A stretch of 64,000 nucleotides of DNA, taken from NCBI RefSeq assembly GCF_932294415.1, contig NC_065535.1, positions 23,090,782-23,154,781 of the forward strand, read 5' to 3'. The position numbers and the translations under genes were made by a program. Positions 1 to 64,000 of this stretch are shown here, in pieces (positions within the stretch are counted from its first letter, which is position 1; each line of letters starts with the position of its first letter). The DNA is from Quercus robur. Taxonomy: Eukaryota > Streptophyta > Magnoliopsida > Fagales > Fagaceae. Below the pieces are notes generated by a model. That model made no database searches and had not been told where the DNA came from. It was given only the letters and a program-made list of their open reading frames with translations.

Positions 1-1035
1 CCAAGAAGTTTAGAGGAGTCAGGCAACGCCAGTGGGGCTCCTGGGTGTCAGAAATTCGCCACCCATTACTGTAAGTTCAACCAATCATGCATTATCACCA
101 TGCTCATTATTATGTTCTCTCTCTCTCTCTACACACACACATAATATATATATATATATATATGTATGTATATCATTTGATCTCTTCCCCATGTTATTTT
201 GCCTTGACATCCATACATATATAGCAAGAGAAGGGTATGTATATATATGGCTAAGCAAACAATTAATATGCACACTTATTGAAATATAGTATATATTATG
301 AGTAATGATAGCACATGTATGTACACAATAATTTCAGAATTGTAACTGATATTATGTTTTCAAAACACGATTTCAATTGAAGTGTGTATGACAATATATT
401 ACTCGGTACATGTAATAATAATTAGATTTGATTCATCATTGTTTTTTTTTTTTTCTAATTCTCACCTCTCTCTTTCCAATACCTTGTTTTGAAATAGGAA
501 GAGAAGGGTATGGCTAGGCACATTTGAGACAGCTGAGGCCGCAGCACGGGCATATGACCAAGCAGCCATATTGATGAGTGGCCAGAACGCCAAGACCAAC
601 TTTCCTGTGTCAAGTAGTCATCAGGAAGACACAAAAAAGCCTTGTGATGACTCTCCATTGTCTCCAAAGGCTCTTTCCGAGCTCCTTAGCACCAAGCTTC
701 GAAAGTGTTGCAAAGACCAATCTCCTTCCCTCACTTGCCTACGCCTTGATGCTGATAACTCTCATATCGGAGTGTGGCAAAAGCGTGCAGGGTCACGTTC
801 AGGATCAAATTGGGTGATGAAAATTGAGCTTGGGAATAAGAAGATAAAAACATTGGAGGATGACTTGCCATTGTCATCAGTGTCACCAAGGGTTGAGAGT
901 GATGCAGGACATGAAGTTGTTGAAGAGGATAACATGGCAATGCAAATGATAGAAGAACTACTTAACTGGAATTATCCTACTCCATCAAGTGATTTTCAAG
1001 AAGAAAAAGGAAGCCTTCCTTTCCTAAGTCCATGA
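1..1035 (+). CDS. SHN: WIN1/SHINE-clade AP2/ERF transcription factor (5' end outside window)
   Basis: The product is a nuclear DNA-binding activator of the ERF family; SHINE-clade members switch on wax, cutin and epidermal patterning genes. Exon 1 is cut by the window edge and ends at 70 before GTAAGT. Exon 2 runs from 498 to the TGA at 1033-1035. The join restores the AP2 domain: [20 protein letters not shown] in exon 1, then [20 protein letters not shown] in exon 2. The intron falls inside the AP2 domain, as is usual for this clade. After the domain come the clade's middle motif ([20 protein letters not shown], then [19 protein letters not shown]) and a C-terminal acidic MIEELLNW motif. Both are diagnostic of SHN1-3 and absent from most ERFs. 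Only a few N-terminal residues seem to be missing. Which SHN paralogue it is cannot be decided. A possible AATAAA poly(A) signal lies at 1141-1146. Confidence 0.93.
115..174. repeat. Compound CT/AC/AT microsatellite in the SHN intron
   Basis: Runs of CT, then AC, then AT dinucleotides follow each other inside the single visible intron (71-497) of the SHINE gene. This is ordinary intronic low-complexity DNA and a likely polymorphic marker. Confidence 0.85.
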
Positions 1036-2156
1036 AATAGCTAGCACTTCTTTCCTCTGCACTTTCTTTCAATTATTGCGCTTCTAGTTTTCTTAATTTG
1101 AGTTTCCAATCACAGACTAGTGACTGAGTACTGTATGGAGAATAAAAAGAAGAAAGAATTTGAGGAGGATTTAACCTACTAAGTCAAGCTTCAATGTGAA
1201 TTATGTATGGAAGGTCAAATAGGAGTTACATTTCTCAATTGCGGTCACATATAGTGCCCTATGATTCATAATTGCAACTACTAATTTACCGTAGAAGTGA
1301 TTGTAGAGGTTCCTTTTTTTCTTTTCCCAAAATTGTTAAGGTTTAGCTGTATGTGCTATATACCTACTTGTGTAAATGTAAGTATTAAAAAATGTGTGTT
1401 TCACTGTTTCCATTGTCAAATGAGAAATGACACTTGTGAAAAAATTAGTTAATAGTAGTTAATGACATGTGCATAAGTTGCAAACGGAAATTACATATAA
1501 AGTACTTAATTTCTGTCTCCATTTTAGTTTTTAGTCTCGTTTTAATCTCTGTGATAATCTCTACTCTCTAGAGTTAATATTGAAAAAGCCAGAAAAAAAG
1601 TTTTTAACTGTAGGTTCTTTTATGCCTTATTTTGAAACTTATTTCAATCCGAAGAAATAATAGAGCAAACTTTTGTGAAGCAAGCGGCATGCACTTTTTT
1701 CTTTCTTTGCCTAAGAGCGTTCCTATCAGGTTCAACAATCAGTAAATTAAAGTTTTAGTTAAATTATAAATAAAACTTTGTTTTTTCTAGTATAGTTTAC
1801 CCTATTATTTACATACACTTGTATCAAACTCTCTATTTATTTCTTCATTCTATTTAAAAGTTATGTTAATTTTTTTTTCTCTCCCAATTTTTTTTTTTTT
1901 TTTATTCTCTTCAACAGCTTTCCTCATTTTCAGTATCTTTTCTCTCAACTCTCATTTTTTTTCACAGACAAACAATTCACAAATTCCCAAATCTCTTCCA
2001 CATATTTTTCTCCCAAATTCAGCATATTCTCTCTTAGCTCTGCATTAGAATCGTGCTAGCAACATAATCATGGACGTGGATCATTAATTTACTAAAGCAA
2101 TAGGGATGATAACCTTAGGGTTTCGATCCAAGGCAACAACAACATTATTTCACCAC
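1036..2156. other. 3' flank of SHN and AT-rich intergenic DNA
   Basis: No gene is recognised. It contains the probable SHN 3' UTR to about 1150-1250, followed by AT-rich sequence with T-rich tracts near 1870-1960. The phrase around 1713-1745 (AAGAGCGTTCCTATCAGGTT) resembles the terminus of a common plant MITE, but no partner end was found. Confidence 0.5.
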
Positions 2157-2159
2157 TTA

Positions 2160-2404
2160 GGGTGTTTTTGAATACCGCTTATTTTACTGAAAATTGAAAA
2201 TACTATAGCAAAATAATTTTTAAATGTGTGAATAATATCATGGGACCCATTTTTAATGAAAGTTTTATTGAAAAAAAAGGTTTGTGGATCCTGTGAACAG
2301 TGCATGGAACCCACTGAAAAAGTACGAAACACTCTTCTCAAAAAAAAAAAAAAAAAGGCCAAAACGCAAACACTCAATGTTATCATCAGTATCCAAACAG
2401 ATAT
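2160..2404. mobile_element. Tourist-like (PIF/Harbinger) MITE, copy 1
   Basis: The termini are GGGTGTTTTTGAATA and an inverted TATCCAAACAGATAT, flanked by TTA at 2157-2159 and 2405-2407. The interior carries the family's hallmarks: CCGCTTATTTTACTGAAAA, GGGACCCAT, and a short A-run. The 3-bp TTA duplication and short terminal inverted repeat indicate a Tourist-type non-autonomous element. No coding capacity. Confidence 0.7.
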
Positions 2405-2407
2405 TTA

Positions 2408-2606
2408 GTGTATGTTTGGTAAATATTAAAAAGTCAGCTTATTTTACTATTCAACTTATTTTTGCTACCATTCATGATCCCCACTGTACTTTTTGATATT
2501 ATTCATGAGTCCTTCTATACTATTTCAGCTAACTTTTACTTTTATCTACAACACTTTCAAAAAAAAAATTCAATTTCATCAAAATAAGTGGATCTCAAAC
2601 AAATAT
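2408..2606. mobile_element. Tourist-like MITE, copy 2, abutting copy 1
   Basis: It starts GTGTATGTTTGGTAAATATT immediately after the TTA that closes copy 1 and ends ...CTCAAACAAATAT followed by TTA at 2607-2609. The interior shares blocks with copy 1's family (CAGCTTATTTTACTATTCAA, TACTATTTCAGCTAAC). The two elements therefore share one TTA, as expected if one inserted into the target duplication of the other. Confidence 0.65.
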
Positions 2607-2609
2607 TTA

Positions 2610-3421
2610 AAATTGAGAATTGTGAAACTCTCACTATCTCATGATCTCTCTATAATTGCCAACGAGCACAAATATCACCATATAATTTCCCATGAAGGAG
2701 CATGATGACAGCATTGCCAACGCAATTTGTGCATGAATTCTTGAGATTTGTTTTGATTGATGTTGAGGGATACATTGATTACGACAACACAGAGAGAGAG
2801 ATGATGATTGTTAGAAAAGTTTAAGCTGTTAAAAATAATAAATTTAATTATTTAATCTAACAGTAATGATGATGGATGATCTGTAGGGAAAACGAATAAA
2901 AAACATAATGGTAAGCTATACCACTTTAATTGCCAAATCTAGCACAACTGTAGCTTTCATGAATTTTGGTTAGCAACAAGCTAGTCAAATGTATCTCGTT
3001 TTTAAACAACGTCAGATGATTTCTCTGTTGCGAATGCTCTTATTACATATAATTGCCCTTGAAAGTTGTCTATACATAATATATCCGAGCATAATTAGTC
3101 AAACACTTCAAAGAAGTCTAGTGTGCCAAGACTCTTCAATATAAACCCTACGAAACTCTATACTTTAAATACAAAGCATAAGTAACAAGTACAAGTCATA
3201 AATAGATCTTTAGGTATATAAATACTCGTGTTTTGATTTGTATATATATACACACAAACATTTATGCATGTGTATGCATATAATAATTTCGTATGATATA
3301 AATGGAATTAATGAATACATCAAATAGTTTACATCAAAGATTCAAAAGTAGCTAACAACATACACAAGTAATCAAATATTTACAACGCTATCACCGTAAC
3401 CTAATTAACAAGATTTATGAG
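2610..3421. other. AT-rich intergenic DNA
   Basis: Nothing recognised. No ORF with family signature, no clear repeat boundaries; a short TA/CA tract lies near 3240-3260. Confidence 0.4.
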
Positions 3422-3436
3422 TATTAGAACCATCAT

Positions 3437-3597
3437 TTTTTTTTTAAATAGTTTAAACCTATGGCATCAGTTTCTAATAATAGCTATTTATCATCAAACT
3501 AATTACACCAATTGGTTTTTAGTATACGCAGAAATTGAACCCCAAATCTCTTATTTAACTATCAGAGACTTTACTAATTAAGCTAACTGGAACCCAC
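3437..3597 (-). mobile_element. SINE with 15-bp target-site duplication
   Basis: Read on the minus strand, it begins GGGTTCCAGTTAGCTTAATT, which contains a box-A-like element. A box-B-like GGGGTTCAATTTC follows about 50 bases downstream, and the element ends in an A-run (the T-run at 3437 on +). The same 15 bases, TATTAGAACCATCAT, flank it at 3422-3436 and 3598-3612. tRNA-type pol III promoter, A-tail and a 15-bp duplication together identify a SINE. A relative lies near 49040-49189. Confidence 0.85.
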
Positions 3598-3612
3598 TAT
3601 TAGAACCATCAT

Positions 3613-4104
3613 AGATACACTGAGAATATTGATGTTACCTTTGTGACTTCTTAATTTTGTGAATGATTAATCCTCAAAGGTAATTAATTAAGGAATTAAA
3701 ATAACATTTTTTAGAGAGGAATTAAAATAACTAAACAGAGAAGTCGGATGCTAACATCCAACGAAATATCAAAGTCCACAAAAAATATCTTGAATTCTAA
3801 ATACTATAGGAAAGAGAAGAAAACAAAATAAAATCTTCAGCTCGTGTCCTCCCCAAAGCAGCTAAAGCATTAAATGCTTCTCTAGACACATGCTTAACCT
3901 CCATGTGAGAGATCTTCCTTGAGAGCTACCAATAACAAGAAAAGAAACCACAACAAGTGTCACGCCTCAACTCTCAACTAGCATTGATATCGTTTACTTT
4001 GGATTACCCTTCATAGTTTTAAAAGAGCTCATACTAATTAGAGTCCAAGACATTCTTTATAAGGTGCAGAACCTTTCCATAATCAGGTGATGGGATACTT
4101 AGTC
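3613..4104. other. AT-rich intergenic DNA
   Basis: No gene or bounded repeat recognised. Confidence 0.35.
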
Positions 4105-4370
4105 AGAATTTAGTTCTCCCTCGTCTCAACTCACTTAAAAGGTCTTGTGACCCTTTTAAAACTGTGAGGGGCAACTCAAAGTGGACAGTATCATGCCAAT
4201 TGAGAGTTGGAGAGTGACCAAATGGTATCAAAGCAAACCCTTATATGACGAGATAGTGGGTAGGTCTCATATGATGAGAAGGTGTGGCCCTTAAGGAGGT
4301 GGATTGTGGGGACTTAAAAGGCCAAAAGACCTCTAAAGTGGAGGTGAGACAAGGGAGAACCAAACTTTGA
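4105..4370. repeat. Imperfect inverted repeat, possible foldback element
   Basis: The left arm at about 4112-4160 (TTCTCCCTCGTCTCAACTCA ... TTAAAAGGTCTTGTG) is approximately the reverse complement of 4308-4362 (GGGACTTAAAAGGCC ... GAGGTGAGACAAGGGAGAAC). The roughly 150-base centre contains a phrase repeated within the unit, GTATCATGCCAATTG/GGTATCAAAGCAAACC. No target-site duplication was identified, so the element type is open. Confidence 0.5.
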
Positions 4371-6716
4371 AGGATATTATTTTAATTATGTTAGTATATT
4401 GAACTTTTTTTTTTTTTTTTTAATTTGAGTATATTAAAATTTTTGAGATATTATCCTGTATAAAATTGCAAAATTATTTGACACAGTAATTAAGAGAATA
4501 TTTACCTAATATTTATAATAAAAAATTCAAAGCTATCCTTTTATCTATAATTCTAATATAACTCAACATCTAACATATTGTTTTAGTCAAGATTGCAAAT
4601 TTTTACATCTTTATTTTATAATTTTACTTATATTCATATTAAATTATTAAAATAATTATTTCGTCATCACGGCTTTGACTTCTGATTAAATCTCGATCTA
4701 ACTTTAAAACCTTAAACTCCTCATCTTTTCGCTCTTTCAACGATTCGGTTTTTAAAACTATAAACAATACAAGCGTATTGTGAATATAAACCATCTCTTT
4801 GTCCCTTTTACCAAAAAAAAGAACCATCTCTTTGTCGTTAGAATAAAGTCCATATATAAGAATGCACCAAGTTATAATGTGATAACCTTCGTACACTTAC
4901 AGTTTAGGCTTGCCCTTGCCATTCAAATTCACTCGATCATGCCTAGATGCTCTCGGCAGTCGGCACCCAAATCTGAAAAATACATTGATGCCCCAAAGTC
5001 CTACACTTTCAAGAACATAAAGACAAGATTGACTTAGAAAGGAGGGCACAGCCCGAAGTAGTTGGCTGATATTATCAATGCTCCATACATCAAGGAGCTA
5101 ATAATTTATCTCTTGTCGCTTCTACTTTTTCTTTTTTTCTGTTTTCATATGCAAAAGGTCTTTAAGACGTTTAAAGGTCAATAAATTTGTTATATGTTTA
5201 CACTTGTGGTTGTGTTTTATTTTCTGCTATGGACAAAATTTCTCTCCAAAAAAATAGTTTGGATATAAATTCCTTAAACTTTCACTAAAAATTTAACATT
5301 AATTACTATATATTTTGAAAATTCAATCACTGGATTGCGTGTTTTTTATGTTCTTAATATGCATATTAAATTTTGTTTAAATCGGATGTTATTTACCTTT
5401 TTATCCATAAACTTATTTTTATGCATAATTTAATATTACAAAAACTTGAAATTTAAACATTTGATTGATGACATAACTATTGATATTTGATATTTTTGAA
5501 ATATTATAAGTATGGAAAATATAGTAAGAAAATGCAATCTAAATTCTAATGTAGGATTTGAAAAAAATCACATTTAATACAAATATATAATAAGAGTTTG
5601 AAGAGTATTTTTCCAAATTGGAAAAAACTTTATCCTACTAGAAAAAAACTTTATCCTCCTGTGTCGTGATGAAAGTTGTATCAATCACTGTCAAATTATT
5701 ATTCAAGATGAGCTAGCAATTTTGGGTGTTAAATAAGTTGGTGGACTTACGAGAAGTTCTTTGAAAATAATGTGCATGCAATAAAGGGGACCTAGGCGGT
5801 GGAACAATTAATCTCGCACTGTTTCTTTTTTGTTTCTAGCTACTAGCTAGAATTATCATCAATCTTAAAACAATATATTTCAATCAACTTCTCTTATAAT
5901 TAGATGTTATGGTTACCAAAAAAAAAAGTGCCATGTAGTCTGTACGGAGTCCTTAAGAGTATTTAACATTCGACTCTTTAAAATAGTGTTAAATACTGTT
6001 GTCATGAATTATCATAACACTCTCCAAAACAATTTAGTATTAGGTGTATTCTACAACAAACTAGGTAGGTTAAGCATTTCCAAGATAAGTAAGAAATGTG
6101 TGAATTTTTTGAGCAGAGAATGGTTACAAATGGAATTAAATTCCCCTTTTTTTTAATCTTCCCTTGGTTCTAGAACTTGTTTATAGGCCTATATAGCTTC
6201 CTTCGTTTGGGAGAAGAGTATGTTTGTTCAACTATTATCATCAATCTACTCATCTTTTTTTTCTTTTCTTTTTTCGCTGAGAATCATCAATCTACTCATC
6301 GGATATATATAGACTAAAATTTGTAATTTCGCTAGTCCTATTCATCAGTATTTCAAACTATTGTACTCTAAAGGACTCGGGCTGCTATAAGAAAAGTGCA
6401 TCGAATGCATGGTAGGTAGGTGTGAATCGGTCGATGGTAAGGGACTTTTGTGATGAGCTTGTCGAGAAAAGTTTTTGACACTCGACTTTGTAACAACCCA
6501 CCACAAAGACTTTAACCCGTCCATGCATGTGCTCGGCCCCCAAACCTCAGCACTTTGCCACCTACCATTGAAAAAACAAGTTTTCAGGAGTCTGGAAGGA
6601 CGGTGAATTGGATTCAGGTTGGTCTAGTGTTTCGGTGTAATAAATCCAATCCAATACGGACACGTATTTAAAATTTATTATGTGTCTCCATCTTGTCTCG
6701 TCTAGTGCATTAGATA
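4371..6716. other. AT-rich intergenic DNA without recognised genes
   Basis: Several short reading frames exist (for example 4780-5037) but none shows a protein family signature, and base composition is uniformly AT-rich. I see no bounded mobile element, RNA gene or repeat array here. Confidence 0.4.
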
Positions 6717-7150
6717 AAAGCTTCACCCAAACTTACAAGAACTTAGTGAGATAGGCTCGAGTTCAAAATTTGTTACTTGTGATGTTCTACCCTATGTGAC
6801 TGGAGAGTAGTACATTCTAGTAATACAAAATACCACCTTGTTAGATGGACTTTGTCATTGCTTTTCATCAAGCTTCAACTTTGTGAAATTGAGAATTCTT
6901 TAGTAATTAAAAAAACAAAAACAAAAACAGGAAGTTTCACCCGAACCTACAAGTACCTCGTTAGATAGGCTCTTTCAAAATTGGTTACTTGGAATGCCCA
7001 TCCATAGTTAATGGGGGAGTTGTATATCTTAGTGATACAAAATACCACGTCATTAGATAGGCTCCTAATTTAGCAACAGCAAAAAAAAATAGATAGGCTT
7101 TATATGTTATCATCAAGCTTCAACTTCCTGTCACTAAGAATTCTTTAGTA
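6717..7150. repeat. Tandem duplication, period about 214 bp
   Basis: Two diverged copies (about 6717-6930 and 6931-7150) share, in the same order, CTTCACCCAAACTTACAAG / TTTCACCCGAACCTACAAG, GATACAAAATACCAC-type text (6822-6840 and 7033-7048), CATCAAGCTTCAACTT and GAATTCTTTAGTAA. There is no coding capacity. The divergence suggests an old duplication. Confidence 0.65.
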
Positions 7151-7246
7151 AAAAACAACTATCAAGGTAGTTTTTATTTTTTGAGAAGTGTTATATTTAC
7201 AATATTTTTACAACAAATTTTATATGGTAAGTTGTTACTGGTTCTA

Positions 7247-7525
7247 CCACTGGGGGTTGTGATCTAGTGGTCTTGCGTGATGCACAAGATGCGCTAAATG
7301 TGAAGTCCAAGGTTCAAGTCCGAATATGGACTCACTTAGGTTACCTCTTAATAGCTCAAGGTTCACTAGTGTCTCTCTTGAGACTAGAAAGTTATGGCTC
7401 ACTGTAGTCCCCCTACACCCCAAACAGGGCCTCGGACCCAACGAGTAGGGTGCTATTATGGTCACACTCAGGTAAGATTGCCACGTTGGTCACCCCCTAC
7501 CCATTTTTTGATTAAAAAAAAAAAA
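7247..7525 (+). mobile_element. SINE with 15-bp target-site duplication
   Basis: A box-A-like GTGATCTAGTGG (7259 onward) and a box-B-like GGTTCAAGTCC (about 7311) indicate a tRNA-derived pol III promoter. The 3' end is TTGATT followed by about 13 A. The flanks are TTGTTACTGGTTCTA (7232-7246) and TTGTTACTAGTTCTA (7526-7540), one mismatch in 15. The small reading frame on the other strand over this interval is not a gene. Confidence 0.88.
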
Positions 7526-7576
7526 TTGTTACTAGTTCTAATTTGAACTTGTACGGCACCTAACGTCCAAGTTCAT

Positions 7577-8207
7577 TTGGGCCTTGGGTCATGAATTAAT
7601 GATATGGGCCGGGAGTCCAACCTTCTCACCAACAAAAGCCCCAGCCCAAGCCCACAATAACTACCAATCTAAACTGAGTGTTGTATGGATACTTAAAAAG
7701 CGGGCTGCGTACGCCCCGCTCACATGCTGCTCAGGAAACCATATCCGGGCTCTATATACATGCTCGGTCACATTGCCCGGTCACATCGCCATTTCAGTGC
7801 TCGACAAAACCTTAGGAAACTCCGCTGCCGAACACATTTGCTGTAGTGGGAACTGTTTCCAAAGCCACTCGTACCTAAAAATCCACTTAAATTCATCGAC
7901 ATTGGACCTTTCTTTGCACTAAAGGAGAAGATAATGATGATCACCCCATTAACAAAGGCTATAAATAGGATAAACGAAGGAAGTGGGGGGGGGGGGGGAG
8001 ATGCAATTTTTGGGAAAAGAGAGAAGAGAGAAAGAGAGGATTTGAAAAGAAGAAAACATAAAGGAAGAGAGAGAAGTGCCCCTAATTGGGTCCCTAAGCC
8101 TAGAACAACCCAAGGTAGGATACCCAGACCTACAACACAAATAAATTGTGAGCCCAAACAGCGGTTTGGTCTAGCAAGCCCGTCCTTGGAGCCTACAGAA
8201 CTCATCA
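7577..8207 (+). mobile_element. Probable solo LTR, nested in a MITE
   Basis: The 631-base segment is more GC-rich than its surroundings and shows an LTR-like layout: promoter-like CTATAAATAGGATAAACG (about 7959), then a purine-rich stretch with a G-run, ending CTCATCA. TTCAT is found on both sides (7572-7576 and 8208-8212). The start TTGGG is not the canonical TG, so the left border could be off by a base or two. No internal retrotransposon sequence is present. Confidence 0.45.
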
Positions 8208-8306
8208 TTCATATTACTTTTTTGTCAATTAGTAATAGCCAGTAATAACTTGTCACTTAAAATTTGTTGTGAAAATATTGTTGACATACATTTTTTTTAC
8301 TTTTTA

Positions 8307-8537
8307 ATATGTGTTTGGGATGAGCTGAATTTTTCAATTTATATCCACTTTCAGCATTTTTTGCTACTATTCATGAGTCCTATTACATTTTTTGATACTA
8401 TTTATGAGTCTCACTGCACCTTTTGATACTATTTATGAGTCTCATTGTATTATTGAACATTTTTTTTTTACATTTTTTTCTACAATTTCAGCAAAAAAGT
8501 TTCAATTTCAGCTAAATATACTGTTCCAAACATACAC
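8307..8537. mobile_element. Tourist-like MITE, copy 3
   Basis: It begins ATATGTGTTTGGGATGAGCT after TTA (8304-8306) and ends TGTTCCAAACATACAC before TTA (8538-8540). The interior repeats GATACTATTTATGAGTCTCA, typical of this family. It lies directly beside the right end of the split MITE. Confidence 0.65.
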
Positions 8538-8540
8538 TTA

Positions 8541-9474
8541 ATAAAGATAGTGACTTTTTCACGTTTCACTTTAATGATAAATTCATGGCCTTCAGGGCAA
8601 GGAAGTCATTTTCGTACTATACTGGTTGGTACGGCCGGTATATATCGTACCGGCCAATGCACCGATACAAGTAGACCCCTTGTTTCATACCGGAAAAAAT
8701 ACCAACCGTATAGGCGAAATCAGGTTGTTTCGGCTGGTAAAGATATTTCGGATCGGTACAAACAAGAATAAAAAAGAAAAAGAAAAGGAAGAAGAAGATG
8801 AGAAAAATGGGTATGTGACTCATTGACTTAGTGCCTAATGATTGAAATCTGTGCTCCAAATCTTTCATTTTTTTTCCCTTCTATACCATTTTCTAATTTA
8901 GATCTCATTCTTCTCCATTGTAGATGCCACTGCAACTTCTCTATTCTTCTTCTTCTTCTTCTTTTTTCTTGCGTCTTTGGTTTCTTCACTGCTGATGCAC
9001 TACAACTGTGTGCTTTCAGCTTTGTGTCTTTCAAATTTTCTTATCTAATATTTAGTTAATGATGTCAGATGGTTAGGTGGAAATGGTGTGGCAATTTAAT
9101 GCACTTACTATATACCTTTTTCTATTTTAGAGCCATCACGTGTCCATCTTTCTTTCTTTTCTTTTCTTTTCTTTTCTTTTTCTTTTTTTTTTTTTTTTTT
9201 TTGCTTTAATTCATTCCTTCACTTTTTGTTTATTGTAAATATTATAACTTATTAGTATTATTTGATTTCTTAGTATGTAATGAACAATTAAGTTTTTTAT
9301 TTTTTATATTGTGTTTTTTTTTTTTAATTGATGCTAAAGTTTAAAATCATGAATAATTTGTTCTGAATTAATGTGATATTTTATGGTAAACTTTTACATT
9401 TATAAAATTTGACTAATAAATATATAAATAATATACATAACGGTAAACCCGAAACGGTACACTAGTATTAACCA
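8541..9474. other. Repeat-like intergenic DNA rich in GGTACGG/CCGGTA words
   Basis: At 8620-8760 and again at 9440-9540 the sequence is full of CGGTA/TACCG words in both orientations (for example TACGGCCGGTATATATCGTA at 8631-8650), unlike the AT-rich surroundings. A CTTTT-repeat and T-run lie near 9150-9205. This looks like the two ends of an old unclassified element, but no clean borders were found. No gene recognised. Confidence 0.35.
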
Positions 9475-9721
9475 GTATCCATAATATATCGTACCGCTAA
9501 CCAAACCGGTACATCCTCCAATACGGTATTGACTCCCTTGCTGGGCTTCTACATATCACTCTGTTTAATTAGGCTTGTACAACTTGTGGACCATATCGGT
9601 ATCTGAAATATATCGTACCGCCAACTAAACCGGTACATCCTCCAGTATAGTATTACTCTCTTGCTTGGCTTCTGCATATCACCCTATTTAATTAGGTTTG
9701 TACAACTTGTGGACCACACGG
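9475..9721. repeat. Tandem duplication, period 124 bp
   Basis: Copy 1 is 9475-9598 and copy 2 is 9599-9721. Both run from GTATC-N-GAAATATATCGTACC-like text through AAACCGGTACATCCTCCA and GGCTTCT-CATATCAC to GTACAACTTGTGGACCA. Substitutions are scattered, with roughly one base in ten differing. Non-coding. Confidence 0.8.
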
Positions 9722-10499
9722 TCCAGACCCTTTATTTGTCTTGCCCAATGTTGCACATTCGTTCATGGGTGTGGGCCCATACGGCCCGTTTTGTTTGTAA
9801 GTTCAATGGCGCGGTGTATCTAAGCCCAATTCCGTTTTCAATTCGTGCAATTCCGTGGGCAAAATCTGCGGACCCACAAAATGGGCTCTATGTAATCAAT
9901 CAATCAGTGAAGAAAATATAACAACTTATCCAACCAAAAAAAAAAAAAAAAAAAATTTAATGATGATTTCTGAACAACATGGAAGAAATTTTTTTAACAA
10001 TTAAAAAATATATGTATATATATTCTATTATCCTTAATGTGGGGTTCCTTATGTCGAGCTTGACATGTTTTGTGTTGGGATTGGACCACTCTTGGGTCGA
10101 GTTTTTTTTAGTGGAATTCGAGCTTGGCACTCTTGGCAAGGTAAAGAGAGGGTACTATGATCTCTCTTTCTAGAAACTTTGAGCTACTGAAAATTAAATT
10201 TTATATTTCGAGCAACACTTGCATCAGATGAGAGAACCCATCAATTAGGATATAAATATCATGGATTATTCCAATCATGGGAGGATTCAATGGATTATTT
10301 CCACATAATAAATAAAAAGCAAATTTTGTACTTTAGCCCATATATATATATATATATATATATATAGTTGGAGAGGGAAATAAGGAGTTTGAATCACACA
10401 TATGGAACAGCAACAAAGATAATATTACTACTTAGCAATCAGTTAAACCTCAATTGGATCATATTATCATTACTACCGTTACTACTTTATCCTCCTAAC
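9722..10499. other. Intergenic DNA with A-run and TA microsatellite
   Basis: No gene recognised. An A-run lies at about 9935-9955 and a (TA)n tract at 10340-10366. The short frame at 9979-10173 has no family signature. Confidence 0.4.
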
Positions 10500-10502
10500 T
10501 TA

Positions 10503-10718
10503 GGGGTTGTTTAGATACCGCTTATTTGCTGAAAACTAAAAACTTTTTACTAAAAACACTGTAGTAAAATAATTTTTAAATGTGTAAATAGTACTGTAGG
10601 ACCCAAAAATGCATGGGTATGCGCATTTTGCTGAATTTGGTGGTCCCATGAACAATGCCATATGGGACCCCAAAAAAAGGCCAAACCCTAAACGCATTAG
10701 TGCTATCCAAACTCACAC
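10503..10718. mobile_element. Tourist-like MITE, copy 4
   Basis: Borders are TTA (10500-10502) | GGGGTTGTTTAGATA and TATCCAAACTCACAC | TTA (10719-10721). The interior contains CCGCTTATTTGCTGAAAACT and GGGACCC words as in the other copies. The TTA duplication and terminal repeats are clear. Confidence 0.75.
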
Positions 10719-10751
10719 TTAGATGGTCCATGAAAGACATATGCCCACAGA

Positions 10752-11481
10752 TAGGGCTATCCACGGGTCGATCTGGGTCGGTTTTGGCCTTAACCCGAAC
10801 TCGACCCGCTCAGATCGGGTGGAACAAAAACACACCCGCAATCGACCTCCAACCACCACGGGTCGAGTCTGTCGGGCTCAGGGAAGCGAACGGTCGGGTC
10901 GGTCGAGTCTGATGATGAGCGACGGCGGGTGGAGGAGAAGTTCTATCTTTGCCGATCTGAGTTGAAGGCGCCGGATCTAACGGAATATTGCCAGATTCAA
11001 GTAGATCGGAGCCTAATCTAACTAAGAATAGCCGGATTCAACCAAATATCTATGTTTATATTCACCAATCTAAGCCTATCTTCGCCAATCTAAGCCTATC
11101 TTCGCCAATTTAAGTTAGATCTAACCATATATCACCGGATTTGAGCAAAATCTAACGAAGGAGGAGAGTAGATCTTAGCCGGATTTAAGTGAATCTGAGC
11201 AAATACCACCGGATCTAAGTGAAGGAAAACCAAGAGTGGCCAGATCGGAGCTAAGGAGCACCAGAAAGTTGTCGGATCTAGGTAATTTTGGCATTTTTTT
11301 AAGCATTTGTTAGTCGGATCGAGTGGCTCGGGTTTTAGAGACCGAAACCCGCCACTCGACCTGTCGGAATCGGGTTTCAGAGGATAGGAACCGTCACCAA
11401 CCATCGGAGGTGTCGAATTTGGCCGTGACGAGTTGGGTCTGGTCGGTTTGGCCGAGTCTTCGGGTTGCTTGGACAGCCCTA
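10752..11481. mobile_element. Non-autonomous hAT element with 8-bp target-site duplication
   Basis: The first 12 bases, TAGGGCTATCCA, are the inverse of the last 12, TGGACAGCCCTA, with one mismatch. CCCACAGA flanks both sides (10744-10751 and 11482-11489). Subterminal DNA is rich in GGGTCGG/CGGGTC words, a pattern frequent in such elements. A short direct repeat of about 20 bases (TCTTCGCCAATCTAAGCCTA) recurs around 11065-11120. There is no transposase, so it is a deletion derivative; overlapping short frames are not genes. Confidence 0.87.
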
Positions 11482-11489
11482 CCCACAGA

Positions 11490-12559
11490 GTCGGCTCCAG
11501 CATATAGGCAACTAAGGCAATCATCTAAAAGCATCTCCAATAGCTTAGGTAAAAGCAAAATAATCTCTATAATAGAAAATGAGACCCAAAAAAATGGTCT
11601 CCAATGGATTCTCTAAATCATGATTTTTTTTTTTTTTTTTTTTTTTGGCTCATGAACAGTAGCTTATCAAATTTAATGGGCTACTGTACATTAGCAAAAA
11701 AATAAAACTAAATAAAAAAAATTAGTAGAGAAAGGAGTGGGGATGGGGGTATGGGAATATGTGTGTTAAAAATGAATAAATAATTAATAAAGAAATAATA
11801 TTTAAATGAGATAGAGAAATGATAGAAAATCAATTGAAAGATGTATTTGAAAAAGTAAGTAGGTAAAAGGTAAATATCATTGTTCATTATCCAAACAGTA
11901 CAAAAATATAGAAAAATTACCAAAAATACTCTAAAGGTCCCAAATAAAATAAGGCATTTTCTAACATTATATTATATTTTGATTAAGGCTTATTTACCAT
12001 TTACCTAAATTTAAAAAAAAAAATTAAGGCCCATTTTATTAACTAATAAAATGCATTGTATATTAAAAAGGCCCAACAGTCATTCAAAAATCAAAATAAA
12101 TAAAACTAGTGTGGACCTTTTTTTAACAATAGATAGAGAGTCTATAGTATAGACTCTCACTTTAGACACTGTCACGGGGGTTGATGTGATAATGTGTTAC
12201 TTTATTTAAAGATTTTTATATTTTAGTTATTTGATTTTTCCCATTTCCATTGGTACTGGGTTTTTTTTTTAATTCTTCAAGTATATCTTCATTAGTTATC
12301 CTTTAAGAATAGCTTATTTTTTGTATTAGTATTAATTTATTCGGTTATTTGTGCAAGTTTGGAGGATACAGTGACCACATCATTAGTAAAGTTGCAAGAA
12401 ATCCATTAGAAAGATTTAGAAGATAATAATGAAATTAGCTTTAATTAAATATTTAATATTTAATTAATATTCAAATATATAAAAATAATAATAATAAAAA
12501 TTCCACCTAAAATTTTCGTCTTGGGCCCTAAAATTGGTTGAGCCAGACGTGTATGCCCA
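11490..12559. other. AT-rich intergenic DNA
   Basis: No gene recognised. The text AGCATCTCCAATAGCTTAGG at 11530 resembles one end of a MITE family, and GGCTACTGTACATTAGC follows near 11678, but borders were not resolved. Confidence 0.4.
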
Positions 12560-12568
12560 TAAATAAAA

Positions 12569-12820
12569 GGTGTAAATGCACTTTTAGTCCTTACATTTTG
12601 ACATTTTCCCATTTTAGTCCCTACATTTTATTTTTTTCACTTTTAGTCCCTAAAACCAATTTACGCTTTCCGTTTTAGTCCTTGAAACACTATTCCGTCA
12701 CCAAACTAACAGAAAAACTGGACGTGGCTGACGTGAGCATTAAAATATTATTAAAAAAATTATTTAACATTTTTTAAATGCCAAAATTATAAATAATTAA
12801 TTAATTACTCAATTTTAATT
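12569..12820 (+). repeat. Left terminal inverted repeat of Pack-MULE 1
   Basis: It is the inverse of 14216-14467 with small indels. Landmarks present in both arms are TAGTCCCTACATTTT, the AATTTACGCTTTCCGTTTTA block, CGTCACCAAACTAA, and ACGTGGCTGACGTGAG (left) / CTCACGTCAGCCACGT (right). Confidence 0.9.
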
Positions 12821-13543
12821 AAAATAAAAAAAAAACAAACAAACAAAATTATTTTCTTTCCAACAAAAAAATTTACTTTCTTTTAATTAAAAAGAATTTT
12901 TTTTTTCCATTTGTTTTTTCAGAAGAACATATTCTTTTTTTGATGAACTCAGAAGAACATATTCATGTTCTTTATGTTGTTTCCCGTATATGATTCATAT
13001 TCTTACCAAACACAAAAAACACAAACTCAAATTTAAACATTACCACAAGATCACAAACACAAACATAAACACAAACGCAAAGAACACAATAACAAACATA
13101 AACCAATTAAAAAGAGTAATTAAAAATTTTTCTTTTTTTTCTTTTCATTATTTTCGGAAGAACAAAGTTACATGTTCTTCATGTTCTTCGGGAAAGAACA
13201 TGAAGGTTGCCCAGAAAATTAAACATGCAAAAATTCACATGCAAAAATTCATTCAAAATCCCTTTCCTCCACTGAATCCTCCAACAAATCAAACCCATAA
13301 ACCCAGAAAAATAATAAATTCCACATGAAAAAAACAAACCCAGAAATTTAAAGTAAACACAGCAGCAACCTGAAACCACCAACCCAATCAAACCTCATCT
13401 GCCCCTCTTTTCACTCTCATCCACTTCTCTTTTTTCTCTCTAGACCATTCCCCTAAATCAAATCTCTCTATCTCTCTCTCTCTCTCCAAACCCAATCACT
13501 CTCTCTCTCTGTGGTGAGACCCAAATTCCCAATTGATCCGCAA

Positions 13544-13948
13544 ATGCCACCTCTGAACAACAAATCGATGATGATGAACACCAGGCCAGGAAGAATCGGC
13601 GGCGACTCCGACGAATCGGAGACGCCATCAAACAATCTCTGGGTCGGTAACCTAGCCAGCAACGTTGCGGACTCAGATCTCATGGATCTCTTTGTCCAGT
13701 ACGGTGCGCTCGATAGCGTCACCTCTTACTCTTCTCGCAACTACGCTTTCGTCTTCTTCAAGCGAATCGAAGTCGCTAAGGCTGCCAAGGATACCTTACA
13801 AGATGTCGATCTCCATGGCCACCCTATCAAGAGCGAATCGAACTCCGAGGCAGGGACTAGATCGGGTGGGGCCGAGGTGGAGGAGGAGGAGTCAGGTTCA
13901 AAGATCGGGCGCCAGGAGCTAGGGTCAAGCTCGTCCTCGGACTTGTGA
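13544..13948 (+). pseudogene. Captured FPA-like RRM1 fragment with chimeric C-terminus
   Basis: FPA is a nuclear RNA-binding protein that controls flowering and poly(A) site choice. Residues 30-96 of this 134-aa frame match the first RRM of plant [23 protein letters not shown] holds the RNP2 motif [26 protein letters not shown] holds the RNP1 region, and the match ends at HGHPIK. After about 13831 homology stops and the frame reads the antisense of the HRD3A-like fragment to a TGA at 13946-13948, giving an acidic, serine-rich tail. Upstream CT-rich leader (13380-13540) looks like captured 5' UTR. FPA's other RRMs and SPOC domain are absent. It might be expressed as a chimeric ORF, but a gene fragment is the safer call. 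Confidence 0.82.
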
Positions 13949-14130
13949 GGTGAGTGGGACTCAGAGCCGAACTCGTCCCACTCGGACGAGTCATGGGGAG
14001 TGGTGGGATCGGGGGGCAAGTCGTCGGAGGAGGATGAAGTGGCGTCTTTGAGATCGTTTTGAGAGAGAATGAAGACGAAAGGGCGAGCGGTGAGTGAGAG
14101 AGGGTAGAGAGAGAGTATGAGGTTTTGGTT
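13834..14130 (-). pseudogene. Captured HRD3A/SEL1L-like N-terminal fragment
   Basis: Read on the minus strand from about 14110, the frame gives a hydrophobic LILSLYPLSLTARPF (end of a signal peptide), then FILSQNDLKDATSSSSDD, an SSEWDEFGSES segment and the motif [15 protein letters not shown]. This order resembles the luminal N-terminus of plant HRD3A (SEL1-like), which recruits misfolded proteins to the HRD1 ubiquitin ligase in the ER. The SEL1 repeats are absent. No in-frame start ATG is kept: an in-frame TAG lies upstream near 14145. It overlaps the chimeric tail of the FPA-like ORF on the other strand. I identify the parent gene by recall of the family motif, so the identity is less sure than the FPA one. 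Confidence 0.6.
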
Positions 14131-14476
14131 GCTGGGTTTCTATTCTTTTGCTGGGTTTCATGTTTTGCTGGGTTTCATGTTCTTTGATTCGGTGGGTTTC
14201 TATTCTTTCTACAGTAACATTAAATTGAGTAATTAATTATTTTTTTTAATTTTGGTATTTAAAAAATGTCAAATAATTTTTTTAATAATATTTTAATACT
14301 CACGTCAGCCACGTCCAGTTTTCCCATTAGTTTGGTGACGGAATAGTGCTTCAAGGACTAAAACGGAAAGCGTAAATTGGTTTTAGGGACTAAAAGTGGA
14401 AAAAATAAAATGTAGGGACTAAAATGGAAAAACATCAAAATATAAGGACTAAAAGTGCATTTACGCCTAAATAAAA

Positions 14477-14659
14477 TTTTCCCCCAACCAGCTTAGATGG
14501 ATGTTCTTTAAGTTTTATTGAAAATATTTTTCGAAAAACTTTTTTGCCATTTTTGGGATGTTTATTCTGATTGAAAATAGTGTCAACCTAAAAATATATT
14601 CATTTTGACCATAAAGTAACCCACTCTCTAGCATAAAGCATTTTACACCTCATAACCTA

Positions 14660-14693
<34 letters not shown>

Positions 14694-16012
14694 ACCCAAC
14701 GTCTCTCTTTCTCTCCCAATTTGACCAGCAACAACTCTTAAAGGGTTCATAGTGGTGTTGTGGCGTGTATGATGAAAATTAGATTTGTATGTGTTGTTGT
14801 CGCTTCTCCACCATCATTGTCTTTGCTCTACCATTGCTACCACTACTACACTTGCAAGAACAACGACAACCTTATTACAAGTTGTGTTTTTCTGTTATTG
14901 GTGTTGGGTATTGTTGTTGTTAGTGTTGGGTACTGGGTAAAAGTGTTGGGTCATGTGTTTTTCATATGATTTGGGTTATGTTTTGGGTAATTGCTCATGT
15001 GCATGATGGATTCAAGCTATGGTGGCGGAGTATTTAGAGTATTTTCACTACCAATCAAACACATGAAAATATTTTACGTTTAGAAAATATTTTCATATGT
15101 TTACAAATGTAGGTGATGACCTAAATTAACAATCATGTATACTTTTAGTTCCATGGCTTACTTAAAAATTATGTGAGTTGTTGGGATAATTTAATGAGTC
15201 ATGTATATTATCTAAAAATAAAAAAAAATACAAATAAGGTTTGGAAGTAGATTCCTAAGCCAAATAAAATAAATTACGTAATATTAGTTAACCTTATTTA
15301 ATAAGTTTGGAGGATTTCAGTTAACTTAATTAATTAAATCTTTTGTCGTCAAATAAGACATATGAAATTCAAACTCCACCTACACCAAAATATAATTAGT
15401 GTCTTAACTCAATGATATGATAAAGAGTAATTATCACGAAATAGACGTCATAAATTAAAATTTGTCCTATCTAAATACACACACATAAATAAGTTTGAAA
15501 GAGACTCCTCTCATCCAAACAGGAAGAAAACTAAAGAAAGTCTATAGACCAAAAAAAAAGAAAAATTGCACACTTAACTGACATTGCAAATTGTTAGTGG
15601 TAGATAAAAAAGTTATGTTAATGATGAGTTGATATAATAACTAGTAAAATCATACTAATTCAATTGTTGAGAATTTTTTTTTTTTTTTTAATTATGTGTG
15701 TAGCATTGCAAGGAAATCTATTTTTATGTGTAGAATTTTTTTAAAAAAAAATGTGGAATTCAATCCCCACCTATACTAAAAATCAATTAAATGTCTTCTA
15801 TATTATCTATAAGAGGATTCTCCTCTTTAGACGAGATTTTTATGTGATTCAGAAATATCCCTAAACTTTAGGTTTAATAAGGAAAAAAAAAAAAAAACTT
15901 GAGAACAACTTGATAAAAATACTCCACTTAAAATGCCTACAAGATAAAACACTCTCTTGCTAATCCATGTCTTCAAAACAAACTTATAAAAAAAAAAAAA
16001 AAAAAATTTAAT
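14477..16012. other. Intergenic DNA with (CT)n tract and MITE-like ends
   Basis: No gene recognised. A (CT)n tract occupies about 14661-14691. GAAAATATTTTTCGAAAAAC (14519) and the inverse-like AGAAAATATTTTCATATG (15082) resemble ends of a MITE, with about 550 bases between them. A-runs at 15660-15690 and 15880-15896 are low complexity. The short frame at 14760-14969 has no signature. Confidence 0.4.
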
Positions 16013-16025
16013 TATGCCATTAGAC

Positions 16026-16026
16026 C

Positions 16027-16078
<52 letters not shown>
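16026..16078. repeat. Long poly(A) run
   Basis: About 53 uninterrupted A bases lie some 235 bp upstream of the LOLITA start codon, with another A-run at about 15988-16006. The apparent lysine-rich frame over it is an artefact. The exact length may not be reliably assembled. Confidence 0.85.
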
Positions 16079-16080
<2 letters not shown>

Positions 16081-16087
16081 TCAATAC

Positions 16088-16269
16088 TTATCCACAAACT
16101 TTGCCTTTACCAAAACTCCGTGTCAGAAAATTGAAACCCAAAAATAATAACAATAATAACAACAACAATACCGGACTCTTATCCACAAACTTTGCCTTTA
16201 CCAAAACTCCGTGTCAGAAAATTGAAACCCAAAAATAATAACAATAATAACAACAACAATACCGGACTC
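16088..16269. repeat. 91-bp tandem duplication in LOLITA promoter / 5' UTR
   Basis: Copy 1 (16088-16178) and copy 2 (16179-16269) look identical: TTATCCACAAACTTTGCCTT ... GTCAGAAAATTGAAACCC ... an AATAATAACAAC tract ... ACCGGACTC. The second copy ends 44 bases before the start codon, so the duplication lies in the leader or core promoter. Lack of differences points to a recent event. Confidence 0.9.
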
Positions 16270-16313
16270 AAAGAAAGAGCCAAAGGCAGAAGTAAAAGGC
16301 AAAACAGAAAGAA

Positions 16314-19300
16314 ATGTTGCTGGCGTTACTCATCTCCAACTCTGTGGGCAACATTCTTGTCGAACGGTACCCCTTTTTTTTTAGCTCTTCCCCATTATTT
16401 TTCTTTTCTTCAACTAGCTTCTCCGATTATTTTCCTTTTCTTCAAACTCATTTTCATTTCTCCTCGTTTATCCTTTGCTTTTGTTTCGTCGAACACTTTG
16501 ATTATGATTATGTAAAAATAAAAAATGTTAGTATTGTTTTCTTACAACTTCTTCGTGTTGTTCATATGAATCTGTGATCGAAAAATGAAACTCTTGTACT
16601 ACATAGATAACTGGGTTGGTTGGTTCTTCTGACCTTGCTATACCTAGGGTTTTGGAGCTGTTTTGTCATTTATGTGTACAACTTATAATCCCTAAACCTT
16701 GGACATGACATTTTAAAAGTACATTAGTAATTCATGAAATTAAGAAATGGGAAATTCGAGAAAAATAATGATGGGTCTAATTTATTGGAATTGGATGTTG
16801 GAAAGGGTGTCCTTAATTCTGGAATATGTGTGTGTATATATTTATATATATGTATGTATGCATGTATGTATGAGGTTCAAGTCACTCCCGGTGCAACTCT
16901 ATTCAATATTACACTATTCCATAACTTTTCATTGAAATAGAATGTTGATAAATCAACCATTGGATTACATTGCCTTGTTATACTCTCCATGCTTGCAAAA
17001 TATCAGGATGATTGTAAATCAATAACCATCACATCATGAAATTGTTTAAATTTCAAACCAAAGGAGTTGGCTTAATGGTTCTTAAGGCCTCATGATATCT
17101 ATGAGATCCTGGGTTGAAATCCTCTAGCCAATATCTTAGAGCCACCCCCAATGGACTCCTCCCTGTAATAACCTAGTGTGTGTGTGGGACGGGAGGACAG
17201 CACACACCTAAGGAAATAGTTAAGTACTTGAAGAGGTTTAAATACCCTCTTTTCTATAAAATAAATAATGTTTAAATTTCAAGTAACATGAGTTTGTAGA
17301 TAGAAAGCATATAACATCCAATTAACATGAAAAATAAAAGGGTTTTAGCTAGGGAAGATGTTTTCAGACCATTGTTTCTGTTTGTAATCCTTATTAGCAT
17401 TTGTCCTTTTTCTTTTCTTTTCTTTTCTCTTCTTCATCCCCTGGTTTTGAATTATTTCATTATTTGTTCATTCTTTCTTTTCTTTCTTTCTTCATCCTCC
17501 GTTTTTATTATTTTCATTATTTTTTTTCATTCTTTCTTTTCTTTTCTCTTTGTATGTGTGTGTACTTTTAAGTATCTTGTAGACAATTTATCTGGAGAAG
17601 GGAATTGAGTGGAACCAAATTTTCTATGGATATGTAGTGATGTGTTTTCCTGCATGATCCTTCATAGGATAGTAATGTGATGTAAATTAAAAGCCTGTTC
17701 ATGGTTTTTTTTCATTGCAGGTATCATGGAGTTCCAACTGAGGAGCGATTGCATTGGAGATCTTTCTTAGTCAAACTGGGAACAGATAATCTCAAAGGTG
17801 CAAAAAACGAAGAGCTCTTTGTGGCATCACACAAGTAAGTAAAGTTCACTCCTCCAGGTTTTTTCATCAACTGGGAGATGGAGTAAACATGTTTTTGGGT
17901 CATCAAGAATGTGTATTTCATGATAATTTTCCGTGAAAGACAATAAAGAGATTAGTTTTGAAGAGTTCTTAGGATATTTTTATCTATATGTAGTTACTCT
18001 TTGAGCCTGTCACTTGCATCCACTCTACCATCTTCTATTACAAGGTGATTGAATGTCTTTGTAAAGAACGTTTTATATCCCATAAAATCTGTTGGGTTTT
18101 CCTTTTTTGAAGCTGCTAATTCAATAGGAAGATTATCTTTTTCTTTTTTTCATTATTTCTTTTTCTTGAGCTAAGGCCTAAGTGTCAGTGATTAAATGTA
18201 AGAATATTTGTCACATGATTTATATATCCTTATGAGTGACATTTGTAATTTTTGCCAGGTCTGTTTATATTGTTTATACGGTGCTTGGGGATGTCTCGGT
18301 TTATGTTGTTGGCAAGGATGAGTATGATGAACTTGCATGTAAGTGGCATGGCTCCCTTTTTGTGAGCGCATTTTGAGAAAATAGGTTTAAGATGGTTGGA
18401 AGCTGTAATCCATGCTGATTTAGAAATTGCTGGCAGTTTTAGTGTTAAAGCTGAGAGCTGTTTAAGATCTGGTTTACATGGTCATTTTCTGAATATGAAC
18501 ATCCTGCAGATATGTATCAGTTTTTCGTTGTTTTCTAATGCATTTGAAGGCACAAAGTGATTTTATTTGGAACAGAGGCATTTAAACACAAAATAAAAAA
18601 GGAGTTTATGCCTACATTTTAGTAAAACAACCAATGCAACAACTTCTACCTAATTTTATTGATCTTATTTTGTTTCTTTCTTTCAATGTTGTCCCTTACT
18701 TATTTCTTGGGTTCTCTCTAGTGGCTGAAGTGATCTTTGTGATAACCTCAACAATCAAGGATGTATGCGCAAAACCTCCAACTGAACGCTTGTTTCTTGA
18801 CAAATATGGAAAGATATGCTTGTGTCTTGATGAAATAGTTTGGACGGTATGATTTATGTCCTCTTTTTTTTTTTTTTTTTAGTTGCTATATTAATTAATA
18901 ATGTACCTTTTCTTTGTATGACATTTGCATCCTACAGCAAAAAAACCAAATGGTCTTTTAGTAAAGTTTTCCTTTCTTTGCATCAATCTTCATCATATGA
19001 CTTGAAAGAACTTCAGCTGCCTAGATTCACTAATTAGAAGTCAACCTAATATTCTAAAATAATTGTTGTTTAGTCCTATAGATGTTGTCCCTGTATGCTT
19101 TTATCTTGCTTCAAACCTGCAAAAACCAGATGATTGCATAAGTGCTTGATTAAAGATTTTCCTTGTGAAAATGATGCTGGATTTTAAGGTGGCAGGTGTA
19201 GAGCAACAAGTTTATCTTGAAAATTCTAATGCTTTTCTTATACTTCTATTGTGAAGGGAATCCTCGAGAACACAGACAAAGATCGAATCAAAAGGCTGAT

Positions 19301-19328
19301 TAGGTTAAAGCCTCCAGCTGAGTTTTGA
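16314..19328 (+). CDS. LOLITA: LOLITA-like longin small subunit of the TPLATE/TSET complex
   Basis: Coding exons are 16314-16366, 17721-17834, 18259-18338, 18722-18846 and 19257-19328 (TGA 19326-19328). All introns are GT..AG and the join gives 147 aa. It begins MLLALLISNSVGNILVER, continues YHGVPTEERLHWRSFLVKLG, SVYIVYTVLGDVSVYVVGKD and GKICLCLDEIVWT, and ends RIKRLIRLKPPAEF. Length and layout are those of a longin/sigma-type adaptor small chain. The text matches the plant SNARE-like protein known as LOLITA, the small subunit of the eight-subunit TPLATE complex acting in clathrin-mediated endocytosis at the plasma membrane. Intron 1 (1354 bases) contains a SINE. The gene is tail-to-tail with RDR6, 1242 bases apart. 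The five exons join in frame without stops, so it appears functional. Confidence 0.88.
17057..17268 (+). mobile_element. SINE in LOLITA intron 1
   Basis: It begins ACCAAAGGAGTTGGCTTAAT with a box-A-like TGGCTTAATGG and a box-B-like GGGTTGAAATCCT about 45 bases on. A second motif, GTGTGTGTGGGACGGGAGGA, follows before the AT-rich tail. TGTTTAAATTTCAA is present at 17043-17056 and 17269-17282, a perfect 14-bp duplication. It lies well away from the splice sites. Confidence 0.87.
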
Positions 19329-20570
19329 AGTATGAGAGGAGCGTTTCGTGCCATCTCACTCATGCACATGACAGTGAGCCAGCCATGATCACTTTAATCA
19401 CGGTGGTGAAGACATATTTTGTAAAAGAAAAGTGGTTGAGAAATTTAATTTGTGCTTAATCATCGAGTCTACTATTTCAAGCTTGAAGATTCAATAGCTA
19501 TCTTTTGCTATTTATCTGGCTGGGACATTGTCAATTTGTCTCTAATTCAGTGAATATTCAATGCTATCTTGTTACTGATGCAAAACCTAGTTTTTATTTT
19601 GAAATTGTTCCATCCTCATGTTTTTTCCTCTTTTGATCTATAATAGACATCTCTAACCTCTAGCATTAACTTTGGACTTGAAAAAGTAGCAACCACTAAA
19701 AATGCCTGAGTTTTGATCATTTAACGCATTGATTGTGTGTCTTACAATTGGGAAAAATTCAAGATTTTATTATATTCTTTGAGAAATCACAATGACATTT
19801 GAAAGGGTTAAATATTTGAGTATTTTCCTTCTTGTGGCATTGAAATTTTGTTATTTTAATTATTTCTTTGCTAGTGTCCCTTTTCTCCCCTCACCCCAGC
19901 GGAAATTGCAGTATTGTCCAGATTATAGATATGTTGGATAATGGTCCAGATTAATGACTGGGGGTTTTCTTTTTTGGACAGCCCGTGCATCTAAAAACAT
20001 GTGTTGTCTTAAAAAAAATTGAAGAAGAAGATGGTTCTTAAGCCCTTCCCCAAAACAAATTTCTTTCACCTTTGAAAGCCAAATATCCCTACTTACTTAT
20101 GTTACCAGTTAATAAACTCAATATATAGTAATTTTTTTTTTTTAATTTATAAACTTGTAATAGATTTTAAATGTAAAAAAGCCCCTATTAAACATGATCA
20201 TCTCAGACCTCAAAATGTATCTGCCCGTCCAGTAGTCAAAATAGTGCATAATTGACAATCCTATGCAAGAGACCTTATGTCTTTTGTACCACAGTTCATA
20301 AGCTATGCCACAATAAAGAATACGATTTTGCATTACCAGTAAGATCTTATAAGGTCAAAATACAGAGAAATTTCTAAGAGCTTGATTACAAGCAAGAAAC
20401 ATGTTGGAGCAGCAAGTAACAATTCAAAAGGAAATGTCATCCAGGGCCCAAAGGAGGGTAAACACCTTAACAACAGATACGTACGACTTATCTTTAGATT
20501 GGTAGAGTGGCCTTGCAGCAATAATGTATGAGCAGCACAATAAGAGAGCTCTCAAAGCTTCAAGTGCTGG
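19329..20570. other. Shared 3' flank of the convergent LOLITA and RDR6 genes
   Basis: It contains the 3' UTRs of both genes. No further gene is recognised; short frames on the minus strand at 20142-20521 lack signatures and probably lie in or beyond the RDR6 3' UTR. Confidence 0.5.
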
Positions 20571-23500
20571 TCATATTCGATCGATGAGGTACCTCTTCAG
20601 AGAGTTAATGGGCTTAGCAGAGTCCACATTGTCAGATCCACCGCTTCTAATCTTGATCCGAGCAAGATAATCAGCTGCAATCCAGGCAAAGCTCAGCATC
20701 ACTACATCCCTTGGACCATCTGATTCTAGCAAATCCACTGATTTTTGCAAATCCAGTGATTTATTCACCCAGTATGGATCATAAGTGACCTGGTACCATG
20801 CTGAGGCCTTCTGCTCGTAGACTAAATTCTTCTCATCATCAGGGAGTTGCTCAAAGTCAGAGTCAATGTGTTCAAAAATTTGCCTGAATTCTTTCTTCAG
20901 AGAACTATAACTATGCTTGAGCTTCTCCTTGAGCTCCCCTTGCTTCCTGCTGTTGTAATTGGGCATGGACCAGATGTGCCCAGTTACAATCTCTTCTTCC
21001 CTCTTCACTTTATACTGTCCTAATAGACCAATCAGCTGCCCATTATAAGAGCACTTTTGATGCCACGCATCCATGATGAAATCGTCAGATCCTGAAACCT
21101 TAAGATCTGAATCATAAGGGACATCATCAGGGACAAAATTTAGCTCTGAAGGCGCATCAATATCTTCATCATAAGCATCCTTTACTTGCCGATAAAGTCT
21201 TCCCAAGATTTTGGTGGACTTGTAGGATTGATTATCATCCTTCCCCATAAAATCAGGGTACAGTTTCGGTTTCAGATGTGAAGGCATCGTGACAAGCACC
21301 CCAGTCTTGGGAAAATCAACAGCTTTAGCTGCTAAGTCTGCTAGTGTGATGCAGTCCTCATCCAAAGCCCCATACTCACTGCGGTCAGCATGAACCACAT
21401 GTGCATTGCAGATTGTCCCAAGGCTCTCATTCACCATGTTTCTTGCAAAAAAATCTATTATATCCTATAAAATAAACATAGAATTTGAAAGTAAGAGAGC
21501 TTCTCCGTTACATGCTCTGAATTCTAATAAAATGTACGATGCTCAACGGAATGGGTAGAAAATAGAAATAACGGAAAAGAAAAATGAACAGGACAAATCC
21601 TAGGTTTTACCACCTAGAATTTGCCTGAAACTATTGGCTTCACAAACTAATGGTGCTTGGAGTCACCATCAAACTTAGAGAAACATCTCTAATCAGGATT
21701 TTTATTCAAATTGCACTGCTCAAAACTGGAGCCTCTTTTTAATAGGTTTCAAGGAGTACATCAAGCCACAATTACATTCCAGAAAATCCTCAACAACATT
21801 AAAGTCTAAATTCAAAAATAAAAAATGAGATCTGGAAAAGTCTCAAATTCTAAATTCTAAAACAATTTCAAATGAGAAAAATAATGAGAACATTTTGGTT
21901 GTATTGCATGCATCATAGTAAACCAAACAAGAGAAATATATACAAAGTTTTGCCAAATGTATCATATCTTAGTTACTCAATCCTTTAGGTGCATTACTCA
22001 GAATTCTACTTCATTTCATCAAATGCTTTTGCTCAGTCTATGTTAAAATTGTTATTAACACAATAAAGTGGCAGCCCCTTGAAATTGTACCAACCATGTA
22101 CGGAACTCCATTATGCCATTCAAATAGTCTTAGTAGTGTCATTCACTATCATTAACACCATTTGTGGTATAAAGAACTAGTTGTGAAAAGAACATTGCAT
22201 CATTTCAAGTGCCCATGGACAGTAGCACTTGCATTGTCCTGCTCTAGAAGGAACATTACTTTTCCTCCCCATAATATAGATTCAAAATGACATTGGGTCA
22301 TAAATCTCTGGAATCAACCCCCCCAGTCTTATCTTTATAATCTTGGTTGGAGAAGCACACCAAGAAAATAACAAGGATCTTCATATAAGGGGATTAGTAC
22401 AAAATAATAACAATGAAAGAATGGAACTTTAGAATTTGTAAAAATTTATCACATTCCAGATAGCAAATGTTCCTAGAATCAAACAGCATGGATCAAGTAC
22501 CTTAGAAGTGACTTTGCGTGACAAAAGTTTGGCTTCTGCAGGAGCATACTCCATGGGCGGCCAGCTCTTCTTACTAGGGGGAATAAGATTTTCATCCCAA
22601 GTCACAAAGTAAAGGTCCCCATCAAGGTCACTTCCAGATGCTTCATTGGGATGCGGCCTTTCACCATTTTGAGGGAAAACAAAGCAATCATGTAGATGGT
22701 GTAAACCAGGGGCATCAACTGCTTCTAGAATCCTTACATCTCCTGGGTGAAGACAAGGATTCTTCGCTATGGCCACATACCCTTTAATTACTTGAAGATT
22801 ATTCCCTCTCTTGGTAAACCTGGAACCATGCTTTGCAAAACAGTTTTCCAATGATGGGGTAGAAACTTGGATAAAGCATTGGCCCTGCTCAAGAACCCCT
22901 AGCTCATCTAAGCAGCCCATCAGCCACCTCCCTTTAGGGACAAAAATCCTAGCCTTCTCCCTAAGGCCCCAAAGCTGTGCAGCTCGTATACAGGTTAACA
23001 TGCCTCGTAGATGAGGTTCAATTTGAGGCTTGAAACCTGCACTCAACATTATTGCTGCTGCATTTCCTTGCTCTGCACAAGATGCTGTCAGAACATCAAA
23101 CGCCACATCTGTGTCCACAAGCATTTGGTTTAGTCTGGAGACCATTGATTCTTGCATTGTCCAGAATATTTCATCTCGAACATTCAAAGTTGAAAGTAAA
23201 GTCACAATCTGCCTGTTTAGGAAACCAGGCTGAAACCTTGTCCAAGAACAGATCTCAAGGATAGTATGGCATGACTGGAACTTGTTCATACTAAGCCTCA
23301 AAGAAAGTCGGGCCCCATCATCTTTTGCTGGCCAGCAGGCCACAACCCCCTTACAACCAGCATACCTAATCTGATAAGCACTAGGAGGATCCATGTCCAA
23401 TTTCAATTTCTCTGCAACTTCCATCGCAAGATCAGGAGTAATAATACCAATCCCATCAGAGAAACAATACCCATTCCTCTCTATATCAGGAAGGAAAGGA

Positions 23501-25221
23501 TTAACTTCTGTTGATGGAACTTCTACTGTAGCATATGTCGATGAGAAGCACTGACCCATCCTAGCAGCACACTTAGCAATGTTTTTATGGTCAAACTTCC
23601 CCATCCAATCTCTAATTTTGTTAACACTTAAGTTCCTGTCTTCAGCAAAAAACCAGGCAGAACGGTCCCTCAATTGATTGGCTGAGAAGGCTAAAAAAGA
23701 ATATTTCCGACCACATACATGAAACCCATCCCTTAGAAATGTACCCACCCTTTGGAATATTTTGGTTTTTTGCTGGAAAGAGTACGATTTGATTTCCCTA
23801 ACAATAGGAGCAACATAATACGAAAGAACATGGGAGTTCATTGTCTGCATCCCTTCATCCATAAAGGTAACCCTTAAAAACCGATCAGCAACTTCTTTAT
23901 ATTTCCTGAGAACCCTATTGGAAAGCTCAACTTCTGGTGGAAGACAATATGCTTTGGTTGGTGTAATGACCAGCCTCCTAACCTCAACAATATCATCCAG
24001 CTGTTTAGGGCTCTTGAAAAGCTTAGGATTCCTCAGCAACCAATCCTGAACAATTTTCAGCCTCTTGGAGGCATCAAACACTGGGCTTCTGTAAGAACAT
24101 ATGTGCTTTAGTGCAGCAACATTGACATCCATAGCTTGGCTTTTCAGCAAATCAAAGAAATTGTCTGACAGCTGGTGCTGATTGAAAATGCCCTTATGCA
24201 ATGCAGCATTAACCAAGAACATTATCTCAAAGGTTATGCCTTCCATGTGTTGAATACAAAACAAAGGATCTGACATGGGCAACCCAAAATCAGGTTCATC
24301 CTGGATCCTGAGCGGAGATTTAAGGCAGAACTCATGCACCCTTCGTTCTTTAAGATAATCCATGGCCTTCTCCAACTTCCTGCCATAGCGGGGTGGGATT
24401 GAAACCCTATAAGAATTACACCGACCAATTGCCCCACTAGGTGTAAAATCTGTGGTTCGGATCCAAGGATCATCATCATCCAACAAATCAAATGACACTG
24501 TTTCTTCAATATCATCATCAGCTGTTCTATACCAGACCCGGGGTGATGAAGACAGCTGCAATAGGATTACTCGATATGATGGCTCTGAATATCGCTTGAT
24601 CTCATTGATGTCTCTCACCAAGAATTCCACCTTGAAATCACATTTTACCATTTCATGCTTGCTCGTGTCTTTAAAAGTGAAAACAGTGTCTCTTGTGAAA
24701 CAAAACTTGCATGTCCCATCAAAAGGATCCACTAGAAACTCAACCCCTCTAGAAGGTCCTCTCCAAGCAACAAAAAAATCATCTCGGTTAACCAAGGTCC
24801 CAATCTCAACAAGCACATCAGACAACTTAATAGGAGTTGTAGCCCTCCTCCTCTTATTCAAGCAGAATGGATTTTCAGGACCTAAACTAGCCTTCAATAG
24901 ATTATTTTTCAAAGAAAGCTCACAACGCCCTGCTGCATTCATAGCCCAAGTTGCTGACTCGGGCAAGGCAAAATGCACAAATGCATGAGGCTCCACTGGG
25001 ACATAATGATCTGTGCTTTCAATGTTTGCAGTTTTAATGCTCTCTTCAAAATTTGGATACGACTCTGGAGGGGTCCAAGAAGTTTTTAGTCTGCACCTAT
25101 AAACAAGTCCAATTTCAGCTTCTAAGTATTGCAAAAGGTCTTTTGCTTTGACATGACGGTCAAATCCACCAAAACCAACTTGACTTGCCACTGTCTCTCT
25201 TAAGCTTCCTTCCGAACCCAT
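20571..25221 (-). CDS. RDR6: RNA-dependent RNA polymerase 6
   Basis: RDR6 copies cleaved or aberrant RNA into double-stranded RNA that DCL4/DCL2 dice into tasiRNAs and secondary siRNAs; it acts with SGS3 in cytoplasmic bodies. Coding exon 1 is 25221-22501 and exon 2 is 21464-20571 (TGA at 20573-20571), split by a 1036-base GT..AG intron. The product is 1204 aa, close to the family's roughly 1,200. Residues 1-130 match the RDR6 N-terminal RNA-binding part (MGSEGS start, CRLKTSWTPPESYPNF). The catalytic DLDGD motif starts at residue 865, inside GSDLDGDLYF. Exon 2 opens DIIDFFARNM and contains NAHVVHADRSEYGALDED. No frameshift or stop interrupts the frame. A 5'-UTR intron is plausible: an acceptor at 25276 and a donor at 26653 on the minus strand fit consensus, which would put the promoter beyond about 26850. 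Confidence 0.96.
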
Positions 25222-27061
25222 TTCTTTTCCTTAAATTCTGCTAGTTTCAAATCCTAAAAACCTCTCTAAGTCAACCTGATACAAAAACCCAAAACTGCAT
25301 TAGAAACCTAAAATAAAATGGTTCAAGGATTATATCACAATTCAACCACAAAGCCAATCCATTTCTGAAATAATAAATAAATAAATAACCTTTTTTCTGT
25401 TAGCTGAGAACTGTCCTTATTTTCTTTTCTTTTTTTGGTAAATTACACACACGCACACACAATGGGTCTTGAACCTACAACCTCCACCCTTAACTCCATT
25501 ATTGGGTAAGGACTAAGGATGAAGTGCCATTTGAGCTAAAGCTCATTGAGGGCAAAAAGAATTCACTAATATGCCGTATTGCATAGCATGCCTTTGTATT
25601 AGCGTCTCTCCTTTAGCTTATTAGCAATTTGCCTATCTACAATTTTTTAAGGCCTCATTTTTTTCTGGGGACAACAGTATTTTTACCCAGTTTTAAGGAA
25701 TTAGCAAAAAACTAATCCAGATGAACATCAATTTTCTTTAGTTTTACTAACTTCTTTAGTTTGAAAATCTTGATTTGCAATACCAAACATATTAGTAATG
25801 CAACGTTAGAAGCATCAGTTTCTTTCTAAATAATCTACTTACAGGAACCTAAAAATTATATTTGGAAATATTGCAAGAAAAGACCATTACTATTTAAATT
25901 AAAGCAATATTTAAAAACAACATTTGGCACTGAAGGTTACGGAAAAGATCTATTTCATCAACTCAAACATGACGGAAGTTAATATATGGAAACTCATTAA
26001 AAACTATTGAAAACACCCTTTAAACAATCAATTAAGAATATTAAATCCCATTAGCGAATTAGGTGCTAAGTCTAACAAACAAGTATGGAATAGTGGAATC
26101 TGTAATATTTTCTTTCTCATTTTTGGAAGAAAAAATTCCTTTCTGCATTTGTAAAACACAATTTTTATTTTTTATTTTTTCAGCAACTCAAGAGAAAATA
26201 TTTCAAGGCTACATAGTAAATTCCAATATCACAATTTCAATTTATATAGAAATCCTGCTTTGCTATAGCAATATAAACAGGTCATCATTGCTATCGTTTC
26301 TACCCAAAAAAAAAAAAAGGTCAACAAGATTGTTTCTAATCATCATAATTACTTCTCTTATTTTTTCTGGTTCAACCCAAAAAACAAAACTAAACAGAAC
26401 CTATACATACATACATCAAATTTTCATTTTGGAAAGAAATCTTGCTTTGCAAAAGCAATATAAATAGGTTAATAAGATTGTTTCTATCATCATAAACACT
26501 GCCCTATTTTCTCTAGCTCAACCAAAAAAAAAAAAAACACTACACTAAATATAACCAATACATATAGTGTAGCCTAGACAATCAGACACATTTACATCTC
26601 TCTCTCTCTCTCTCTTCAAAATTTTGGTTAAATTTATCAATAAACTTGCTCACCTCGCTGCATCTCGAGTTTCACACAAATGATTATTTGTACAAACAAA
26701 TGGTTATTTCAAGCATCTCTCTTCTTCTAAGGCAAGCACGTTTGTTTTCAGATTTCTTCATTCTCTCTTGCTAAGTTTGTTTTCAAAATTCTACGATAGT
26801 GTGAAACTGAATGATCTCTTCAGTAAAGAAGAGTTTGATTGAATAGCTATTGAGGAGTGTTTGGATTTGGTTGGGTCATAGAGTAGAGATAATATGTTGA
26901 GAGGTTCTACTTAAGAAGGTTAATTTATATATCACCCAAACAACATAACCATGATTTCCATTCAATACCAATGTTCACGTAGTTGCAACTCTATATTTTA
27001 ATTCCTACTCCAAGAACCAATCAGAACTAAACAAAAATACAGCAATAGTGAAATCACAAGG
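25222..27061. other. RDR6 5' flank: putative UTR intron and promoter
   Basis: No other gene recognised. Minus-strand text TTTTTGTATCAG|G (acceptor at 25277-25276) and CAGCGAG|GTGAGC (donor at 26653-26652) could bound a 1.4-kb leader intron of RDR6. A region around 26243-26345 is echoed at 26434-26500 (GAAATCCTGCTTTGC / GAAATCTTGCTTTGC, AGCAATATAAACAGGT / AGCAATATAAATAGGT), a diverged local duplication. A (CT)n tract lies at about 26598-26614. Confidence 0.45.
25428..25548 (-). mobile_element. SINE-like fragment upstream of RDR6
   Basis: On the minus strand a box-A-like TAGCTCAAATGGCA is followed by a box-B-like GGTTCAAGACCCA, then a GT-rich stretch and TTTACCAAAAAAAG, the layout of a tRNA-derived SINE. 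No target-site duplication was found. Confidence 0.6.
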
Positions 27062-27259
27062 AATCCAAGAAATCTAGGAGTCCCACCACAAAAGGCAAAG
27101 GACAAGGCAGAGTCCAGTCATATAGAGACTTCAGAAATAGATATGTCAGCTTTGCCACATACACTTCTTGTCCCTCGAAGCACCAATCATTCTGTTCTCT
27201 CCAAAGACACCACATTAAGCACAACAGTACAGCTTTCCAAATTCCCCTTGTACTCCACC

Positions 27260-29080
27260 TGATGGAGGAAAAATGGTGAAAAAGAAATATGATTTAGAAA
27301 GCTATGTTGCTTAGAGAAAAGAAAGAATGAACTAGCTCTTCAAGAGATACACTCTTGGAATAATACCTCATAGGTAGATTTCTTGGATTCAAATTCAACT
27401 AGTTACAATGAGGGCAGCCTTGCTTATTTGTAGTTACATAAGCAAGCTGCTGAGTTAGTTACAAGAACCCATCATTTGGCTGCCATGTGATTGGCCAAAA
27501 CCTAACTAACTTCTCTAATTAATAGGCCGCCGCACTTGTCACTAACAACCTATCAGCTAACTAACTTTCCGTTACAAGTGATAAAGACTATTAAAAGTAA
27601 AAGGAAACTACTTATTACAACATAAGCTAGTAACAGATAGAATTAAAAATGAACTGCATCAAGACTGTCCCTCTTTGGAACACACTTGTCCTCAAGTGTG
27701 ACTAGTTGTAGGATGCAGCAAGTGATGCACATTGAAACTATTGGAGATCTGCATATGATCTAGTAGCTCCACTGATCTGCATTCTCATTAGTTGCTGTAT
27801 TAAGCTGCTGCATCATGTTAGAGATTAAGGTCTATTGCTGCTTTGTGTCAAGGCTGCAAGTGTAAGCAGCCACGTCAATGCCCTTGCATCCAATATTCTT
27901 CATTTTGACCATTGGTTTGGGACTAGCTTTCCCCTTCTTTTGCTGCAATGTGTAACAACCTCCTTTCTTGTATAAGTTGGACATGTTGCTCCTTCCACCC
28001 AAAATGGTTTGATATGGAGCTGTTCCCATCAGGCTGAAGCTCTCCCTCTCAGCTTGATAGAGATCAATTTCACCTTCTTGGAATCTGGTACCTCATGGAA
28101 ATCAAAGATTCTTTCCACTTGGTTAAACCAATCCATGAATTCTTCATGATTCAAGCTACCATAGAACTTAGGTAACTCAATCTTGAAGTTTGATTCCCAT
28201 TTTGGTTCTCCCTTTGGAGGACTAGGCACTTGCCTTGGAACACCTCCTCTAGGCTGACCAATTGGGTTACTAAAGTTGTTGTGACTGTCAATTTCAAGCA
28301 TCTTCAGCAGGTTCATCATCATTTCTAGGATAATAACGCCAGTTTCTTCTCACCTCCTCAGTCAAGGCAGCAAGCTGCCCCCTTAGCAGCTGCAGTCTGC
28401 TCCAATGTCACATGGGATTCTCCTTCTTGGTGGGGTTGTGGCTGCTGCCTGGGATGAACCTGCTACTCAGGCTCATGTGCTGCAGAACCTTTCTTGTTCC
28501 TTCTATTATAAACTATTGGTGTCATCTTCACAAATTCTTAGGCTCACTAGAAGAGGATAAGAAAAATGAAATCAAGATAGGATCTTGATAGGTTCTTGAT
28601 GATAGAAAATGAAGAAACAAATTGCAAACCAACTTGAATCCTAAGGATCTCAAGCTTTGATGCCAAATTATGATGGAGGAAAAATGGTGAAAAGGAGAGA
28701 TGTTTTAGAAAGCTAAGTTGCTTAGAGAAAAGAAAGAATGAACTAACTCTTCAAGAGAAACACACTCTTGGAATAATACCTCATAGGTAGATTTCTTGGA
28801 TTCAAATTCAACTAGTTACAATGAGGGCAGCCTTGCTTATTTATAGTTATATAAGCAAGCTACCAAGTTAGTTACAAGAACCCACCATATGGCTGCCATG
28901 TGATTGGCCAAAGCCTAACTAACTTCTCTAACTAACTAATAGGCTATTGCATTTGTCACTAACAATCTATCAACAAACTAACTTTCTATTACAAGTGATA
29001 AAGACTATTAAAAGTAAAAGGAAACTACTTATCATACAACATAAGCTAGTAACAGATAGATTTAAAAATGAACTACGTCA
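27260..29080 (-). mobile_element. Deleted gypsy LTR retrotransposon nested in the LINE remnant
   Basis: LTRs lie at 27260-27661 (402 bases) and 28671-29080 (410 bases), running TG..CA, with CCACC duplicated at 27255-27259 and 29081-29085. In minus orientation the internal 1.0 kb keeps a gag piece (28322-28029: FKIELPKFYGSLNHEEFMDW ... KKVKLISIKLRGRAS), a second short frame (28029-27832), and just before the 3' LTR the residues LEDKCVPKRDSLD, a typical gypsy polyprotein end. Protease to integrase is deleted. A primer-binding-like TTGGCATCAAAGC follows the 5' LTR near 28665. Confidence 0.88.
28029..28322 (-). pseudogene. Gypsy gag fragment
   Basis: The 97-aa frame contains the WESNFKIELPKFYGSLN block and EEFMDWFNQVERIFDFHEVP, hallmarks of the retrotransposon gag domain that packages element RNA. 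It stops soon after KLRGRAS, where intact relatives continue with AWWEQ-like sequence. The break marks the large internal deletion of this element. Confidence 0.8.
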
Positions 29081-29425
29081 CCACCTGCCAAACCTCCTCA
29101 TTTAACAAGCCAACAACTCCTGTACAGAATGGCATCACCCAAGAGACTCCAAATAAACAAAATAACATGGACCACAATTCCCAAGCCCCATCATCATGTA
29201 GGTATAAATGATTTGCATTTTCCCCATCATTCTTACACATGAAACGCCACTCCATTATAATGATGCACCTCATCCGTAAATTATCAACAGTCAAAATCCT
29301 TCATAAAGCCACACACCCACAAAAAGAAAGCCAACATTGGCAGAACCCTAACTCTCCATATGCTTCTCCCAGGAAAATGTTGATCCACCCTCCTCAAGAC
29401 TCTATAATAGCTCTTCACTTGGAAA

Positions 29426-29939
29426 GCCTTGAATTTAAGTTAAATTTTTATTACCTTATTAGGGTTTTAGTTTACTAGTCTAATTAGGAGCTTTCTTCAT
29501 ACTTTGTAGGAGGCCTTGGTCTACTAGTCTAATAAGAGTGAGCTGAATAATTAAAAATAAATAAAAGTACTGATTGTTTTGAGTATTGACAATTTGACAT
29601 GTGTTAGCCTTCATTTGTTCTTTTCTCCATTTCTCTTCTTTCTTTACTTCTTCTCTTTCTTGTAGTACTGTACACACAACCCTTGAACACCAAAATTTTT
29701 TCTCTATTACTTCTCCCTTACAACCCAAAATCAAGCCCTCTTACCTACCAAAACCCTAAGCCTACAACAGCAACATGTAGAGAAATTCCCCATATGGTCA
29801 CACGTCAAAAGAGGATGTAAAATATCAGATAAGAGCACGGTAGATGAAGTGAAGAAGCTCATAAAGAGTATCTTGTAATTGTAAAATACATATTCGCAAC
29901 ACTCTAGTACCTATGGACGTACTGAAGCCAATCCTTCTT
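29426..29939. other. Intergenic DNA
   Basis: No gene recognised. A short direct repeat flanks 29476-29530 (TACTAGTCTAATTAGGAG / TACTAGTCTAATAAGAGT). Confidence 0.35.
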
Positions 29940-30226
29940 TAAGTTAAAAGGAAAATTTTATAAAATTATTATAAGACAAGCTAGTCTCTAAGGTATTGAA
30001 TATTGGGCTATAAAGCAAGATATGCATAAAACAATCACTAATTGAAATGATAATATTAAATGGATAAGCGAAAGTATAAAAAAAGATAAGATATGAATAA
30101 AGAAATTCATTCAGAGATAGAGATGTTTCCTATTATCAAAAAGAGGAGGAAAAGTCACCTGAGACGGTTTAATTATGTGCAAAGTAGAATGATCAATGCA
30201 CCTGTTAGAAAGAGATTCAATTTTTT

Positions 30227-30272
<46 letters not shown>

Positions 30273-30345
30273 AAAACAAGTAGAGGAAGAACTAAAATAA
30301 CATTGGAAGTAGTAAAACAGTGTATATTAATTAAGGAGGTGACAA
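29940..30345 (+). mobile_element. Degenerate LINE reverse-transcriptase C-terminal fragment
   Basis: Broken frames read like the end of a plant non-LTR polymerase: a YGIEYWAIKQDMHK block near 29995, a KRGGKVT..DGL region near 30140-30170 corresponding to the family's RRLRWFGHV motif, then LEVVKQC near 30305. Several stops occur, and a poly(A) run of about 40 bases (30231-30270) interrupts it. Identification rests on degraded similarity, so confidence is moderate. Confidence 0.5.
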
Positions 30346-31142
30346 ATAGTATGATTTTGAACCAGTGTTGATAATCATTTCATGAGTATGCAAAATTTTT
30401 ATTTTCTTTGCTTTTTCTTTTACCTATTATATTGTCAACGGCCAAATGTGAACAAAAATTTCAACGCATTACTTTAAATTAGGATAAACCTGATCACAAA
30501 TTAAAAAAAAAAAATTGATACCCTTCCATAATAACGATCCTATCAATCAAGCCATGTGTACATATTTTCGTTTTAACTCTCTTCCAACATTTTTCTCCGC
30601 AATCAAACACTCAAACAGTCTTCATGCATACCCATTCACCAACAAACAAACAAAAAAACCCCAATACAGAATCCCACCATCCATTTCTTTCCCACACATT
30701 TTCCCAGCGTTCAAACACAATCTCAAACGCATACCCATCAATCAATAACAATAAAAGTTAAAACTTTTCCATAGCCAAAAACCGAAACATGGGATAAACA
30801 TATATACCCAATAAACTCAAAGACGATTATTTGATTATTTCCCAGCATTCAAACACAATCTCAAACACATACCCATCAATCAATGACTATAAGAAATCAA
30901 ACTTTTTCACAGTAAGAAAAAAAAAAAAAACCGAAACTTGGGATAAACATACATACCCAATTAACTCAAAGACGATTATAGATTAAACAAAATCAGATAA
31001 AACCCAACTGACCTTTTCAAGCAAATAGCTCATGGGATCATCGAAACAGTGCTGAAAACCTCAAAAGTGTGAGCGAGACAATTAAAGAGAGTAAGAGAGA
31101 ATGTGTGTGACAGTGTAACGAGTGTGGTTTACTTTAAAACAA
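30346..31142. other. AT-rich intergenic DNA with local repeats
   Basis: No gene recognised. CATTCAAACACAATCTCAAA-like text occurs at 30708-30727 and again at 30845-30864, followed in both by CATACCCATCAATCAAT, then by AAACCGAAAC-TGGGATAAACAT at 30778 and 30930, a diverged duplication of about 137 bases. Confidence 0.45.
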
Positions 31143-31246
31143 GCATGTTGTGTGTTTCTTTCGGTAAACTTCTCAAGCAAGTTCGTTTGAGAGAGCATGT
31201 TGTGTGTTTCTTTCGGTAAACTTTTCAAGCAAGTTCTTTTGAGAGA
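31143..31246. repeat. 52-bp tandem duplication
   Basis: Copies at 31143-31194 and 31195-31246 read GCATGTTGTGTGTTTCTTTC ... CAAGCAAGTTC-TTTGAGAGA, with only two or three differences. It lies about 5.9 kb upstream of the RDR6 start codon. Confidence 0.85.
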
Positions 31247-32831
31247 GAGCAGAGAATTAAAAAATCACGTGTGTTGTATTTCTATTTTCTTTTCCCGCTT
31301 TGGCTTTTTGCTTTCCTTTCTATTTTCTATGATATTTGTTTTTGGGTAAACTGCTTATTTGTCACTATTTTTTAGGTCATATCATATTTTAATTTGTTCC
31401 CTTTATCAGTTGTGTCAATTTAATTTTTACTATTATTTTTTTAATAAAAATTATTAACATAATAATAAATTAATTTTTTATTTTAATTATTTATCACGTC
31501 AATAATTTTATCAAAAAATAATGATATAGATTAAATTGAAACGAAACTAAAATGTTAAATTGATGCCAAATTAAAATATGGATGTGATGGTGGTAGGGAA
31601 AAGGGGATTGAGTCTGATCATCAATGAGTTTGATCTGATGTGAGTGAGCATCGGTGGATCCCACCACCCCGCTTTTGATTTTTTTTTTATTTTTTTTTAT
31701 AAGACCACCCTGCTTTTAATTGAAAGTACTAGACCATTTAATTTTTTTTTTTACTTTAGAATAAAAAGATTTTATAAATTTTGGAACAATAGAAAAATAA
31801 GTAATAAAAAAACTAAATTTAAAATACTAGAATTTTAACGGGATTTAATATTCTTTAAACTTCACGAAACATTTAAATTAGACTTTGACTTAATTATTTT
31901 GATATACTTTTTTTAAAGTAATTACAGGACATAAGAAAAATAAATGTGAAGGCATCCATTTTGTACAACTAAAATATATATACATAATATAAAATATACC
32001 TCTCAATATATATATAATCTTTATTATATAATACTAGACATCACCTGCTTATTAACATACTATGTGTCTTTTTTTGTTTGAATATTGTATAAACCCTTTA
32101 AATCCCTATTATTTACTAATCATTAGAACAAACGAAAATTAACCTTAAAAAATTTGGATACTATATGTGGGTTTGGATAGAGATTAAAAATTAAAATTAT
32201 TTCACTATTCAACTTATTTTTGCTACTATTCAGGGCCTCATTGCACTTTTTTGCACTATTTATGGGTCCCACTGTACTATTTTAACTAACTTTTACTTTT
32301 ATCTACAGTACTTTCAATAATAATTTTTCAATTTCAGCAAAATAAGCAATATCCAAATACACTATGAGTGATACAGTTTATCCACATAACCATCGCAAAA
32401 CACAATAGAAAAGACAGATCTTGATAAGAGAAGAGTAAAATTTTATTGTTGTTGTATAATTTGAACAAAATAAATATAAAGTTTTACCATTTAAATCAAT
32501 GAAATGATGCATAAGGTTGAGTCTGCTAAAGGAGAACTTGATTGACAGGGGGCTTAGAAATTAGGAAACCACATTTAACTATTTAAGTATTAGCATTACC
32601 TCGACAAAAGAGCTATAAAAATAAGGGGAAAAAACATAGAAAGAAACACATATGTTAAGCCATTTACCGGTGTAATTATACTACCTAATGCTCCAAGGTA
32701 TTCATGAAAATTGAAGAATGAAAAGAAAATTCACACTTGTGGCTTGTTCCGGGAAATTTTGAAAGAGGAACAAAAAAACAAATCGCATTGATGTCAATCT
32801 ATTATTTCTTTTCTTTACCCCTCTTTCTAGG
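31247..32831. other. AT-rich intergenic DNA
   Basis: No gene recognised apart from the MITE at 32168-32364. T-rich tracts near 31680-31750 create meaningless Phe-rich frames. Confidence 0.4.
32168..32364. mobile_element. Tourist-like MITE, copy 5
   Basis: It begins GTGGGTTTGGATAGAGATTA and ends ATATCCAAATACACT, with the family interior (TTATTTTTGCTACTATTCAG, GGGTCCCACTGTACTATTTT). The target duplication is less clean than in other copies. Confidence 0.6.
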
Positions 32832-32840
32832 TAAAAACTA

Positions 32841-33901
32841 GGCAAAAATACAAAACTGACCCTCTAACTTTTAACTTTTGTCATTTCAATCCTTCAACTT
32901 TGAGTTTTGTCATTTCAGTCCTCTAAGTTTCAATTTTTATCAATGTAATATTCTGTTATGCCTCAGTTACTACTGCCGTTAAGTTTGGCCTTTTTTTTTT
33001 TTTTTTTGAAAATAATTTTTGTAATTAAAAGAAAATTAAAAAAAAAAACTTGGAAAAAAAAAAAGAAAAAAGAAAGAAAACGTGGAACTGGAAGGTCGCC
33101 TTCAGTCTTCATCCTCAGCCTCCCCGTTCTCCGCTCTCTCTCTCTCCAACATCGAATCGACCACTAGGGTTTCGTACAATGGAGCCATATCTACACAGAA
33201 ACAAAAACAAAAACCAAAATAAAGTAATGTGAGGTGGAATTGGAGGAATGACTCGAAGAGAATCGTTGAGGAATCGGCGGTGAGTTACCGTCAGATTTGA
33301 CGGCAACGAAGACCTCATCTTTGAGGTAGACCTTCTCGATGTCCTGGACATCCAGGTGCCTCAGGAGGAAGAGCTTGTGAGCGAGCACGAGATGCGGTTG
33401 CTAAGTTCCCTCCTCGCTATCCATGGCGGCTATCAACTTGATAGACAAGTGGCTTACTGGCTTCGGAATTTGTTTAGGGCTTTTTGGCTAAGGAGTGAGG
33501 ATATTATTTTTCCATGGGTTTAATTAGAGCCGGGTTAAGTTTTATCAGGGTTAAAGTTTACTCAGTTTTGGTCACTGGAATTTTTGGTATGCTACAGAGA
33601 GAGAGAGAGCAGAGAACGGGGAGGCTGAGGATGAAGACTGAAGGGGACCTTCCAATTCCTTTTTTTTTTTTGTTAAGCTTTTTTATTTTCTTTTAATTAC
33701 AAAAATTATTTTCAAAAAAAAGAAAAAAAAAGAAAAAAAAAAAAAAAAAAAGGCTAAACTTAACGGCAGCAGTAACTAAGACCTAACAGAATACTACGTT
33801 GACAAAAATTGAAACTTAGAGTACTGAAATGACAAAACTCAAAGTCAGAGGACTGAAATGACAAAAGCTAAAAGTTAGAGGGTCAGTTTTGCATTTTTGT
33901 C
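32841..33901. mobile_element. Pack-MULE carrying RPN7 exon 1
   Basis: Terminal inverted repeats of about 230 bases begin GGCAAAAATACAAAACTGAC and end with the inverse GTCAGTTTTGCATTTTTGTC. The duplication TAAAAACTA is perfect at 32832-32840 and 33902-33910. TIR wording (TTTTGTCATTTCAGTCCTCT) differs from Pack-MULE 1, so it is another MULE family. The interior carries an exon of a proteasome gene on the minus strand and CT-rich leader-like DNA. No transposase. Confidence 0.92.
33289..33424 (-). pseudogene. Captured RPN7 (26S proteasome subunit) exon 1 fragment
   Basis: RPN7 is a lid subunit of the 19S regulatory particle. The minus strand reads MDSEEGT, an in-frame TAG, QPHLVLAHKLFLLRHLDVQD, then IEKVYLKDEVFVAVKSDG. 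It ends at 33289 before GTAACTCAC, so the original exon 1/intron 1 border was captured along with the start of the intron. The premature stop at codon 8 and the loss of everything downstream make it non-functional. The matching alignment of start codon and splice site indicates capture from genomic DNA, not from mRNA. Confidence 0.85.
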
Positions 33902-33910
33902 TAAAAACTA

Positions 33911-34670
33911 TTATGAGCATTAGTTAGATCTATAGGTCGCAAGAAAATAATACTTATAATTATTGATATAAGTTTTCAAAGGAGACTATTTCAAAACACC
34001 AATGAGGCTTTACTCAAATATGAAAACATGAAGTCATTATCATCATGCCTTAAGATGTTATGGCCACTCCTAAGTCATTTTGAATCTTTGATATTCACTA
34101 CTTCGAAAAAGATTAACTAAAATGTTGATCATGGCTATATGCACTCACACAATATTACAAAAATAATAACCTCTCTATGAGGCCAAGTCATTATCTTCAT
34201 GAATAAATTGCTACTTAGATACTATTATTTTATGGGACTATCATTTTTACCATCACTCTAAAGTCATTTTGATATTTACTATTTTGAATGGCATCATAAA
34301 GATCAACTAATCTAAACATTTTTTTATATAGGAAGTAGGAACTAATCTAAACGTTGATCATGGCTATACACACTCAAACAATATTACGAATTATCATTTC
34401 AAAACAAGTGGAAGGAACTTTAAATACATTAGAATTCGCAAGAGTGCCAACCAAGATTAAAACTAAAAAACAGTTTATTAATTCTCCATCTATGACAAAA
34501 AAAATTGCCATGCCATGTATAAATTCAAATTCACAATAGTTATGCACATGAAACAGAATCACTTTATAATATAATAATAGTGAGTTTCTGGTCCCAAAAA
34601 AAAAAAAAAAAAGGTAAGTTTTAGTTAGCTCAACTGGTAAAAACCTTAGTGTCCTGGTCTGACGATAAAG
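33911..34670. other. Intergenic DNA
   Basis: No gene recognised. GATCAACTAATCTAAAC-type text and its neighbours (34100-34145 versus 34340-34390: TGTTGATCATGGCTATA) form a diverged local repeat. A box-A-like TTAGCTCAACTGGTAAA at 34624-34640 may be the start of a SINE cut by the copia insertion. Confidence 0.4.
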
Positions 34671-34675
34671 AGTAC

Positions 34676-34847
34676 TATTAACGTGTATTAGGGTATGTGG
34701 GCTTTAGGCCCACCTTGTTTACTTGTATAGCACGTTTACTTGTATAGCACACTTACTTGTACTACACACTCTACCTCCTATATAAAGGCACTTATGTATA
34801 TTCTATTACTTGAGATATACAATACAATTCATTCAGTATTTCTAACA
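34676..34847 (+). repeat. 5' LTR of the copia element
   Basis: It starts TATTAACGTGTATTAGGG and ends TTTCTAACA. A 17-base segment (GTTTACTTGTATAGCAC) is doubled here but single in the 3' LTR. A TATATAAAG promoter box is near 34780. Confidence 0.9.
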
Positions 34848-34860
34848 TGGTATCAGAGCC

Positions 34861-35639
34861 ACTGCTCTAATTTTCTTGTGTCTTGCAGTCTTGTCTTGTC
34901 GGTATTTTCTGCTGCCTTAACTTCTGTGGTTAGTAAACCCTTTCAATGCCTTCTCCCAACTGCTTCGCTGCAATCAGAGGTCCTTAGGGTTGAATCTCCA
35001 CCGCCAAAAGCTCCTCTTCTGCCGCCAAAACCACTGCCATCATCGGATTTGTCACCTCTGACCTCCGATTAGGACATAAGACCTATCATCGTATAGATAT
35101 TCAATCGCTCTACACATCGCCGCCAGAAACATCCACATCTGACCATCCACGCGCAATTCAAAGTTTCAGTGAAGTTGATCCACACGCCTTACGCGCCACC
35201 AAGGTATCTTCGATCTTGTTGCCACTGACACCATAAGAATCGTCTTTCTCTGATCTGCATCATCGGAGAAGAAATAGCTTCATCAGACAGTTCACGCGCT
35301 CTCACGCGCCGCCAGAATCTTCGACGAAATTGATCCATGCGCCTCACGCGTTCCACGCACCACTGGGTTATCTGCTGACGTCATCCCTACCACGTCAGCC
35401 CTAGCTGACATCACTTGCTTACGTCAGCGCCACATCATCTACTGACGTTAGCATCTGTTAACCTGCTGACGTCATCCAGTTGACTTTGACCAGGTTGACC
35501 GTTGACTTTTGGCAAAAGTTGACTTTTTGCAGTTCAGGTGCTCCTTACCCAGTTTTTTGCGTAGATTTCATTTTTGCAGTCCATTTTTGCATATTTTGCT
35601 TCTAAATAAAAAATAAGGACAGGTCTTCTTCTTGTTGTA
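34861..35639 (+). other. Copia leader without gag
   Basis: Between the primer-binding site and the first pol/gag-end homology no gag frame is seen. The stretch holds repeated CACGCGC and TGACGTCA-type words (35270-35500), and the GTTGACTTTTG words near 35480-35530. Gag has been lost or replaced here. Confidence 0.5.
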
Positions 35640-38600
35640 ATAATCGTCGCCGACAATCCAGTAAACGTTTTTGCAATTTTTACAAACGTTTTGGCCACAA
35701 TATTGAGAATTGCTATCATCGCAACAAATCAGCTGTGTCAATTTTCGCTGCTACTATTTCTAACATTGAGAGTGTCCAACCAATGGCTCCCGTTTCTGCA
35801 CAGTCTAAGTCTTCAAGACGCACTTTCACCATGTCCACAGATGACCTTAAAAATATCATCGCCAATGTCATTCGTATGGTTGATAATGCATCTTATTCCT
35901 CTTCTCTCTCAGCTTTATCTGGTATGTCTCCTTCCTCTTGGCTTATGGATTCTGCTTGTTGCAATCACATGACTCCTCACTCGTCCTTATTTTCTGAACT
36001 TAAACCTGCACCACATCCTTTTAATATTCACACAGCAAATGGTTCCACTATGTCTGGTCATAATATAGGTTCCGTTTTGACCTCTAATCTCTCGGTTCCC
36101 AGTGTCTTTAATGTTCATGACCTTTCTTACAATTTATTTTCTGTGGGACAATTAGCTGAGTTAGTTTATCGCATTATTTTTTATTATTCTGGGTGTATTG
36201 TGTAGGATCCAAGGACGGGACAGGAGCTTGGGACCGATCCCAGAATTAGGTGTATGTTTCCCGTGGACAACCTTCGTCTTCCACTTATTGCTCCTGTTTC
36301 TGTTGCTGCAGCTGCTGCAGTTTCTTCTACTTCTTCCCTTGCACTTTGGCATGCTCGACTTGGTCACACATCTTTCTTTCGGGTACAACAATTGGCTTCT
36401 AGAGGTTTGTTAGGTTCAGTGTCTACAGAAAATTTTGATTGTGTTTCATGTCAGTTAGGAAAACAACCAGCTTTGCCTTTCAATACTAGTGAATCAATAT
36501 CCACTGATATCTTTGACCTTAGTCATTATGATGTTTGGAGGCCTTCCTCTGTCTCTAGTATTGGTGGGTCTCGATATTTTGTTGACTTTGTTGATGATTA
36601 CTCTCACTATAGCTGGATTTTTAATATGAAACATCATTCTAAGTTATTGCAAGTATATTCTAATTTTGCAAAAATTGTTGAAACTCAATTTTCCAACGTA
36701 TCAAAATTTTTCGATCTGATAATGCTCTTGAGTACACTCAATATGCTTTCCAAGCTGTTTTACATTCTTATGGCACTGTTCATCAACTAACTTGTCCAGG
36801 TACCTCTCAGCAAAATGGTAGAGCCGAACAACTTCGTCATATTCTTGACACTGTTCGTGGTCTTCTTTTCTCTGCCAAAGTTCCTACTCTTTTTTAGGGC
36901 GAAGCTGCTCTTTATGTTGTTCATGCTATTAATCGCATTCCAAGTCCTGTTATTCAAAATCAAACTCCATATAAGCGCCTTTTTGGGTCACCTCCAGACT
37001 ATCACCACCTTCGCTCCTTCGCTTTTGCTTGTTTCGTTTTTCTTCAGCTGCATGAGCATAACAAACTTAAGCCTCGGTCAAGACTTTTATTGTTTTCTTG
37101 GTTATGGCGAAACTCAAAAGGGGTATCGGTGTTATGATCCTGTCTCTCATCGTCTTCGTATCTCCCGTAATGTTGTCTTTTGGGAACATCGCTCCTTTGT
37201 TGAGTTCTCTCACTTCCGTGCCTCCCTATCTTCCTTTTTTGTTTAGATTTTTTTCTAGATGAGGCACATATTCCTCCTGTAGTTGCTCCTGATCCTCCTA
37301 TAGACTTCTCTGTCCAACCACCAGATACCTTTGATTCCTTTCCTACTTCACCCTTTAATGAACAGGTGGAAGATGCACAGGTTGAAGACGAGCTACCCAA
37401 CCCTAAGCTTGGGTCCCCTATTCTTGCTCCGCCTGAAGATCTTGTACAAGACATTCCACCTCGTCACTCAACTCGGGTAAGATCCATTCCTACACATTTA
37501 CTTGATTATCATTGTTACACTGCCCTTGCTACACTACACGAGCCTCACACCTATCGTGAGACTTCCACTGACCCTTTATGGCAGATTGCAATGAAAAAGG
37601 AACTTGATGCATTATCTAAAAACTATACTTGGGATTTGGTGACTCTCTCCCCTGAGAAATCTGTGGTTGGTTGTAAGTAGATCTACAAGATTAAGACTCA
37701 CTCTGATGGGTCCATTGAGCACTACAAAGTTCGTCTTGTTGCAAAAGGTTTTACACAGGAGTATGAGATTGATTATGAAGAGACCTTTGCTACGGTTGCT
37801 CGTATCTCATCTATTCGTGCTCTCTTAGCTGTTGCTGCTGCTAGTAAATGGGACATTTTTCAGATGGATGTCAAAAATGCATTCCTTAATGGGGATTTAA
37901 GTGAAGAAGTTTATATGCAATCTCCTCCTGGTCTCTCTGTTGAATCAAATAAGGTCTGTCACCTTTGGCGTGCACTTTATGGCCTTAAACAAGTTCCACG
38001 AGCTTGGTTTGCCAAATTCAGCTCTACCATCTCTCGCTTAGGTTACATGGCCAATTATTATGATTCTGCCTTATTTCTTCGTCGCACTGACAAACACACT
38101 ATTTTACTTCTCCTGTATGTGGATGATATGATCATAACTGGTGATGACCTCAGTAGCATTCAAGAACTCAAGGATTTTCTCAGTCAGCAATTTGAAATGA
38201 AAGATCTTGGACATCTCAGCTACTTCTTGGGTCTTGAAATCACTCATTCTATAGATGAACTTTATATTACTCAAGCCAAGTATGCCTCTGAACTCTTGTC
38301 TCGAGCTAAACTCAATGATAGCAAGACTGTTAACACTCCAGTTGAGCTTAATGCGCATCTGATTCCGTCAGGGGGGAAACCGTTGTCTAATCCCTCTCTT
38401 TACAGATGCTTGGTTGGCAGCCTAGTTTATCTCACTGTCACTTGTCCAAACATTTCCTATGCTGTTCACTAGGTGAGTCAGTATCTGTCTGCTCCACGAT
38501 CGACTCACTATGTTGCTGTTCTGCGCATTCTTCGATACCTAAAGGGCACTTTCTTCCATGGTCTTTTCTACTCTGCTCAGTCTCCTCTTGTTCTCCGTTC

Positions 38601-39066
38601 ATTTTCTGATGCTGATTGGGCAGGAGATCCCACTGATCGCAAGTCCACCACTGGTTATTACTTTCTTCTTAGTTCTTCTTAAATTTCTTGGCAAAGCAAG
38701 AATCAAACTCATGTGGCCCGCTTCAGTATTGAAGCAGAATATCGTGCCCTTGCTGATACCATATCTAAGCTCCTTTGGCTACGGTGGCTTCTCAAAGATT
38801 TAGGTGTATGCACATCCTCAGCTACTCCTCTTTATTGTGATAACCAGAGTGCCTTTCATATTGCTCACAATGATATCTTCCATGAACGGACTAAACACAT
38901 CGAGATCGATTGTCATTTTATCCGTTATCATCTTGTCCATGGTGCTCTCAAGTTGATCTCAGTCTCTTCTAAAGATCAACATGCAGATATCTTCACCAAG
39001 TCACATCCTAAAGGACGTCTTTGCACTTTGGTTGACAACCTCAAGTTGGTCTCACATCCACCTTGA
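35640..39066 (+). pseudogene. Copia gag-end and pol remnant
   Basis: In order: a damaged zinc knuckle (about 35670-35712, second Cys replaced by Tyr), aspartic protease with DSA in WLMDSACCNHMT (about 35941), GAG-pre-integrase (LALWHARLGHTSF, about 36340), integrase zinc-binding and core (36349-37200), reverse transcriptase with YVDDM at 38116-38130, and RNase H (DADWAGDPTDRKSTTGY near 38605). Lesions include a frame change near 36710, TAG at 36895-36897, a shift near 37050, TAG at 37678-37680, TAG at 38470-38472 and TAA at 38680-38682. It is a decayed copy. Confidence 0.93.
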
Positions 39067-39079
39067 GTTTGAGGGGGGC

Positions 39080-39234
39080 TATTAATGTGTATTAGGGTAT
39101 GTGTGCTTTAGACCCACCTTGTTTACTTGTATAGCATACTTACTTGCACTGCACACTCTGCCTCCTATATAAAGGCACTTATGTATATTCTATTACTTGA
39201 AATAAACAATACAATTCATTCAGTATTTCTAACA
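39080..39234 (+). repeat. 3' LTR of the copia element
   Basis: It starts TATTAATGTGTATTAGGG and ends TTTCTAACA; apart from the 17-base difference it is very similar to the 5' LTR. Both LTRs begin TA where TG is usual. Confidence 0.9.
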
Positions 39235-39239
39235 AGTAC

Positions 39240-39574
39240 AATCATAAAGAGTATAATACCATAACAAATATGTTTATAAAGAAAGCATGTAAACAAAACA
39301 ATATTATTAAATACCACACATGGTTCCCATTGTGCTTCCAAAATAATACCAAATGGGGCTGAGTCACCCATATATCTCTGTTTAGCTATTTTGCATTGTC
39401 CTTACTTCTTTGTAGTTATACATAATTTCAAGGACTCCAATCCAAACAAGCACCCACCCGAGTTTTTTTTTTTTAAGAACACCCAAGTTAAATCTTATTA
39501 ACCCTATATAAATAATAATAAAAAAACGTGGGAGTGTTAAATTCCATATCAATTACATAGGACTTACTCCTCAA

Positions 39575-39611
<37 letters not shown>

Positions 39612-40769
39612 GAACAAGATTTAGTCTTACCAGAGAGAAAGGATAACAACACAAACAAAACCAGAGAAAAAGGACAGGAGTTACACCTCATCTTGACTTT
39701 TATGCCAAACATATGGCATACATAGTATTTTAGGGCTATTGTTGTTGATTCCATACATCAGTTTTTAGTATTTCAACACTAAAAGTTGTTGTTCAAAAAA
39801 AAAAAAAAAAAACACGTTTGGTAGGAGTATTTTTTTTATGAGTGTTTGAGTTACGTTACTCATTTTAAGATGTTTAAACACTGAATTTAGAAAATCCTCT
39901 TACCAATTTTCAGTTTTCAAATAACATTGTTTAATGACAATTTTGTAAATATTTAGAAATTTGTAAGACCCATGTGATCATACTTATTGTAACTCCTCTC
40001 TCTCTCCCTTACGCTGACCAACACGCCTTTAAATAACAGAATTACTCATGCCATTGTTGTTCAAGTGATTTGTGGAATTCTTTATTTTGCAATAAGTTTT
40101 CTCTACAAATCACTAGAACAACAATGGCATGAGATATGTAAATTTCTTCCACTGTTTTAAAATTTTCAAATGAGCATGTAGCTATTTTTCCCAATTAAGC
40201 AAAAACTGAAGAAAAAAAAATTGCTGTAGGCATGTTTTATCCAAAATAAAGTCATTTTTCATGCAAAAATGCACTTTTTCCAAAAATAAACATGACAAAT
40301 TTTTTATTTTTTTTTATTTTAATCTTTTACCAAAATAAGCCCAAAAATCCTCTTTCAAACTAAGTAAGCCCAAAAATATATATTCATGAAAAATATCCCA
40401 ACAAATATATTTTATGTGATGTTTTGATTATGGCCCGTGTGTAGGATGTTTTGGTAATTTAAATGTTTTTAATATAAGTGAAATCTCTCCCCTCTACTCC
40501 CCCTCTAAAATCCCCAATCCTCCTTTGATAATTTTGAGGAAATAGATATAAATTAACATCTTAAAGGTTAAATTGATAATTTAAATATTTATAATATAAG
40601 TGAAATCTTTCCCCACTACTTGCCTTCCAAAATTCTCAAATTTGGTGGAATTAAGATTTCCCTCCAAACGGACCAAACACCCCCTCCCCCCCCTCCCCCC
40701 CCACCCAAAATGAAAAAATTCCAAACAAGGTTTCTTAAAACCTTTCCATTCTCTTCCCTTTATTCCCCT
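39240..40769. other. AT-rich intergenic DNA
   Basis: No gene recognised except the hairpin at 40045-40133. A (TA)n/T tract is at about 39573-39610 and a C-rich tract (CCCCCTCCCC) at about 40680-40705. Confidence 0.4.
40045..40133. repeat. 29-bp inverted repeat forming a tight hairpin
   Basis: Arms 40045-40073 (CTCATGCCATTGTTGTTCAA...) and 40105-40133 (...TTGGCAT-type inverse ending AATGGCATGAG) pair over 29 bases with one mismatch, around a 31-base loop. The size resembles a miRNA-type foldback, but a tiny MITE is equally possible. No known miRNA was recognised. Confidence 0.7.
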
Positions 40770-40772
40770 TTA

Positions 40773-41062
40773 GGTGTGGTTTGGATTCACATTTTGCACA
40801 TTCACATTTTGCGTTTTCTTCTTTTATTTATTTATTTATTTTTTTTAAGCCGTAGTTGTTGACTTTTCTTTAGTATACAGTGCACATTTCAGCAACACAA
40901 GTAGGTCCCGTGCACTATTCATGGGACCCACATACTTCACTTTTCAGCAACTTTTTTGTTAAAAATGGGTCCCATGGCACTATTCACACGATTAAAAATT
41001 ATTTTGCTACAGTATTTTTAGTTTTCAGTTTTCAGCAAAATAAACTGTATCCAAACGGACCC
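40773..41062. mobile_element. Tourist-like MITE, copy 6
   Basis: Borders are TTA (40770-40772) | GGTGTGGTTTGGATTCAC and CTGTATCCAAACGGACCC | TTA (41063-41065). The interior has GTGCACTATTCATGGGACCC, AAAAATGGGTCCCATG and AAAAATTATTTTGCTACAGT, the same modules as copies 1 and 4. It is the longest copy in the window. Confidence 0.75.
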
Positions 41063-41065
41063 TTA

Positions 41066-42552
41066 GTCCCCTCCATCTAACAAAGCTCTACACGTTTTCC
41101 ATTTGGAACGAAGTTCAAACCAAACTCTTCAAATCAAATTGTAGAACATGCACCAATTCATAATTTTCACTTTCTTTGGTCAGCCATATTTTCAATTTAT
41201 AATTTACATCACACATAAGTTGTGTGATGTAAGTGTGTGCACTAAGGTAGGTTGTAATGGAGGTTCATAATTGAGAGTGATACTCTTTGGGAATGCATTT
41301 TTTTTAACCTTAGCATGTATGCATGTATCAAGGCATATGTTGTAGATGTGTATATATTTCATGATTGTACATTGTGTCATTATGTGTGATTGGTCCTACC
41401 TATGCCAACTAGTGACACGTGGATTCGCTATGACACGCACTATATGTAAAGTCATTGGTGCACGTCAATACACCTAGGATAGATTGTTGTAAATGCACAT
41501 TGTACACACGACACAAAACTTTGCTGGTGTGTCACAACACACCTAATGCAAAACTCTTATGGACTTTTGCCATGAAAGTAAGGCAATATGTTGCCAAAAT
41601 TTTATTGTGAAAATTTGTCAAGGATCACGCTAGGTGCATCGTGGCACACCATGCATATGACTTTGTCAAATTTCCTTTGTGAATATAAGGCAAAATGTTA
41701 TTATTTCATAAAAATATAGTAAGGATTCCTGTCAGCTAGCAAAGCATGCAAATAGGCCACACACGATTCCAAAATAATTTAAAAAACCCAAAAACATTTT
41801 GTCCCAAAAGTTAATGCCAATAGCTTCTTTTATCTATCAATTAAAAAAGCCTAGGAACAAGTCAAAATATAGTGTCATATGAGATGGATGTTGTGAGGTG
41901 ACTGATATCTCTCCTACGCATAACTGAACTCCTTAATTCATGATAGTGGTTTAAGACATGATTTTTTTTTTACCCATGTTTAGATTAAGAGCATTGGACT
42001 TCCTTTCAATTTAAGCTTGGTAATAAGATAGACATAGGTGACTAATTGCACCTTAGGAATCTTAATGATTGGTGATGACTTTGAAAATTTAGGTAATCCC
42101 CTACAATCCACACTCATATGCACACAGAGCATGAATGGGGAACACAAGTGAACATTTCTTGCATGACGTCGTTATGGGTGGTTGATCCTCCACTCGTAAC
42201 CAAAATAGGGGTATCTAACAACAGTTTAAGTTGAAGGGGTACCAAATGGAGTGTTTACACTCAATATTGTAGGTTTGACCAATTTGCAATTAGTCTTGTA
42301 GGTTTTTGCTATTTGGTTTTGTGGAAGATGAGGTGGGACTGGGAATTTTATGTGTGAGAGAAGGATTGGGAAAGGTTTGATTACCCAAGACATTGTGGAG
42401 ATGTTTATAACTATACCGAAGGACATTTTTCGTTGGATTTGAGGAATTTCACTATATCTCAATAATTAAGAATGACAAAGGGAGACAACTCACACTTATT
42501 GTTCAACATAGTTCATTTAATTTTATTTCGAACACCAAGTGAGCTTGAGTTT
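41066..42552. other. Intergenic DNA without recognised genes
   Basis: No coding signature, RNA gene or bounded repeat was found. CACGTCAATACACCTAGG / ACACACCTAATGC / CACCATGCATATG phrases recur loosely around 41460-41660, suggesting an old short-period repeat. Confidence 0.35.
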
Positions 42553-42557
42553 ATCAA

Positions 42558-43258
42558 TGTAGGGCCGGGGAGCTTATGATCCGGCCCACGCTCTATCTGG
42601 GCTCAGGGCCCGTGCCGAGGAGGTAGTGTGCCGAGGACGAGTGATCAAAGGCCGAGGGGTTAAGGGGAACAGCTGAGAACGACCCTATCCTCGGCACTCC
42701 AAGACTTCGATGAGAAGAGCAACGTCGTAGTGAAGGATATCCCCAAATAGTCCCCTGAAGGGGATGTGAGTGGAATAGGGCCCACGTGGAGGTACGGTGC
42801 AAAATAGGTTCAAGGAAAATACGTCTCCTCCGCATTAAATGCGCCGGCCAGCATCCTGATCATGTTAATGAGAAAAGACGCTTGGACGGTGTAACTTCGA
42901 TCCTCGCAACTAACAGAAAGTAAGAGGGGACAGCTGATGGGACAGGTACAGAAGTAAGTACCTGCCTGACCAACAAGTGGAGGGCTAAGATCAACCAAGA
43001 AGGACTATATAATGTAAAAGTTAGTGCACCAAGAGGGGGCTGGGAAAAATGGCCAAAAACTAGAGCCTCCCAGCCCGCCTCCAGGAGAAAGACTCCTAGG
43101 GCAAAGACGACTTAATCATGTATGAACACCACGAAAAACCCACCGTCTGGTGACCAAGGCCTAGCCTTTCGAACCCACGCTCTACAAATGATATTGTTTG
43201 GGCCTTTTTACGTGCGAACCCAACACCGTTGTGGGTTGTTACGAATCGTGTTCTTACA
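42558..43258 (+). repeat. 5' LTR of the antisense-gene element
   Basis: It starts TGTAGGGCCGGGGAGC and ends GTTCTTACA. A promoter-like GGACTATATAATG is near 43003. Confidence 0.92.
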
Positions 43259-43477
43259 ATTGGCGCCGTCTATGGGAAAGGCTTGTGTGTTGGCATAGAT
43301 GGTAGGTCGAGACAGTTCCCTTGTCATTTCTAACAGCCGATTATAGTGTTCTAGCGTAGGGTTCCACTAGGGGCTATGATTCTTGACTAGGGGCTATGCT
43401 TTGTAGCGTCAATCGCATGGATGGTTCTGGGGGCTTGGCCGAGGAGCCAATCCCCCTAAAGCTAAGACCCCATGCCA

Positions 43478-44204
43478 AAAACCGAGTTTTGAAGAAAAAC
43501 TGAGTTTTGGACAGAACCAAGGTATTACATGGTCCTTGGACTCAAACCTATGGGGAAACCAACTACTTAGAAAAACTGAGTTTTGGACAGAATCAAGGTA
43601 TTGCATGGTCCTCGGACTCAAACCTATGGGGAAACCAACTACTTAAATGAGAAAACTGAGTTTTTGACAGAACTAAGGTATTGCATGGTCCTCGGACTCA
43701 AACCTATGGGGAAACCAACTACTTAGATGAGAAAACTGAGTTTTGGACAGAACCAAGGTATTGCATGGTCCTCGGACTCAAACCTATGGGGAAACCAACT
43801 ACTTAGATGAGAAAACTGAGTTTTGGACAGAACCAAGGTATTGCATGGTCCTCGGACTCAAACCTATGGGGAAACCAACTACTTGGAAGAAAAACTGAGT
43901 TTTGGACAGAACCAAGGTATTGCATGGTCCTCAGACTCAAACCTATGGGGAAACCAACTACTTAGATGAGAAAACTGAGTTTTGGACAGAACCAAGGTAT
44001 TGCATGGTCCTCGGACTCAAACCTATGGGGAAACTAACTACTTTTTAATATCTATCGAGTTTTGGACAGAACCAAGGTATTGCATGGTCCTCGGACTCAA
44101 ACCTATGGGGAAATCAACTACTTATTAATATCAATCGAGTTTTGGACAGAACCAAGGTATTGCATGGTCCTCGGACTCAAACCTATGGGGAAACCAACTG
44201 CTTA
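43478..44204. repeat. Nine ~80-bp tandem repeats beside the primer-binding site
   Basis: The unit reads GAGTTTTGGACAGAACCAAG, GTATTGCATGGTCCTCGGAC, TCAAACCTATGGGGAAACCA, ACTACTTAGATGAGAAAACT. Copies start near 43502, 43578, 43658, 43738, 43818, 43897, 43977, 44057 and 44137. The linker varies (AGATGAGAAAAC, TTAATATCTATC), while the core is nearly invariant. Non-coding. Confidence 0.93.
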
Positions 44205-44582
44205 AAGAAACCTGGGCACTAAGCAGGACTTAGCGACTACACGTGACATCTAAAACGATACCTATATCTTCGTTGAATGAGGGTTAGAAATGAGTCCAAG
44301 GCTCTGCGAGAGCAGGTAAGCTAGGGTTTTGAAACACGATGTTAAATGTATCGCATGCACAAATATTCGTACGTGTTAAGATAAATTAGTTCAGAATTCA
44401 TAAACAATAGTAAGTATCGACAAAGGCAACTAACAAGTAACCAAAAGGAAAAAGGGAGAAAAAGATTTCATATATACATGTCCAATAGGTTCAAACTACT
44501 AATGGATTACAAAGTTTTCGAAATGAAAAAGAAACAAGTTAATCGTTAAACTAAAAACAAATACGGAGCCTAGCCAGGGTTT

Positions 44583-47286
44583 CTATTTCTTTAGTTTTGC
44601 GTCGGCCACGTCCTGGGAAGGCGGAACGAGAACAGCTTCGACGCCCTGGAGGATAGTCCCTTCTGGGGAAGGCTGAACAGGGTCAACATCGGTACTTTTG
44701 GGGACCACAGCAAGGGGAATTGACTCTGGGGGCTGGGCAAGTATGGCTGGCTCCTCAGCATTAGGCATCTGAGTGCCAACCCTGGGCTCAGTAACCTCTT
44801 TGGGTGCCTCAGGATCCGTATGCTGAGATATTTCTATCACATCCTGAAGTTTTCCCTCTTTGAGCGTCTTGCCAGGAGAGCCGCCGACCTGTAAGTCTTC
44901 CGACTGAGTGACCCCTTCCTCGGGTTGGTCACCCATAGCCACGGAGCTGGAGGAAGTAGCCTCACGGATGGCTGTAGGGTAGAATATGTTCTCCGCCTTC
45001 CACAAATCGGATGAAGCATTCACCCCAGCTCGCTTCAATGCCTCTTCCCAAACCTGGGAGCAGTAAAGCCTGCATACTCCAGGAATCTGGGCTTTAAGAA
45101 TGGCTTGGGTTTCAGCTACCCCCGCATTATAACCATCATCCTCGGCCGTTTCCTTGGCAACTTCAGCCTCATTTCTGGCAAACTCGGCCTCCTGCTTGGC
45201 CCTTATGGCTTCGTCACGGGCATACTCTGCCACACCTTTGTCATGCTCGGCCGTGGCCAGCTTTTTACCTAAATCCTTGATCAGGTCTTTAGCTATTTGC
45301 AACTGATCCTCGGTTTCTAGGAGACGTTTTGTTTGGTCTTCGGCCTGTTTTTGGGCGCTAGCTAAGCTCGCCGATGCGCTATCCCTTTCACAGATAGCGA
45401 CTGTTAGGTCAGCCCTGGCCTTGGTGAGGTCATCCTCAGAAGTTTGGAGGGTCTTCGCGGCCGCTAAGCGCTTGGTGCGTTCATTCTCGACCGCCTTACT
45501 CTTATTATTCACCTCTTCCTCCATCCTATAGATGGCCTGGAGAGCCTGGCAAGGGAGATAAATGTATAGTTAAAGACAAACCAGGAGCGAGAGTTAATAA
45601 AGTTTTAGGTTTCAAGAAACCTTACCATGCCCAAGTACCTCTTAGTACTGAGGAAGACCTCCTGCATCCTCATTTTCCTCAGTCCATCCATGTCAGTGGG
45701 AAGTAGCATGGTTCTCCCTAGTGCGTCTGCCACGTAGCCACCCTCGCCATCTCCAAGGTCCCTCATGGATGCAATTTCCAGTAGTGGACTCCAGTGGAGC
45801 ATTGGGGCAGGAAGCCAGGCGCTTGGCGAGGACTGGGCCTCGATCCCCTTTCCCTTGCTTTGAGAGGATTGGACTTCAGTTTCTTTACCCTTACTTTGGT
45901 GTCCAATCTTCAGTTGTTTTGTGCGCGAAGCCTCCTCATTCTCCTTAGAAGGTTGGGATTTTCCCCCGTCCATGGTTTCCTTGCCCTTGGGGCTCCTCTT
46001 TCTCTTTGAATTAGTGCCTTCCGGCCGAGGAGGCAGAGCTGGTTGGGAGGTAGCAGGAAGTTTGGGGCGGGGGGATTGTGGCTGTGACTTGGTGGAAGAT
46101 GACCTAGTCTGGACAATCTGAGGCTGAGGTGGTGGGGAAGGAGCATTGGGTTGTGGCGTTCCCTGCGTATCCTTCCCAGGTTGGCCCTCGAGGAGTTCGA
46201 GTAGGGGGGTCGGGGGCTTTTTCTTGAGTCCCATCTCGGCTTGAGAAGAGGTGCCTACCAATGACAATTCCGCCTCGGACAAGGCTGGGTCACCTATATC
46301 ACCAGAAGGATCCTCGGGTTGGTGGGCTAGGTCAAATACCCCAAAACCTTCCTCGGGCCGATCTAGCTCGCCTTCGTCCTCTGCTACTTGATGAGATGAG
46401 GAAGGGCCCACCGGTGGGATGTTTTCGGGGACAGATGGTTCCTGGGAGATTGAAAATCCTGTCTCGACCACGGTAATTTTTGGAAGCCAAGGACGGCTGG
46501 CGTTGATCACGTGCCTTGCGTCCGCAAATGACTTCTGAACAGGAGGGTACCCTAGTATTTTGTGAGCTGCTCGGACTTGACCATCTCCGTCATTTACGAA
46601 AACTGCTGCTTGTAAGACGGTCTCCAAGTCCGCCCGGTTGACTAAGTGAAAATGCCGTTGGTAGGCGTGTGGATCTACAAAAAGAAAAACACACATGCAT
46701 GGTTAGTTTCCAAACAACATCAGATTAGAATGGCGTTAAGGCTCATCGCCCTTCCATTCCCAGTACCCCACCTGGTTCTCCTTCTACTATGGGGCACGGA
46801 TTGCCATCGTGCCATTCACCAGAGACGATAAGGAAATCCTTGTTTAAATCCCTTGTTGGAGTCAGGGAGGCATTGGATTAATCGAATCCTTTCGTCCCTT
46901 GTCTTCATGTAAAAGGTTTTCCCCTTCAACTTTTGGAGATTATAGCACCAGTTCACATCATGGTGGGTCAGTCTTAACCCCATCTTCTCGTTTAAAGCGT
47001 CCACGCAACCTAGAATCCTAAAAACATTGCCGGCGCACTGGGTGGGGGCTAATCGGAAGTGCCTGAGGTAACCCCTCGTTACCGGCCCCATAGGGATTCT
47101 CATACCCCCCTCTACAAAGGCGAGGATGAGAATTACTACCGCGCCCGTTTCCCTCTTATAATGCCACTCCCCCATCTTACAATGCCTCAGACTTACGTTG
47201 GGAGGAATCCTATAATCGACGATGAACTTATTCATCGCCTCTTCAGTATCGACTAATTTCCTCAGTCTCAATTTAGCCATCTCCAT
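44583..47286 (-). CDS. Antisense retroelement gene (aORF), three exons, coiled-coil protein
   Basis: Function unknown. On the minus strand the start is at 47286 (MEMAKLRLRK). Exon A ends at 46772, exon B is 46674-45626, and exon C is 45545-44583; all introns are GT..AG. A leader intron probably begins at 47389 (GTAAGTTCC). Exon A carries a conserved domain (VEGGMRIPMGPVTRGYLRHF, RILGCVDALNEKMGL, LTHHDVNWCY). Exon B is Pro/Ser/Lys-rich and low complexity, ending YVADALGRTMLLPTDMDGLR. Exon C is an Ala/Glu/Lys coiled coil of about 170 residues followed by an acidic tail. A reading-frame shift near 46850 breaks the end of exon A, so this copy may be non-functional. The domain resembles plant proteins annotated as putative gypsy-type transposon (Transposase_28-like), by recall only. 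Confidence 0.72.
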
Positions 47287-47815
47287 GATTTACTAAACAA
47301 ACCCAACCCGCGATGGGAGAAGAAAGGGAATCAACGAAAAATAAACCCAGAAAAGAGAAAGCACGAGTTAATGGAGGTAGGGAACTTACATAAAAGAGGA
47401 AAGGCGCTTCGGATAGGCTTTTTGTGCTGGAGATAGACTTGAATTTGGACGAAAATTCAGATGAACCCAGAATATACGCGCTAGAACTCTTAAGTGCAAA
47501 ACTGAAGAGACAGATCCGTTCCAAAAAATCTCTTATACTTTCTAGGGTAACTGCACAAATTTTCCCGCCCATAAAGACCAAGGGATCACGACCGTTCGAT
47601 CTTCATCATGCCGTAGAACGTGGGAAACACAAAGCCGCCCGTATTTAATGAGGCCACGTTTCGCCTTCCAAAGGCTCTAGGAACGTGTCTCGGGCAGATA
47701 AAAAGTCTCGGGAACCGATAGGTGACAAGGATGGACAGGCATTGGCAGATGTATGATGTCATCAAAACCCTCCTATCCATCTGAGGAGTCGGATAGCAGG
47801 ATTTTGAGGGGCTAT

Positions 47816-48516
47816 TGTAGGGCCGGGGAGCTTATGATCCGGCCCACGCTCTATCCGGGCTCAGGGCCCGTGCCGAGGAGGTAGTGTGCCAAGGACGAGT
47901 GATCAAAGGCCGATGGGTTAAGGGGAATAGCTGAGAACGACCCTATCCTCGGCACTCCAAGACTTTGATGAGAAGAGCAACATCTTAGTGAAGGATATCC
48001 CCAAATAGTCCCCTGAAGGGGATGTGAGTGGAATAGGGCCCACGTGGAGGTACGGTGCAAAATAGGTTCAAGGAAAATACGTCCCCTCTGCATTAAATGC
48101 GCCGGGCAGTGTCTTGATCATGTTAATGAGAAAAGACGCTTGGATGGTGTAACTTCGATCCTCGCAACTAACAGAAAGTAAGAGGGGACAGCTGATGGGA
48201 TAGGTACAGAAGTAAGCACCTGCCTGACCAACAAGTGGAGGGCTAAGATCAACCAAGAAGGACTATATAATGTAAAAGTTAGTGCACCAAGAGGGGGCTG
48301 GGAAAAATGACCAAAAACCAGAGCCTTCCAGCCTGCCTCCAGGAGAAAGACTCCTAGGACGAAGACGACTTAACCATGTATGAACACCACGAAAAACCCA
48401 CCGTCTGGTGACCAAGGCCTAGCCTTTCAAACCCACGCTCTACAAATGATATTGTTTGGGCCTTTTTACGTGCGAACCTAACACCATTGCGGGTCGTTAC
48501 AAATCGTGTCCTTACA
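47816..48516 (+). repeat. 3' LTR of the antisense-gene element
   Basis: It starts TGTAGGGCCGGGGAGC and ends GTCCTTACA. It is the same length as the 5' LTR, differing at about 30 positions, mostly C/T and G/A transitions, as expected from decay of methylated DNA. Confidence 0.92.
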
Positions 48517-48616
48517 ATCAACAAACTAGGTCACATGTTTAAGCTTTGTTTATTTAATTGTTGAACATGCTTGAGTTTGCTCACCATCTACTTAATTATA
48601 TATATTTTTTTTTTGA

Positions 48617-49035
48617 AAAATTACACTTTATTGCCTTAAACTATACCTCATATTACACTTTTTATCCTAAATTTTTTTAATGCACATTTTGCACCATAAA
48701 CTATGACCCATATTATACTTTGCACCCTAACGTTAAGTGTGTTAACTTGGATTAAAATTCAAAGTTTAGAGCGCAAAGTGTAATTAGAAGTATAGTTTAT
48801 GATGGTAAAGTGTAATTTATCTTTTGTTTTTAAAGGATTGAGAAGAGGGAAAATTAGGTATTTTTATATAGTGTCATATTTTTTTCATCAAAGTTAACGG
48901 CAAATTTGATGTTGGGGTGCAAAGTGTAACAAGAATTATAATTTTAGGGTGCAAAATATGCATTTCAAAAGTTTAGGGTGCAAAGTGTAATAAGGGGTAT
49001 AGTTTAGAATGGTAAAGTGTAATTTCCCCCCATTT
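48617..49035. mobile_element. MULE-like inverted-repeat element
   Basis: The left end (AAATTACACTTTATTGCCTT at about 48625) mirrors the right end (GGTAAAGTGTAATTTCCCCC at about 49011). TTGCACCATAAACTATGACC and its inverse-type text recur inside, including TATAGTTTATGATGGTAAAG at 48792. The internal mirror suggests nested or rearranged terminal repeats. No clean 9-bp duplication was found. Confidence 0.5.
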
Positions 49036-49039
49036 TTAT

Positions 49040-49189
49040 GGAGTTTCAATCTATGACATCTGCCTCTGTGATTTTGCTTTTTATCATCAGATCAAGATAC
49101 CAATTGGTTTTTAGTATATGCGGAGATTGAATCCCAAATTTCTTATTTAACCATTAGAGATTTTACCAATTGAGTTAACTGGAACCCAC
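49040..49189 (-). mobile_element. SINE, same family as 3437-3597
   Basis: The minus strand starts GGGTTCCAGTTAACTCAATT and has GGGATTCAATCTCCGCATAT, then ACTAAAAACCAATTGGTATC, closely matching the first copy. Target duplications were not resolved. Confidence 0.7.
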
Positions 49190-50986
49190 TTATTATTTTT
49201 TTAGTATGTATTAAAACACCACTACTAAAAAATTTTATACATTCACAAATCTCTACTAATAATTAATAAATAAATTATATTATTTGAGGTACTCAAATAA
49301 AATTATTTTTGTTTATGAATTTATACAAATTAAATCTATCAATTGTATTGTTAAAAATTATATATAGTTTTTACACAATATACTATTTATATTATCAATA
49401 AATTACAAATACTACTTTGATAACTTAGGAATTTAGTTAAAACGTTACTTGACACAATATCAAGTTCATATAAGCAATTTTATACATGTATACTTATAAA
49501 TGTATAATATTAGATATATTCAATTAAGGCTCATACATAACAGTTTGTTCATAAACACATTATTATATTTGAGTTAGACTTGTTTACTAAATAGACCAAC
49601 AAAAGTACAAGTTTTTATTGTTTTTCCCAAACCAAGTTGAGCCTAAGATGCAAGTTAAACAACTTCTACTACTCCTAAAGGTGTGTATGGATTAGGTTGA
49701 CTCGAGTTGAGGGGATTTTTCAATGTAACTCATCATGATGGGTTAAAAAAATTCTAACCCAACTCAGCCCGTCACAAGGGTTCAATAGTTATTTTATTAT
49801 TATTATTATTATTAAATTGAGCAGTACAAAATATCTCACTTGCTACTTGAGCTGATAAATAAAATATACATGAACTAATATTTCAACTCAATTATAAACA
49901 AAATATATTCAACTGAGTTGATAAACAAAATATACGTGAACTAGTATCCCAACTCAGTTAAAAATAAATAGGAGTGGAGTAGGAGTGAGAGTGAGAGGCA
50001 GTAGAAAGAGAAATAAGATTGTTAGGGTTTGTGAGGCAATTGGATTTTATATAGGAAGAGCTGAATAGGGAAAAAAATTAAATAAAAAATTATTAACTAT
50101 ATAATATATTTTAAATATATATATATATATATTAAATAGATATAATTTAAAATTTAAATATTCGGGTCGAGTTAGGCGAGTTTGTGATTATCATGTCCAA
50201 AACTCAACCCGACTAACTGTTAAAAAAATTTGCATAACCCAACCTAACCCGCTAACCCCTAAAAATCGACCCAATCCGGTGGGTTGGGTTGGTTCAAGTC
50301 AATTTTGGCGGGTTGATGGGTTGGCTACAAACCGGTAACTACACCTAAGACTATAGAGAGACATAGCATAAGTGGATAAAAAAAAAAGAAAAAAAAAGAA
50401 TGTTGGTGCATTCAAATAGCCAAGCATGAGATAAGACATTAAAACCCAACACAAAAAAATGAACATAAAACTGGCATGATTGAAAAATTTTGACATAAAT
50501 AAAATAATAACATTAGAGGATGTGTTTTTTTTTTTTTTTTTTTTAATCTAGATTTAAATCTTGGTCTTATTATTGAGTTTGTTAGGGACAATGGTTAAGA
50601 TAGAATTCCTAATGTTGTAACTATGCAAGATATGAAACTCTCTAAATAAAAAATATAAAAAAATACTCCTTAAATCTTTTATTAGAATATCGATTTCTAA
50701 GCTGGAAAGTATATCATTTTATCATTTTTATGTCATATTTTCTCTAAATAATATATAATTTTGTTTTAGATAAGTTCTACTCCTAATACTAAACAGATAG
50801 TTCTATATAAAAATATAATTATAATTACCAATAATGAATAATTATCTTAATTATCCAATTCTATTAAAAAAAAGAGCTTTTTCTTTTTTGGCACGTTGGT
50901 TGGAGAGAGAGAGAGAGAATAGGGAAGAGAGGGGGCAAGTGGCAGAGAATAATTCCGAAAGATTATCCTGTTCCTGTTCCGAAAGA

Positions 50987-50994
50987 GTATATTC
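50987..50994. promoter_or_regulatory. P1BS site 1 (PHR1 binding)
   Basis: GTATATTC fits the palindromic P1BS consensus GNATATNC. It lies 186 bases upstream of the SPX start codon. PHR1-type MYB-CC factors bind this site and activate SPX genes during phosphate starvation. Confidence 0.55.
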
Positions 50995-51015
50995 CCGAAT
51001 TCACACCTTCCTTCC

Positions 51016-51023
51016 GAATATTC
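51016..51023. promoter_or_regulatory. P1BS site 2 (PHR1 binding)
   Basis: GAATATTC fits GNATATNC and lies 22 bases after site 1. Two close P1BS sites ahead of an SPX gene are what family knowledge predicts. Confidence 0.6.
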
Positions 51024-51179
51024 CAATCTCAACAACATGAGATACAGATAACTATAAACATACCAACATCAACAACAGTGTTGTTCTTATCAAATATATA
51101 TAATCATATATATAATAACTATCCATTATCGAACCTTTGCAAACTGCAATCTCTGGTTTTGTGGCGGCGCGGCGACAAC

Positions 51180-54100
51180 ATGAAGTTCTGGAAAATCCTA
51201 AGCAACCTTATCGAGGAAACTTTGCCTGAGTGGCGAGACAAGTTCTTGTCCTACAAGGACCTCAAAAAGCAGCTTAAGCTTATTTACCCGACCCATCAAC
51301 CCAACAATAAACGCCGCAGATTGGACCACCCCATTTCCACAGCCGACGAAGAAAGCGAGACCCAGGTGTCGAAGGAGCTCGTCGATTTTCTCAGGCTTTT
51401 GGAGGTCGAGATCGACAAGTTCAACGCTTTCTTTGTCGACAAGGAGGAGGAGTACGTTATTAGATGGAAGGTAATGTGTTTTTTTTTGTCTTTTAGAGAC
51501 ATGGGAAATTGAGGAATTGTTTGTTTATGGGTACTTTCCTTTTTAGAATGTTATGGAGGATTGAGTTTTTCTTTGCGAGCGTTTGCGTTTTTGGGTTTTT
51601 AAATGTTTTGAAGTATTTTTGTTTTTAATGGCAATTTAAATGACCATATTGAATATGAGATTCGGATGTGGTCCCTGCAACAAGATATCATGAATGAAGA
51701 AGAATAATTGGAAAGCTGATATTTAAAAATAAAAAATAAAAAATGGGTTTGTTTTTGGTTTTTGTGAAAATGAAAGCAATGGGAAGCAGATGAGATTGCT
51801 TGATTGATCTATATTTTGTTCTTATAGTTCATGGTCTGCTCTGGTTTTAAGTGCAAGAGTCATTTTGTTATGACAATATTGACTAGCAAAAGAACACAAA
51901 AGAGACAATAGTCTAGCTCACTACACCAGGAGTTGTAGCTTAAAACCCCTCATACAAATACTGCAATCTGCCTGCCTTAATCAAATTATCATTCCCATTT
52001 CTTGGTTTACTGCCCAATCAATAATGATTTCCATTCCTTGAGGAAAGAGGATGGTTAACCATTTCATATTCTTTGATTTGTTCAATGTCATTGTGTCTAT
52101 ATGGTATATTATAATTTGCATTCCACAATTAATGCTTTGCTAGTTCTTACACTTTAATCAATTCCGATTTCCGTTATATTAGTTTTTTTAAGTTTCCATG
52201 TCCCTTGAGGTGCTCTTATATAATCTAAATTAATTTCTTTCCCAATTGATCTGCATGTATGTTCAAGTACTTGTTTGTCCTACGAAATCATGCATTCTTA
52301 GCACCACCATCTAAGCATCATATTTGATGGCACTAAACACCTTGCTCTTCACATGATTTATTTGTGTTTTTCAAGGTCTCTGGAAATTTCTACATTTACC
52401 TTCTTCTTCTTCTTTTTTTTTTTTGATTCTTTACATATGTGGAATACATTGATTGCTTTGGGGCATGCCCTTTGGCAAGGAAAGGATTTAATATGCATGG
52501 GCAAGTGTTCTAAAGTGATCTATTAAAATACTTGTTTGGGCTTGTGGTTGGAATGTAGGAGCTGCAAGATGGTATAGCAAAGGCCAAAGATTCAAGCGAA
52601 GAGTTGATTGAAGTAGGGAGAGAAGTAGTGGATTTTCACGGAGAGATGATTCTCTTAGAGAATTACAGTGCACTTAACTACACAGGTGCTTCTCTCTTTC
52701 CTGGATGTGTAGGGCCATGTCATTAGTGAATAAATAAGTAATATATGGTCAATAGAGATGTGTGGTCTGGACTAACTTCAAATTCTGATTGTGCAAATGC
52801 TTGTGAGAAATAACCAATCATTGATTCTTGTAATTATAGATATGCAAAATAATACTAATAAGCTAGAACTAATCCAACAAACTGTTAGTATCATATAAGA
52901 TAGCATACCATGTTTACATGTAGGTCAATATAGACAATGTGGTGAGATAAACTTGTGAAATATCATGGGTTGAATTTTGAATTTTTGATCCTTGACAATT
53001 ATTGCAAGAAAAACTTGAGTAACCATATATTGTTTCTCCTTTGAAGTAGCTGAAACCCTTAGTAGCATAGGAAGATGCTAATTCTATGAAAATATTTATA
53101 AATTTTTTTTAAGGCAGAATGGCTTTTAAGAGAGTGAGTGTTGGAAGCCTTCAGTGATTTTTTACCTTCATATGATTAGCATGAACTAATCTAGCACTGA
53201 AAAATGCATACATTACATGCAGAATGTCATACTTGAATATAAATTCCATTTTGAGAGTGTGAGGGTGTGGGAGCCTATTTCTCTTGATCCGTCTTAATTT
53301 TTTCCTACAAATTGATCAGAATTCTTGTACTAAAAAAGTGGCTTATTTAATGTTTATGAGAATATTTTGGCATCCTCTTATACTAAGCAAACATAGACTT
53401 CCTCAAGTTGGCAAAAATGAGTGTCCCTTGATGCAAGCATCAAGGATCTTACGATGGTCATGAATATGTAACTTAACACCCATTTGTTACAAAATTTGTA
53501 TTTTTTGCTGAATTTTTCTTTGGGGAAAGAGAAACATGAATGAAGCTGACAAAAAGGAGAAAAACATTTTGATGAATAACAGTTGCTATGTCACAAATTA
53601 ATGTGATTGATGTTTGGGCATGATTGGTTTCTTGGATTACATTATTGTACATTTGCTAGGCTGCTGTCTATGTGTTCAAGATAGGGAAAAAAGGGGTAGC
53701 TGCATCCTGAAGGAAGGGTTGCAAGAGAATAAATTTAAAATCCAGTTGATAGAAAAACTAATTGGATCAGTTGAAAATCCAGGTTAAGTTTAATTTGTAT
53801 ATAGTTAGCAAGCCTGATATGATATGAGATAAATATGCAAAATTAGATGTCATGAAGAGAAACATTTTTTGGGAGGCCTGGAGGAGAAATTGATCAACAA
53901 ATGGATGGTTAATATTTGACTGTCAGCTCTTGTGACCTCTTTTTTATTTATTTTAAATTTAGATTCTGACAACATAGTGCGCATTTCTTTTCTTTCCTAG
54001 TAATAGCTGTGATATGATATACACAGGATTAGTGAAGATACTGAAGAAATATGACAAGCGAAGCGGTGCTCTTGTTCGCCTGCCTTTTATCCAAAAAGTC

Positions 54101-54466
54101 TTGCAAGAACCATTCTTCTCAACTGATGTGCTTAACAATCTTGTGAAAGAGTGTGAATGTGTGCTTGATAATCTTTTCTCCAAGAATGATGACCCATCAG
54201 GCTGTCCTGAAGCAACCAATAAGGAAGAAGGGAATGATCCCAAGGCTGCGACTGAAAGTAAACAAAAACAACTTAAAGTTCCCAAAGAACTCGCAGAAAT
54301 CGAGACTATGGAGAGCATGTACATGAAGCTAACGTTATCAGCATTGCGTGCCGTAAAAGAGATTCGGAGTGGAAGCTCAACAGTGAGTGAGTTTTCATTG
54401 CCCCCTCTGCAAAACAATGCAACGGAGTTGAAAAATATTCCTCTCCTAGAACAAGCAGCCAAATAG
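51180..54466 (+). CDS. SPX1: SPX-domain protein, SPX1/SPX2 type
   Basis: Stand-alone SPX proteins bind inositol pyrophosphates when phosphate is plentiful and then hold PHR1 off DNA in the nucleus. Exons are 51180-51470, 52559-52685 and 54027-54466 (TAG 54464-54466), giving 285 aa; introns are GT..AG. The N-terminus MKFWKILSNLIEETLPEWRD and KFLSYKDLKKQLK carries the lysine-rich InsP-binding helix. The domain continues with KFNAFFVDKEEEYVIRWK, then ENYSALNYTG, LVKILKKYDKRSGALVRLPF and QKVLQEPFF. The C-terminus has VPKELAEIETMESMYMKLTL and SALRAVKEIRSGSSTVSEFS, typical of SPX1/SPX2. No EXS, MFS or RING domain follows. Two P1BS sites lie upstream. Whether it is SPX1 or SPX2 cannot be told. Confidence 0.92.
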
Positions 54467-56013
54467 TTATAGAGTAATTCTCTCTCTCCCCTTCCCTTGT
54501 ACATTTCCCTTTCCATTGTCACTGGATACCAACACAATTGTATGCTAATAACCACTTTCTGGATGGTACTTTGGAAAATCTTTTTTCCCTCTTTTGTAGA
54601 GAATTTCAGATCTTGGTATGCTTTTGATCTATTTTTTCAAAATGATGTTTTTAGCTTGAATATTAAGGACCACTACTTATTGAAATCTGACTATAATCGG
54701 TTTGTGCAATGGAGGATCTTTCCTACTTTTGTTTTTTCAATGTGAAATGAGGTGAACAATAGCATGCAGAGAAAAATTTTGGTTTGCCATTGATTTTTCC
54801 TTTGCCAAACCATTTGTTGTAGATGTGGCTATCTGGGCTGTGGCTATGTCTAGTTTTGGAGTTTGGATGGGCTTTGATTTTGATGAAAAGTAACCGGACG
54901 AATTCATTGAGATTGTATTTCTCTCTGATAATTTTAATCATTATTATTTGATTCTCATTTTCTGCTTTTGGCAAAATTTTTAGGGTTGTTTCTCGCGCTA
55001 GCATGTTGTCTTGCGGCTTGTTACGTTTAGGTGCCACTGTCAGTGCATTCAGTTTTTGCTTTTAGACACTGATGTATCATATATCTCTTGCTAGGGTGTC
55101 CACCCCTGTAAGAGAGATTTAGTATATCACCGTGATACTAAATACCTTCTCCAGTGCATTAGCCCGCCCTCTTCTTTCTTTATTCTTATTGAACTGCTTG
55201 CTGGTAATTGTTTTTGGCATCTGAGAATGCAATCCTCTTTCTGTGTCATCAACACCCGAAAATATGATAAGAAAAATGAAACAGGGAAACAAAAAGGGGG
55301 TAGAGCTGAAAAAAATAAAAAAAAAAGGAGTAGAGCCCAAGTTTTTAGATTAAGTAAAAACGTCGAAGGTGTAGTCTCCCTCAACAAATTTGTAATTATT
55401 ATTTATGTTTATTAAAAACAAAAACCAAAAAACAAAAATGAGTGGAACAACAGGACATGTTGCTTCTCCACATATTTTTTGCAAAGTGAATAAACGAAAA
55501 AAAGAGTATGTTGGGGTCTGTAGAAAAGAAAAAGAGAGAGAATGTTGTTCAATGGTCAAGAGTATGTTACTGTTTCCAGACGTTCAATATTCATATCACT
55601 CTCTCCCAACTATTGAATTTTTATTTTTATTTTTAAATTTGTTCAATAGACATTTCTATTTCTGTAAAATAGTTCCCAAATAATGAATCTCCAGTAACAA
55701 GTGGGGCAGTGTTCGGTATCATAAGCAGAAGGTCATCAGAGTTCAACTACAACCGCTACCTGGCATGTTCCTTGTGGTCATTCTACCATTCCATCAACCC
55801 ACAATCTCAAAGACTTCAAAGTTCCAACCTAACTTCTCACAAACATACTCCCAAATTCCCAATGCACTTGTCATGACCAACCCATTGCCATTATACTAAA
55901 GCTTTATTTTAGTTAGCACATTTCCAATGAACCTATTATAACTACCCCCACAAACTCTTAGAAACAAGACAGAGAACTTAGTGTTCGATTCTCCCCCCGC
56001 CTTTGTAAGAACA
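54467..56013. other. Flank between SPX and carboxylesterase genes
   Basis: It contains the SPX 3' UTR and the carboxylesterase promoter. No other gene was recognised. Overlapping short frames at 55119-55683 lack signatures. Confidence 0.5.
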
Positions 56014-56949
56014 ATGTCCATAATAGCAGAAGCACCTGGTTTCCTTCAAGTATTTTCTGATGGGTCTGTAAAACGCTTTGATCCTGAGATTGTCCCGGCC
56101 TCAACTGAATCAATTAATGGACACAAGTTCAAGGATGTGGTCATTGACTCATCAAAGCCAATTACTGGAAGGTTATTTCTTCCTAGTACTCCTACTCAGG
56201 GGTTCTCAAGTAAGCTTCCTGTTGTGGTTTATTTCCACGGTGGTGGCTTTTGCATTGGCTCGACTACATGGCTTGGCTACCATCATTTCCTGGGAGATTT
56301 CTCTGTGGCATCACAATCCATTGTTCTCTCTGTTGACTATCGTTTAGCTCCAGAAAATCGTCTCCCTATAGCATATGAAGATTGTTATAGCTCACTAGAT
56401 TGGCTTAGTCACCAAGTAAGGTCTGAACCATGGCTTGAGCAAGCTGACCTTTCACGTGTGTTTCTCTCTGGCGACAGTGCTGGAGGGAACATTGCACACC
56501 ATCTTGCCATCAAAGCAATTCAGAACAAAACTTGTAATGTAAAAATCAAGGGATTGTTGTTGATACATCCTTATTTTGGGAGTGAGAAGAGGACTGAGAA
56601 CGAGATGGCTGAAGGAGAAGCAGGGAATGTGGCAAGCAATGACATGTTCTGGGGACTAAGTATACCAGGAGGATCAAACCGTGATTACTTTGGTTGTAAT
56701 TTTGAGAAGGCAGAATTGTCTGCGTCTGAATGGTGTCAATTTCCTAGGGTGGTGGTTTTTGTTGCTGGCTTGGACTTCTTGAAGGAAAGGGGAGTTATGT
56801 ATGCAGAATTTTTGAAGAAGAAAGGGGTTCAAGTGGTGAGGCTGGTGGAGACTGAGGGAGAGCCGCATGTGTTTCATGTTTTTCATCCTAAATCTGAGGC
56901 GACTCGCTTGCTCCAACAACAAATGGATGAGTTCATGAAGAGCTATTAA
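56014..56949 (+). CDS. Class-I plant carboxylesterase (CXE, GID1-like alpha/beta hydrolase)
   Basis: It hydrolyses carboxylic esters; the natural substrate is unknown. The 311-aa intronless frame uses the ATG at 56014-56016; the upstream in-frame codons lack an ATG. The oxyanion-hole motif HGGG is at residues 75-78, the nucleophile elbow GDSAG at 153-157 (Ser155), the acid at Asp254 in AGLDFLKERG and the His at 285 in EPHVF. VDYRLAPENRLP lies at 108-119. All triad residues are kept, so it should be an active enzyme, in contrast to the GID1 gibberellin receptors, which lost the His. No signal peptide or membrane segment is evident, suggesting a cytosolic protein. It is similar to members called CXE6/8/9/17, but I do not assign a number. 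It is convergent with the BSD2-like gene, 616 bases away. Confidence 0.93.
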   Translation: MSIIAEAPGFLQVFSDGSVKRFDPEIVPASTESINGHKFKDVVIDSSKPITGRLFLPSTPTQGFSSKLPVVVYFHGGGFCIGSTTWLGYHHFLGDFSVASQSIVLSVDYRLAPENRLPIAYEDCYSSLDWLSHQVRSEPWLEQADLSRVFLSGDSAGGNIAHHLAIKAIQNKTCNVKIKGLLLIHPYFGSEKRTENEMAEGEAGNVASNDMFWGLSIPGGSNRDYFGCNFEKAELSASEWCQFPRVVVFVAGLDFLKERGVMYAEFLKKKGVQVVRLVETEGEPHVFHVFHPKSEATRLLQQQMDEFMKSY

Positions 56950-57565
56950 GTATTAACATCCAATATGCACATTCGAAATATTTTTTTCTTATTGGAATTT
57001 AGTAATCAAAGGACTATGGACTATGGAATTTTAAATAAATGAAAAATGCTATTAGTGAAATTTATGGAATGAGAATTTTTATCAATTTTGTGGATCCAAA
57101 ATAGGTACAAATTGTTTTTCCAAACTTGCACTGCCACTGCAGAATGCAGAATCCTCCAATCTCCTGCCCTAAATGCAACCTGGTGATGTAATACAAATGA
57201 GAAGAAATAACTAACAGAAATCTAGCCTTCACAGTAATGAGTAGGTTTAGTTCTCACAGGAATGGGTAGGGGGAAACTATCATTGTCTTCTGCTTGCTTT
57301 AGCACCAGTGTACTTTCTAACATACATGCCCAATATTTAGACGAAAACAGAGAAAGGATTTACATGCCACAATATCATACAAAAGCTATAAATGCTCCAA
57401 GAAAAACCTCCTATGTTGATACATGTGTTCACTAACATACAACTGCTCTAGGGTACTGACTACTGAGGACCAAATCAGACTTCTATATATGGCACAAGCA
57501 CTCCTGCTGCATCATCCAGCTCTCAACTTCAATTCTTCGGAAATAGCAGAAAAACAACAAAAAAT
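56950..57565. other. Shared 3' flank of CXE and BSD2-like genes
   Basis: 3' UTR DNA of both convergent genes. No other gene was recognised. Confidence 0.5.
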
Positions 57566-59135
57566 CTATTCATCGAAGGTGCTCATGAAACCTCCAAGGA
57601 AACCTGCTCCATTGCAATTTCCACATAACATCTCCTTTTTACCACTGTGAGGGAAAGAAATTATAGTAAGAATGATAAGCAACAGAATTGTATAGTTCTT
57701 AATTATGTTTGTATCTGCTATGTGCAAGCTAAATGATCCTCTCGGCCCTCTCTTCCTCTCCCCTCTAACATGAGCATTCTTTCCAGTCTCCACCCTTGAA
57801 ATTGTAAATTTTTTTTTTTTTTTTTTTTTTTTGGGGATCATCCTTGAAATTGTAATTATTGTATAAGATCACAAGGGCAGTGATGTGGTATTTTTTCCAG
57901 TAGTAGTACAGATAACACATGCAAATGGCAATAAAAAAACAAAATAAAAAAAACAAACAAAAACAAAAACAAGAAGAAGAAGTAACTGGAAGTAGTTACC
58001 CGCAAAGCCAACATGAGTCACCAGCTTTGAACTGTCCATTGAAAATGTCAACAGAGTTCACTACGCTACCTTTGCATTGCGAACATTGAATTGCAACTGC
58101 ATGCCCATTGTACACATTTTTAAATATATATATATATATAACCTCCATACTCTTTCAATTGTTTCTTTTCTCCTTTCATAACTTGGAAGTATGAGCACTC
58201 TTTCAAGTGACCATAGAATTTATTCTCTTTTGAAATTTTCTACTCCTTCATCATCGGAAACATGTAGTTAGCTCACTAAAATGCTTTTTAGTGTAACAGC
58301 AACACAAACCATTCAATAGTAAGTCCCATAGTCATCTTAAATTAGTGAACAAAGATCAAGCGGAAAGGACTTGTATTCTCAGATGTACCAATTTTATTTG
58401 TTTATCTTTTGATAATCAAAGATGTACCAACTACTTTAAGCTTACCATTTCCATCACAATCAGCACAAATAATGCTTTTCGATTTGCCACTTTGATTACT
58501 TTTTGCAGCCTACTTGGATAAGGGTGAAATCGTGAAAAGAGAAACACAAATCAAAATCATAATATGTAACAAAAAAAAAAATGCAATATATATTCTTACC
58601 AATAAACATCTCAATTATATTATCCACTAAGTTGCAAATTTAAATGAGAAATGATATGTTTACAACATTTTTACAACAAATCTTAAGTAGCAGGTTGTTA
58701 CAGGTTGTTATTATTGGGGTAAAAAAGTAATCTTAGTGTTAGGTTCAAATTTGAACCAATAAAAATTAACCATCTATAATTTGTTGTAAAATTGTTGTAG
58801 ACGTAGCATCTCTAAATTTAAATACCATAAAGAACCCAACTATTGGAACTGATTTAAATGTGAAAAGGCAGGACCTTAGCTTTCAGTTTGCCAAATTTAG
58901 CAGCTGGAGAATTTTGGAACACATCATATTGAGCATGCTTTTGATTGTTATCATTGCTCATACACTTCCCTGATCATTGGAATGAACAGACAATTCCTTA
59001 GCAAAACAGAAGTCAACAATGAATTTGCTAAATTATAAGTGACTTCAGGGTATTGAGAGGGAGAGAGAGAGAGAGACCTGGTTTTGGTGTAGCATTGAAG
59101 GAAGTTATGGGTGCTGAGCACAGAACAGAAGCCAT
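57566..59135 (-). CDS. BSD2: BSD2-like chloroplast DnaJ-type zinc-finger protein
   Basis: BSD2 is a stromal chaperone that holds Rubisco large subunits during assembly. On the minus strand the exons are 59135-59078, 58969-58875, 58509-58446, 58096-58000 and 57644-57566 (TAG 57568-57566), giving 130 aa. The N-terminus MASVLCSAPITSFNATPKPG looks like a transit peptide. Four Cys-pair motifs follow: CADCDGN, CSQCKGS, CWLCGGK and CGNCNGAG, ending GFLGGFMSTFDE. These are the CxxCxGxG repeats of a J-protein zinc-finger without a J domain, with length and ending as in BSD2. Joining exons 3 and 4 at the visible acceptor puts Val in place of the last Gly of motif 1, and motif 2 also has Val; the exon 4 acceptor (58097) is the least sure. 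A MITE sits in the 365-base intron before exon 3. Confidence 0.78.
58648..58812. mobile_element. Foldback MITE in BSD2-like intron
   Basis: The ends GTTTACAACATTTTTACAAC and ATTTGTTGTAAAATTGTTGT form an inverted repeat, and GGTTCAAATTTGAACC is the centre. This is the same family as the split copy at 7190-8285. It lies between two exons of the BSD2-like gene without touching splice sites. Confidence 0.7.
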
Positions 59136-60798
59136 TGAAGATTTGAGAACCAAGTTCCAGTTGAATTTGGTCTAGGTAAGGTAAGTTAGTTGGCGGTTGG
59201 AACTGGTTGGAAATGGAAAACAAGATTTTTTTTTTTTTTTTTTTTTCTCTCACATTGAAACGTGGCGCAGTGTTGGCCCATGGATTCAAGATTGGCTTTG
59301 GACCTTAGTGAGAAAAGCGTGTAGGGCCAGGCAGGGCTGGAGCACAAGCCCAAATAGACAGATTTATGGTCTCGGTTTCGTTGTGAATTTTTAGCTTGAT
59401 TTTGTAATGGTAGGTAATTTTGCTTGATTAGGCTGAAATTTTTATTTTAATAAAAAATATTGAAAATATTAAATTTATGAAACTTATTCGAAAATTGAAA
59501 CATTATAAAAAATGTGAGCCGAACTCATTATTTTATATTGAAATGTTAAAAAAGTGAATCCTTAACTTAATTTTTATTGTTTTGTTCCGAAACAAATTTA
59601 TCCACCGGACGATTTGTCCTATTCAAATATTCACGACTAATTTTGAAATTGTAAGTTAAACATATAATTTTCAGATTTTTTTTTCAATAGACAAAAAATG
59701 TTTTAAGAGAAAGAAAAGAAAATAAGTAACCTATTAAGGTATGGCTTATGAGACACAAGCACACTACATTTCTGTAAAACTGGACACACCATTAAATTCA
59801 TGATTTTCAAATCTTGAAAGCATGAATTCAATTCATTTTTTTTTACGTGTATTAATTTAAAAATAAGTTAAAAAATTATGTATTTTTTGAATATATTCAG
59901 GGACTGTTTTGTTAGAGGGTGGAAAAATGGAAATGAGATGATAGAAAATGGAGAAGAGATAGAAAAGTGGGAGTATAGAAGAGATTAGTTTTTCCTCATT
60001 TGTGTTTGGTTGGGATGATGAAAAAGTTGAGAGATGGAAAACTTATTTGTTTAGTTAAGAAGAAAAAATGAGAAGATGGAAATTAAAGCTAATATAAATT
60101 TACAATTATGTCCCCATTAAAATAAAACAAAAAAGTAACACACACATTTTTTATTGAAAATTTGTGAATGGACGCTTCAAATAAAAAGAGAACCAAGCCA
60201 AAGGAATATGAGCGAAAAAAAAAATGAGGAGTACAAGAAAAGACAAAAAAAAAAAAAAAAAATAAAGGAACAAAAAAAGGGAAACAAATAGTACAACGGA
60301 GAGACAAAAACAAAAACCAAAGGAAAAAAAGAAAAGAAAAAAAAAGAAGCAAATTGGCAAGAAGTGACAAACTCATGTGCAAATGCACACGGACATTTTT
60401 GTTAGCTCAAAACATTAAGTATTTTCCTTTCAGTTTTCTCCTTATTTTAGAGAGAAAACTTTTTGATGGGTTTGGAGAAAAAATATCCGGACCTTACTAA
60501 TTTTCTTTCCCCTCCTCCCTCCAACCAAAAACCTACAAAAAATATTTTCTCCCAACTTTTTTCTTCTCTATTTTTCATCATCCCTAAATTTAGAAGGTTC
60601 ATCTTCTAAAAAAAAAAAAAAAAATCAAAATGTAATTCAATTCTCCCCCAATGACACGTAGGTTGTATTTTACTAATGTTGGATGACATGTGAATATATC
60701 CTTCTCTTTTGATTGGACTAGGGAGGTTTAGAAGTATGATGAAGTGAAATAAGAGAGAAGTAAATTGTGTCGTTTTTGAGGTGAATTTGAATTACTAT
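59136..60798. other. BSD2-like promoter flank and AT-rich DNA
   Basis: No gene recognised. A T-run lies at 59227-59246. Text at 59905-60060 and 60440-60600 is purine-rich on one side and pyrimidine-rich on the other (GAAAATGGAGAAGAGATAGA / TTTTCTCCCAACTTTTTTCT), perhaps the inverted ends of a MITE. Confidence 0.4.
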
Positions 60799-61476
60799 TG
60801 TAGTTGCACGATTTTCCTGGCCCAAACCCTATTGATCAGGCCCTGGCCCAAGGCGCAACACACAATAAATACTTGTAGAGGCTGGGTCAAAAAACTTAGC
60901 CTCAGTGAGCTTAGTCGGTCTAAGGTATGGAAAATGTTGTTGTAGGAATAAAAACACCAGAATGGATACTCCACAGAAGATTCTATTTCCTGAGTGCTGA
61001 ATACATTTTTCTTCGTCCTCTTCTTTGAGGGACTCCATTACATTATATAGCTCTCTCATTCTTATCTGAACCTTACACTTGTTGATCATCTAAACCCCCA
61101 CTTGAGCACCTGTCTTATCAGACACCTTTATCACTCCCTTGTGAGTTGCAGTGGCCAAGGTAGTACTGTTCAGGGGTCTTTTCCTCATTAATGCGGCCAA
61201 GAGGGTGGTTGTGACACATTTAATGTGGCGGTAGCAGCTTTCCATAAGATATTTTGGGTTTTATTCTTTTTTATATGCTTGGAGGATGAGTTGCAGTGGT
61301 TGGGGCGAGCTTTTGGTCTGGACTTCGTAGTGTCCGAGGAGGTGTTACTCCTCGGACAGGTTTCTTTTACCGTAGTTGGGCTTGAATAATGTTTTGGCTA
61401 TGACTTCTCCTCGGACACGATACTTCTCGAACGGGCCTGTATTTAACTAGCCCATTATTTTGGGCCGGGCCCCACA
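60799..61476 (-). repeat. 3' LTR of the second antisense-gene element
   Basis: On the minus strand it starts TGTGGGGCCCGGCCC and ends CGTGCAACTACA (TG..CA). ACTAT precedes it on + at 60794-60798 as the likely target-site duplication. CCTCGGAC and CGAGGAG words, also common in the first element, recur. Confidence 0.8.
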
Positions 61477-61734
61477 ATAGCCCCTCAAAACTTCGGTTTT
61501 TATCTCCTTCCGAGGAGAAAAGCGGGGTTTTGATGTCAGTGAGAGGATGGAAGTAAAGAGGGCTTAGGGCGCGCATGCGGGCAGTTACTTTGGACGCGCT
61601 ACAATTTACGAGGCGCGGCCATTTACTTCCGGAGGCTTCTTGTCCCCTTCATCCAACGGTGAGACGTGGATCGAACGGCCATCATTATTTCTCGACTTTT
61701 TAGGCGAGGTCGATCTTTTCTCTCTCCTCCCGGC

Positions 61735-61742
61735 TATATAAG
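61735..61742 (+). promoter_or_regulatory. TATA box of the antisense gene
   Basis: TATATAAG lies 278 bases upstream of the start codon and about 190 before the leader-intron donor (GTAAGTTCC at 61924), a plausible pol II core promoter between the 3' LTR and the antisense gene. It reads away from the element's own LTR transcription. Confidence 0.5.
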
Positions 61743-62012
61743 ACGTCAGACAGGCTCCCTTTTTCTTTTTTTATCCGCACATCAGAATAGAGATCTCCAG
61801 AGAACTCCAGCGCCCAGAAATCCTTGAGCACATCCTTTCTTTAGATCTTCATAGTCATTTCTGCGAAGCACCCTCCATAGAAGAGCTTTCCGATCTCCTC
61901 ATCGATCATTTGAGAAGATACCTGTAAGTTCCGTTCCCTTTGTCGCTTCGACTTCCTCCTCGGACTTTGTTTTTCCCTCGGTCTTTATTTTCATTCTTCT
62001 AGTACAGCTCAG

Positions 62013-64000
62013 ATGGGTAAATTCGAAAAATTAGTAAATACTCCGGCCGCTATGGAGGCCTTTAGGGCAAAATACCACATTCCCCCGGGGGTGGGGCTGC
62101 AGTACTGTCCTCTTGAAGGAGTATTGACAGATAGAGGCGAGGGAGAAGTTGTTATCTCCATGATTGCTTTCATAGAGGGAGGGATGACACTTCCCATGCG
62201 TAGGATTACAAGGGAATACCTGTTCAACCATAGGTTGACGCCGTATCAGTGTGCCCCAAATATGTTCAAGATACTAGGCTGTGTAGATGTCTTAGACGAG
62301 CGGATGAATCTAGGCCTTACTTGGCACGACGTGGTTCATCTGTACGAGTGTCACCGCCTCGAGAGCGGAGGGTATTATCTTAAATCCCGATCCGAGGTTG
62401 TTAGATTGATCTCTTGTCTTCCCGTATCCAATAAGACCGTGAAGAATGATTTCCTTATTACTTCGGGGGAGTGGTTCGATGGTATTCATTGTCCGACTCG
62501 GGTAGGAATCCCAGGTGCGGCGTCTTTAGGGCCAATCCTTTTGGGGAAAGGGTTTAGTGTTGGGGGGTTATCTTTCTTGCTTTCTTTACACTTGGAGAAT
62601 TTCATGAACTAATCCCACTTCTCTTGGATGTTTGCAGATAAAGTTCACGTCGCTCCTCGGCTAAACTTCGTGAATGTGCCGGCGCTGAACTACCTTCTGA
62701 GGTCGGAAATTTACGTTACTGAGGACGAACAGTTACGTGCGGCTCATCTGGTTCTGGGCTATCAACCTCTAAGCCGCTCTTTCCAAGCTATTGGTCACGC
62801 CATAAGGGCTGGCAGTCCGAGGTTGGCTAGGATTGACGTGTCCAAGACCGGGTTCCTAGCTCGACGTGATCTTCCACCAGTCGTACTACCCGACGTCTGA
62901 CATCCCTATCTAGCAGAGCAACTACCTCCGCCAGACGAGCCTGGTGTTGCTGTTCCAGTTGAGGGGCAAACCGAATCATCTCGTCTTTCCCTTGAGGAAG
63001 AAATAGACGAGTTTTATTTTGAGGAGGAAGTTCAGCAAGACCCCGTGGTTGAGCTTTCTGATCCTGAAGGAGAGTAGGACCGCAATTCCGTGGCTGGTGG
63101 TCCAATCATAATAACCTGCTCGGACGACTCCTCGGACGGAGAAGGAGGTGATATGGGAAAGTCTCTGCGAGAGTTGATGTCCAGCCGAGGAAAGGGTCAG
63201 TCCTCAAAGGCGCCTGCCAAGGCACAAACCCAAGACCCTCCTCCAATCGCCCCTCAGGTCCCTACTGATCCTGGCCTCAAGGCTATCCCCGACCTAAAAA
63301 AGAAGAGGCAGGCTGACATTCCTGAAGAGGGTGAACTGGTTTCCCGACCTGCTAAGTAGCAAAAGGCTACAAAGGGACAGAGGAGTAAGAGGGCAAACTC
63401 CTCGGAGAGCAGGGACGAGGAGAACCGTGCTGAGGTGCGCGCTACTCCGCGTACATGGAGCCCTAAGTTGGAGTTAGATGGGGTTGCCATCCCTTACAAC
63501 TCGTCGATCCGAGAGTACAACAGGGGCCGAGCAGGGTACGTGGCTGATGCCTTAGAGCAACCCCTACTACTTCCTCGGGATATGGAAGCCTATAGGCGGT
63601 TCTCTCAGCCCGAGATTTTCCTATCCCTCAAAAGGGATCTTGCGATGGTAAGTAATCCTTTTACTGTTTTATTAATTTATTTAACCCTGTTAAATTCTGA
63701 ATCGATCTTGTTTCGTTCGCAGATTACTCAGCAGGTATTTGTGGCTAAGGAATTTTGTCGTGATAATCGCAGTCAGGCTGAGGCTGAGGCTCAGTCTCGG
63801 ACGGAGATGGAGAAAGCCTTGGGGTCCCTCAAGCACGATCACCTTGAACTCACGGAGAAGTTCAAGGAGTCGGAGAAACGGTGCAAAAGTGCTGAGGCTG
63901 GTTTGAAAAGCGCCGAGACCCAGGCAGAGGACCAGCGTAAAGAGCTATATTTGACCCAGATCAACCTCGCCACCGAGAAGCAGGCAGTGCTGGATCTCAA
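62013..64000 (+). pseudogene. Antisense retroelement gene, related to 47286-44583, broken by stops
   Basis: Exon 1 is 62013-62514, exon 2 is 62638-63647 and exon 3 starts at 63723 and leaves the window. Splice positions and phases equal those of the first copy: exon 1 ends CCAG before GT and exon 2 starts AT in both. Exon 1 (MGKFEKLVNTPAAMEAFRAK, IEGGMTLPMRRITREYLFNH, ILGCVDVLDERMNLGLTWHD) matches the conserved domain. Exon 2 shares YVADALEQPLLLPRDM with YVADALGRTMLLPTDM. Exon 3 opens a coiled coil (AEAQSRTEMEKALGSLKHDH). Exon 2 has in-frame stops at 62898-62900, 63076-63078 and 63357-63359, so the gene is inactive. Confidence 0.8.

What the first reader, a model, noticed from the sequence alone, without database searches (positions are those of the whole stretch)
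42558..48516. LTR element that keeps an intron-containing antisense gene and has lost gag-pol
The LTRs, ATCAA duplication, primer-binding site and polypurine tract show a complete element, yet the interior has no polymerase genes. Its only coding content is a three-exon gene on the opposite strand with a leader intron. A spliced antisense gene survives reverse transcription because its introns are not recognised in the element's sense RNA. About 4% LTR divergence suggests the non-autonomous form still transposed in fairly recent time. Antisense extra ORFs are known in Tat-lineage gypsy elements, but their function is unresolved.
Basis: partly seen in the sequence, partly recalled or inferred. 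Interest (0 to 1): 0.78.

Follow-up and report, generated by a model that had tools for sequence, protein, structure and literature searches.

The report
Jumping element keeping one antisense gene
A plant jumping element that lost the genes it would need to copy itself still multiplied as a family and kept one spliced gene on its opposite strand, which natural selection seems to have kept in shape, so the unknown job of that gene can now be tested.

Summary
42558-48516 is a complete 5,959-bp LTR element with 701-bp LTRs (671/701 identical), ATCAA duplication, PBS and PPT. It has no recognisable gag-pol, an 80-bp tandem array, and a three-exon antisense gene with a leader intron. That neighbour carries gag, RT, two RNase H domains, integrase, an 81-bp array and the same antisense gene with introns at the same places, so it shows the layout from which gag-pol was lost: the Retand (Tat) lineage.

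The host genome (785.7 Mb) holds at least eight more complete copies of the gag-pol-less form, each with its own target duplication, so this form itself transposed. In these nine copies, variants shared by two or more show purifying selection on the antisense protein (N/S 54/65 against 80/39 expected, ratio 0.41; other two frames 1.27 and 1.39). Private variants are nearer neutral (0.79).

Best reading: a trans-mobilised Retand derivative whose accessory gene still benefited its carriers. The kind is known; this extreme form and the selection result were not in the papers I searched. Function is inferred.

The parts
42553..42557 (.). target site duplication ATCAA (left)
42558..43258 (+). 5' LTR, TGTA...TACA, 701 bp
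43006..43013 (+). TATA-like box (TATATAAT) in the LTR, candidate sense promoter
   Evidence: judged by eye
43261..43278 (+). primer binding site TGGCGCCGTCTATGGGAA, two bases after the LTR; the neighbouring full-length element has nearly the same one
   Evidence: the tRNA was not identified by a tool
43496..44206 (+). tandem array, 80 bp x 8.9; homologous to the 81-bp x 14 array that lies between pol and the aORF in the neighbour
44583..45545 (-). aORF exon 3 (charged, coiled-coil-like by eye), to the stop codon
45546..45625 (-). intron 2, phase 0, 80 nt
45626..46674 (-). aORF exon 2: conserved N-terminal block, low-complexity basic middle, conserved C-terminal block
46675..46771 (-). intron 1, 97 nt; phase 1 in copies without the frame break
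46772..47280 (-). aORF exon 1, Transposase_28-like (below Pfam cut-off); frame break near 46843 private to this copy
47293..47389 (-). leader intron GTAAGT..TAG, 97 nt
47532..47537 (-). TATA-like box (TATAAG) of the antisense gene, about 255 nt before the start codon; aligned with TATATAAG in the neighbour
47802..47815 (+). polypurine tract TTTTGAGGGGCTAT; a 17-nt block spanning the PPT and the LTR edge is identical in the neighbour
47816..48516 (+). 3' LTR, 701 bp
48517..48521 (.). target site duplication ATCAA (right)
60799..61476 (-). 3' LTR (678 bp) of the second, full-length Retand-type element; its 5' LTR is at L019 8117-8794, 664/678 identical, TSD ACTAT on both sides
62013..64000 (+). 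aORF of the second element: exon 1 62013-62514, intron 62515-62637, exon 2 62638-63647 (three in-frame stops), intron 63648-63734 (two nearby alternative acceptors), exon 3 from 63735 across the window edge

Best explanation
It is one copy of a non-autonomous Retand-lineage (Ty3/gypsy, Tat clade) family. Shown: the family keeps LTRs, PBS, PPT, an 80-bp array and an intron-bearing antisense gene, has no recognisable gag-pol, and inserted independently at least nine times in this genome. Inferred: its sense RNA starts in the LTR and is packaged, copied and integrated by proteins of full-length Retand elements related to the one 12 kb away. The antisense gene has its own promoter upstream of the 3' LTR and three introns. 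They persist because the RNA that is reverse transcribed is the sense strand, on which they are not splice signals. The gene specifies a protein of about 839 residues: a Transposase_28-like N-terminal domain, a basic low-complexity middle and a coiled-coil-like end. Shown: the reading frame carries the mark of purifying selection in variants shared between copies. Inferred: the protein is a nuclear accessory factor that raises expression or transposition of the element carrying it, so elements that kept a working gene left more copies even without gag-pol.
For: Structure; no Pfam match in 13 of 13 sense ORFs. Same layout in 8 of 10 further LTR pairs, aligning end to end at 88.7-97.0% per segment, with no unmatched interior stretch of 60 nt or more; own TSDs and LTR K2P 0.026-0.046 in the nine complete copies. 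Full-length relative: gag 6.5e-11, RVT_1 9.2e-32, RNase H domains, rve 9.4e-13, LTR pair 664/678, array between pol and aORF, arrays homologous (blastn 8.9e-41) and PBS near-identical. Introns at the same places in both families. Selection in the nine complete copies: shared variants N 54, S 65, expected 80.0/39.0, ratio 0.41, p 4e-7; singletons 0.79; frames +1 and +2 give 1.27 and 1.39. With 11 rows, dropping each in turn, the shared ratio is 0.40-0.49.
Against: No RNA evidence. No autonomous element with this LTR was found (searches unanswered). Shared variants could partly predate the loss of gag-pol or come in by recombination with full-length elements. Private variants are not fully neutral either (ratio 0.79, p 0.023), so the mutation model or the shared/private split is imperfect. 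Noncoding control stretches had too few shared variants to help (8-9 each, ratios 0.22-3.80). Stops are common in existing copies: 28 positions over 11 copies, 4 of them in two or more copies, and 2 shared stop-creating variants in the nine complete copies, so some broken copies may have been propagated or hit twice. Pfam's Transposase_28 match is below its cut-off (20.5 against 26.2 bits).
Confidence: 0.8

Rival explanations
1. The antisense gene is a passenger. Gag-pol-less elements do not need it, and the conservation across copies was inherited from full-length elements, through variants older than the deletion or through template switching with co-packaged full-length RNA.
For: Existing copies carry many stops (28 positions in 11 copies), and 2 stop-creating variants are shared in the nine complete copies. 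Template switching among related elements is established for LTR elements (general knowledge, recalled).
Against: All eight complete relatives share one layout and the same leader-to-array junction, as expected from a single founder; the shared variants would then have arisen after gag-pol was lost, and they show ratio 0.41.
Confidence: 0.3
2. A full-length element inserted here and lost gag-pol afterwards by an internal deletion; the family is otherwise autonomous.
For: Later rearrangement does occur: two further loci show it (L011 and L015).
Against: The same gag-pol-less layout occurs at eight other sites with their own target duplications.
Confidence: 0.02
3. What is selected is antisense RNA (splicing, small RNAs or control of the sense RNA), not the protein.
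For: Antisense transcription itself is proposed as regulatory for such elements (PMC7264820, parts 1-2 of 3 read). Between the two families the exon-2 pieces are no more alike in DNA than shuffles allow (0.48 and 0.54 against shuffle maxima 0.53 and 0.54), while the leader intron is slightly above its shuffles (0.56 against 0.54).
Against: The signal follows the codon frame: position 3 carries 66 of 119 shared variants, and the other two frames show no deficit of nonsynonymous change. Between families the proteins of exon 1 and of two exon-2 blocks are about half identical (72/144, 20/41, 21/39).
Confidence: 0.08

Closest known systems
Retand lineage with antisense TRP28 ORFs (Vicient 2025, PMC11963269; parts 1-3 of 5 read)
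   Same: Antisense Transposase_28-type ORF between pol and the 3' LTR, tandem arrays there, LTR size, existence of non-autonomous clusters (10 of 63 lack some domain).
   Different: Those elements were mined by an intact RT domain, so a form without any gag-pol could not appear. The word intron does not occur in its main text.
Non-autonomous 'Retand I' of common bean (PMC13392006; 12 passages seen)
   Same: Non-autonomous Retand element of 6.8 kb with an 87-bp array, shown to have transposed recently.
   Different: It keeps GAG, PROT and RT and lacks RNase H, the additional RNase H and integrase; the passages seen speak of extra ORFs of unknown function but not of a retained antisense gene.
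Dasheng and its putative autonomous partner RIRE2 in rice (passages in PMC5473765; RIRE2 listed under Retand in PMC6317226)
   Same: A non-autonomous LTR family of the same lineage that relies on a full-length partner.
   Different: No retained antisense gene is mentioned in the passages seen; the original paper is not held.
Maize Grande gene23 (as described in PMC7264820, parts 1-2 of 3 read)
   Same: Antisense accessory gene with its own upstream promoter; nuclear protein.
   Different: Carried by elements with gag-pol; the parts read say nothing of introns in it.

Membership tests
Retand lineage | RT/RH/INT phylogeny places it in Retand | not tested
   The window element has no RT; the neighbour's RT was found but not placed on a tree.
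Retand lineage | Additional RNase H between RH and integrase (Ogre/Retand; passage in PMC6317226) | tested here: met
   In the neighbour only: RVT_1 at 130-289, RNase H at 353-480 and RVT_3 at 537-654 of one ORF, integrase in the next. That RVT_3 is the additional RNase H is my reading.
Retand lineage | Antisense ORF with Transposase_28 between pol and 3' LTR | tested here: inconclusive
   Position and strand met in the neighbour; Pfam PF04195 matches are below its cut-off in both (20.5 and 14.9 against 26.2 bits).
[quoted passage not shown]
   81 bp x 14 in the neighbour, homologous 80-bp array in the window element.
Retand lineage | Internal region 7.4-12.9 kb | tested here: not met
   4,557 bp in the window element because gag-pol is absent; 9,858 bp in the neighbour.
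Non-autonomous LTR retrotransposon family | Cis signals kept, coding domains lost, multiple independent insertions of the reduced form | tested here: met
Non-autonomous LTR retrotransposon family | Autonomous partner with matching LTRs | tested here: inconclusive
   Searches unanswered; the neighbour is a related but different family (no nucleotide match to the element in the window comparison).

The most novel reading that the evidence does not exclude
The reduced element is a self-contained regulator module: an antisense gene plus the DNA that its protein recognises. TCCTCGG is the only 7-mer present in one LTR of each family and in both arrays (three times in each of the two LTRs; 7 times in the window's 8.9-unit array and 13 in the neighbour's 14-unit array; 0 of 200 shuffled sets shared any 7-mer). 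If the aORF protein binds it in the LTR and array, it would favour the element that encodes it, which would explain why gag-pol could go while gene and array stayed. Against it: the word is also enriched in the window aORF region and in the neighbour's gag-pol (6 and 7 against 0.62 and 0.84 expected); the LTRs of the nine complete copies hold 0 to 3 of it; and I noticed the word by eye before testing it.
Probability: 0.15. Interest if true: 0.8.

Novelty: new variant of a known kind. Interest (0 to 1): 0.6.

Why it matters
Antisense accessory genes occur in nearly all recently active Retand clusters surveyed (PMC11963269), and their job is unknown. In full-length elements their conservation cannot be separated from that of the element as a whole. 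A family that threw away gag-pol, still multiplied, and still shows selection on the antisense protein separates the two. It argues that the gene benefits the element that carries it, and it gives a small natural system (array plus gene plus LTRs) to test that. The conserved introns also mean that ORF-based surveys would see these genes only in pieces.

Tried and rejected
Structure of the exon-1 domain: AlphaFold2 on two sequences gave pLDDT 34.7, useless; no fold search was run. Relatives in viral contigs: none. dN/dS between the two families: synonymous sites saturated (NG86 gave no dS), so only codon-position counts are used. DNA likeness between the two families: exon 1 and the leader intron exceed their shuffles; introns 1 and 2 and the two exon-2 pieces do not. 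L011 first looked like a further gag-pol-less element; one search shows a rearranged locus (an LTR followed by AT-rich flank, then a truncated copy). L015 is deleted from the LTR edge into exon 2, so its PBS is gone. Neither is counted as complete; both are in the 11-row counts and left out of the nine-row counts. Ten of 18 unpaired LTR hits were fetched: 9 are solo LTRs (8 of 9 with matching 5-bp flanks, read by eye) and 1 is a truncated element; 8 were not fetched. Autonomous partner: not found, for lack of answers, not for lack of a hit.

Full report
What is there. The window is plant DNA (plant-type genes) from an unnamed 785.7-Mb genome of 42 contigs; it lies at C2:23090782-23154781. At 42558-48516 stands a complete LTR element. 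The LTRs are 701 bp each, 671/701 identical, K2P 0.0446, with 27 transitions and 3 transversions; 13 of the 27 transitions are in CG context, so methylation decay probably inflates the apparent age. With the grass rate of 1.3e-8 per site per year (recalled, not from a call) this would be about 1.7 million years; woody plants are slower (recalled). ATCAA is on both sides. A PBS and a PPT are next to the LTRs. Between them are a leader, an 80-bp x 8.9 tandem array and an antisense gene. None of the 13 sense ORFs of at least 60 aa overlapping the interior gave a Pfam match.

The antisense gene. Exons 47280-46772, 46674-45626 and 45545-44583, with introns of 97 and 80 nt and a 97-nt leader intron. 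The two coding introns cannot be read through in this copy: each brings a stop in frame, and neither length is a multiple of three. In this copy exon 1 has a frame break near 46843, after which the frame that began at the ATG ends at 46816; the continuing frame runs on to the donor at 46771. The break is absent from all ten other copies aligned. Under simulated neutral decay at the LTR rate about 2.1 new stops would be expected in the three exons since insertion; this copy has none (chance 0.11), so the template it was made from probably had a gene that was intact or nearly so.

The neighbour that explains it. At the right edge of the window, in the opposite orientation, lies a second element: 3' LTR 60799-61476, 5' LTR at L019 8117-8794, 664/678 identical, 11,214 bp in all, duplication ACTAT on both sides. 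It carries gag (PF03732, 6.5e-11), RT (RVT_1, 9.2e-32), RNase H, a second RNase H (RVT_3) and integrase (rve, 9.4e-13), then an 81-bp x 14 array, then an antisense gene of the same kind. Exon 1 is 72/144 identical in protein, with codon positions 1, 2 and 3 differing at 61, 45 and 100 of 144. The leader intron and both coding introns are at the same places with GT..AG ends; in the neighbour the acceptors of the leader intron and of intron 2 have nearby alternatives. The PPT edge shares 17 identical nucleotides and the TATA-like boxes align. The PBS is nearly identical, and the arrays are homologous at about 70%. So the window element equals the neighbour's layout minus gag-pol. The neighbour's aORF exon 2 has three in-frame stops and its pol is split over frames; it is not claimed to be active.

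The family. The first 443 bp of the LTR gave 1,091 first-look candidates; the best 40 were scored (94-100% identity). They include 11 LTR pairs (window plus 10) and 18 unpaired LTRs. All 10 other pairs were fetched. Eight (L009, L010, L012, L013, L014, L016, L017, L018; 5.9-6.5 kb) align with the window element from end to end, without an unmatched interior stretch of 60 nt or more. They carry 5-bp duplications and, with the window copy, have LTR K2P 0.026-0.046; the printed flanks differ, though two copies sit in similar AAT-repeat DNA. Arrays range from 8.0 to 16.0 units in these eight. L011 is rearranged, and L015 is deleted from the LTR edge into exon 2. Ten of the 18 unpaired LTRs were looked at: nine solo LTRs and one truncated copy with aORF exons. 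The exon-1 protein gave 5,650 first-look candidates, 150 scored at 80-100% identity, so this gene family looks very large here; how many members sit in full-length elements is unknown.

Selection. In the nine complete copies, variants present in one copy only (mostly younger than the insertion, by inference) gave N 258, S 151 against 279.4/129.6 expected from the mutation classes, ratio 0.79, p 0.023. Variants in two or more copies gave N 54, S 65 against 80.0/39.0, ratio 0.41, p 4e-7; Fisher test between the two kinds p 0.0007. The same sites read in frames +1 and +2 gave shared ratios 1.27 and 1.39. With all 11 rows the shared ratio is 0.43-0.44, and 0.40-0.49 when any one row is dropped. 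Flanking noncoding stretches had only 8-9 shared variants per frame and say nothing (ratios 0.22-3.80). Stops are mostly private: 28 positions, 4 of them in two or more of the 11 copies. A tree of the 11 shows a near-star of five copies including the window's. Limits: nine copies, chosen as nearest to the window LTR; shared variants might be older than the loss of gag-pol or come from recombination; sites are not independent events.

How it probably works. Shown: cis signals kept, gag-pol absent, repeated insertion of the reduced form, frame-dependent constraint, introns conserved. Inferred: mobilisation in trans by full-length Retand proteins; antisense transcription from the gene's own TATA-box promoter, as reported for Grande gene23 (PMC7264820); splicing; a nuclear accessory protein acting for its own element. 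The word TCCTCGG, shared by LTRs and arrays of both families, is a candidate target, but it is also enriched elsewhere in these elements, so I hold this loosely.

Against what is known. Antisense TRP28 genes, arrays and non-autonomous members are established for Retand (PMC11963269, parts 1-3 of 5 read; PMC13392006, passages; PMC7264820, parts 1-2 of 3 read; PMC6317226, passages). That survey selected elements by an intact RT, so a gag-pol-free family could not enter it, and the word intron does not occur in its main text. My nine paper searches over open-licence papers listed none that, from title, abstract start or the passages I opened, describes a gag-pol-free element keeping only this gene, an intron analysis of it, or a selection test in such a family. 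Most listed papers were not opened. Key subscription papers were not seen: Grande gene23 2013 and extra ORFs 2011 (known from reference lists or recall), and Dasheng 2002 (not held). I therefore call it a new variant of a known kind.

Noticed in passing
60799-64000 and L019 1-8794: An 11.2-kb full-length Retand-type element in opposite orientation 12 kb from the reduced one, LTRs 664/678 identical; its aORF exon 2 holds three in-frame stops.
   Followed up: yes
35606-38472 (+): Decayed Ty1/copia element: Pol_BBD, gag_pre-integrs and RVT_2 (6.5e-64) on separate broken frames.
   Followed up: partly
20574-25230 (-): RDR6-like RNA-dependent RNA polymerase gene (RdRP 5.2e-156, RDR6_2nd 5.9e-87), a silencing gene about 17 kb from the reduced element.
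   Followed up: no
27260-27655 and 28671-29074: Direct repeat of about 400 bp, 91.6% identical, 1 kb apart, without TG..CA at its edges.
   Followed up: partly
12568-12819/14468-14219 and 32839-33146/33903-33597: Two pairs of inverted repeats, 93% and 83% identical, possibly ends of DNA transposons or MITE-like elements.
   Followed up: no
L011 (G000:C37:66611453-66616204): Rearranged locus: an LTR followed by AT-rich flank that recurs after the second LTR, around a truncated copy of the element.
   Followed up: partly
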